Positions 1-64,000 of a DNA stretch of 64,000 nt are shown here, piece by piece. Positions within the stretch are counted from its first letter, which is position 1, and the number at the start of each line of letters is the position of its first letter. Source of the DNA: Nymphaea colorata (lineage: Eukaryota; Streptophyta; Magnoliopsida; Nymphaeales; Nymphaeaceae); assembly GCF_008831285.2 (NCBI RefSeq), contig NC_045146.1, forward strand, positions 11,542,972 through 11,606,971, in the 5' to 3' direction. The notes beneath the pieces were generated by a model. The model saw only the letters and a list, made by a program, of their open reading frames with translations. It had not been told where the DNA came from and did not search any database. A program made the position numbers and the translations under genes.

Positions 1-199
1 TTACGAATCTGAGCACGAGACTCGATTTCCCCGCTCCCATATCCCCAAGAAGCACCTAACGTTCAGAAAAAAATCATCCCAAAAACCCAAACTCAAAAAT
101 TCTTCCGCAAGAAAATAAAGGAAGACAGAATCGAGGAAAACGATGAAGAACACGAGATTAGCAACAAAGCCGAAACATGGAAAAATGGAAGAAAATTAC

Positions 200-238
200 C
201 AATTTGGCATTAATATTGCTGTTAGCCATCGTCGCCAT
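200..238 (-). CDS. First coding exon of a Rab5/RABF2-like small GTPase (partial)
   Basis: On the minus strand an ATG at 238 opens 13 codons reading MATMANSNINAKL, followed directly by a splice donor (TTG|GTAATT, intron from 199 leftwards). Plant Rab5 proteins of the RABF2 (ARA7/RHA1) group begin with a short variable head and then INAKLVLLGD, where the P-loop starts; here the exon would stop just before that Val, in phase 0. Rab5 GTPases act in endosome and prevacuolar trafficking. The P-loop, switches and prenylated C-terminus all lie outside the window, so the call rests on a 13-residue match plus a good donor. A (GA)n tract at 267-288 would fall in the 5' UTR. A chance ORF cannot be excluded. 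Confidence 0.6.
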
Positions 239-266
239 GAATGATCGATCTCACAGCGAGCGAGAA

Positions 267-288
267 AGAGAGAGAGAGAGAGAGAGAT
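267..288. repeat. (GA)n microsatellite in the probable Rab 5' UTR
   Basis: A run of about eleven GA units lies some 30 bp upstream of the putative Rab start codon. CT-rich 5' UTR tracts of this kind (read on the minus strand) are common in plant genes. Confidence 0.8.
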
Positions 289-783
289 CCTCAAAGGCCT
301 AATTTAACGAGGGGAGCTTCGCGAAAAAGAAAAGAGATCTCTCCTCCTCCTCCTCCTCCGTCTCTCTTTCTTTCTCGCGCGTTGATCATTCTAAGAAGGT
401 TCGGTGCTTGACGCAGCCCAGTTAGGTGGGAAGGGGAAGCCGTTGATCGGTCCATCGGATCGGAGGCCTTATAACTGGATCGGATCATATCCGACCTCCG
501 TCCCGAACCGACATTTTAGCCTTGAGAGTCGGAATCCAACGGAGGTCCTATAAAACGTGTCCGGCGTACATCCCCACCCACTTTCGACCGTATTTACCTT
601 CTTTTTTTCGATGTTTTCTGTATATAAATAAAGTGTGTTCGTCCTTGTCAAAATAATTAAAAAAAAAAACCTCTTTATTATTTTTAATTCTTTATCCTCT
701 TTATTATTGTCCGTAATACCCGCAGATTGGATCTGTATTATATGAGCGCCCATTTTGATATACTGAATTTTAGCAGAAACGGG

Positions 784-1357
784 AAAAACTTTAGTTGAGC
801 TTCGACAAGAATAATATCATGGGGAGTCTCAACCGGCAAGAGTTGCTCCTTGTCTCTTGAGCCGACAAGAGTTGCTTCTTTTCTTTTGTTGAACTTTCTC
901 TTGGAGTTGAATTCGAATCATTCTGGACACTTTCCATTCATATCGCGTTGATGGCGGGCGCCACACAAGAAATGGATTCCTTGTCACCTCTCCAAATTAG
1001 TGGAAGAACGCCGCATCTTGTGAAACACGGCAGAAAGCATTACTTGCGAGGTCAGCTTCAAAGTTTTCAACTTCCAACTTTCCGCAATCTTTTTTCTGCC
1101 AATCCCTCACTATGTACGGCGTTGGCAAGGAATTTTTTTGTTGTTGGACGCTTGGAAAGTGAGCGTGACTTTGGACAGAAGAAACCAGCAAGGAGAAATG
1201 CCTCGCATCTGATATCATATCTGAGATCAGATGAAATCGCTAAGGTGGTGTCTCACAGAATCGGATTTTAGATCTGAGATTACTTAGATCTGTAGATTTT
1301 GAATCTTTGCAGATTAGAGAGAATAATGAATCTTGTCGAAGCTCAACTAAAGTTTTT
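784..1357. mobile_element. MITE-like element with 27-bp terminal inverted repeats
   Basis: The 27 bases at 784-810 (beginning AAAAACTTTAGTTGAG) recur as an exact reverse complement at 1331-1357, bounding 574 bp. This is the size and structure of a non-autonomous DNA transposon. I could not see a convincing target-site duplication (flanks end in GGG on the left and start with GGACATG on the right), so the superfamily is unassigned. A 107-codon open frame inside (948-1271) has no recognisable features. An internal imperfect direct repeat of about 35 bp (CAAGAGTTGCT units) sits near 835-880. Confidence 0.6.
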
Positions 1358-2193
1358 GGACATGCAACGAGGATCTCTTCGGTCCACAGTTTGTTCAAAT
1401 AATGGGTCTCGCGAATGATGGATTCCCGATAATCGAACCTGAAAGTGTGAAGGATGCACTGAAGCTAAGAGCTAGACGAAAGTTTGACTCGAGTATTTCG
1501 TTTTTTCTTTTTTTATGATCTTTTCTACAGTGTATATATATCTACAGTTGTGGTTTCTGTCAGTTTTTCTTTGATGTTGTGAAGCGTTGAAATGGCAGTC
1601 TCCTCTCTCACCTGTATCTTTTAAAACTTATCCTCATCAGGTAGACAGACTAATAAATGTAATGGGTGAAAGACATTAAATGTATTCATTAAAACCTCAT
1701 CAAAATCTTCATCTTCTTTATGGGTTGCATCTCATATAGGGAACCTTAAATTTCTTTTGCTGTTTAAGTTATGGATGACTGGGTGCCAGGAGTCTTGGAG
1801 CTATTTTTCTCAGGATACATACCAGATCAATTGAGTAAGGGATAAAAACCAGACCTCTTAAATTCATGTTAAAATGTATTTTAAATAAAATGTGAACCTT
1901 CTTATGTGTTTACAAGCACGAATTTAATATTAAATCATAGCTTAGTTCAAGTCATTTTTGTAAAAAAAAAAAATGATATTTCTACTATCAAAATTTTGAT
2001 GTCATAGGAGCATTTCTTTGTTATTATGAAAAAAATATTAATTAAGTAAGAAAACAACTAACTTAATATCTTTTTCTTGTCAAATAGCTCTTAAGATCAT
2101 ATCCATAAGGTTAGATTGTCAAAAAAAAAAAAAAAGTAAATCTGATTTTTGTTTATTAACCAAAGCGGTGAGGTTTTTACCCACTCTCCTTTC

Positions 2194-2195
<2 letters not shown>

Positions 2196-2269
<74 letters not shown>
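2196..2269. repeat. (AT)37 microsatellite
   Basis: About 74 bp of uninterrupted AT dinucleotides. Any open frame across it (Ile-Tyr repeats) is an artefact. Confidence 0.95.
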
Positions 2270-2270
<1 letters not shown>

Positions 2271-2789
2271 GCATGATCGTTCTCGCCGACACTCTCTTTT
2301 TGATAGGTCAATTATTAAGCAATCATAGTTCTTAGAGAAATCAATCAAAGGGTCCTTCACTTTTTTTTTTTTTTTTTGAAAAGGTGTGGTGGGGGTTAGT
2401 GGTTAATGTAACCATATAAATATAATCCTGACATTAAACTAATTAAATATAAAAGAACTCCATAACGAATTTGATTGGATCCAACATGGGGTACTTCATC
2501 CATCCATTAAAACAGATCCCTTTTTTTCAAGTGAATTTGCCGTCTTAAATCCAGGAATTTACATCGAAAATTCTAGCTGTTTGAACCAAAGAAGGTGACA
2601 TATAAACAGGACCTAACCCAATGACTCTTCAATTCTCATGAGCATCACACTTTGTGCAAGCCAAAGTCATAAGCCTAAGCTTGAAGTTTCGAAACAGCAT
2701 ATTGAAAGTGTTTGAAGTCCATGTTTTATGTCAAAAACTCATTTTTTGATGTTCAAAACAGTAGTTAAGTTCTTTACTGCTAAGCTGGT

Positions 2790-3315
2790 GATGATGATGA
2801 TGAACCCCGCGAGGAGGGCAATTACCTTTGATGGGAATGGACTCTAATGCGCAGGAGGCGAATGAATCTCCCGAAATGGTCTGCAGATAAGGTGGAAAGG
2901 GTGAACTAGGCCAGACGGAGATGGTGGCTCACTGGTCTGCTTAAATTGAAGGAATGGGACAACACGATAAGGGTGGTGGGCATGTAACTCAAGTATGAAT
3001 GGCTGAATGAGCTGATCAGAGGCTTAAAGAGATGAAACAGTGGAGATTCTGAATGTCAAAATTCAAGAGATGCACCAAAGGCCTGATGCAGTTCAAAAGG
3101 CTGTTGAGACGTCAGAAGAAGAAGAAGAAGAAGAAAGCATAAGAATGGAACTCAACAGAATTTTATCATTGGAAGAAATTTGTTGAAGAGCTAGAATGAG
3201 ATGGTTGAAAGAAGGGGATAGAAACACTGCCTCCTTCCAGGTAGTTGCTAAAGCGAGGAAGCAGAGGAATCGTGTCGATAGCAGGGGATCGCCACTTTTG
3301 TTCATGAGAGGCGAT
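2790..3315 (+). mobile_element. Decayed LINE (non-LTR retrotransposon) ORF2 fragment
   Basis: Translation at 3193-3282 gives RMRWLKEGDRNTASFQVVAK followed by ARKQRNRVDS. This matches the RW-x-KEGDRNT-xxFH block found between the endonuclease and reverse transcriptase domains of plant L1-type LINE ORF2. Upstream sequence (for example a Leu-Lys-Glu-Trp-Asp-Asn stretch near 2950) fits the same protein but is broken by stops and frame changes. No intact endonuclease or YxDD motif is present, so this is a dead remnant. Confidence 0.6.
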
Positions 3316-4734
3316 GGTGCCTCATGACCTATAAATGGCATCTACGACGAAAGAGAATTAGTTTCAAATATATATTTGTTTAAAAAAAAAAAAAAAAACT
3401 TACTAATGTTAGTCTTGATATAGTATAACAAAACTCTACTACAAGTTATTTTTACATATTTTACATCTAAGTCACTGAGAGCATTATGACATTCTATTGT
3501 TTTAGGATCTTTCTCCATTAGAAACCAGTTCAACTTTGATCAATAAGTAGCCTAACTCATCAGGTTTTTTTGGAGTAAGACTACATTCAAACAAGATGAC
3601 GTTCGTTTAGCTTTTACTTTTTGTGGAACAAAGCATCTAAAGTGTTGAGGTTCCATGTGTAAAACCCATTTGAGATTAGTATCATAAATATCGACAATTT
3701 CTCAAAAACACCTTAAGTAGTTAATCATGACATTCTAAAAAACTGATAAAATAATGAAAAATGGTAAGAATATATCTAGAACGTCCGTCTTCTAAGTATT
3801 GCACGTATTGTGTTATTACTAACAACAACTAACATAATATATATATGTTTTTAATATTGTTTTCCCCGTCTAGCATTTACCCAACATAAATTGAAAATGT
3901 TCATCACGAGATTTCTCGTTCCTTAGAAAATCTGGAGAACAGATTTGCGCGGCTATGAAGTTTACGGTTGATAATATAAAGAACTAACTAACTGCAATAA
4001 CTGCACAAACACAAGATCCAGGAGGAACTAAAACGCCATAATTAATGATCGCATTCCACAGCAAATCCAGGCAGAAATGCATCAATCCATAGACCATTAA
4101 ACTTGCTTTTGATAGGCGTAATGTGTTGGTTAGTCCAGCGGCCATGAAAGAAGATTGATTCCTGTGGCCGTTATTTGTCTCAACTACACTCTAATCGTCG
4201 ACGGGTGTCCTACTTTTTACTCAAGTCCTAGATAGATCTAGGACAGAGGGGAGGAGAACCGGGGTCTCAACGTCTTCCAGGTACTTCCATTTCCATAGTT
4301 CAATAAATTCAGCATACATATTTGGGACATATTATAGACTGTGAAGGGGATCAGAAGTAGGGCATGGAGCGGGGTTGGAAAAGTGAGAGGCTCCACTGGC
4401 GCGCAGACAGTTGCCCTGAACCATTTTAGGGGAAGCTTGATCTCCTCTGATGCATGAAGTTTGATTATAAATGCTGACAGTCTATGAATTTAAGATCAGA
4501 ATATCTCCTAATCGTAAATCAAACATCCAAAGCAGTTAAGTTTTTCAAGCGTAAATTTGAAGCCTTAGTTAAGATCTGTATTTCCATGAACTGTGAAGTT
4601 TATCGTAATTTTTTTTTCTTTTGACCATATGAGCAACAGCATCTAAGATGAAAAGTGAGCAGAGGCCCATCTTGGCATTACAAATGAGCTAAAACTGATA
4701 AAAAAAAAAAAAGGAGGTTAATAACTTACACTGG

Positions 4735-5030
4735 CTCCCACGGGAAGCAAAGGGGCCACCGGAAGGCAGATGGACTGAATCGGGGGCAAAGACGCCGGCT
4801 CCGGCGAAGCAGCAGCAGATAAGCATGGATTAAGATAAAGCACGGTCAAACCGAGATTTGACCATGGTGGGGTTTGACTGAGCGTAGGCAGAAGGAAGTG
4901 GTGGGGCTGCAGATGCAGATGGAGCAGGCAGCAGCGCGGCAGCAGAGGGCGCAGGTGCTGCAGCTTCTGCCTGCCCCTATAAACGTCACCTCTCTCTTTT
5001 CAGGCCGTGGTACTCCCTTCAACCCACGTT
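4735..5030. other. GC-rich exon-like island of unknown coding strand
   Basis: This 300-bp block is much more GC-rich than its surroundings. On the plus strand one frame encodes a Gln/Ala/Arg-rich helix-like stretch (RRQKEVVGLQMQMEQ...) from about 4862, and a CTATAAA motif lies at 4976-4982. On the minus strand an ATG near 4824 opens about 32 codons starting MLICCCFAGAG, ending at a good donor (CAGT|GTAAGT near 4733). I cannot tell which strand, if either, is used. Confidence 0.25.
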
Positions 5031-6311
5031 TCAGCTACGAAACAAATGCATCCCACCGATCCTACTGTCAAGAAAATTTCTTTTCCATTTTCTTTCTTCT
5101 GGTCGTTAATGGCACTCTTTGCAAACATAATAAACTGCGAGTTTTCTTCAGGCTTCGGCCATCTGCTCATAGACACGAAGTCTAATTAATTAGTTTTCTG
5201 CTTTTTAAATAATAATAATCGACACCTTCCAGTTCTACCAAGTCATCAAGAACAGTCATTCATCGGAATGGCCGGCTAAGGGGTAGTACTGTAAAATGGC
5301 GTCTCTCTCTGACCTTTCCCCCGGTGGGGTCCGTTCCACTTTTCAAGTGGTGGAAGGCCAGCGGCCCTGACAACCGACCATCTTTTCTTTTAAGTGACTA
5401 AATTTTATCCAATCACTGTATCACCCTTGGCAATTGTTGCAAATTACAGCTCTTTGGCCAACTTAACCAGTAGTCCAGTCCTTCCGAAATAGCTTCAATT
5501 TTTAAAGAAAACACAATGAATTTATTTTTATTGGCTACCTCTCCTAGACTCAAGGGAATTTGATTACGGCAGCTGGATAATTAGATACTTCGTGAAGAAA
5601 AAGACGGAAGTGAGCTCGTTTTTTCTTCCGAAATTTTGGTTTCGGGTCGCGAAGAAGGTCCGAGGGTAGTTTGGAGAAAAGAAAGTGAAGGGGCCTCGGG
5701 CTACGCCATCACGTACGACCCGATGCCGTCAAAACCTGTATCGCGACGCGTCACAATCTTCGGCCCTTGATTATGGAAGAAACAAATTATGCTCGCTTCT
5801 TCCCCACTGTGACAAAAATGGCCCTTACTTGTACGTTGGGTTGAGGATATGACGGAAATAGCCCCGTCTTTTTGCACTTTTCCTCGCCACAAATACAATG
5901 ACCCGAATCAACTGAAATTGGCTTTTTCGATCAACAATTCACGAAAAGACCACCATTGAAAGTATTCTTTTTTTTTAAAAAAGAAAAAAAATACGAGGAA
6001 AATGATAAAATCTAAAAATAAAACAATGATCCAATTAACTTATAGAGAATAATTAGCGAATCGTACGAGTGGACCTTCGGGATCCAGATTCGAGAAGGGG
6101 ATACGTATGCGATTTTGGGGAGAGCCAAGGATAAGAAAGACTTGGAGGACCTGAAAGACAACAACATTAATCAGTAATGATGAGTAACGAAGCTAAACCG
6201 AGAAAATTAGAAACGGAAAAACTAAAATAAAGAGAGCAGCGCTCGAGAACGAAACCCCGTTCGATCGCCACCGTCAAGATCCTCCTTCCGGAGAGAGACA
6301 GAGAGTGAGGC

Positions 6312-8910
6312 ATGAGCGACCCGATCTCCAGAACGGCGATACTTCCGGTGGAGACCCGACCGACGGGCGGTGGAGGTGCCACCGCCACCACGACCACAAC
6401 GACGACCACTACCACCACGAACACGACGGCCACATCTGCACCGTCGACGTCGAACGGGCAGAGGGAGTATAGGAAAGGGAACTGGACGCTGCAGGAGACG
6501 ATGATCCTGATCACGGCGAAGAAGATGGACGACGAACGTCGGATGAGGGGAGGGGATAGGGAGAGGAACAAGACGGCGGAGCTCCGGTGGAAGTGGGTCG
6601 AGAACTACTGCTGGAGCAGCGGCTGTATGCGGAGCCAGAACCAGTGCAACGACAAGTGGGACAACCTCCTCAGGGACTACAAGAAGGTGAGGGAGTACGA
6701 GAGCCGGCCGATCGCCGGCCGCCCGTCCTATTGGGAGATGGAGAAGCACGACCGGAAGGAGAGGAACCTTCCCTCCAATCTCGCTCGGGAGGTATTCGAG
6801 GCCCTACACGAGGTCGTCAACCGGCGGTTCCCCCCCAGGCTAGTGGCGCCGCCTGCCACCTACCAACAACAGCAGCACCCTTTGGGCGTTGGTGGTGCTG
6901 CTGCACCTCCTCCTCCACCACCGCCGCTTCCTCCTCCTCCTCCTCCTCCGCCTCTTTCCCAGCTTCCTCAGCCTCCGCCGGCGGAGCCACCATCACCTCC
7001 GCATCCACACATCTCAGGTCTTTCTCTCTCTCTCTCCCTCTCCCCCCGCCCCGCTGTGCGTGCAAGGTCTGGCAAATGACCGTTCTGTATCTTATATTTG
7101 ATGGAATGACGAAAGCGTCCTACTCTGACGCCTCTGTGCCTGTGATATCGAAATGACGGGAGATGTCCGCCGGGAGTGGTGGCGCTCCTCCGCCGACGGA
7201 CTTCTGATTTGGCGGTTTCGTCCCCGGCGTTTCCTGTCATCGATGTAATGCTCTTATTTTATGACGCAACTGGTGGCCACGGTTTTCCTCTGCACGAATC
7301 CGTCTGCGAGGTCATTCTCGTCATTTTATGTTGATGGGAGGTCACGGCCTCCGGCCTCCGCCACCACCGACGCTTCCTCCTAGAAAATAAAGACGGTCAC
7401 CTGCGAAATACCCTTTGTACCCCTTTGGTTCAGTAGTTGACGCTGACGACCGTGCGTCGAGCTTCTCTGTCGCGGGGACGATTTCGTCATTGCCCCCCAA
7501 GCGGGGCCTTTTCTCTCCCCTTCGCTGCCAATAAGTTGCAGAACGGAGCCACATTTATTCATTAAATGCCATTAACACCCCTTTTAGTTTTTACCCTTAA
7601 AAACGACAAACTGGCTAGGCCAGGTGTAGAATACAAGTTGAAATTTCAGGGACGTGAATTTATGTGTTGGTTTCCGTGTGACGTCCAGAAGACTTCCTAT
7701 AAGTTGCTCGGACTCTCGTTTCTTGCATCTTCTATTGCCAATCAATCGCATCCCTTGGAAAATCTTGATCGACCCTCGATCTGCATTCTGTATTCGTTCT
7801 ATCAACAAGTGTTCATTATTCTTATTAGTATGTGCTGTAACTTGTTTATCTTTCGCACGGTAATTTATTTTCAAAGATCTTACTCAACTCGGTTACCATG
7901 TTGACTACCAAGTATCTCCAGTGTACTTTGATCGTAGTCTCTTAACCCAAGAAATCTCCTACCTTTTTTCTTTAAAGAGCAAACGGGATCATGATTATCG
8001 TTGGCGTCGATTATTTCATGTTCTTCTTCCACGCGAACGAAGAAGTAAGTAAGATCCTTGTTTCACTATAAGATCTTTTCACTGTTCTGAGGATAAAAAT
8101 GTTATATCCCTGGACGATTGCAATATTATGTAGATTTCATATTGCTGTAGCCTCCATTTATTTTTGGTTTAGCATATGATTGCATGATCCATCTCAACAG
8201 AAGTTTTCAAACATTCCTAGTACCTCGCAACCGCAAACTTGATATCATGATGAAAACTGTACATATATATTATAGTCTTCTAGAGCTCATTTCTTCCGAT
8301 ATAATCTTCATCATATATGATGCCAAGAATAAATCATACGGTTCTCAAAACCACTCTTTATAGCCTATTCTTGTCTACCGAATTGGCATTTTTACTCGTG
8401 GTTTTAGTATTCTTTACGTGTATAACAATAATTTCCGGATAGAAACCTAAGAATGAACCAGACAAAAACTGCGAATGATTGCCTTTCCTTTTCCTATCAT
8501 GGTAGATGGTTCGTTGAATTGCTTTGCAAATGATTCTATAGCCTAAATATTCTTCTTCTCTTTTCTGAAATACAATATATTGATTTGCGAATGATGAGCA
8601 TGTAGCGGAAGAGACGACGGATTCATCGGAGACAGAAGGCAGCTTGGAGGTGAAGAGAAGGAAAACCAAAGGCCTTGGGTCCAGCATCGTCGAGAGCGCG
8701 TCGGTGTTGTCGAGAGCGCTGCTTGCCTGCGAAGAGAAGAAGGACAAGAGGCACCGAGCGTTTCTCGATATGGAGGAGAGGAAGCTGCACATGGAGGAGA
8801 GCAGGACGGAGATGAACAGGCAGGGATTCGCGGGTCTCATCTCCGCCGTCAACAACCTTTCTAGTGCGATTCACTCCATGGCCTCCGAAAGAAACGGCGG
8901 CAGCAGATGA
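6312..8910 (+). CDS. Trihelix (GT/ASR3-like) transcription factor
   Basis: Two exons, 6312-7017 and 8606-8910, give a 336-residue protein. The donor (CTCAG|GTCTTT) and acceptor (TGTAG|CGGAA) leave a split Ala codon (G|CG), and phases agree. Residues 57-122 form a SANT/trihelix DNA-binding domain with the three spaced tryptophans (NWTLQE, LRWKWVENYCW, CNDKWDNLLRDYKKVREYE); the QNQCNDKWDNL core is typical of the plant trihelix subgroup that includes ASR3. The domain is preceded by poly-Thr (26-36) and followed by a poly-Pro/Gln region (about 184-230). Exon 2 supplies a basic KRRKTK motif (252-257, probable nuclear localisation) and a charged C-terminal helix (about 276-325) of the kind used for dimerisation. 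Expected role: nuclear, DNA-binding regulator. The start is the first ATG before the domain; no TATA box was evident. A (CT)n tract begins right after the donor. Confidence 0.9.
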
Positions 8911-14619
<5,709 letters not shown>

Positions 14620-17600
14620 TCATTCCCATGTAAGTGAAATCATTGAGTTGGAAAGGCCGGCTTCCTCAAAGCTCTGATTGCTATTAAAATCCAGATGCTT
14701 TGATGCCCCCGGTATTGCCTGAGTCAAGTGAAATGGTCGAGATTCGGCCTCCTTCAAAATGGAGCAGCAGAAAGACCATAGCAGCTGTTTCACGAATAAG
14801 AAATCAGTTTAGATCAGATCATGCAAACATCTTAAGAAGCCTAGTCCATCAGAGATTCAGAATACAACATTTTCAAAATGTTGGGATGATCAGTGAGGAA
14901 AAAGAACTCGGTTTTTTTACAGTAAAAAATGTAAATCTGTTAAAAGCAGCTCAGAAAGATGTCAGAGACCAATTTGGGATGACATACCTGTATTGAATCT
15001 GTTCGAAGAAAGTTTCTCCGAAATCTTTGACCATCAGGAAGACGGACCAAAATCTTGCAAAGAAGACTGCTATCGCATTTAGGCTCATCCGGTAGGACAG
15101 GGTACAATGGTTTTGCGCTCTTGGGAACTTCAGGTTCTTGCTCCTTTTCTGGTTTTTTGTCTTCATCAGAAGGTAAGGCAGGTCGTTTTACATCCTCAAG
15201 GGAGGCAGCTAAAGCTTTCAATACATCCTCATCTTCTTCATTGGGATTATCAGCTAGTGAAGCCGCTGAATTGCGACAGTGGAACATGTACAGAAAATTA
15301 TTGAACAATCATCAAAGATAGAAAAAACCGGCCACATGAGAGGCATATGAACTCTTTATTTGATGCCAACAAAGTAAACTTACGCATCAACGTTCACTTG
15401 AACACTACTGAAATTTAAACATTTGAAGAACAGCCCATATCAGTAAACTTTCACACCAATTGAGAAATCTAGACTTGCTTCTTGCCCATGGCTAAAGAGT
15501 AAAGAGCAACTACCACTAAAATCATAAACTAAAGGAAAATAGTTTTAAAATTTTAAATGCATTGTCAATAAGAAAAGCAAAAGTACAAAAAATTTAGATT
15601 TATATCACCGTGCCACATTCTTAATCAGATTTTCAGAAGAAAAACAAACTCTAACCAAACAGTCAATGCCAAATTACTAACTCAGGCAAACACTTGATCA
15701 CTGAGTAATACAACAAAAGCAGTTTCAGCCACATAATCAAAAGTCTCAAGGCGAGAATTGCAGTCTATTGACTCGAGAATAGGTCAAACTTTACCGAGAC
15801 TGCAAGACGGGACCACTTAAACCAAATGATGACCAGGGCAACCTGAATCTAGATCGTGGAACCACCCCAGCAAATTTAAGATTAGCAATTCGTACCAATT
15901 CAGAATGAGGGAGAAACAACTCATAAATTCAACCACATCTAAAGGAACCCATAAATCAAGGCAGCTGGAGGCATGGCTCTTGGGAAGCAAGCTACCTTAC
16001 AATTGGACCTGATACAAAGTGCCCCAATCCTTTCTCCAGAAGGTGTCCTAATCCTCACCCAGGACAAAATGTTGATCAAATTTCTCTCACTTTAACTGAA
16101 CTGATGCCCAAAAAAATATGGAGCATAAGCTACACCACAAATTTCTTGTAGAATGTTTCCGTATTTAGTGCATATCTACAGGAGAGTTACATCCATTTAA
16201 AAATTTCACAAGTGAAAATTACAGAATTCCAAAAAGAAAATAATTATGCATGTCACATTTTTAAATTATGTTTACATAAATGGTAAAAGAATAATTTATC
16301 TAAATACCTGACTTCAGTGCACCGTTTTGAGCATTTTCTCTCATTCTTTTGCAAGGGTGAGCAATATGATGATCCTTAGGACCTTTATCCATGTATGGGA
16401 TAAGGTCCTATTGGCACAGTACAAAAACAAAAGGCATCTATCAGATCAATGGAGACAAACTGCGTCACTTGAAAATATTACTAACAGAAATCTTAATGAT
16501 ACTGTATTTTATAACTTGTAAGAGCACATCGAGAATCAATGTTCATACCTCCAACAAATGCTCTGGTTCAACCATGCCACACCATGAACGCATTTTCTGC
16601 CCTGTGATGGGGTCAATGACCAGGACAACAGGAATATTCACTAAGTTATAGTAAGTGCAGACTTTTTTGCCTTCAGATGTATCATCATAAATCTGAAACC
16701 AAATAAGAGATCAAAAACAGTTAACGAAACATAAAATCAACACAGACATTCAGATGTATAGAACACAGCTTAGTAACCCATCCATCCATTTGGCAAAGTA
16801 ATATTATTTTACTTGCAACCAATTACTCTGTAGCAGCATGTGATGTATCACCACCACTCTTTCTACTTATCATGCCACTTAATAGTGAAAATAATGCAAA
16901 GCATAAGGGACATGCGTCCTTTCATTCACAGCAAACTAAGTAACTATTCATTATGTAAGTGTGACATCCAAGAAGTTTGAAGGACAAAAGGGTTATCACA
17001 CTCTATACTTGTCAGCCCTAAGTGCTTGACAAATATTAGTCGGACATATAATAATGGTCAATTTCCTACATTTTTCAAGTACCCCTCTATCAGATACATC
17101 ATTACACCTTAACCCCAATATCAAGTTCATAGTTAAAAATTTAAAATTTATTAGATCCACTATAAAATCAAAACCACAAAAATAAACATGGTATCCAAAA
17201 AACAAGACTTCTAGTCAGTGGAAAACCTGCCAGAAGATGAAACCAGTGCTGATTGTTTGTGCAACAGCTTCATTTGACCAAGTATCCCTATTCAACTTCA
17301 TCAGTTGAGACATTTATAAGTTGGGTTGCAAGCAGCAAAATAGCAGTGATTAAAAGCATCAGAAAAAGAATAGTACCATGTGAGAACTGAATTCCTTAGT
17401 AGATTGCAAGTTCACAATGAGCCACTTACCCACACGAGCAGCTTCCAATTTTGCCTGCTCAAGAAAATTTTCGGGTCAGAGAACAAGCGAAAAATGGAAA
17501 ACAAGTAGCAAAAACAAATAATTCTATATCTGGGTATAAAAGATACAGTAAAATTATCATATGTAGAGAAAGAGGAGGAGGAGAATAAGGAAAAAAGGAC

Positions 17601-19475
17601 ACAACAACAACAAAGTAGAAGGGAGAAAAGGAAATAAGAAGTGCCTCAACATAATAAATACACTAAGTCATATAGCTATATATATATTCAATGAGGCAAG
17701 AATTTGTTTTCATTGATTGGAATGCTATAACGAATATGTCCATGCATTTCTAATGACAACATAAACACACCTATAGCTATTAAATAAAAGCTGAAGCAAT
17801 TCACGGATATACTTAATTTGTAAGCAAGAAAAGAAGGGGAAAAAATGAACTCAGAAATTGAGGCAGCAGTGGTCACTGATTGTGCTGCTTGAAAGAAGTA
17901 GAACAACGTCAGAAAAGCTCCAAGAGGTATCTAGTAGAGATTTCAAGCGTCTACATCCCCATCCATAAGAACTTACATGGATTAGTGAACCTAAAGAATG
18001 GCAACACATAAACATTGCCAGAATAAAAAAATCTGTGATTTAAATGCACTTTTCCTTAGATATTGCAGATAATTGAGAGATTTTAAAAGAAAAGTTCATT
18101 TTTCATAGTTGTTAAATGTGTGATTTGTACTGTTTTTGCAAGAAAGATATCAAAAATGTATTACTTCAGAGTGCAGACCTTTTTTTTATAATTAATTATA
18201 TTTTTCAAATTCTAAACTTTTCAAGATTTCTCCAGTATCATATAAGAAAAAACTGTATCTTGAAAGCAAATCTTCTCAACAAATTGCTGAGAACAATGCC
18301 AGCGATTATAGACGATGATACAATCAACATACCCTTCCTAGTAGGAAAAGCATCCTAGATCAAGTTATTTTAACCTAGAATGCCTTATTAATCTGTTGAT
18401 CATTGCACATGACACAAGAAGAAAGAAAAATTAGTATATAAGAAGCTTAAGAAATTCTACTCTCCCAAAGTATGGGGCAAAAGCACAGGACAAACAAGCA
18501 TTTGAACTAAACAATAAAACAACCTGATTCCATATACCTGCTCAAAAGTTCCTTGATACATCAAGTCAAATGGAGGGCGATATAGAGAAGCAAGATTATC
18601 ACGGGAACCTTCACTTGTAGAACTAGCAGCTCTATTAGAATCCCAAACATCAACATGCTTAGCCTCATCAGCAAAATTTCGAAATGCAACAACTGGGTTA
18701 GGTTGGTGTGAAGGATAGCCAGGCCTTCGGTTCCTGGAATGAAAGAAGTGATAGCAACAGCTTATCACCTGATAAAAAGCAAGCTAGATACCGCTCTAAT
18801 GAAAAATGGTACCACAACAGAAAAGTGTCCATACCCTTACAAAGGGAAAATAACTGACTTCTCATTCCATCATTTCCATGTGACACGAAACATTTTAAAA
18901 GGGCAATTTTGTAAATTTCAATAAATAGGCACCATCACCTTTGCTTCACAAAAAGATAATCCAAAAACATTTCCTTGACAGCAATGTCAACATAGAACCT
19001 CCTCCTTTTGTATGTGTGTGCTTTTAGACAAGCGTCCATATAAAATTTAAAGGCATGCACTGTTCCAGAGTGATAGCATAATTACAAAGTTAGAAGAAAT
19101 TTAGCTAACGAGCAATCAAGAATGAGACCAAGCATGAGGTTTTCCCTTTTCCAACTGACACGGCAGAGAGGTGGAGCCCTGCCAGTTTGTACAAAGAGAT
19201 GGACCTACGCACCAAAATTTTTAACCTTCATTTTGAGAACTTAAGCCAACTTCAGCACATGGTTTTTGGAGCTCTTCTTGTCCCATATGAAAAAAAAAAA
19301 TAAAAGCTGAAAAGAAATAAAAGACCAGAGTAGAACTTCATTAGTAGCATTACTTTTTCATTGTAGATACTGTTCCATGTTGCACAAAAATTTTAACCAC
19401 TTCATGCACGTGGATGTGATGTGTAAGTGCATGCACAGAAGCGTGCTGTTTGTGTGTGTTGTGTGTCATTTGAAA

Positions 19476-19506
<31 letters not shown>

Positions 19507-21344
19507 TGATGATGATGTCAGCTTGTCAGAAACCAAAAATAATGATAATAAAAAATGAAAGGTCTCACAAGGACATGCAAAATCGATATGATTGACCAAT
19601 CAAACCAGCAAACGCAACTCATAAGTCATAACTCAAGTTTTCGAAATACTTTTTAGCGACATTTTTTTTCACTTTATGACTTGAAGCTTATAATTTTCAA
19701 ATTTCTTAATACTATAAATGGGCAAGCAAGAGACTCAAATCAAATTTCTCACTAGAAGAATCTTTGGATATTCTAACTTCTAAGGATCATTCATATGAGA
19801 TGTACAATTCAAGTCAACTCCAAAAGTTCCACATACCCATAAATAAAGGAATCTGCATAAAGAGCTTCACGTTTTACAGGTAGGGGAGGGCGTACATTAT
19901 CCTCATCCTCACTCTTCAAAGCTTTTGTGTCACTGCAGAAAGATCAAGATTAGCAGTCCCACACTTACAAGGAACAATTATCTTGGAGAAACTAAAAGGT
20001 GCATGTATCCATCAACTGAGCAGGCGACTGTCTTCAACATACTTGGAGCTTTCAGGAGGTAGTGTAGTAGTTGTTTCTGAAGATGGAAGAACAGATGTTG
20101 ATGCAGCTCCGCTGCCATCACTTCCAACGTAAAACAATTGAATAGCTTCTTCAAGCTGCCAATTCGTCACCTAGAAACAGAAATTTTGTATTGCCCTTAG
20201 AATATTGCATTGGCATTGAAGAAGAAGGACATGCAAGTGCATATGACTTGCTTATTAAAAGGGAAACACGTACATCTGAAATTCTTCCAATCAATTAAGT
20301 AATAGAATCAGAAAAAACGCTATTAAGACAGCCATTATCACTGTTCACCTATAAATCAATAGTTCTATTTTCTTGAAAAAAAGGCTGCAGCAAATCATCC
20401 AGCTAGTGCATTCATCATATTGAACTTCTATTAACTTTTCGTTCATAACTGGCCTCTCCGTATATTTCCGTCATTTATAGATCGGACAAGATAGCTGGAC
20501 GGCCCCAGACTATTTTAGAATTGATTTCCCTCCGTCTTAACGTGGGGAAACTCCAGCGCAGATTTCACTAGGGATTTTCGTCCACAGGCACAGCAAAAAA
20601 CGCATAAAGGACATGCTGCTTTATAATTTGATATTGGAATCACACAGCATGAGAACAACCGAATAACAAGAGAGTAAATCATATTGCACATGTGACACAT
20701 TGCTCGGAAAAGTACACGCGACGCGAACTCACAAAGGAAGACCACCGCATTTGCAAATGGCATTTGGATGACGAGAAAATTGCGAAAAAGAAAAAAGAAA
20801 GGAAGAAAGGTAACCCATGTGACACATTGCTCGGAAAAGTACACGCGAACTCACAAAGGAAGACCACCGCATTTGCAAATGGCATTTGGATGACGAGAAA
20901 ATTGGGGGAAAAAAAAAAGAAAGGTAGACGGCGTTTGAGGCTTAAGACATTCATTTTTGAAACAGAGACGAGGACTTGATTCGCAAGCTATTAAGCGCAC
21001 AGTACAAAAATCTTCAATGTCAACATCTTAATCTTACTACCCGAAGAACGCACAACTTAGACTTAATTAAAACCAAAGATCCCCATCAAGACATCACACC
21101 CGCATTGCAATCCTCGAGTTCACACTTAGTGCTAAAAGTCACAAACCCTAAATCTAACAATGCAGCCAGGATAAAATAATACAAAGCTCCTCTTCGAAAT
21201 CCAATAAACTAACAAGGGCACAGAGAAAGGGAGAGGGAGTACAACCTGCAGAAACTGCCGAGCCTTGTCCGTGGAGTCACATGCCGTAATCTCCATGAAG
21301 GAAACCAACATGCCCTGGTGATCATCGCTTAACCCGCTCTCCAT
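14620..21344 (-). CDS. PUX7: Plant UBX domain-containing protein 7 (PUX7-like), CDC48 adaptor
   Basis: Ten exons on the minus strand: 21344-21246, 20170-20043, 19932-19837, 18733-18538, 17454-17377, 17295-17227, 16692-16549, 16407-16308, 15265-14988 and 14784-14620. They sum to 1353 nt (450 residues), with every junction GT-AG and in phase. Domains: N-terminal UBA-like helix bundle (about 1-50, starting MESGLSDDHQGMLVSFMEIT), a UAS thioredoxin-like domain (about 155-285, including GKWLIVNLQ and IPVVLVIDPITGQKM), a ubiquitin-interacting motif (313-328, EEDEDVLKALAASLED) and a C-terminal UBX domain (about 370-450). Proteins of this layout link ubiquitinated substrates to the CDC48/p97 ATPase, partly in the nucleus. 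The UBX loop that often carries Phe-Pro-Arg reads AIPG. The protein ends NSMISLTWE, the conserved tail of the PUX7 group. Intron 1 is 1075 bp and holds a tandem duplication and a telo-box. Confidence 0.93.
20689..20942. repeat. 127-bp tandem duplication inside PUX7 intron 1
   Basis: The block starting CATGTGACACATTGCTCGG at 20689 recurs at 20816, an offset of 127 bp, nearly identical over about 110 bp. The main difference is a 5-nt indel (CGACG, present only in the first copy) and the A/G-rich tail of each unit. Confidence 0.85.
21143..21151. promoter_or_regulatory. Telo-box motif AAACCCTAA in PUX7 intron 1
   Basis: A single exact AAACCCTAA lies about 95 bp into intron 1. Telo-boxes near the 5' end are linked in plants to genes expressed in dividing cells. 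One motif alone is weak evidence of function. Confidence 0.3.
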
Positions 21345-24300
21345 CTCAAAAAATTGGGGGAAAAAACCGCGAAACTGGAGAGCGAAATCTCGCGCGCAAA
21401 AACTAGGGCAAGCACACCTCGGGAGAAGCAAAGAAAAGAAGAGGTTTTAAAAAAAACAACCTCGATGAGTTCTGGGAATAGGGTTTTCAATTAGCAGGAA
21501 GAACGGAAAGGAAGTGATGGCTGGACGGAGTGTGGGAGCGAAGGAAGGAAAGAAAGAGCGCCAAAGATCATGGCGTAGCAGAAGAAGAAGAGGATCAGTG
21601 TGGGGGATTTCTCTCAGCTCCACTTATAGGTGTTCTCTCCCTCTCTCTCTCGCTTATCAGAGTTGGATCTTGGATGTCCAACCCGGATTAGAAGCAGATC
21701 TGGGTAGGGCAGTTAATGGGTCGGGAACTCGCGATCGTATCCAATACACTGATTGACCCGAAATCTTAATAACGCGTTTGATTACCTGGATTTCAGATCC
21801 CGGGCGTCATCCGTCGTGAAGCCCGCCTCAAAATTTACGGTCTTGTTATTTTCCTTGTTTTTAACATTCATCAATTTACTTTAAATTAATAAGTTAAGAT
21901 GCATTTCTAGTAATCACGCTTATTGAAAAACCATGGATGTGAAATCAAAGGATCTTGAATCTCACCGCCTCTTATCTTAGATCAAAAACATTAAAACGGC
22001 CCTTAAAATCGAGTAGGTTGACGAAGTTTTAAACCAAATGCTATTCAATATTGTAAGTTGTAACCCCCCAACATTTGGATCCAAATGAATTTAGTTAGGT
22101 ATTGAAGCAGGGCAGACCCACCTTGGATATTGACTTCTTGAACTCTTAAATCTAATTAACCATGTGGGTAGGTGGGTGAAGCTCTAATATATATATATAT
22201 ACACACGCTTGCTTGAACTTTGAGGTCATGTTACTCGTTGACTTTTAAATCTCCTATTGGATCCAATATTTTAAAAAACAGCAGAACATGTTTTCTTTTT
22301 ATTTTTAAAATGAGCAAACCTGTAAAAGAAAAATTTCTCGACGTTGATTCACACGAAATTTAAATGCGTGTTTTCGAGTGCACACTGACATATTATATAG
22401 TTTCTGACAATTGCATGATGAACGTATAATCTTTAATTAGCTCGTGTTCCGCCCATCTAGCAAGAAACATAATGAATGTTAACCCCTTTCTTCGAGTATG
22501 AACTTGTAAATGTGCTCATCAATCATGTTGTTTTTAGTAAAAAAAAATTATGTAACTAAGTTGTCACTTTCTCTTGTTTTTAGTAAATGTGCTCGAAAGC
22601 TAGCTAGCCGATGGCGAAAAACTTGTACCATTGATTGCTAAATATTAATTAACTTACTATGCTTTGTATATAGAAACTAAGCATGGACGAGTGTGCACAC
22701 ACACACATTTTTTGTGTATGGGTAGCATGAGGCCCGTTGAAAAGTAAAAATGCCTAAGATCAAATTACCCAAAACCGATGCACTTAATTTACACTAATTA
22801 ATGATGATAGTTCTTTATAGCATTCATATTTATTTTACAATTAGACATATATTTATACTTTCATATGACTAAATATTCCAAAAAAGTTGTGAAGCATCCG
22901 TAGGCCACTCATGCAATGACATTTTTTATTTCATACCAATTTGTGCTTAAAGGCGAATTCCTTGTCTTTATGTAAAATGTTGTCAAAATTAAAGACGACC
23001 TAAGGGCATTTCATTCATTCATTAAAGAGAACATATGTGAAGATACTTTGGAAACTAAATTTGTTCCTTAGGAGGGGATAAGGATATCCGGTGATGCTGA
23101 AGCCCATCGCTACGTTTTTACTTGCCAGTTCAACATTGGTTCGGATTTGTGTAAAATTATGATTACTTTGTTCAACTTCAACTAGAGAGTAGCGTTTACC
23201 ACCATTTATAATTCAGAAGAGTAGTGTCCATAAAAACACACGATTGGGGCTTTCACCGATAGGGCAAAACCAAAGTGGGGCTGGCCCCTCAATTTTTTTT
23301 TAAATTTTAAAATAAATTTTTAAAAATTTTGTTTATCCTATATAAAAATTTTGAAAAATGATATTTCAGTCTCTACCAAAATTCTTATACTATAATCTAG
23401 CCTCTCTCATGAAAAATTACTGAATCTGCCCCTGTTCTTCGACCTACCGAGGTGGGGCTGGCCCCTCAATTTTTTTTTTAATGTTAAAAGTAAATTTTTA
23501 AAAATTTTGTTTATCCTATATAAAAATTTTGAAAAATGATATTTCGACCTCCACCAAAATTCTGATACTATAATCTAACCTCGCTCATGAAAAATGACTG
23601 CTGTTCTTAGGCCTACCAGACCTACAAGCTATACAACGCACCTTGGAGCAATTAGTTCTATGAAATTATGACGAGTTTTTAGTCAAACTTTTAAGAGAAG
23701 GGAAATTTAAATAAGAAGCTGAAAGGGTGAAGAAGAAAGTGTAGAAGTGAATTAAAGAAATGGAATTAAAATGAGGCAAGAAGAAGGAGAGTGAGCGTGT
23801 CCGTTAGTCTTCTTCGGAATAAAGAAGGCACTTTAAGTGTTATATGGTTGAACGAGGTCTCTAAGAGAGAAATTTTCCTTTTTCCAACTTAGTATTAAAG
23901 ACATGCATGCCTTTTTAATGTTAATTAGTAATGTTAATTAGCCATTTCTCTATTGTCATCCTCAAGTAGGAGCCGTGCTAATATTTTATGTATCATTCTA
24001 ATGTTATCAGATGTCTCTGAAGAGAGAGTTCCTTTTTGAGTTTCCACGTAACTACAAGAGAAGTAACCAAGATTATGACAAGAATATGCATGTATATTGA
24101 GCTGTAGACAAGAATATGCATGTATATTCAAGGTGCACAAGGGAGTGAAAGAGGGTTTTTAGTAACTAGAACACTAATTCTTTTTCATGAATATGTCCCA
24201 ATCTTTAAAACAGATCATTCATGTAATACTTTGTTACTGTCTCACTTGCTAAAAGATCCCTGAAGAGCACCATAACAACCAGCCTGCATGCCGTCTTTCA

Positions 24301-24892
24301 AAAGGAGCTACCAAGCTAGCAAGGCATGTTTCGGTTCGATTCTTGAATTCATTTGGTTCGAGTAAGTTCAGGTAGTAATCTTTGCGATGAATCGTGCTTG
24401 AGTCATTCAATGCCAAACATAGCTCATTCAAGCTTGAGTACTCATGAATTCCGATCAAATATGACAAGCACATATGAAATTTGAATCTAGCTCAAGCTCG
24501 ATGATGCCGATGAGATTTGAAGATTGTGCACAACTTGGTCTTGGCATCATACTTTGCATTTTGCTCATAAGATGATACGAGTAGTCAACACAATACAAAA
24601 CAAATCGACGTAATAAATAAAGGTATACATTAGTGATTAATTAACAACATGAGAGTTCAGCGGTTCAGAATGTCAACTCACATGTTTAAAATTCAACCGC
24701 ATGAAAATAAGAACAAAAGAAGAAACATGAGCTGCACCCATCGAAATCCGTCTTCCAATACAACTAAATATCAGCTTTCCTTGGACCCTGCCTCCTTAAA
24801 CACGCCAAGATGCACTGTAAAGTTCTGTCATTGTTCATTTCTTTATACTACCTTCCTCAAGCGCAAAGAGAGAGAGAGCGAGCGAGAGATCA
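21345..24892. other. Intergenic region between PUX7 5' end and bHLH 3' end
   Basis: No gene recognised. The first 400 bp are the PUX7 5' flank (5' UTR and promoter); a TATA-like CCTATAAG on the minus strand at about 21623-21630 could serve it. The rest is AT-rich, with a 177-bp tandem duplication (23275-23630) and, at 24330-24520, a decayed stretch rich in GAGCTCAAGC-type words related to the elements near 36.9 and 43.2 kb. Confidence 0.6.
23275..23630. repeat. 177-bp tandem duplication, probably transposon-derived
   Basis: A unit beginning GTGGGGCTGGCCCCTCAATT occurs at 23275 and again at 23452, with only a few differences over the first 150 bp. The wording (a GGGGCTGGCCCC box followed by a T-run) is like dispersed plant transposon ends, but I cannot assign a family. 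Confidence 0.75.
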
Positions 24893-25945
24893 TCATCTAT
24901 ACAAACAACCTCTATAAGTAGGGGTCCAATAATCAACTCCTGTACTTTCACGGCATACTTGAGGAGTGAATGAAATGGGAACAAGGCATAAGCCTCTACT
25001 CCTCAAGTCCATCTTCGCTTCTGCCCTGCTCTCGACTCCTCCCCATAAATTATGGTCCTGATCAAGAAAACCAAGCAGGATTAAGGATAAACCTTTTAAA
25101 TTCCCCATGTTTGATGGATTGGAGCCACAAAGTTTCGAATTCTGATCGCTGAATGAGGTGGCGCCACTTCTAGGTGCACTTGGCATGCAATAAATAACCG
25201 TTATTCATTCGAAGAGCTTTTGCTTAAATTCTTACCCTTTGCGTGCTTGGAGTAGGCTTCATATATGGATGATTAAGCAGCAACTACAAATAACCCGTAG
25301 TACACAATGGTGAGATTCATACTGCTATAAGTTCCATAAGTGTTCTTAGTGATAATTAACTGGAGTCTCAAGTTGAGATGTTTACCACCACTTGCTCCTG
25401 CATAAATTTGATGTACGTAATTGCTTCAAGTAGTACAGATGCAGTATCAGTCTGCAGTAAAATCAAGGAACAATGAGCAACAGAGATTATATAAACAATT
25501 GACCATATGTATTGTGGTTATCATATAGGTACAATATATATGCCAACTGCATTTTGATGCATAAAGACCTCATGCATGCTTGAGTGCATATGAGAGAAAG
25601 ATGCTCCTGCTACCAATAAAGATCACAGTGGAGAGTGACGTGGAGACCATCTTGTACAGGTTTTTCTTGTGTCCTGAAATGACATGTTGAGATGTCACAT
25701 AAGACAACAGGATTGGCTCCACTTTATTGAGAGAGAGAGAGAGAGGGACAGAGCCATCTCTCCATACTCTGAAGGCGCAAGTGCTCATTCTTAATTGCGA
25801 TATTATCAGCGTAAAAAATTTAAGAAAAGAAATCGATCGTTTGTTGATCTACCGCTCACACTCGCCTGAATCTTGCCATCGTGGTGCAATTTGCAAAGTC
25901 TGCTCCATTTGAACTTATCTTCGAATACACCCACACACCCACACA

Positions 25946-26023
<78 letters not shown>

Positions 26024-29000
26024 TCGCTTTTTTGACCTTTCCAAAAGGTGCTACAATCTGCTGCAAAGCTGTGATTCTGTCCCCGAGTTTTACTTTTGGG
26101 ACCTGCAACTGTACAACTCATTCATTATTGGCTATTTCATTCCAATCACAAAGTCGTCCGCTGTTGAAAAATGTTTATGCCTGATGCAGCAGAAAACGCT
26201 TACTGACTATAATTAATTACCTTAGAAGAAAGCACGCTGGAGCCCTCCTGCTTTTGCTTTTTCTGTACAGTATGAGAATCATCTTCCATCTTCTTCTTCT
26301 TGTTCGTTTCATCAGAACTGCCAGCTTCCCCTCTCACATTGTCTCTACTCTGCATCCATATATAAGTTCATGAAGTTCAGTTCTTTCTTTTTTTCGTCTT
26401 TCTTTACAGTACCTATGTGAAAATAGTTTTTTTTAACCAACTACAGCAGAATTTACCATGACAGTTCAAAATTGAAGAAATTAATTAGGTTCAAACCAAT
26501 TCAATTTGTACCATATGCACCCATACGAAAGTTTTCTCTCGACAAAATTTCACCCTACTTTTAAAGGGTTTCATCCCATCAATCAAACACGGATGAAAAT
26601 TTCACATATTAAACATATCTTCTTCTTTATTTTCATTAATTTAGCTTGAATTGAGAGAAAAAGCAGGACTGTTTCACCATAGAATGGAGAAAAATGTGCA
26701 AGCAAAATTTCACATTCAATCAAATGCCCCCCATATTGACATGCATTTAGAATTCAGCCTGTCCTAATAATGAAATCCCGAGTGTTTTTCTTTTCTGATA
26801 GCTATGTGATAAGTCGTTTTTTTTTTCTCTTACATTATTTGCATGCATATGCGTTTTATATAGATTTCACTGAAAAAAGCAAAAAAAAAAAATCATATAT
26901 CACAAGGATTTTCCGGGGTCGGGATTAGTAGCTTATTTGTCCTCTCTATGCATACGACAGAAACAGTTATGGAAGAATTAAGAGGGTTTCTCACCGATAG
27001 GGAAGTCTCGTGAGAAGATTTCTTGCAACTCTGCAATTCCGGGCCCTTCATATGCATCTTTGAAGCTTGAAAATCCAATAATGGTTTGTTTAAAGTCCCT
27101 GATCCAAAGTAGATTACATCTGCAGCACTTCTAGTGCTACGCCAAGGCCTATCAGCTGCGTTTGAACCACTCAATGACAACTGATCATCTCCATAAGTCC
27201 CACAGTTGGAGGCGCCGAATGGAGCATTAGAAGCTTCAATTTGCTTTCCTTCCTTGCTGTAATTCCTAAAACATGGTGAGAAACTGACGGGGTTCATCGT
27301 GTTTCCAGCGCCGCTGCCGCCGTCAGAATAGGAAGAAGAACTGGGATTGTCCAGCTTGAACTCCGGTCTCAGGTCAAACTGGCTGAGATTGCCCTCTTGG
27401 TACAGGTTAAGTGCAGAATTCAAAGTGGTACACGAGGAAGCCGATTCATCAGTGAGATTTTGGGCGGCTTGAGAATCAAGAGGAGCGATTGACCAATTAT
27501 TCACAAGAAAATTCAATTTTTCGTGATCGAATCCACCACTGTAGTTTGTAAATTCCCAATTGGTTTCTGGTTTGCTAAAGTGATCTGGAGGGGGCTCAAA
27601 TATTTCTGTTCTCAATGTCTTCGATGTAAATGCTGCAAGCAACTTGTCGCCATCGACTTGGTTATGTGGCAATTCTCCATTGCTGCCGACACCACTACGT
27701 CCAACAGCGAAACATCAATTTCTTAAGAAAAAGATTACAGAAACTTTCGTGCATGTGTGTGTGTGTGTTCGTAGCGTGCATTCATCTGAGTGCGTGTGAA
27801 CTTCAAGTTACCATCCATATGGAAGAAATATTATACAATTCTATGAAATCACAAACATCGACATAATTTGGTAGACGATTATAATGGTAAAAACAACAAA
27901 ACTTATTCAATAGGTGATCATGTGTAGCCATAAAACAGTTGATTTCCTGAGCTGCATGCAGTTCAAGTGCATGCCAAGTGAATATAGGCAATGATACAAG
28001 GGAAAATATATGGCTTGTTTTTTTAGGTAATAGAAACTATTCCTATTATATGTTACTGTGAACTCGCTACTGGAAAATAATTCTGAACAAAACTGGAAGT
28101 TCTCTGTTCCAGAGAAGGTAAACTTTCTCTAGTCTTTTTCATGATAGAAGATTCGAGGGTTCTCCTGAGATGACTTAACCCGAAGAGCCCATCTCAAAGC
28201 TTTAGCAGGTGCTCCACTTTCTGCCTTCTATTGTTTGATCTTCCGCACTTGTTCTGTAACCTGTAACTGTTGACGTTACTACCACTTTAATTTACCGGGG
28301 GTGAATATAGAGTTCAAGATGAGCGTTACTGCTGCTGCTGCTGATTTTGAAAATATTTGTAGTAGTACACCGTGAGAAGATCGTAGCAGCACAAAGACAA
28401 CGTATCCACACACGCAGAGAAAATTAAGTAAGGTTGTGCAATATATAGTCGATGTACTATAGACTGCGTAAGTACTAAGAATTTCCAATAACTTTCCTTT
28501 TCGACAGTTTCGCAATGTTCACGAATTTTACATGCTAATTAAAAACATTACTCGTTTCCTAGAAAACCAAGACGCTAACACCATATATGATTAGTAGACA
28601 GCAGCAAACCGGCGATGCTGAACGCACTGGGATTTGCCAAAAAAGGTGAAAACAGTATTTCTCTAGATGGGAAGAAAGAGAGAGAGAGAGAGTATAAAGT
28701 AGGCAAATGCCTTGGTAGTACTTACTGGAAGACTTGGTTCCAGACGTGGGCACCCGGTGGCGTTGTTGGCTCCAGGGATAGGTGGACGTGAGAGCCGGAC
28801 TGGGGCATGACATCTTGCGACTCCACGCCCAGGCTCGACCGGTACCTAGCGGAGAACGAATTGGTGGTGGACAGCATCTCCTCCTCCTCCTCCCCATTAC
28901 AGCAAGCTGGGTCGGCGGCCCTCCTCCTCCTGCTGCCGGCCGCCGTCCCGCCTGCAGCCCTCCAAGGCAGCTGGACGTCGCAGTGGCTCGGCCAACTGCA

Positions 29001-29111
29001 GAGCGGACTCCCATGAACCTCCTGCATGGACGTTGCCCACCAGTTCACCGCAGAATTAGAAGAAGAACCTGCAGCCGAACTCTCACAACCATCCTCTGCC
29101 GCCATTGCCAT
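24893..29111 (-). CDS. bHLH transcription factor (bHLH112/bHLH123/bHLH68-like)
   Basis: Seven exons on the minus strand: 29111-28726, 27694-26995, 26349-26221, 26102-26037, 25451-25389, 25283-25236 and 25057-24893, giving 518 residues with all phases matching. The bHLH lies at about 402-450: VPKVKLGDRITALQQIVAPFGK forms helix 1 and the loop, TDTASVLLEAITYIKFMQEQV helix 2. The conserved tail motif DLRSRGLCLVPISFTPQV sits near the C-terminus. These, with the HVWNQVFHGVGSNGEL block near 122-136, mark the plant group containing bHLH68, 112, 123 and 133. The basic region is weak, as is usual for this group. Expected role: nuclear regulator, dimerising through the HLH. The start is the first of two near ATGs (29111, 29105), just below a TATA box. 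The donor of exon 5 is ambiguous by 3 nt (25389 or 25386; the latter adds one Val). Confidence 0.91.
25928..26022. repeat. Compound (CA)n(GA)n microsatellite beside a bHLH splice donor
   Basis: About 35 bp of CA-rich repeat run into roughly 29 GA units. On the gene's strand the (CT)n starts about 15 nt after the donor of the 66-nt exon that encodes helix 1. Confidence 0.95.
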
Positions 29112-29176
29112 CTCTCTCTCTCCTCTTCTCTTCTGTGGGTTTTCTTGGCCTACGAGAGGGAAGGGAAGAGGGGAGC

Positions 29177-29182
29177 TATATA
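29177..29182 (-). promoter_or_regulatory. TATA box of the bHLH gene
   Basis: ATATATAG on the minus strand, about 66 bp upstream of the start codon at 29111, well placed for a short 5' UTR. Confidence 0.5.
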
Positions 29183-31639
29183 TGGTGGGGTTAACCGTTG
29201 GAAGATGACGTTGGGGGAAGGGAGGTAGGACTTAAAAATGTAGTGCGGGCATTAGAATACGCACCACTGAGTTCTTCCACTCAGGGTCGTGGAGGCAATA
29301 ATTGAGTGACACGAAGAGAGAGGAGAGAAGGCGTGTGGAGAAGTTGATTGAGTCGTAGTGAGCAACTGGTGTAGCGGATGATCGTGATCCATCGTAATGC
29401 CTGCTCTTGCTCTCCATAGTTCGCCTGTTGTGGTTCAACTGGGCAGCCCTTCTCCCGTCTTCTTGGACACCGGACCACGCCGTCTCACGCAACTCGATCT
29501 CCTTCTTAGCCAGGGCTCTGGGTTTCTATATTTTGGAGCTATGCACGGGTTATAAGGAGGGTATGTGGGTGGGCTACGTGGCTCACAACAAGGGATACTA
29601 CCATTCTATATTACTGGAGATGGTCCGACCAGATGTCCCGCTGTTTACTGGTCACTGGCTCTGGCCGCCGTCTAACCTATACATGTTTCCTGCATTGTTG
29701 TCTTTGTAAGAGAGAGAGAGAGAGAGAATATACACACACACACCAGATCTTTTGTGGTCTCTTTTCTCATTGGATGGCATTGCGGCTGCATTTGAGAGCA
29801 ATATTTTGTGGTTTTCATGTGAAAACTAAAGCACCAACTTCGTTTGGAGACTGTGGTCTTTTATAAAGTACTGCATGGAGGATCCTTTGTGTAGTAAAAG
29901 TGAGAGAAACAGAAAAGTCTGTCGAGATCGGTTTCAAATCCCTAAAGAGATGATTTGGATAGAAGCAGTAGTGTACGTGATTGTGATCATGGCGGATACC
30001 ACTGTCAAAGATGGAAACCACAGTGCAAATCTCAGTCCATTGTCTGTAAGATGGGCAGAATCTGCTTTAGTCTGTAAGATTCGGAATTGGTAATTCGGAC
30101 GACCAGGAAACATAATTCCGTCGCGCTTCCTTTCTCGTTCGATGCATATGCTACTTTTCTCGCTGGGCTTTAATTTTCTCGGACAACTACCGCATTCCAT
30201 CAACTCGGTTGAATTACACATCAAGATTCGCTACTCCCAATCCTGACCGCCAACTCCAACCTTTTATAAATTAATGAGCCGTCTTAAGGCTAGCTCGGAT
30301 AACTTTTGATGATCGTATCATATCATTGAAGCCGCATGTAACCATATTGGACGGCTTCTCCATCATTAGCATTAGTCTAGCAAACAAACACACACAGCAC
30401 GCTCATTCTCGCTCTCCATAAAAGTATATCATCCAGTGCATTTCTTGTTCATTCTCATAAGTGTTATCGTTCTAATAACATTAAGGATGAGTGTTGATTT
30501 TTGGGACTCTCCTCTCTTTCTCTTTCATGCAAGGATATGTACACACACAAATACGAAACTCTTTCCAGGGCTCATGTTTGGGACAAGACATCCCGTACTA
30601 AAGATGTACACCATATGCCTACCAACCATCTAGACATGATAGATTCCCTCACCCACTACCGATGAGGTACATAAAAATGAAATAAGAGATAAAGGGACCC
30701 CTCCATTCTCAACTCCGTAGGCGACCTGTCAAACCACACATCAAATCAATGAAAGCAATAAAAGCCATCAACCCCTAATTATGTACGCTCAAATAAGTAT
30801 ACTAAGTAATCACCACCTTTTTTTATTTTATGATTAAGAAAAACATCTTTGTGGATTCTAAAAAGAACTTAAATTGAAAATTTGTTTATCTAAGAAACAA
30901 AAAAACGCTAGCTGCATCTCTTTCCAACATCATTTTGAAACTAAATCTCTTTTGTTTTTATCATTTTAACTGAAGGCGTTTGTTTTTCCACTTAAAATTA
31001 GAAGCCTTCATTTAACTTTATGCACATTATTATAAAAAGTATAACCATTATTAAGAGAACTGCAAAAAATGATATCCTTTTCAAAATGGTAGGCAAAAAA
31101 TAAGCTATAAAAAAAACACGGCCTCACGTTTGAGACATCCCTCCTCACTCATACTTTGCTCCTTTTCCTTGGCCCTCACTTTCACAACTGCACGAAGCTT
31201 TTGGCTAATATTGACCGTAGGTAGGCTCCCTTGCTTGCCACTCCTAGGTCCAAAATTTCCTAGCCATGTGCTGCTGATCCTCTTTTGGCTGCTCCCACGG
31301 CCATGCCTTTAAGCAGCATGTCCCATCTCCATCTTCGCACCTGTTGACAAGCTATATCAAAATAAATTACATCAGACCCAGTTTAATTTGCTAGCATGCA
31401 TGCGTGCGCGCACACACACACACATAACGTGATGAGTTGATGGCAACCACCGAATAACTGAGAGTGCACACTATCTAGAAACTTTTGTACTCTTTAAATT
31501 ACACTGGTTTATAGGGATCCATTACGTTGTAGGATGTTTTAGAAAATAAAAGAAGAACAACAACGAAAACACACACACACACATATATATAAGGATGAAG
31601 TTTATGTGGACTGAGTTTATGAGTCTTTAATAATCCCTC

Positions 31640-31654
31640 TGTGTGTGTGTTTGC

Positions 31655-31693
<39 letters not shown>
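31640..31693. repeat. (GT)n(GA)n compound microsatellite
   Basis: About 34 bp of GT repeats, once interrupted by TTGC, followed by about 19 bp of GA repeats. Confidence 0.95.
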
Positions 31694-34600
31694 TCTACAA
31701 GTGCATGTGGACCAACCTGTACCCTCGATTGTAGCTCCATCTCGCCACTAACTTTGAGTCGGATCAGAGGCATAGACATATTTCCGGTCAAGAACCAACA
31801 AGTAAATGGTCACCAACACGTTTTACACAACCAGGTATTTTCAAAGCTGCGAAAACCTAGGAAGAGCTCCAATGCACCTAGCTAGCAGAAGATTAGACAA
31901 AAGAGCCTTAAATGAAGGGAGTTAAGAGTTTATAAATATTTGGGGGCACTGCAGCCCAACTAAGTAAATAAATAAAACTGGCTAATGTTGGTATATCTAT
32001 AAGAAAAGGCTACAGAGAGATGACATGAGCAGGAAGGCCTAATTTCACATGACTGTTGTAGGAAGAAGTGACTCCCATTCCTTTACCTATCAAGATGCCT
32101 AGGGATCTACTTTACTTTTGAATGGAAAGCCTTGTAGGATGGGGAAAAGCTAAAAGGCAACTCTCATATGATAGAAACCCATAACAAAGTGGAAGATTAC
32201 TGAATTCAACCCACATTTTGATCATTTTTAAGTATCAAAATGGGTCCCTGTTTTAAGCATTGCTTCTCGCTAGATTGGTGATTGGTACTTAAATCCCTTG
32301 GTTTGAAAACCTTTTAGTCACTACAAGGATAGGTTACAAAAGAGCCCAGCTAGTTTATCAACTTATTTTCTCGGTGAAGACCCGGTTCAATTATTGGATT
32401 GTCTTTTGGGTCGTCTCTAGAACAGTTTCAAGATTGAGAAAAGTAGACCATGTTTTGGATGTGACAAAAGTTTCTTTGCAGCTAGCCAAACATGTTGATC
32501 CTTCTCCCTCCGGATTACTTTTTCAGAAGCAGAGCAAATATCTTGCAAAATTTTTCTCAAGGGAAAAAAAAAAATTCTAACCTTTCTGTTTTTCTGCCTT
32601 CTATTTTTGGCTTATAAATGAGCACCAAGTAATTAACTTGTCTCAAAGGCATGTCAGTCCCAAAATTACTTAGCTCCTGCTCTTTTCCGGGGAGCCCAAA
32701 TTCCGTTAACAGTTTACTTTTCTCGGCCATTGGAAAGTTTAAAAAAAAAATGGAGGAAGCACGGTCTTTGCATTGATCCCTAAGTCTTTGACAAGACGAC
32801 CATGTCAGAGTAAGCTAGTTTTGTAAGAAATGCATTTACTCTTAGATATTCAGTTGGATGCAATGTTTTCACGTGTAAGTTACATAGTATACATAAAAAT
32901 TTGAAATTGATGGTAGCTATGTTCTTGGACAAATGAAATTTACCAACTTCTCAGGCACAAATTCTGACAGCATCCATGCTATTTTCCGAAAAGCATTTGA
33001 TATTTTATTTGTTCATGAAAGTAGTCTACCATATAAAATAAATTATACAATATTCTCAATGATGCTGTCGTTACTCTTATACATAATTCAATTGCGACAG
33101 TTTTATTCATTTGTTTAGAAGCACAATATAGACAAATCATAGGGTTTTAGTACGGATCCTTAATCCCACTCTCTACAAAGTGGAATCCTAAGGCAGTGAG
33201 TGCTAAAACACCAGAAAGGTTACATCAAGCATGCTCTTCCTCCATTCCCGCACAGAGTCCACCCTTTAATGATGTGGAAGTTCATTGTCAACTCAATGAA
33301 ATACTATGTCACACGGACACGCGTGTCAAAAGGGCAGGCTAAAAAACACCACTGTTTTGAAAAAGAAGCTTCAAGCAGACATGAACTGAGACCAAGTTTC
33401 AGTAAAACAGTTTGGGGTCCTCAAAACTGAACTTTTGTGCAAAGAAGTCAATGGATGTGAACTGAGAGTGGAGGTTTCTACCCATTTAAGTGGACCAGCA
33501 ATATGGGTTTCTTCCGATCGTTTGTTAGGGTTGATAATAAATTGTTAAATCAAGATAGATCGAAGGGGTTCCCTGACCAGAAGAATATAATGTTGTTATC
33601 TCAAGAAACATAATGTACTCATTTTCAGTGTTTGATTGTAAGATTTAGAAACAATATTCATAATCACATTACGTTTCCTGAAACAAAAATATACTTTGTT
33701 GGTGCCTTCAGTTCATGTATTGCAAGGCGAACCGTTCTAAGAATACAATGTTCTTCTTATGAAACACCTTCTAATGATATACCATGCTTTGGTTTTAAGG
33801 GCAGTGAGATTTAAAGGGTACCGGGCCGTTTCACGCTTACCCTACTGACCAACCTGTCTTGTCTTCCTCACAAATACTTGTATAAGCCAAAAAGTAACTG
33901 CAGGTACAGATCCAAGCTCACGTTTCAGAGTAGTCAAACCTTATGTTTCGTGGTCCATATGAAAGGATATCACATTGAAGATGGCGTGGCAATCAAAAAT
34001 GAAAGTGCCCATGACTTGTTGAACATTCCCAACTATAATTTTCGATGACAAGAAAAACCACTAAGTTTCTTCGGTTTGTTGAATTTGTCAACCGAGGAGG
34101 TACATGTTTATGATGCATCGCTTGACTTCTCCCTGCAACATGACTCCCCAGATGCATTTGACCTCCACCTAATTTTGAACTACTAGAAAAGGTGACACAA
34201 TACAAGCAAAAGTCTTCATGCGAAGCGAACAGCTAATTAGGCACTCATCTAGGCTTAAGATCCAAAAATTACATATCAACTCGAGAGAACTTTCAATAGT
34301 GCTTTCATAGTCAAGCTGAAGCTCACTGGATGCCAACTTAAGCTAGAAGCAGGCCCCTCTGCACCTAAAAAAAGGACTACCTACTGCTCTTCCTCCTGTT
34401 TGTCTCAAGTCAGCAACCTGCCAAGGATTTGCTGCAAACCAATTCGGACTCGTTTGATCTTTTATCAGATAACTTTGCCCCTGACCTACTTCGGTTAACT
34501 GATTATCTGCACCATATGTCCAGTCCGGCAACAGTCAGACATGGATTCAAGTTGGTTGCAGAACTGAATATCGAATCCAGCTTCAATTTTCTTTAGCGAA

Positions 34601-36834
34601 AACAGGTGACGATCTGCAACATCAGTGGCGTTTAACCAGCCAAAGAATCCTATCGAGCGCTGAAGCACAATCATCAATGGTACGAGTGCAATAAGCTCAG
34701 GCTCCTTAGAGGTCGTTTGAATTTTGGCTGGAATGCTGTGGGACAGAACGCACTGTTACGTTTTTCGCATTGCCGAAATACTGGACCTTCAAGATGGGCT
34801 GGGTACAAAAGCCCACTTCGTTCGGCGGCATTCTCGTTTCTTCTTCTTCTTCTTCTTCTGCCACGGTCTTCATTGATCTGCAACTTGAGAGCCACGTAAA
34901 TGTGAATTAGAGTTTTACTGCTAAATCTTGTTGGGGGTTCGAAAAAGCAAACAATTTAAACGATTGACTCACTTGTCATGAAGAAGGAAGAAGATGTTGC
35001 CAAGGCTCTTTAACAACATTTCTGCAGGAAAGTGGAAAAAAGCGCCAGACGTGTTTCATCAGCCATTTGGTTCTTCGAGAGAAAGCTAATCGCTTTAGTT
35101 ATTGGCCATATTATATTGCTTCTTTTCGGTCCAAAACCAATCGAAGAACCCACGCAGGCACAAGGCAGGCGTAAAATAATGCAGGTGCTGCGCCCTTCTT
35201 TGTTAGGTTCGTTCCTTAGTGCTCGATTGGCTATCTTAAACTAAGCCTACTTGCCTATGTGACGAAACCCACAAGCTTTTACGATTAGACATAAGGCACT
35301 TATCCGATTGCAAAGCAAAGCCAAAAAAAAAAAAAAGAAGAAGAAAAAGGAAAAGAAGTTGCACAAATTGAGGTCTTTCAAGGGCGGAGGAAAATGCCAA
35401 CCCAAGTCTGACCCCACGTTACTTTTGGCCGGGACTCTTTTCATTTGCACGGGGAGTAAACAGAAAATTTATAAAAGAAAAGGTAAAAGAAAGGAAGAAA
35501 TAAAAGGTGGAATGAGAGACAAGGACTTTTTCATAAAGGCTGTCGCCGAGGGACTTTGTTAGATTTTTATTTGCTTGTTCTTTTGCTTTGAGATAAATGT
35601 GTTTAAAGGGGCAAAACTTCAATACAAGTGGCAGGGCCGGAAGGAAGGGGAACCGGCTCTACACTGACCTGACCTGCCTCTGTTTTACCTCACTAGCTAT
35701 GTCATTGCGCGCGCCAAGCACATTTAGAGGACCAGATCGGATTACCACTTGTTTTCACCTTTAGGAGTTGTCTAGTCATGAATTAGATCCAAAGTGTATT
35801 CTCTTTCTGATTTCTCGGATGTTTCACACATTTGAATCTAAATACAAATGAAGAGATGTCTATGACATATCTGAATCCAATTTTTGTAGTTACAATTTGA
35901 ATCGGACTTTTAGATTGACATCGGAATATGAAACCCTGCTTTCAAATAAAGTAAACAACCAAATCACTTTCAAAATGCATGAATCTTGGATATAGAATAT
36001 TTGTTTAAAACCAAATCTGATCAGCTTTCAATACTAATCCTGATTATGTGGGTCTTGCTACCAATTAATACATCTCCGCAACCCTCATTCCCCATGGTAT
36101 ATTAAATTACAAGGGTTGGATGTTGTTATTATATTGATTCACCATTAGCCATTGCACAGCAGAATTGATAGTGAAAGATTTTGGGCAGGGACCGCGTGCC
36201 GTAGATTTTGAGAAGCTTCTTTCAATTATTGATGCCTTCTCACTTTTTTTTTTTTTTTTTTTTTTTCCTGATTCAGCAAAACACCATTGATGAACATTCT
36301 TTAACCGTAAGCGCATAATCAGTACTCTAAACAATGAGACTCCTGGCACCGAAGGAAAAGAGTCCGACTTAGGAAGCAACTTTTCTCGGCACGTTTGGTT
36401 AGAGAAAAGCGAGCGTGCGTTGTCTTGTCTAGGTACATTTGCAATTTAAAAGTGCGGAAAATTCAAGAAAACGGAAGTCGCACCGGGAATGCGACTTTTT
36501 CTCCATATGCTTTTAAATCTGTCGTCAGCCTGATAAATGTTTGTCGGGCTATTATCGAACGCCTCGTGTAGGCAGCGTCAGTCTAGGGCTCCTCTGCTTT
36601 TCCATTGTTCTCAAAAAATATATAATCGTTTTTAATTAGCCTTTCAATTTTGTTAATAAATAGAAATGGTCAAAATAAACCAATCAACCCCAATATGACG
36701 AAAGGTAGCTGAACTATTGTGTGAGGTATCGGGTGACAATGTGTGATTATAGGAGGAAAAGATGAGGTGACGCCCATCTAGCAAAGAGAGTTTGTATATC
36801 CCTCGCATAATCTGGTATCGGTACCAACTTGAAC

Positions 36835-37110
36835 TCACTCGTGCAAGCTCGAGCTTGGCTAAAAATCAAGTTATAAATGCGTTGAATTTGAGTTATACGA
36901 GCTCGACTCATTTAAACTGACTCCATTGGTGGCTTTTCAGTTTTTTAATCTTCGGAAGAATGTGGATAACTTTAACTAATTTTAACATCCCTTAACAGTT
37001 TATTTTCATCGAAAGAAAAAAAAAATGTATGAATCAAGTGACACGAGCTTAAACAAATTGAGTTCGAGCCATGGAACATGTGCCTCGAGTCAAGCTTGCT
37101 TGGCTTGCTC
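36835..37110. repeat. Decayed GAGCTCGAGC-rich repeat, kin of the 43.0-kb element
   Basis: Two blocks (36840-36915 and 37025-37110) carry words such as CAAGCTCGAGCTTGGC, ACGAGCTCGACTC and GAGTTCGAGCC, the same vocabulary as the terminal-repeat element at 43036-43468. Clear termini are not visible, so this is read as a degraded relative. Confidence 0.4.
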
Positions 37111-37494
37111 ATTGTACATTGCTAAATATACATGAACATTCATGCACGAAGAATATTGGCATGGCACTCGAAACAGTAGTTGGATCGGCACATTTAAAAT
37201 GAAACCACTAACATAAACCTGATTCCTTAAAGAATAAATGCCAGAATATTCACCGTTTTCGACAACATCTGAATAAGAAACAGAATTTGGTTTAATATAT
37301 ATCCGGAAAGTTTGTGGGATAGCAAGAAACGCGGAGGCTAATCAATCACGTGGGCGAGTGTAAGCCTTCATGGGCTTCAACCTTCGTTTCATACCCTTGG
37401 GCCAAGTCTCAAGTCTAGTCCCCACACAGGCTGTGGTAAGTTCATGCGCGTGAACAAGTGTTGGCTACGACAATAATAGGGGTGCAAACACAGG

Positions 37495-37584
37495 CGGAAC
37501 ACAACCTTCAACTTCAATCTGAATAAGGTCCCAACGTTTCGGAACGCAACCTTCAAGTTCAATCTGAATAAGGTCCCATGATAC
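37495..37584. repeat. 45-bp tandem duplication
   Basis: Two units containing CAACCTTCAA-TTCAATCTGAATAAGGTCCCA begin 45 bp apart (37502 and 37547) with two or three differences. Confidence 0.75.
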
Positions 37585-38085
37585 GAATTGATGCCAGCAA
37601 GGAATGATGCTCAACTTGATAATAGAGACGAGCTAAAACAAAGAAATCAATTTCTGTAAATCATGACAACAGATGATGCCATCACCTACCAGCAGCAAAA
37701 GTATGCATTTCAAAAGGCAGGACCAACCTTATCCCAGGTTCCGCAGCCACGACTCCTACACTGTGCTGGTTACCAAGTCCACTGTCAAATGCAAACACAA
37801 AGGATAGAGACTCGGTCTCTCCTCCTAAAGAAGCTTCCTCAAAGTTATCTCCCATTGCCATTGTAATGGTGACGACGAAACAGCTCTGCTGGGGATCTCC
37901 CATTGTAATGGTGAAGTTTATCACAGATTCGTATCATTTGTCTACAACGTCTACCTCTAAATCAGATACAATATAATTATTAGGTCAGACCTTTTCTTTT
38001 GGCACGCGTAAAACCTCTTCAACCAAAGAGTTATTTTCCACATAACCAGATGAACACAATCTGAAAATGGGAAATTTAATTATTT

Positions 38086-38191
38086 TATCTATGATATAGC
38101 TGAAATCTTACATAGTCCAGAAATTGTCCATATGGGCATATCTATGATATAGCTGAAACGTAGCATAGTCCTGAAATTGTCCAAATGGGCA
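38086..38191. repeat. 53-bp tandem duplication
   Basis: TATCTATGATATAGCTGAAA starts at 38086 and again at 38139; both units end in a GTCCAxATGGGCAT segment, with a handful of substitutions. Confidence 0.8.
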
Positions 38192-38449
38192 TTCCCTCCA
38201 TAACCCTTTCTCCATCTAAAGTTTAACAGGGATTGGTTGAAGTTAGAACGTGATAATAATACAAGCGACTCTCCAGAATGCCAAAATGTAAAGCCAATGT
38301 GAAACCCTTTCCCTGAACAAATGCAACAGCAAAGACAGTCAGAGTGGAAAAGTAAAGAAAAAAAGTTAATATAAACAAAAACTATCAGAGGGCTTAAAAG
38401 GATAAGACACAACTTGAGATCTATTGAATCTGAACAGCAAAATCGACCA

Positions 38450-38520
38450 GAGCACCCCTGGGAGTCGAACCAGCAACTGGTCGCCTGACAGCCATTGGTC
38501 CACCCAGGTGTGCTACGCTC
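38450..38520 (-). mobile_element. tRNA-like Pol III unit, probable SINE head or tRNA pseudogene
   Basis: Read on the minus strand this is 71 nt long, as a tRNA is. The ends are complementary (GAGC... ...GCTC). An A box (TAGCACACCTGG, 38515-38504) fits the consensus at all but one position, and a perfect B box (GGTTCGACTCC, 38471-38461) follows at tRNA spacing. Position 33 is T, as in a tRNA anticodon loop, giving a nominal CAG anticodon. The T-stem pairs only with an 8-base loop and the acceptor stem has wobble and mismatch pairs, so a working tRNA is unlikely. Downstream T-runs (38398, 38370) could end Pol III transcription. A tRNA-derived SINE head is the best reading. Confidence 0.5.
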
Positions 38521-41373
38521 CTCAGGGTGACATGCATGAAATTTTCAAAACAATGTCATCTACACAATCACATGGATACAGCAGTTTGTGTGAATTCGAA
38601 TATGACTTGCATAAACAGGGTATATGCAGCAGGAAGAAAGATCAGAGCATCGATGTGAATTTCTAGCTCCCATTCACTCCTCTAGACAGACCAAACCAAT
38701 CACATGGGACCTATGCAACTTTTAATATACACTAAATTCACCATGCATGATCTAACCCCTCCTGCTTATTATGAAGTGAGTAATAAGAATCTCCTATAAC
38801 ATCATGTTCAAAATTCAAACCACCATGTTGGCTCGCCTTTACCTAATAAATATGAACTTCAATCCATATTTATATTTATAAATCCTATCAAGTTTCAAAA
38901 ATCTAATGCTATATGTCGCTACTAGCCCATGCAACTGCATATGATTTTTCTCGTCGTGTTCAATGTTGGACCACACTTGTATATGAAAATATTACCAATT
39001 TTTTCACCATTAAAATATTTGTTTCGAATTTTTCAAATTCCTCTATCATCTAAGAGCAAGACAATGTAATGCAACACAGGAATCCCAATGTAAGTGATGC
39101 CTCTTCCATGTTAACCATTTATCCACCATAATATAGTCTGAAGTTTTACAAAGCAACTTGCACGGTATTTTCCATGCCTACCTTTCAACAATTTGAAACC
39201 AACGTAAACATGCATAAATTGACTCTGAAACACCATTTCTCAAGTACAATTGTCTAAACATTTATAAGTTTTTGATATTTAACATTCATCAATCATCTAA
39301 TATTATACTCCATTGATATGCTCAGTGTTCCTCATATTTGCAAAAGCTCATTGATTCAACATTCCACTTTGTTTAAACTTTAACCAAGGTCAACTCTCTC
39401 AACAGATGCCATGAGAGAGACAGGAATCTTTTATTTTTAGGTCCAAAGTGGCCTACAGTTTCATAGCCCAGAAAAGCAGATATTGCAACAGCAAAAAAAA
39501 AAAATCTATGATGATGGATAACTATACGTTTCTGAATTAACTACTCTTTAGGCAAAATGTTATAGAGGAAAACTTATCATCTGACAAGGTTACAAGTGTG
39601 TGAATGTTCTTCACACTATGGATAAGAATTCTAAACTAGGTATAAAAGATGGTTTGCAAGTAGTTATTAGTAAAACTTGAAATTAAGCTGGTATTTATGA
39701 ATAAGAAGACACAGATATATAAGACCATTTGTGTTGCACATTTTATGTGTATGATATTGAAGGACATAAAGCAGTTGAAGCACTTAGAAAGGGCATTCAT
39801 GAGGCACAAAAGAGCTAAAAAAAATTTTCGTCTACAATACAAGCATAGTATGCCATCAAAACTCATATGCAAAGGAAGTTGATTCAGCAGTAAAAAAAAA
39901 AAAAAGGCACTAATCTATTGAAGCTTAAAAATACTTGCAAATGTAAACAGGAATTTTAGGTCCATGTTCGTTGGGGTAAAGTGAAATAGGTGAACATTTG
40001 CTGAAGAAGAGTGGGCTAACGTAAGTTGGCAAGACAATTCCTAGCAAGAGATGTAATAGGATATATTCTTGAAAACAATGTTACCTGTGAGGAGATAATG
40101 TTCTCATAACAATAGTACCCTGATTGATGTACACCAAATGATAGACACTACTAAGAAACTGACAATCGGATCTAGAGACACTACAAAATAAAAAGATAAG
40201 TAAATTGCTAGTTTTATCTAAAACCTATTTGTTATTCATGTGTTGCTGTACAGTCCAATAATACATTTCCTGCTTATTTTAATTTTTACCATGTGCATTT
40301 ACTTTGTACATACTTTTCATATGGTAACAACAAGAGGAGCCTTCATGACGCAAGTAGTTCGATGGCTTGGTTTTCATGCCATATAAAGCAAAGGTTCAGC
40401 AAGGTTATGAGAAAGTACAACTTGAGGAGATTCAACCACTCCTGCTATTGAATTACAGAAAGTTGGTGAAAGCAATGAACAACCGAGTAATGATGATTTG
40501 GCCCTCTTATTATCAGAATAGTGCACTCACACGGGTTGACATTGATAAGCACATTTGAGCAGAAAATTCATAGAGGGTGTCATCACAACCTCAACCTAAT
40601 AAAGACAAAGTAAAAGAAAATCAAGCACAAACAATAGTATGCAGAGTGAATTGTCCAAGAAAAATCATCTAGTTGGTTAGATGTTCAGAAGAGAACCAAA
40701 CAACAAATTAAATCATTCTTAAGACAAGGATCGACTTGCATCTTTATCACCTCATGATTAAGCATATAAGGCATCCATGTTGAGTATTCTTGACCCTTTA
40801 CTTTCTTATGCTTGGAAATGATGACATTTTTTTATGCCCTGATTTTCTAACTAAGCGTTCTGTTTTTCTAGCATGTTATGCTGTTTTATAAGGTCACCAT
40901 ATAATGTATAATTGTACAACGACATATTTAGCTAAATGAGAGACTGTTAGAATATAAACGCGGGTCTGTATATGCCATTAACCATTTGAACATTATGTGC
41001 TATCTGAGGGATATGGGATTAATGAAAAGTTCGGGATCCAACAGTAACCCTAAGAAAAAGACCTAGAAGTTCAATGCTAGTTTCATCAAAGAAGAGAATT
41101 TTAATACTGGAAAGAAAATTCCAGTACATCAAACACAACAAAAAAAAAATGGAACATGGAATTTTCATTCAGTTCCAGTTCCAACTGATATTATGCTCAT
41201 AATTCCAACGCATCGAACGCCCCAAAATAGTTCTATCTAATGTCTCTGAATATACGTGACGAACTTGGTTTAGTGCATAAGATAAGAATGTAAATAAAGG
41301 GATTGAACGCCAGTTAGAAAAGGAAATCGGTAGTAAGTGAATCCTCAATGTCATCCAGAGAAAATCCTAATAA

Positions 41374-41830
41374 GCACAAAAAGCAACGTCGGGAGTAAAT
41401 GCCCATTCGACGAACCGAACCACATAAACAGACAAAAACACAAAATTGCCAGAGATAATTCATTTCGGTGAACAATGCCAATTTCAGCATAACAAAACCC
41501 TAACTACTCATAGCACAAAAAGCAACGTAAGGAGTAAATGCCCATAACCAACCGAACCACATAAACAGACAAAAACACAAAATTGCCAGAGATAATCCAT
41601 TTCGGTGAACAATGCCAATTTCAGCATAACAAAACCCTAACTACTTATAGCAATGAGGACAGTCCTAAAGAGAGAATTCAAAGAACAAAATGAAAACATA
41701 AGCAAAATTAAACTACATTAACCCTACCCTAAGAACAATTCAAAGCATAGCAAAACCCTAACTAGTCATAGCAATGAGGACAGCCCTAAAGAAAGAATTC
41801 AAAGAACAAAATGAAACGTAAAAAACCAAA
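41374..41830. repeat. Nested tandem duplications with telo-box motifs
   Basis: A unit starting GCACAAAAAGCAACGT occurs at 41374 and 41513 (139-bp offset). The end of the second copy and its downstream sequence (AACAAAACCCTAACTACTTA, then GCAATGAGGACAG...) recur about 119 bp further on near 41743. Each unit carries AAACCCTAA. The block lies at the 3' side of the small gene ending at 41945 and may include its 3' UTR. Confidence 0.8.
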
Positions 41831-41944
41831 AGTACATTAGCTCTACCCGAAGGACCATTCAAAGAAAAGAGAGAAGAGGAAAGGGAAACCACGAACATTA
41901 GAGAAAAAAAAAGAGCCGGGGGCCCGGGGTTGGGGCACCTTTTC

Positions 41945-42307
41945 TCACTTGCAGTAGCGATCTGCCTTCTTCTTGACGCGATCGTCGAGGGCTTCCTCGA
42001 CGGATCGCGGATTCTGGGAGGGGTCGCCGTAGCCGAACTTCTTTGCCTCGACGGGAAAGAGCTGGTCGTACTTCAACCGCTTGGCGGCGTCAATGGTGTA
42101 CAATTCAGAGCCCATCTCCTTCGCCTCCTCGCCTACGCCCTCGCCTCCTTCTCCTCCTCCTTCTCCCCCGTCTTCCTCTTCCCCTTCCTCCTTCTTCTTC
42201 CTCTTCAGCTTCTGCTTCTTCTTCTTCCTCCTCTTCTCTTCCAGAGGGTCTCCTCCTCCTTTGAACGTCAATTTCCCTCCTTTCGCGCGCTCGTAAGGGT
42301 CCGCCAT
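41945..42307 (-). CDS. Small conserved lysine-rich protein (uncharacterised, FAM32A-like start)
   Basis: A single-exon frame of 120 residues starting at the ATG at 42307. The N-terminus MADPYERAKGGKLTFKGG is followed by a Lys-rich block (25-39), an acidic Glu/Gly repeat (40-66) and a conserved-looking C-terminus, ELYTIDAAKRLKYDQLFPVE then AKKFGY and a VEEALDDRVKKKADRYCK end. The KGGKL motif recalls FAM32A, but the FAM32A C-terminal block is absent. I recognise the pattern as a plant conserved protein of unknown function; charge and basic clusters suggest nuclear location (inference). The GC-rich coding region, the compact frame and the (GA)15 tract just upstream (42312-42341, 5' UTR) support a real gene. 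The open frame extends upstream of the ATG but only through that repeat. Confidence 0.75.
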   Translation of the reverse strand: MADPYERAKGGKLTFKGGGDPLEEKRRKKKKQKLKRKKKEEGEEEDGGEGGGEGGEGVGEEAKEMGSELYTIDAAKRLKYDQLFPVEAKKFGYGDPSQNPRSVEEALDDRVKKKADRYCK

Positions 42308-42342
<35 letters not shown>

Positions 42343-43035
42343 CAGCAAATTTTACGCGGAAAATATCTGCGCCGAAATGCTGCTGAGAAATCGCAGTAAA
42401 ATTTGGAAAATAGCGCGAAGGAAAAGCCAAGAAATAGTTCAAAAATAAAATTGGAAAATAAAAAGGCAAATGAATTTAATCAGAATGAAGTCGGATTTAA
42501 GTTTACACTTATTTTCAAATGGAATATCTTGCTAGTTTTGCGGTTGTGAGTCTTGAGACTGATCCAATGTAAGTGTTTGAGAATGCTTTGGTTTGGTTCT
42601 TCGTCTAGTCTTTGGGTTGGAAATCTTCTGCTTAAGTTTTAGATGGGAACTTCTTATGGTTCTTATTTTTAATTCCACTGTTGGAGCTTGCTATTGCCTA
42701 AATTAGATTAGGTGACTTTCTTGCTTGCTTAATGACTGCCTGCTAATTTGTAGTTGAGATCGATCGCTTTCGCTTTTATTATATACAGATGCGCTTGTTA
42801 AGAGTTTCTATTGATTCTCATTCCAGTTAAGAAAGAGTCATTTATCAACTGGATGCATTGTAAGTGCTTGGAAACTCGTGGTACGCTTAACACGAACTAT
42901 ATATATCTTTCTTCAATGGGCGCCTTGTTCCGGTTCCATTGATAAAACGCCACCTTAGAAGCCATTTGGTTGCTGTACAGACTACCATTTTAAGACTCCC
43001 ATTGTGGGGAATGGAGTGCTAAAACACATCGAAAG

Positions 43036-43468
43036 TAGGGCCGCACAACGAGTGGACCCAACTCAGGCTCGACTCGAATTCGATTGAAAAAACTCCACTC
43101 GTGCTCAACTCGTTTATAAACGAGCCGAGTTCGAGCTTACAAAGATACTCGAAACAATAAACGAGTCGAGTTCGAACTCAAATTATTTATAGTCGACTCA
43201 ACTCGCAAACTGATATTGTATATAATACTATCAAAACCGGTTTCACAAGTTACACGAGTTAACGCTTACACAAGTTAATGCTAAAAGATTTAATGCATAA
43301 AAGAGTTAAATGGGTTAGACGAGTTGAGTTCAAGCTCGTCGAGTCGAGCTCGAGCTTGATATAAAGAGCTCAAGTTGAGCATGAGCCGAGCCCGAGGTCG
43401 AGTTTTTTGAACCGAGTAAAGCTCAAGCTAGGCAAGCTTAGGCTCGTCTCGGCTCCTCTGCAGCCCTA
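43036..43468. mobile_element. MITE-like element with TAGGGCYGCA termini, hAT-like
   Basis: The 433-bp block starts TAGGGCCGCACAACGAG and ends, read from the other strand, TAGGGCTGCAGAGGAGCC, so about 10 bp of terminus match with one difference. The interior is strongly self-complementary, dense in GAGCTCGAGC, CGAGTTCGAG and ACGAGTCGAG words, as in non-autonomous hAT-type repeats common in plants. I found no exact 8-bp target-site duplication. No transposase is encoded. Confidence 0.5.
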
Positions 43469-43890
43469 AGATTCAAAAGCGTTCATGGAAATAAAGCACT
43501 TCCTATGTGCTCTTAGCCTCGGAATGCAAGAAGCACAATGGTGGTCTCGTTCGTGATCACAAATCTACCTCAACAGCATCATAAAACAATGTTCACAAAC
43601 AAATGTTCACTCTAGTTACATATCTCAGGAGAATTGGTTGTTAAGTTGGCTTTCTTTTCAACTCATGAACTAAATCTAGAAATTTCGTGTCCCCATCCAA
43701 AAGACATAGACAGCATGCAGTTACAATGCAGAGGGGTTTTCCATTTTCTTGAGTAATCGTTTAAGTTGTGGAACCAGAGTTGCATTTCGACCTCATATCT
43801 GACAAAGTAGAGAAGATCCTTGAGGCAGCCCAACCACTTCACAAGTAGATCAATAAATGATTCTAAGAAAACCAAGAGAGCTAAGAACTA

Positions 43891-44150
43891 GGAAATTTCC
43901 TGAGCCCCGGCCATGGCAGATAGCGCCGACCAGTTCAGATCCTAATAGATTTTCATTTATGAGATCCTTTCCTGAGTAACGCTTGGCTTTCGTTCGTATG
44001 TGATGAAACAGAGTTCATCTACTTTGTCTGGGAAATTTCTTGAGCCCCAGCCGCAGCAGACAGCGACGACCCAGATCCTGACAACTTTTATTTATGAGAT
44101 CTTGAGTAATGTTCGACTTTAGTATGAAGTGAATCTGTTCAGATAGATTT
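43891..44150. repeat. Diverged 140-bp tandem duplication
   Basis: GGAAATTTCCTGAGCCCCGGC at 43891 and GGAAATTTCTTGAGCCCCAGC at 44031 begin two units that both continue through CAGA-AGCG-CGACC, TTTATGAGATC and a GAGTAA segment, with substitutions and indels. Confidence 0.65.
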
Positions 44151-45086
44151 CATCCTCTGTCACATGTGACCATGCAAACTTGATGTTTGATTGGTTAAAC
44201 AAAATCCGCCTCCATCACAAGTCGGCCCGGCCCCTTTGTGTCAGAATTGCTTGAAATACAAGAAATCTGCGAAAACGCATCGTTGAAATGATCTGACGTT
44301 CTCACAGATTGCTGGTTGGTGATTGAAACTTGAAAGGTCAAGGTCACATCTAAGTGTTGAAACTCGTGCCGATCCTTTTGAATCAAAGCACAAATACTGA
44401 AGATCTTCACCGATTGACTCAACATATTCTATAATCTGCCATCGGATATTAAATGGAAAAACATCTGTCTCCAGTTATTGATCTGAAGTATGTAATCCAT
44501 CATCTTCCACAAGTAACTTGAAAAAGATAATTGATTTTCCAAAGATCCTTGGCCTAATTGTGAAATAAAAAGTTTGACCACCATTAATGGATTTGGCAAC
44601 ATGTGAAGTTAGGTTGTCAATCTTCATTTTTTTTTTCAGCAAGGTTTTCTCGTCTTGCAATCGCCGTTCGTATTCTAATTCACTTCTATAACAAGAGGAC
44701 CAAAACTTTCAAAATTCTTCCACAAGACTTTGATTTTCTTCCTGTATTAAACGTGTGTTCTATTCAGGTCCAGTAACAAGTCAGTCTCTAGCTGGTCCGC
44801 CTCCGTAGTCAACTCGGTTTTGATCAGGCCTGACTGTGCACACAGACCAACTTTATTCGATTGCTTCATGTCAATTGGATGGCTATTTAACTGAAAAGGA
44901 AGAAGATTACATTGTCCTATCTGAATAATATAACTCCAATTCTTGTTCTTTAACATAATAATTTAACCGCAAATTTTTAACCTAATACCCATTGCACTTG
45001 TAAAAAAATTTACATCACTCATCTTATTGCATACCGAGTATTGTTATACATGTTGACTACGTCTATACATACAAAAATACTTCTAT

Positions 45087-45088
<2 letters not shown>

Positions 45089-45142
<54 letters not shown>
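45089..45142. repeat. (TC)n(TA)n compound microsatellite
   Basis: About 23 bp of TC repeats directly followed by about 31 bp of TA repeats. Confidence 0.95.
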
Positions 45143-45144
<2 letters not shown>

Positions 45145-48093
45145 CCAAACTTCTTGCAGCCCAAATAAGGGTTTGAGCAGGAATATCCTCTACACTACAT
45201 GGCATATTCCAAATGTTTTCTTTCCTTACTGGTTGTAGGTACTCAGTTCTAAGAAATTTCTGGAGCTCAAACAAAGCAACTATTTCTTTTAAATTGTACA
45301 TCTAACAATTTTTATGTCCAAGTTGCAAACGATTACAAATTCTAGTGCCTAGAAATAATTCTTGGCATTTGGAAGTAGATTAAGTGCACTACTTGGATGA
45401 AATGGAGTACTGAAAAGGACTCATTGGTCACTTTATAAAATTCATTTTCTTAGGGTTAAATTGCCAAAGTTTGATTATTGTGGGCCAGAATGAATTTTCC
45501 ATCACCCCTGAATATTCTATCGAGTAATGGGCAGCATAATCTTCAGTTTCCGGATTTTCTTTGTTTGAACATATCAAAGGTTATGACTTCATGGAGAATT
45601 CAAAGATGCTTACTACTTTACTTTCTTCTTTTCGCATGGACCACGTATGAGAACCTGCTGGAAAAACAAAAGGAAAATACAAAGATTCAAAGAAAGTTGT
45701 TCAATTTTGGAAAAACTTTCCACATGAGAAATTTCCTGATGTTATGCAGTGCTTCAGCCTTCCGCCAATAAGAAAGGGATTATGTTATTTTTCTCACATT
45801 CTTTTCTTTTCTTATCATTCTAGCACTTGCCAACTTTTCAGAATACATTTCTGTTCAACTTTTCTGAATACATTTCTTGTTCTGCTTGGTGCTTTGACCC
45901 AAGTCAAGAAGCAAATCGGAAAGAGAAGGATACATTCTAGAAAGAGAACAAAAATATCCAGCACTGAACTCATTTGTTACATGTCGACTTATATCGCCCC
46001 ACTTTTTATTTAATAAATTTTGAAAATAATCTATAACCTTTTAGCTTGATTGATGTAGAAAAAAAAAATTAAAATGAAAAACCTGGATCGCCCTCGTATT
46101 ATATTGATTTGAAGATTATATATATAATCAATCTGCCACTTATTGGATTCGAATCAGAATCAATCCTAACAACAATTATGTGGCGGTTCAAAAACTCTCA
46201 TTACTTAGGGGGTCATTCGGCAATGCAAACAATTTATTTATTTTCGTTCCATGAATCAGCCTTACGATGAAGTGCATATTCATAAAAGGGTCCCTAATAG
46301 GCAGCATTGATATGTTCAAGGAACATGGTTAAAGGCGCTGAGGAAATTTTGTATAGCAGCGGCAGCGCCCCCTGTGACTACTGGTTGCTCGATAATTAAA
46401 GAGTAACTGAGCTGCTCCGCTGCTTGCTCAGACCCGTACGCTGATCCTTATGCTTTTATTCAATGTCCAGCAGCGAGCTCTGAATAAGAAGATTTAATTG
46501 ATTGTGTTTATTTCTTGAATCTACTGTTTCTAACCTATACCATGGATTTATCTAATGCTACTGAGATCCCAAAACACATATCAAAAGCAATGTTGTTAGA
46601 CTAGTTTTCCTATTTCAGGCAGGAAATCGTTTGATATTAATTAACAGTCTGGATGTTGGATGTTGTCCGATGTACAGCAATATTTGAGTAGCACCAAAAT
46701 CATAAAGGGTTGATGGGATGGGTGAGAATATGGTCCAGCGATCCTTTTCATTTAAGTTTCGTACTCTGAATAGTAAATGCTTGAAAAGACTTGAGAATAT
46801 GAGTGGAGCTTTGCTTCCAGCCCGATTTTCCTAGTCCTTTTGGAAATCGGAATTCTGATGACGGCACTGCTCCGGCTAACATTCAAAGTCATTCCAAGAC
46901 TTAAGTTATTTAAGTCTCTTGACTTCGCCGGATTAGTGCCATGGAAGAGAAGAGAAAAGGACGGCCCTGCTGGTTAATGCATTGGAGAGAGTCTCTGTCT
47001 ATTCAATGAGTCAGGCCAACCGACTGACCCCTCTGCCCGTCCACACGAATTCTAAGTGCATCACCTCCTCCGACGAAGATGGGAGAACATGAATGCCAGT
47101 GGTTGGACCCACAGTTCAAAGTTTGCTGGAAAACTTCTACGTCGAGCACTCTAGAGCATGACCACCAGACATTGATAGCGGCCTATTAATAGTTTTTACA
47201 ATTGCTTAATATTCTTTAAGATAATTTCTTAGAAAAGAATAGAATAGAAATCCAATGTCTTAAAAATCTAGGAGGGGAAACTAATTCTTATTACTCAGAT
47301 TAGTTTATCAACCAAAATCAGGCATGGTTGGGACCGGATCTATGTCTTTCTTTGTTATTGTAATCTAGCTTGGATCATTTGGCACATTAAAAAAATATTC
47401 GCTGCCACAAGGGTTACAATTAGTTTAAGGAGAAGGCCATGGTGAAGCCGTTTTCCGGTGCTTCCAAGAGGGTTCGCGTTTCGGCATCTTCATTTGGATT
47501 CATTAGAAAAAGCTGGTTCTTAATACCGAAGCTGTATTGTTAAAAAAAACTTTTTATTCAGACGTACATGTCGGTTCTAATCCGGGTCTTCCTTGTCTGT
47601 TTCTCTTTCAGAAAGCTTTCCATTTTCATGGTTCTCGACCATAAGCCTTAAACTACAGCGGCAATACGCGTGCATCACAAATTCAATAATTTCAAATCCG
47701 TGACTTTCGTGTCACACACTCTATATGGAAGGGAATCCAGAGAGTGAGAGCCCCTATCCAATCGACGTCGTCGTGCCAAGGGAAAGAAGAAAAAAAAAAT
47801 TGTTGTTTCTTCTTTTCTTTTGGTGGCAGGAAGCCAGAGGACTGTGACAGGGACGCCCACCCCTTTAAATCTAAAACGGAGGTGAACCAAAAGTATTGAA
47901 AGATTAATAGTCTAAAATTGTTTGTACCCCAACATGTCTCCTAAAAATATGAATTTCCGGCGTCACTACGCAACCAAAGTCAAGAGTCTACACTCTCAAG
48001 GTACCATCTGTAATAGCATCGCAACTTCCCTCCCTCCCTCTTTCTCTCTCGTAATATTACGTGCTGGAGAGGTCACCTTTCTGCTCACACCTC

Positions 48094-48100
48094 TATATAA
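48094..48100 (+). promoter_or_regulatory. TATA box of the acyl-activating enzyme gene
   Basis: TATATAA 118 bp upstream of the start codon, followed by a pyrimidine-rich stretch where transcription could begin near 48125-48130. The preceding 50 bp are CT-rich. Confidence 0.6.
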
Positions 48101-48217
48101 ATCCCTTCTCCACCGCCATTTTCTACTCACTAGCAACACAATACATACCACTTCTGCAGTAAGCCCGCCCCTTGATTCTCCCCTTTTGCTTGTTGCTCTC
48201 CCTTGTTCGCCGGAGAA

Positions 48218-49969
48218 ATGGAGCAACTTCCAAAATGCCCAGCCAACTACGTGCCCTTGACCCCGGTGACCTTCCTACAGCGTGCGGCCAGTGCCTATGC
48301 TGACCGGACATCCATTATCTACGAGCGAGTCCGCTTCACCTGGAGGCAGACCTACGAGCGGTGCCGGCGCCTCGCCTCCTCCCTCCGCTCCCTCCATATC
48401 GGCAAGAATGACGTCGTCTCCGTCCTCGCTCCCAACATCCCCGCCATGTACGAGATGCACTTCGCCGTCCCCATGGCCGGCGCCGTGCTGAACACCATCA
48501 ATACCCGACTGGACGCCAACTCTGTGGCCACCATCCTCCGCCACTCCGAGGCCAAGCTGCTCTTCGTCGACCACCAACTCGTCCAGCTGGCCGGCGACGC
48601 AATCTTGAAGCTCCGGGAAATCGGAGAGGCTGCCGGCTGCCCGGTGCCGCCGGTGATCCTTATTGACGATCTCGACGGTCCCACCGGCTGCGCCATTGGT
48701 GCGCTGGAATACGAGGCCCTGGTCCAGGGGGGCGACCCCGAGTTCGTACCGGCGGTGCTGGAGGACGAGTGGGACCCGATTTCTCTCAATTACACCTCCG
48801 GTACCACGTCGGCGCCCAAGGGCGTGGTGTACACCCACCGTGGGGCCTACCTCAGCACCGTCAGCTTACTGCTCCATTGGGAGCTGCGGGGCTCACCTGT
48901 CTACTTGTGGACCCTGCCCATGTTCCATTGCAACGGCTGGACCTTCACGTGGGGAGTCGCCGCCCGCGGCGGCACCAACGTCTGCCTCCGCACCACCGCC
49001 GCCGCCGGCATCTTCCGGTCCATCGCCGAGCACGGCGTCACCCACATGTGCTGCGCGCCCATCGTCTTCAACATCATCCTCAACGCGGGCCCCGAGCAGC
49101 GCCGCCGGATCGACAGGCCGGTCGAGATCCTCACCGGCGGGGCCCCTCCACCGGCGGCGCTCTTGCTACAGATCGAGAAGCGAGGGTTCCACGTGACGCA
49201 CGCGTACGGCCTTACGGAGGCAACTGGGCCGGCGCTGGTGTGCGAGTGGCTGCAACAGTGGGACGAGCTGCCGACCGCGGAACGGGCACGGCTGAAGGCC
49301 AGGCAAGGCGTGGGGGTGCTCAGCCTCGCCGACGTCGATGTCAAGAATCTGGACACGATGCTCAGCGTCGCCCGCGACGGCCGAACAGTAGGTGAGATCG
49401 TCCTTCGCGGCAGCAGCATCATGAAGGGGTACCTGAAGGACCAGGCTGCAACCCAGGAAGCATTCAAGGACGGCTGGTTCCGGACAGGCGACGTGGGAGT
49501 GGTTCACAAGGATGGGTACATAGAGATCAAGGACCGGTCCAAGGACGTCATCATCTCCGGCGGCGAGAACATCAGCAGCGTCGAGATCGAGACGGTACTC
49601 TACTGCCACCCGGGTGTAGCCGAGGCTGCTGTCGTGGCAATGCCGCACCACCACTGGGGGGAGACTCCCTGTGCGTTCCTGGCATTGAGGGAGGGACACT
49701 CCAAAGAAGAAGTCGAGGAGGACAAGATGATCTCCTTCTGCAGGAAGAAACTGCCGGGTTATATGGTGCCGAAAAAGTTCGTGATCTTGCGGGAACTTCC
49801 AAAAACATCAACCGGTAAGATCCAGAAGTTCGAGCTTCGGGCCATGGCTAAGGGCTTGGCCGGCGTTGGGGAGCCCAAGAGGCTTTCATCTTTCAAGAAG
49901 CAAGCATCTCTGAAGAAGATTCAGCAGTATGACCACCACCACCAAGTGCTTGCTAGGTCTCGTTTATGA
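48218..49969 (+). CDS. Peroxisomal acyl-activating enzyme (acyl/aryl-CoA ligase, AAE family)
   Basis: An intronless 583-residue adenylate-forming enzyme. It joins a carboxylic acid to CoA through an acyl-AMP intermediate. Motifs in order: P-loop YTSGTTSAPKG (192-202), YGLTEATG (330-337), GWFRTGDVG (419-427), the hinge and A8 block IKDRSKDVIISGGENISS (437-454), and the catalytic lysine K534 in PKTSTGKIQK. The C-terminus is SRL, a type-1 peroxisomal targeting signal. The opening (MEQLPKCPANYVPLTPVTFL) and overall likeness place it in the plant AAE clade that holds AAE1/AAE11-type butyrate-CoA ligases, benzoate-CoA ligase BZO1 and petunia cinnamate-CoA ligase. The substrate cannot be read from sequence; short-chain, cinnamic or benzoic acids are all possible. 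The start is the first ATG after the TATA box. The gene is far more GC-rich than its flanks. Confidence 0.93.
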   Translation: MEQLPKCPANYVPLTPVTFLQRAASAYADRTSIIYERVRFTWRQTYERCRRLASSLRSLHIGKNDVVSVLAPNIPAMYEMHFAVPMAGAVLNTINTRLDANSVATILRHSEAKLLFVDHQLVQLAGDAILKLREIGEAAGCPVPPVILIDDLDGPTGCAIGALEYEALVQGGDPEFVPAVLEDEWDPISLNYTSGTTSAPKGVVYTHRGAYLSTVSLLLHWELRGSPVYLWTLPMFHCNGWTFTWGVAARGGTNVCLRTTAAAGIFRSIAEHGVTHMCCAPIVFNIILNAGPEQRRRIDRPVEILTGGAPPPAALLLQIEKRGFHVTHAYGLTEATGPALVCEWLQQWDELPTAERARLKARQGVGVLSLADVDVKNLDTMLSVARDGRTVGEIVLRGSSIMKGYLKDQAATQEAFKDGWFRTGDVGVVHKDGYIEIKDRSKDVIISGGENISSVEIETVLYCHPGVAEAAVVAMPHHHWGETPCAFLALREGHSKEEVEEDKMISFCRKKLPGYMVPKKFVILRELPKTSTGKIQKFELRAMAKGLAGVGEPKRLSSFKKQASLKKIQQYDHHHQVLARSRL

Positions 49970-50833
49970 AGAAATAAGGAGACTTAATTAGTAGCAGAAG
50001 TCAAATGTGTACATACATAGGTCTCTTCATGGGACTGCTAGTACTGAATTAAGTCATGAAAACGAAAGGAAGAATAGAAGGAAAGTTTGTATACGAGGGC
50101 GAATGCTATTTAACTTGTTTCTATCTCTGTACTAGTATATAGTAGTACATAGAAGATGATTGCTTGTTATTCTAAACATGCCCTTCTTGAGTTGACATGT
50201 CTCGTGCATCAAAAACTCCATGTTTCCCATGTTACAAAGAAAACCCTCTTCATGTGAATAATGTCAGTGAATTGTTACCTGTCATCCATAGAAATGTCTG
50301 GCGAACCGAGGAGAATTTATCAAAATGAGGAAAAGAAGTGACCACCTCCGTGAAATCTTGTTGTTAAAATTCTCTCTGTAGCAGTAGAAAAAAAAGTGAC
50401 AATAATTATGTGAATTTTAATATATTCTATCACCATATGTTATGGCAGTCAACCAGCAAGGCTACGTCCTGTGTTGGGAACATATGTTTGTATTTTGTAG
50501 GTAGGTTCAGGACGATGTAATTTCTCCATACTTACTCCGATTACCTGAGGGTGATTCAATTGGTCTCGAACTTGAACTAAAAGAATACCCTTTTGTACAA
50601 GTAAACAGGTTACAGAAGAAAGAAAGGAAATTGAAATGGTTATGGGACCGAATTGAAATTGTAGGACGGAGAAAGCCTTCTGAGACTACTGCACTAACAT
50701 TTCTTTCTTTTAGGTATTATTTGGCTGGCTAGATGTCTGATTCTCTTAAAAGATTTTCACTTAGAGTATATAAAAATATCAACAAAATTATATTTCAGCT
50801 CTTGTTAAAAATTTAAAACTATAATTCAGCGCC

Positions 50834-51410
50834 AGATTGGGATATGAGATTGAACTATGAAACGCTGCAATAGAAGCTTGACGTCACACTAGACTGTCTC
50901 AAGGCTTAAGAACAGAGCAGCTGCTTTGCAAGAGAGAGTGACACAGAAAACATAGTTTAGGGAAAAGTTCAGTACAACAAACAAGTTTTCTGCCGATGGT
51001 GGACAACCCATTGGCTGTGAACTCTGATAATTGTTAACAGAGGGCATCGTCAGGCGAGCATCAAACAATGAATCCCCATTCCGACGTTGGCGTTCGGTGG
51101 AGGTAGGGGGAAAAATTCCTAGCTTCACCCCTACCTCCACCGAACGCCAACGTCGGAATGGGGATTCATTGTTTGATGCTCCCCTGACGATGCCCTCTGT
51201 TAACAATTATCAGAGTTCACAGCCAATGGGTTGTCCACCATCGGCGGAAAACTTGTTTGTTGTAGTGAACTTTTCCCTAAGGCCTAAACTACGTTTTCTG
51301 TGTCACTCTCTTTTGCAACGCAGCTGCTCTGTTCTTAAGCCTTGAGACAGTCTAGTGTGACGTCAAGCTTCTATTGCAGCGTTTCATAGTTCAATCTCAT
51401 ATCCCAATCT
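50834..51410. repeat. 577-bp near-perfect inverted repeat (hairpin), 18-nt loop
   Basis: The left arm (50834-51109, 276 nt) and the reverse complement of the right arm (51128-51410, 283 nt) align end to end with six substitutions and one 7-nt insertion in the right arm, about 98% identity. The loop is 18 nt (51110-51127). The outer 90 or so bases of the arms are identical. Transcription from either side would give a fold-back RNA. Both strands show the same open frame across it (about 104 codons), a result of the symmetry. No target-site duplication is obvious at the ends, so a foldback transposon, a recent inverted duplication or a hairpin siRNA locus all remain possible. Confidence 0.9.
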
Positions 51411-52785
51411 CTCCCTATTATATGGTCTTTGTTAGTGTTAATTTCGTTGCAGAGGGTCCTTGTTCTTGCTTCTTGATCATCTGGCATGTGCCTTCTTTGT
51501 AAGATTCTTGCTGAAGAGATACTGGTTTGTCATTTTTGATGTTTTGGGGTACATGAAGTCTTCTCTCTTCCGCCTTCACAGGAAACTTCTTAATGGCGGG
51601 GATGAATATTGGCAGTTAAAATTTCAGCTTTGACATTGATTATTCCTCGATTATTGAACAATGATCCTTATTGTGGGGAGATGGCACCGAGGATTTTTTT
51701 TTCACACACACATATATAACGTGGCTTCCTTTATTTTTGCTTCCTCTTCTTGGCACCATGTGGATAATAATACAAAGTCAATATCTACCACCATTTGGAG
51801 TACATCAATCAGGGATACATGTCACAGGCAATCTTGTTTTCAAGACTATCCTAATACATCTCGTGCCAGGAAATATTTTTTGCCAACTTATGCTTCGCCA
51901 CTCTTCCTTCCCCAACAAACAAACATTCATCTATTTCACTGTACCCCCAACAATATTCCTGCAAAGATTTAGAAGTAGTATTAAACTCCAATAAGTTAGT
52001 GCCAAATTTTGTTAATGCTGAGTCGACTTCCTTCGCATAAGAGTTTTCACCATATACGATACTTGTAGATGAAAACACTATTAGCTCTTTTTGATCTGAT
52101 TTAAAATATGATCTACACATCTATTCTCGACTATTGCGCATTGGACAAACAAAATTTGGTATCTGCAGTCGATCAAGATAGCAGCGGAATAGAGAGAGAA
52201 TATGTGAATTTGAAATACTTCCAAGATGTCACTTAACACAAATTTTGCAATTCCGTTGGAAGGAAAAGTTGGAGGACCAGGTTTAGCATGCTTGCCCATA
52301 TTTGCTTTGCTAGTTTGGATGCTTAATCTTAAAGGAGCTTGGTCCCTCTCAATTCTAATAATAAGAAAACAAAAGGGCCGGTTGCCCCCCACTTTCTACT
52401 TCAATATACACGCGAAGATATTCTTTGGTGGTTGGGCACTCGTCTGTGCATCCTTTTCCAAGGACATCTCCCATGGGTCCTTGGAGATTTCGCAAATTGA
52501 ATGACATGAAAAGGGTAAGGGGTGATACCATCTGCGAGATGTCATCTTCCACTCCACGAGTACAAGTGTTTACTCAATTTTAGCATCGTAGCGCTTGTTT
52601 AAATGGCAGTCCACAGTAACAAAGAAGATAGTTACAAAAGTAAAAAAACAAAGTGGGCGCAACAGGATCAGGTCCTAGAGGTTGGAGGTGGACAGGAGGC
52701 TATTGAGCTTCCAATTCATTGTCGATGAGAGTGTGAGTGTGTATATTAAGATTACCTAGCCCTACAGTGAGCAGCTTATCAGATT

Positions 52786-53120
52786 AAGCTCCAATACATA
52801 GCATGCCAGTCCTTATGTGTCCAACTATATATATATATATATATCTGCGCAAGACTGGAAAGCTACCAATGCCTAACATTTTCCCAGGTATTCACCAAAC
52901 TAAGTTAGGAGCTCTTTGGGAAATGTTAGATTTTTTTTTTTCTTCCATACACACATTATTTGCAGCAATTAGGCAGGATATCCAAGACAAATCCAATTTA
53001 TTGACATCTCTATCCGAAAGACGACGGCGAGCTTTTGTTGAATGAGGCAATTGCAAATGCTTGATAAAAATCAAGCTCCAATACATAGCATGCCAGTCCC
53101 CATGTGTCCAACTATAAATA

Positions 53121-53155
<35 letters not shown>

Positions 53156-53372
53156 CTGGAAAGCTACCAATACGTAACATTTTCCAAGGTATTCACCAAA
53201 TTAAGTTAGGAGCTCTTTGGGAAATGTTAGATATTTTTTTTTCTTCCATACACACATTGTTTGCAGCAATTAGGCAGGATATCCAATACAAATCTGATTT
53301 ATTGACATCTCTATCCGCGAGACGACGGCGAGCTTTTATTGAATGAGGCAATTGCAAATGCTTGATAAAAAC
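52786..53372. repeat. 287-bp tandem duplication with internal (AT)n
   Basis: The sequence starting AAGCTCCAATACATAGCATG at 52786 recurs at 53073. Both copies contain an (AT)n stretch, then TACTGGAAAGCTACCAAT or a close variant, and end in GGCAATTGCAAATGCTTGAT. Identity is high outside the AT tracts, which differ in length. Confidence 0.85.
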
Positions 53373-54567
53373 TCCAAACCTGGATCTGACCCATTTGGAC
53401 AGTTGAGCCGACTATATTCAATGTGAGGGTCGCAGCAGTTCATTTATATGTGAACTTTTCATCGGTCAAGCTCTCCAGCCGGGCATGGTTGACGCCGACA
53501 ATGTACATATGCACATGCATAATAGTCGACTAATTATTGTTTTAATTCATGCATACTCAATATATATATATATATATATATATATCGTGATCGGATGGTT
53601 ATTTTTTTTATTTTACAGCGCTAAACAGCCACAAAACGAAGACAGTGAGAAGTTAATGCCAATTCTAATTTATTTCCAAAATGAAATCAATTGAATAATT
53701 AATTGGAGATTGAGAGGGTCCGGTTCTGATATAAGGAGAAGTCAATTGCAATCCTCATCTCTCTCTCTCTCTCTCTCTCTGGTACGAAAATTGATTTTTT
53801 TTTTAAAAAGAATGATGGACAAAACATAAACTGAAAAAGTTAAAAAAGAAAGATATAACAGTTCAGTATACATGCCGATATAGTCCAATTTTCTATATGA
53901 TTTTGTAAAAGATATTCAAACTGATATCAATATTGGAACTATTCCCAAGTCAAGCATAGTATGACATTTCCTAATATCTAAAAAAAATGCAAACTACAAG
54001 TAGGTGCGTCCATAGTTATCAAAGAACTTGGCTTTCTGTTCCATTACTCTTGATCTAAAATTCTAAGGAATTGACAACCTAGATTTCATATCAGACTCTC
54101 CCTTGCCCAATTCAAAACAAAAAGGTAAAATAAGGATTTCAAGTGTGATTCACAGGCCCGACCTAAGAACCTCGTTTTAATGAACTATATACTTTTACCG
54201 TTACATTAAGACCATGTCATTATATTTATGGATTTTAAATATGAAGCAATCAAATGTCCCTGTAATCAAATTACATTTATGGATTCTGTACACCACGTAT
54301 GCATTCATCAGAGTATTGAAGGAATCACTACTGAAGGTCTTCAGTTACAAGTTTTCAATAGTCATCTCAGGAGCCCTTTATATATTTGCCTTAGTTCAGG
54401 CCTTCAAGCTTCCTGCCTGGTTCTGGACTGCTAAAAAATTATATATCGAAGGTGGTCATAATTTTTCATAAGCACGAAAACAATTAAAGCGGAAAACTGA
54501 AGAGACAGGACGTAGACCACCAACAACAATGTGATCCACCAGCAGCCTTCCTCCAACACAGAAATCC

Positions 54568-55929
54568 CTAGATGCTTCTGCCGCAATCAGTAGGCGCAAG
54601 AAGCAACCTCCTATTCCTCAGATCATACTCAATGTACACATTCTGTTGTGCTGTATTGCCAATTATAGTGAACCGCCTTGGACCGGCAATGAAGGTGCTG
54701 CACACCACACCTTCGGTGAAAACCACGAAAGCGTTCGATGGTGGCAGCAGCCAGTCTCCTCCTTCCAAATGCAGAATCACGTTCGGTAATCCATCGAGAT
54801 CATTGGCATCATTGTAACTGAAGCATAAATGGCGATGGGTGAGGGGCGATGGCACCGACTGCAGCTTTACGGCACTCTTCAGAGCAGGCTCCAGTAGATT
54901 GTAGGCTTCCAAAGCCAAAAATGTAAATGTGATGCCGGAATCGATGATTGTGCCGCCGTAATCGGCGATGGTGCCACCCTTTCCATTTGGCGTCGGCTTA
55001 AACGTTCCCGCCGGTACGTTCAGCTTCTTATTTCCGACGCTTATGTCTTTGAGGGCTACATAGTAAACGCCAGTTTCGTTCGCCGGATGTTTCACCAGTG
55101 GGGTCTTCACTGCTTTTCGGATCGCAGCAGGGGGTTGGACGCTGGCGCCGAACTTCAGCATGCTAAACGAGTTACTGATCGGGGAGTTCAAACAGTATGA
55201 GAATTTGTAGTCTACTAAGGAACCTAACTGAGAGACGATCGACAGTGGACCTCCTCCAAGCCCAATAATCCCAGAGACACCATCAAAATCGGTGAAGCTT
55301 TCACTCTCGTGGCCGCAGCCGAAGTTGATATTCGGGATTTTGACGCTCTGGCTGTCGCTCACTTCGAAAGTGATGGTCTCAGAAGCAAGGGTTCCCTTCC
55401 CGTACGTTCTGTCGGCGTAAACGTACGTGTACTGGCAGCGTTTCTGTAGATCGCAATGGCCTATATCAGTGCAAAGACTGGAGTTGCACCTTTGGTTCTT
55501 GAAGGTAGACGAGTTGTCGGGATTGAAGATCTCGGGAGGTCGGTGGGAGCATCTTTTACAAGGGAGGCACCGAGCCCAGGTGAGGTCGCTTGCTGTGTCC
55601 ATGAGCATCGAGTACTCGACAGCCGGAGTTCCGATCGCGATCTTGACGAGGTAGTCGCCGAATTTAGGAAGCACCCACGCGGAAATGCTACCATTAGAGG
55701 ATGCAGAACGGGAAGAAAGATGGGCGAAGCGGGAGAAGGAGCGCTCAGCAGAGGACCTGATGCGATCGGAGAGTGTGGAGGTTGGATTGTGTAAAGGCGA
55801 GGAAGGAGAGTCCCGATGGATCAGGTCAAGGGTGAAACCTTTCTGTGCATGAGACCTGAGGGCAATGGCGGGATAAGATTGTAGGAAGAGAAGAACAGAG
55901 AGAAGGATGGTGAAAATGGTGGTAGCCAT
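54568..55929 (-). CDS. Aspartic protease, nepenthesin/CDR1-like (family A1), altered active site
   Basis: A single-exon 453-residue protein with the layout of plant CDR1-type secreted aspartic proteases: signal peptide (1-23, hydrophobic), a propeptide starting GFTLDLIHRDSP (31-42), and the mature domain from about 88. The first catalytic site is at D111 and the second at D330. The nepenthesin-type Cys-rich insert follows the first site (CLPCKRC, 121-127), and the flap tyrosine region (YTYVYAD) is present. The length and C-terminus (TIIGNTAQQNVYIEYDL ... PTDC) are as expected for the family. Unusually, the first triad reads DTAS instead of DTGS and the second DSGI instead of DSGT, so activity is uncertain. 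Close relatives cleave peptides in the apoplast, for example in defence signalling. A good TATA box lies about 150 bp upstream. Confidence 0.92.
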   Translation of the reverse strand: MATTIFTILLSVLLFLQSYPAIALRSHAQKGFTLDLIHRDSPSSPLHNPTSTLSDRIRSSAERSFSRFAHLSSRSASSNGSISAWVLPKFGDYLVKIAIGTPAVEYSMLMDTASDLTWARCLPCKRCSHRPPEIFNPDNSSTFKNQRCNSSLCTDIGHCDLQKRCQYTYVYADRTYGKGTLASETITFEVSDSQSVKIPNINFGCGHESESFTDFDGVSGIIGLGGGPLSIVSQLGSLVDYKFSYCLNSPISNSFSMLKFGASVQPPAAIRKAVKTPLVKHPANETGVYYVALKDISVGNKKLNVPAGTFKPTPNGKGGTIADYGGTIIDSGITFTFLALEAYNLLEPALKSAVKLQSVPSPLTHRHLCFSYNDANDLDGLPNVILHLEGGDWLLPPSNAFVVFTEGVVCSTFIAGPRRFTIIGNTAQQNVYIEYDLRNRRLLLAPTDCGRSI

Positions 55930-56070
55930 GGCGCAGATGGTTCTTGGTGAGGGATGATCAGGTACGTAGAGCTTTGCATATGTACACTAATACTCAAGCG
56001 AGTAATTACCCGATTTAAGCAATGGCATTCAAACCCTCCTACGGAATATAAAGCTTCCTCCTTATCACAT

Positions 56071-56080
56071 CTTTTATATA
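56071..56080 (-). promoter_or_regulatory. TATA box of the aspartic protease gene
   Basis: TATATAAAAG on the minus strand, about 142 bp upstream of the start codon at 55929. Confidence 0.5.
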
Positions 56081-56353
56081 TGTTACTGTTATTACCATTT
56101 GTTATTATTATTAATGAAAATTGATTATGGGTCAGGAAACGTATTCGAAAATGAATAGCCATCCAATTCTGGTATAAAATTTTCTCACAAATTGTTTAAA
56201 AAATATCTTTTTAGCAGAAATTTAAAAGGTCTGGCTTTTTTCTAGAATCTGTCTGTTTTTCTATATGAATAGTAAAAATTTGATAGGTGCATGATTCTTA
56301 GGTGCATGACATACAAGGACTCAACTTGTTTTTTGATCTTTGAAAATAAAAAA

Positions 56354-56718
56354 GAAAAATACAATATAAAGATATATTAGCCATCTAGCCTTAATTAATA
56401 ATCTTTTCCTTTATTTTCTCCCAATTTTTCATCTTGGAAAGATTAGCTAATAAGTTGATTCCTTATAAGTCATGAGAAAAATACAATATAAAGATATATT
56501 AGCCATCTAGCCTTGATTAATAATTTTTTCCTTTATTTTCTCTCAGTTTTTCATCTTGAAAAGATTAGCTAATAAGTTGATTCCTTATAAGTCATGAGAA
56601 AAATACAATATAAAGATATATTAGCCATCTAGCCTTAATTAATATTTTTTTTCCTTTATTTTCTTTCATTTTTCATCTTTAAAAGATCAGCTAATAAGTT
56701 GATTCCTTATAAGTCATG
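56354..56718. repeat. Three-copy minisatellite, 122-bp unit
   Basis: GAAAAATACAATATAAAGAT begins units at 56354, 56476 and 56598, exactly 122 bp apart. Each unit runs through TTAGCCATCTAGCCTT and ends GATTCCTTATAAGTCATG. The array is flanked on both sides by a GTGCATGA / CATGCACC motif (near 56286 and 56717). Confidence 0.9.
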
Positions 56719-57187
56719 CACCTAAGTAAAGCTAGGCGCCTTAATAAGGTGAAATAGGCGACTCTGCCCGATCTTTGGGGATATTATGTTGCAAATGAAT
56801 TTCAAATTCATTTAGTTGGATACGATACAAATATTTGCATCCAAGTATTAACTAGACATGAGTTTGATACAATACAATTCATTATTTGGATATAAATCTA
56901 ACTCTGGGATCCAATTAAAACCCGATAAAGGCTTCAACCGAAGGGCAGTCATGAGTTTGTTCCTGAACTGATTACGAATAAAACAATGAATCTTATGGTA
57001 GTCGAATTTGAATTTGCATGCGAATTGATTAGACATTAAATAATGTATAAAACTTTGTGGCAGTCGAATTTGAATTTGCTTCTTGAATCTGAATCTGGTT
57101 CTGTTCAAGTCAGATTGGGTAGATATGAGAATGGACCCGAATCCCAAACCGGTAGCGAACGAAACCATCGGGCGGGGGAATGGCGGT

Positions 57188-57334
57188 TCAGTAATTGTTT
57201 TGACAAGCGAGGCGTTTTAGGCAATCGGAAAAGACCAACAGTCCCACAGGCCGCAGCCGGCTCGGGAAGTTCGCTTTCGGGCCGCAAAGCGGGACCAGCG
57301 AGTCAGCGTCGTCGAGAAGCACGTCATCGTCCAT
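57188..57334 (-). other. Short GC-rich ORF of unknown status (48 aa)
   Basis: An ATG at 57334 opens MDDDVLLDDADSLVPLCGPK and runs to a stop at 57188-57190. Base composition is exon-like against an AT-rich background, but no family is recognised and the plus strand is also open. It could be a first exon, a gene fragment or chance. Confidence 0.2.
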
Positions 57335-60300
57335 GATAGGGAACCGCGGAATCTGCTGCGTCAGCATTTCAAATGCGCCCTCGTAATTTTTGGAAATTCC
57401 TAGAACCGCGTTCTGTATTCATATTATCGGAAAGGTAGATTGAACTTCCTGATATTATTCTAAAACACTCAAAATCCGCTGTTTGAGTTGTGCCCATCGG
57501 GATAAAATGAAAATAAAAAGCGTTTAACTTCTCGTCCATGTTAAGAGGGAGAAAAAGTTGCTAGGAATGTTGCTGAACTTAGTCTTCAAATCTACAAAGT
57601 ATCATCACATGTCTCCATGAAATCAGGCAGCTGTAGACTTGAGATCTATGCCGGTTTCAGACCCGAGGTCTAAAATCCGGTTCTCTTCCTGTTCAGGTTT
57701 CGGATTTGAGGTTTTTACTAGATAAACATGGAGACCCGAAATCCACAGTGCTGAAATTCGAAAAAGTGTGGATTTCCTACTAGCTCAGATCCACCTATAC
57801 GTGAACTTAAGAAGTCAAATGTACATATATTCTTTAGTTGTCAAGTGAACTGATTAACATAGTTTCCCGGTGGTTTTTGAATTTTAATAGCCTTTGAAGG
57901 TCAGCCTAATATCTTCGTATGTTCTCCTAAACTACGTTACTTGACTCTATTAATTTTCCTGCAATGAGGAGCAAGCATGGGCCAGATTCTAGGCCGATTT
58001 GTACGTAATTTTTTCATAATGAAAAGTGATTGTATTGGACATTATGTTCGTATTTGCAAATGCTAAGGCAGAGGAGAGTTGCCATCAACATGCACATTTT
58101 GGTATGTTCTCCATTAATTACGCTCATATTAATTATCGCTTTATAAAATACGTCGTTAATCTTGTTTTCTTAGTCCTTACTCTTTGTTTTTTGTTTTATG
58201 CTTCACAACAAATATGTTGTCACGAAGCTTGGCAAGCGGGTTGGCAATAGTTTCCTGTGAACTTTAATGGCAAAGTAATGTTTCTTAATGCTTGAATGTG
58301 TTTTTCAAAATCCTCACCAAAAAAAGAAAAAAAGAAAAATCTTGTTTTGTGAAAACTACCCCCTTCACAATTATGTTATTCGGTTAAGAAAGTTTACAAG
58401 CAAAGTTTTACACGCATTACAAAATATCAGTGATATCTGATTGGATTTTTTATTTGGACTCACTTTTAAATAAATAATAGGCATCAATATGGTTGATTAC
58501 TTAAACTTTCCTATATCCAATATCCAGTGATCAGTTCTTAACATATTATAATGCGTGTGGTTCGAATTTGATTAAAAGTCTGATTCAATGCCGAATTTAA
58601 TGTCAAATTTAGATATTGTATAGATTTGTCGACTTTGCATTTGAATCAGATGTGTTGACATCTCACCACTATGGTCATGCATGCCCAAGAAAAGGCAATA
58701 ACATGAGGCGCAAGGACGAGTTTTTTCGAGAATGAATAGATTATTCCATGGAGGATGAAATGAGAGTTCAAATCACAGAATTAAGAGAGCGTTGGTAGTT
58801 CTCTGCTTAATTAATCAGATGCCTCAGATAAAGTTCAAAAGTCCATCCAAGTAAGCGTTTCAATATATCATGCGGGTTAGAATTGTCTGTATCTTGGCAG
58901 TATCCCGAAGACAAAGACCCACACACACATTTATATAATGCAACCTGCTTATATAAATGTAAACCATATTTTCTTATGCAAATTATATTTAATTTTCCAA
59001 GGGTTTATTTCCTTATACACCGATAGAACTTTAAGAAGCTTGAAAACTATGAAATATAAGGTCGAATCTTCTAAGCTTGTGACAAAAAGTTAGGTTTCAT
59101 TCAGAAAAATTTGCCAAAACAAGTGGAGGAATTCAATCGAGTGCCTGACTAACTGGACCAGCTAGACCATATCCCAAATCCCTATTGTCTATGTCCATTA
59201 GGCTGTCAAACTTTGCTTAATTTAAAAAAGATTAGGTTTGATTTTCCGCTCAATTTACTTGGTTGTTTATTGTGAGTCCTTCAATATATCAGTTTCTAGG
59301 AATGTTTATCCTTATCAGAAGTTGGCAGATACTTATTAACTAATTATCTTCTTCACCAACTACAATGGGAATTTGAACTTAGAAGTAGACATGACATGAC
59401 AAAAACCATGCAAGTGAAGTAACCCTATTCGGTTACTAGGAAGTCCCCCGAATGTGCTTCATAGGTCAGACCTAGTAGAGTTCCATTTTTTGAGGAATCC
59501 GCCAGGGGTAAAATAAGAAACTTGGAGCGCTTAATTATTGGAATGCTCTAAGGAGCATGACATAGCTGGTTGGGTTTGTGGGCTAGTGAAAGTTCGATCA
59601 TCAGTTCTTCGATTCTAGTGAGTGTTACTCCTTTGTTTTGCACAAGATCGCAAATGCTATTTTGAGTTGAATGGAGTCATGTGCACCAAGGTAAGGGAAA
59701 GAAGGGGAAGGACTTGGGCCTTGTTGAGATATCTCTCATACATGCCGGAATCATGTGCTTGGAGGATTTACTCTTATTAAAGCACAGCCATATAATAATC
59801 AAATTTGATTAGGATCTCTTATAATATATTGAGATTTTAGTTCAGGTAATAAAGGCTTGGATAGTGTAAACAGTACAGTCATCGTTCGCAAATCGAGGAA
59901 TATTAATCATTTTGAGACAGAGCCCACCTTGTCGAAATTATTGAGTCAAAGATAATTGAACAAAAGCTTGTGGAATCCCTTGATTTCTGATGACAGCAGA
60001 GATGTCGGGCTCTAGACTACAGTTCAATCCTTGTTTTGTGTCGTTGGAAAAGTTGAATGCTCACAAGGATCACTTAGGCGCACCTATGCTGTTGTTCACT
60101 TTACTATCACCCACCTGCTCGTATGATCATCTACCTTACCTTTTAATTCCCTCTAACTAATTGTTTTCCTTCTTGTTACTAAGTACAAAAATATATATCA
60201 TAAATATATTAAAGTAGCTTTAAGTCAGTAAAAAGGTTAAAATAACCTAGTTAAGCAATGCCAGCCTTATCGTAATCTGGGTGAACCAACCTTACGCCGA

Positions 60301-60963
60301 TCTTTTGGAAAACAATTAAACATAATTTAAACTAGTTATATAATAAAAAGGAACATCAATATACGTACAATGATGCATGGAATTAATTGCCAATCATGTC
60401 AGCCTCACCAAACTTCCTTTTCCAACCAACGATAATATATTTATCAAGTTCGGTGCATGTGCAAATCATTATCTGCTTATTGCTAGCATTAATATATAAT
60501 ACAGGGCATATTCCGGTTCGAGGTGATTCAAAACGAAGGAGATCTCGATGATTGTGTCTACGTTTCAAATGCTACACGCCATTTGTCAAGTTTATTTTTC
60601 AAATAGGCGAAATAACTGGCCGCACATCTGGAGGCTCTCTCTACTTGCCATGATCCATGAACTCCACTTTGCTGTTGAGGTTCGAATTCGAGAAGGCCGA
60701 TCCACCAACCCTTCTTCTTCTTCATCATCATCATCATCATCTTCTTCTTCTGCACCATCCATTCTGAACCACCACATAACGCAAGAAGACAATGAATGTT
60801 AGGCGGCATATTAAAAGAAAGCCTAGCAACCGCCCGCACAGAGCGATTAGACATAAACCCAAACACAATATTGGCCGATACGTATCATATTGATCGCTTA
60901 CCACATATAATAATACGAGGACCGCTACGCTACTAGCTTTTATTGACTCAAGAAAGAACAATT

Positions 60964-61265
60964 CTACTTCCGGTTCAATTCGGTCATTAATATACGTATC
61001 GGCTGGTACGCATCTCTAAGCAAAATCTGAGCAGAGCAGCCGCATACTCTGTGGTGGAGTGTCAGGTGGTACGGTCTCCGAATCCCTGTGACCTGAACCA
61101 CGATCCGGCCCTCTCTGTCCCTCTGGATCATGATACGGAAGCCGCGTCGAGTGAGCAGTAAGCTGGGGAGGGAAACCTGCACTTTTGGCACGGTAATTGT
61201 TGGGGCACAGTAATTGTTGGACCTGCACAGACCTTCTCCTCCATTCCCTGCCGGCAGCCGGACGG
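60964..61265 (-). other. Possible terminal exon or coding fragment
   Basis: A minus-strand frame open from a TTTGTAG acceptor-like site near 61277 to a stop at 60964. It includes PTITVPKVQVSLPSLLLTRR and then a GFRIMIQRDREGRIVVQVTG segment. The basic/hydrophobic alternation looks protein-like and the GC content is raised, but I cannot name a family and find no upstream exon. Confidence 0.2.
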
Positions 61266-62630
61266 CCGCAGCTACAAATTAAGCCGATAGCTAGGGACCG
61301 ATCCGTTCAGTCCGATCCCAAGGAACAACCGGGAGAATGAATTAACTTTACATAAATATGAACTAGTCATGTTTATCGTTCTATAAGATGGAGCTACAGT
61401 TGGGGTTTGGTGAGCGTCAAAATGTGCATGGGTCATGCTTTTGCTTTTTCTTCGGAAAAACTTGGAACTAATTTAGGGAGAATGTTTGGTTTTGAACACT
61501 TGATTCATATGTCAGCGTCACACTGTTCTTGGCTTTCTTTCTTATCATATATTAAACTATGCCCAATTGCCCATCACATCTACAGACTGAAGTCTTTTAT
61601 TTCTTCACGACAACGACGCCTGACCTTTATCATGCAACGAATTTCGTTTAAGAATGTAGGCGGCTTACATTCAGGTTGAACTCAGTACCGTTATCCTTGA
61701 TCATGTTTTGTGTATTAGAATTCGGATTCAGATGCACACTCGATCTTTTTAGAGTGGGTTTGGATCTGACGACTTGCCAATTGGTAATTGCATCCAAATT
61801 TGCTGACCCCAAATCCAAGTAAATAACTTCAAAATCAATTATCACATCCAGGTCTATTTGCATCCCTAGTCTTCTTTGCAAATAGAACAAGAACGTCTAA
61901 ATTTAAGATTAGCGCTTATTTCTCTTAGGTACGTTAATTAACTAATTAGGCAATGGGTCCAAAGGTGTACTGAACAATATTCGTCGTCAAAATGAGCGAC
62001 TCCTAGCGAGGATCACTATACTTTCATCTCTCGCAATAATCTTTTGTTCTTTACCATCTGTAAATTGAACGGCTGCAGCTTTTCTTTTTTCCCTTTTTCC
62101 TAGGAACGGGGAATTCAAGTAGAGAGTGATTTTGAGTCATTCAAAACAGACAATTTCCAGCTGACTGTCGACGGCTCTACATTTGCTTTCACAAATAGAA
62201 GTCAGGGAATAATAATAGGATCATCAACTGACTCCATATTTAATTCTTTTCACGAAAAAAAAAACCTGCTTAAAAAGTAGCAAGGGAAAATCTGGTGCCA
62301 TGCTTTATTGAGGGGAGCGGTAAAAAGGATCTGCTTTCAGCAACATTTCTGTTCCCCTTTAAAGAAAAAGGTGGGCCTGTAATACATGGCAGCGAAAATT
62401 TACGAAAGAAGGGGTTGACGTGGTGAGAAACTACCTGCAAAAATCAGGTGCGCAATCTGATAAAGCTTGAAACCTATTTTGGTAGAAGAAGAAAGTGAGA
62501 AAAAGATAAACACGATGAAGAAAGAGCTCAAGAAGAGAATGTCCAATCTTGACAGCGGTAAAAGGGCAGGAGAAAAGGACGGAACCCGTTTTTTTTATTT
62601 CCTTTACGTAGAAAAAGTGAAGCACACTCT

Positions 62631-62856
62631 CTCTCTCTCCCTCTCATGCAGTCAGAGCATACACATGCATTGCAGTGTTTCGACTTCAGTTGTGCTTAAC
62701 AAGTTCTAATTTGTCTGCAATGCACATACTTGCAGGCGTTACATCTCTCTCTCTCTCTCTCTCATGCATACAACATAAAGAGTACAATGTTTCCACATCA
62801 ACTTTGCTGCAACTTCTAATCTTTATCCAAAATACATGCATGCATGTGTTCAAGCA

Positions 62857-62890
<34 letters not shown>
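62631..62890. repeat. Three (CT)n tracts, each next to a CATGCA motif
   Basis: CT runs at about 62629-62645, 62744-62762 and 62860-62888 each lie beside a CATGCA-containing segment, suggesting a diverged repeated unit in the 3' flank of the adjacent gene. Confidence 0.7.
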
Positions 62891-63238
62891 CCCACTCCCT
62901 TCTTTCAGGCACACATGCCACATTCATTCCCATGGAAAATTATGAATCATCTTCCCCTCTATTGTCAACTAGAAGAAAGGAAATAAACCTACTCGCATTC
63001 GAAAGAAAGAAGAAGGAAAAAAAAAAAAAAACTAAAACAACGGAAAAAAGATATACTTGGTTGTTGAGTATCCATGGCGTGACTCGTCAGGTGCATTTGG
63101 TGCTTATTAAGCACCAGGTTCTATCAGAATATAAATCTGCATCGACACCTAACGCACTTGTTCGCCAACTTCTTGACAGCAATTCTGACTCCTCTTTCCT
63201 TCACCTGTCTACTGTTATCCAAGCTAACACCACCTTCT

Positions 63239-64000
63239 TCATTGCATCCTTTCACTATATGACCTCACCAGTGACTTCATTTCTGAGTCTAACGTCACCA
63301 AATTCATATTGTGTTGTTGCGGCTGCGGAATATGGTGATCTCTATGAGAGAACCCACCTCCCATAAACCCTCTGCTCATCCCTCCAACACCAAGAAAGTC
63401 CCTAGTCAGACCATCTGTTGGCCCCATACTTGAAGATGAAGCGCCTGCGTTCTGGTTGATCTTCCCCTCGGCATTCTTGTTGGAAACCTTTGTACCCTGG
63501 AGCTTCATTCTACTTTGACTTCCATTGTACTCTTCATACTCATCCACTCCTCTACCATCATCCCTGAACATAGGGCCACTGCCATTCACTAGAGAATTCA
63601 TGATCTCCTGGATGTTTGTGTCATCTCCAGTACCAAAATTAGGCCTCATATGGTCTAAACCTTGGAGATTTCTAGCAGGAATTGAGGAGATAAGCTGCGG
63701 CCTGCTACTCGAAGGGCTGTGAGTCGTCGCGGCTAGGGAGGAAGGTGGCGGCGGAGCTGACGATGGTGTTGGTGCTCTCTGATCCTGCCATGGGAGATTT
63801 ATGCCCATAGACGACGCGTCATGGCTTGTGTTGTTCGAGGTGGGACTGTTGAAGGCCCTTATCAGGCTCTCGTGGTTTCCAGTACTGGTGGTTGCACCCA
63901 ACTGAGCAGCTTTTTGAAGCAAAGCGGTAGCAGACATCTGGGGAAGGATCGTGTCGTTTTGTAGCTGAGAGTTGTAGAGTGAAGGAACGCTGGAGGCCAT
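63239..64000 (-). CDS. INDETERMINATE-domain (IDD) C2H2 zinc-finger transcription factor, last exon (partial)
   Basis: The frame is open from the window edge to a stop at 63239-63241 and gives 253 residues. Two C-terminal signatures of IDD proteins are present: MSATALLQKAAQLG (about 22-35) and LTRDFLGVGG (about 198-207). Between them lies Ser/Pro/Asn-rich low-complexity sequence. In this family the N-terminal ID domain (four zinc fingers) is encoded by earlier exons, here beyond the right edge, so the ATG at 64000 is probably an internal Met. IDD proteins are nuclear regulators of development and metabolism and bind GRAS partners such as SCARECROW and DELLA proteins. The exon ends in a Ser/Tyr-rich tail (SLVRSYSERMQ). 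Confidence 0.9.
   Translation of the reverse strand: MASSVPSLYNSQLQNDTILPQMSATALLQKAAQLGATTSTGNHESLIRAFNSPTSNNTSHDASSMGINLPWQDQRAPTPSSAPPPPSSLAATTHSPSSSRPQLISSIPARNLQGLDHMRPNFGTGDDTNIQEIMNSLVNGSGPMFRDDGRGVDEYEEYNGSQSRMKLQGTKVSNKNAEGKINQNAGASSSSMGPTDGLTRDFLGVGGMSRGFMGGGFSHRDHHIPQPQQHNMNLVTLDSEMKSLVRSYSERMQ

Follow-up and report, generated by a model that had tools for sequence, protein, structure and literature searches.

A young inverted repeat found once in its genome assembly, and a candidate source of hairpin siRNAs near an acyl-activating enzyme gene

Positions 50834-51410 of the window (the whole 64-kb stretch of DNA analysed here) hold two long arms that are nearly exact inverted copies of one another. 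The locus raises the question of where such a hairpin came from, whether a gene fragment or a transposon lies behind it, and what it would do if it were transcribed.

Anatomy and predicted fold of the hairpin

A near-perfect hairpin had been proposed at this place in the original prediction, and repeat search and gapped alignment returned the same arm lengths, differences and spacer. The left arm (50834-51109, plus strand; 276 nt) and the right arm (51128-51410, minus strand; 283 nt) are separated by an 18-nt spacer (51110-51127), 11 nt of which are unpaired in the fold. The right arm is an inverted copy of the left with six substitutions, located by gapped alignment at 50925/51319, 50932/51312, 50952/51292, 50972/51265, 50991/51246 and 51055/51182, and with a 7-nt stretch of its own (51281-51287). 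In this alignment 270 of the 276 aligned bases are identical, and BLAST, with the gap counted, gives 95.4%. The repeat search split the locus into an inner pair of 153-nt arms, 98% complementary and 18 nt apart (50957-51109/51128-51280), and an ungapped outer pair of 147 nt at 92% (50815-50961/51283-51429). Since CCTAA occurs twice in the region of the 7-nt stretch, a microhomology deletion in the left arm would be the simplest reading of the indel. The hairpin is the longest of the 77 inverted repeats in the window (at least 30 nt long, at most 1500 nt between arms), and among the best 25 of these 77 all the others are AT runs except one of 70 nt at 76%.

The differences between the arms are unevenly placed: positions 50925-50991 hold five of the six substitutions and the indel, and both ends of the stem are nearly perfect. 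The statistics for this clustering (five of six substitutions within 67 nt, P = 0.053; six of seven differences with the indel included, P = 0.018) were picked after inspection of the data, and no conclusion is drawn from the P values. The longest identical run between the arms, 91 nt, is ordinary (P = 0.59). The clustering could reflect gene-conversion tracts or chance.

A single strand of the locus is predicted to fold as one stem. At the loop end, three further base pairs with a 1-nt bulge leave a terminal loop of 11 nt. The RNA fold of 50820-51425 has a minimum free energy of -534.5 kcal/mol; shuffled sequences average -162, and none of 20 folds as stably (z = -42). The DNA fold of 50834-51410 gives -347.2 (0 of 100 shuffles as low, z = -62). 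The locus thus has the long near-perfect single-strand foldback that characterizes a long hpRNA or inverted-repeat locus. Perfect duplexes between the arms are formed by 148 of the 256 left-arm 21-mers and by 139 of 253 24-mers. As far as these modelled structures go, the hairpin appears structurally suited as a candidate starting point for hairpin siRNAs or for a new MIRNA gene.

None of the 15 Rfam rows obtained for the hairpin up to E = 5 (MIR5565, mir-197, mir-H1 and others) reached its gathering threshold. Membership of MIR5565 (RF04087) was rejected: its covariance match on the inner stem scored 63.6 bits on the plus strand and nearly the same, 63 bits, on the minus strand against a gathering threshold of 80, and the score comes from pairing more than from shared letters. 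Pairing likewise carries the score in the three Rfam alignments that were printed. The single match in the window at gathering strength lies elsewhere, and is to U6 snRNA (23925-24028, minus strand; 44.7 bits against a threshold of 44), possibly a pseudogene.

Reality and age of the repeat

The locus had also been predicted to be real and recent, and this reading is borne out by the six substitutions, the indel, the unrelated flanks and an arm divergence of 2.2% after correction for multiple hits. Beyond the two arms the sequences are unrelated to one another, save for a possible TATAAT pair, which counts against a mirror artefact. The genome search places both arms here as well, in the same assembly, and hence does not amount to independent proof. 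Palindromes are hard to sequence, which keeps an assembly or sequencing artefact among the explanations to be considered; a mirrored read, however, would leave neither an indel and six substitutions between the arms nor flanks that are unrelated to each other, and we regard an artefact as very improbable.

For dating we used substitution rates of 2.6, 6.5 and 13 x 10^-9 per site per year, which give point estimates of 4.2, 1.7 and 0.85 million years, respectively, with Poisson limits over the three rates of 0.31 to 9.1 million years; these values have a wide error and ignore gene conversion between the arms, which would give a younger apparent age. Two of the three transitions can be read as left-arm losses of CG to TG/CA, a change expected from methylation; the number is too small to use.

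Copy number and transposon features

A search of the genome with one arm had been suggested as a way to find a source gene or other copies. Run against the plant's own assembly (407.8 Mb in 783 contigs, the window lying within contig C9), it matched only the two arms of the locus itself. The right-arm query (51119-51405; 287 nt, covering the arm except for its final 5 nt) matched two places at E <= 0.001, both of them these arms, and the inner 153 nt matched the same two places only at E <= 10. The several to many genomic copies expected of a MITE were therefore absent for both queries in this assembly, in a search that omits very common words and scores only the best candidates (one region for each query), so that a diverged or repetitive source could escape it. 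A blastn comparison inside the window (word size 7) yielded, apart from the arms, only matches of 13-31 nt (best E = 0.014).

The locus does have terminal inverted repeats, as MITEs and foldback elements do. No target-site duplication of 2-9 bp was found directly at the repeat ends when exact repeats of at least 5 nt were scored, a length above that of TA or TWA. TGTTAA lies 25 nt outside each arm and, with its 5-nt parts, makes three overlapping matches against a background mean of 2.15, a number reached by 11 of 60 random placements; the 25 nt between TGTTAA and the arms are mostly not inverted copies. No recognisable transposon terminal motif was seen by eye in comparison with consensus ends. 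The suggestion of a foldback transposon is thus unsupported on two counts, as these searches revealed neither further copies in the assembly nor a convincing target-site duplication. A MITE family is not supported; a lone relic is possible.

Query 50800-51440 found no match in plasmid and phage collections (distant mode, E up to 0.01). A 24-nt pattern from the right arm was absent from both prokaryote genome contigs and viral contigs, and of 36 pattern matches of the right-arm frame in viral contigs tblastn confirmed none. By their description these outside collections hold bacteria, archaea and viruses, and therefore only contamination from those sources is argued against.

Search for a gene of origin

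According to the original prediction, the right arm reads as an open, protein-like frame and may stem from a captured gene fragment. Neither proposal gained support. An open run of 71 codons, the longest that the right arm contains, is not above chance: 825 of 2000 first-order Markov sequences reach this length, as do 159 of 425 tiles of the window. On a codon score trained on the genes of the window, the claimed frame (-0.124 per codon) is ordinary and is not the top of the six frames, the best of which was matched or beaten by 757 of 1000 Markov sequences. In Pfam the frame matched nothing above cut-off, and one row, HERV-K_env_2 (E = 0.049; 13.8 bits against a cut-off of 22), was taken as chance. 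Searched as a protein against its own assembly at E up to 10, the frame gave four matches, three at the hairpin locus and one on contig C6 (E = 2; 42% over 43 residues). This last match is proline-rich, its DNA similarity is confined to short words, and it appears chance-like. Nearly the same "protein" is read on both strands because the locus is a palindrome. No source for the arm DNA or the frame was found elsewhere in the assembly, and the similarity of an arm to a parental gene, extending past the target site, that marks MIRNA genes born by duplication was likewise absent from these searches.

The base composition of the arms leaves some room for a gene or a foreign sequence. At 46%, arm GC exceeds that of every one of 48 overlapping nearby noncoding tiles (mean 36%, maximum 44%), a hint that the source may have been a gene or foreign DNA, although 78 of 462 tiles of the whole window are as GC-rich. 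Such a source may have disappeared since, or may be missing from the assembly. When 21-mer targets were sought in the 64-kb window, no arm 21-mer had a match elsewhere with fewer than three mismatches.

Genomic setting and candidate promoter

The hairpin lies downstream of an intact gene for an acyl-activating enzyme (48218-49969, plus strand; AMP-binding domain in Pfam), whose stop codon is 864 nt before the left arm. In this gene TATATAAA stands 124 nt ahead of the first in-frame ATG, and the C-terminus of its product (49937-49969) reads ...ARSRL, the final SRL of which presumably resembles a peroxisomal targeting signal. On the other side, an aspartic protease gene (TAXi_N and TAXi_C domains) faces the hairpin with its 3' end, its stop codon being 3,157 nt away. 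A Myb_DNA-bind_4 protein is also encoded in the window, and the other six of the eight frames tried are without a Pfam match. The enzyme, the protease and the Myb-type protein together suggest a flowering plant as the host.

A TATA-box-like TATATAAAAA (50767-50776, plus strand) begins 67 nt before the start of the left arm and has a CA step 30 nt downstream; judged from its sequence, it is a possible Pol II promoter. The site contributes two overlapping matches to the 21 plus-strand matches of TATA type in the 64 kb, and the stretch from 49.9 to 52.5 kb has no other such match on either strand. Of all plus-strand positions 1.9%, and of all minus-strand positions 1.2%, have a TATA-type site 36-110 nt upstream, so that such sites occur by chance at one to two per cent per strand. 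The site was spotted after the fact, and is suggestive and no proof of transcription. Its closeness to the hairpin makes transcription plausible.

Direct duplications are also present in the window. At 52854-53371, 1.4 kb from the hairpin, a 217-nt stretch recurs as a direct repeat 301 nt further on at 94% identity, each copy standing just after a TA-rich run, and this constitutes a local tandem duplication. At 56353-56718 a 122-nt unit is present in three head-to-tail copies (94% matches), and further tandem duplications occupy 23275-23600 (period 178 nt) and 41373-41864 (period 121-137 nt). The duplication at 23275-23600 holds two of the three plus-strand TATATAAAAA sites of the window.

Origin and possible action

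The reading that we favour, and to which we give about an even chance of being right, is that the hairpin is a unique, young inverted duplication made in place, and that siRNAs from it, if it is transcribed, would act mainly in cis. Since the searches found a single copy and no parent, and no target-site duplication convinces, the simplest route is in-place foldback priming or template switching. A broken or stalled strand would have turned back on itself close to where the spacer is now and served as its own template, or the polymerase would have switched template, and the resulting palindrome would then have gained six substitutions and one small indel. Foldback priming is known to yield inverted duplications in yeast, which are of chromosome scale (PMC10622511), and inverted copies of mostly 5-34 bp have been described (PMC11724301). 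No precedent for an interstitial inverted duplication of 280 bp was found in the excerpts of these two papers (PMC10622511, PMC11724301), and we extend foldback priming by analogy to what may be a 280-bp interstitial copy in a plant.

Transcription could start from the TATA-like site at 50767 or come from read-through of the acyl-activating enzyme gene. The transcript would form a long near-perfect stem, which DICER-LIKE enzymes other than DCL1 would be expected to dice into a mixture of siRNAs of 21-24 nt. Their action would be chiefly in cis, through methylation of the hairpin and its surroundings, and not on a parental gene family. As no relative of the arms was detected elsewhere, an effect in cis is more likely than one in trans.

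Two alternatives would give the arms another source. Gene capture, in which a captured fragment would be on its way to a MIRNA or hpRNA locus targeting its parental gene in trans, is the route inferred for 16 Arabidopsis MIRNA loci (PMC1790633), and the GC excess of the arms over nearby noncoding tiles speaks for it. At 2.2% divergence, however, the parent should be recognisable, and none appeared either by DNA or with the frame as protein, nor did any arm 21-mer find a close target elsewhere in the window; we consider it unlikely. The two inverted arms, the short centre, the position near a gene and the TGTTAA outside each arm could be those of a MITE or foldback transposon, a lone or last copy with terminal inverted repeats reaching nearly to its centre. 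We find this improbable, as the arm queries revealed no other copy in the assembly, no terminal motif was recognised by eye against consensus ends, TGTTAA occurs at background level and most of the 25 nt between it and the arm are not inverted copies.

Two others share the inverted duplication and part over what became of it. The same event may have left an inert palindrome that was never transcribed or diced and awaits loss, a reading that we doubt but take seriously: the fold and the TATA-like site are the only functional features found, no other locus matched and the coding signal is at chance level. Against this stand the closeness of that site upstream and the finding that about 486 of 634 gene-near inverted repeats of Arabidopsis make 24-nt siRNAs (PMC12595863), which would make silence the less usual state if this plant is alike. 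It is also conceivable, if distinctly unlikely, that unique intergenic DNA gave rise de novo to a new silencing locus. It would have a TATA promoter of its own but no parental gene, and its effects would be confined to cis, on the hairpin and on the acyl-activating enzyme gene, at a time when it has yet to gain a trans target; the locus would then represent a stage before target acquisition that the gene-capture model of MIRNA birth passes over.

If siRNAs are made, the locus is a datable single-copy case of a silencing locus arising without a gene copy, and "hairpin first, target later" becomes testable across accessions with and without the hairpin; if none are made, it is an ordinary young palindrome.

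Comparison with known systems

Local inverted duplications in plants give mixed siRNAs and MIRNAs, and young MIRNA loci of the MIR163 type resemble the hairpin in their two inverted arms of low divergence and a possible promoter (PMC1790633). They differ from it in their parental gene, which was not found here with arm DNA or frame in the plant's own assembly. Gene-near inverted repeats and MITEs with 24-nt siRNAs and chromatin loops, in sunflower HaWRKY6 and in Arabidopsis, are similar in lying within 3 kb of a gene (PMC12595863). The HaWRKY6 element is a 260-bp MITE upstream of its gene (PMC12595863), whereas the hairpin studied here lies downstream, with no copies found and no convincing target-site duplication.

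The long inverted repeats of rice and the hpRNAs of maize pollen, including the Tpd1 hairpin, share with our locus a long near-perfect repeat capable of forming hpRNA (PMC7649420, PMC11390486). Its arms, of about 280 bp, compare with 1.3-7 kb in the rice examples given with coordinates (PMC7649420) and with 4,480 bp for one whole maize precursor (PMC11390486). The teosinte hairpin has its target in trans, the opposite of the cis outcome favoured here (PMC11390486). The turning of transposons into MIRNA genes has also been described (PMC3086885). Hairpin transgenes are methylated in the repeat and in the adjacent promoter, and mismatches prevent this methylation (PMC9263138). In rice, the presence or absence of long inverted repeats is associated with small-RNA levels (PMC7649420).
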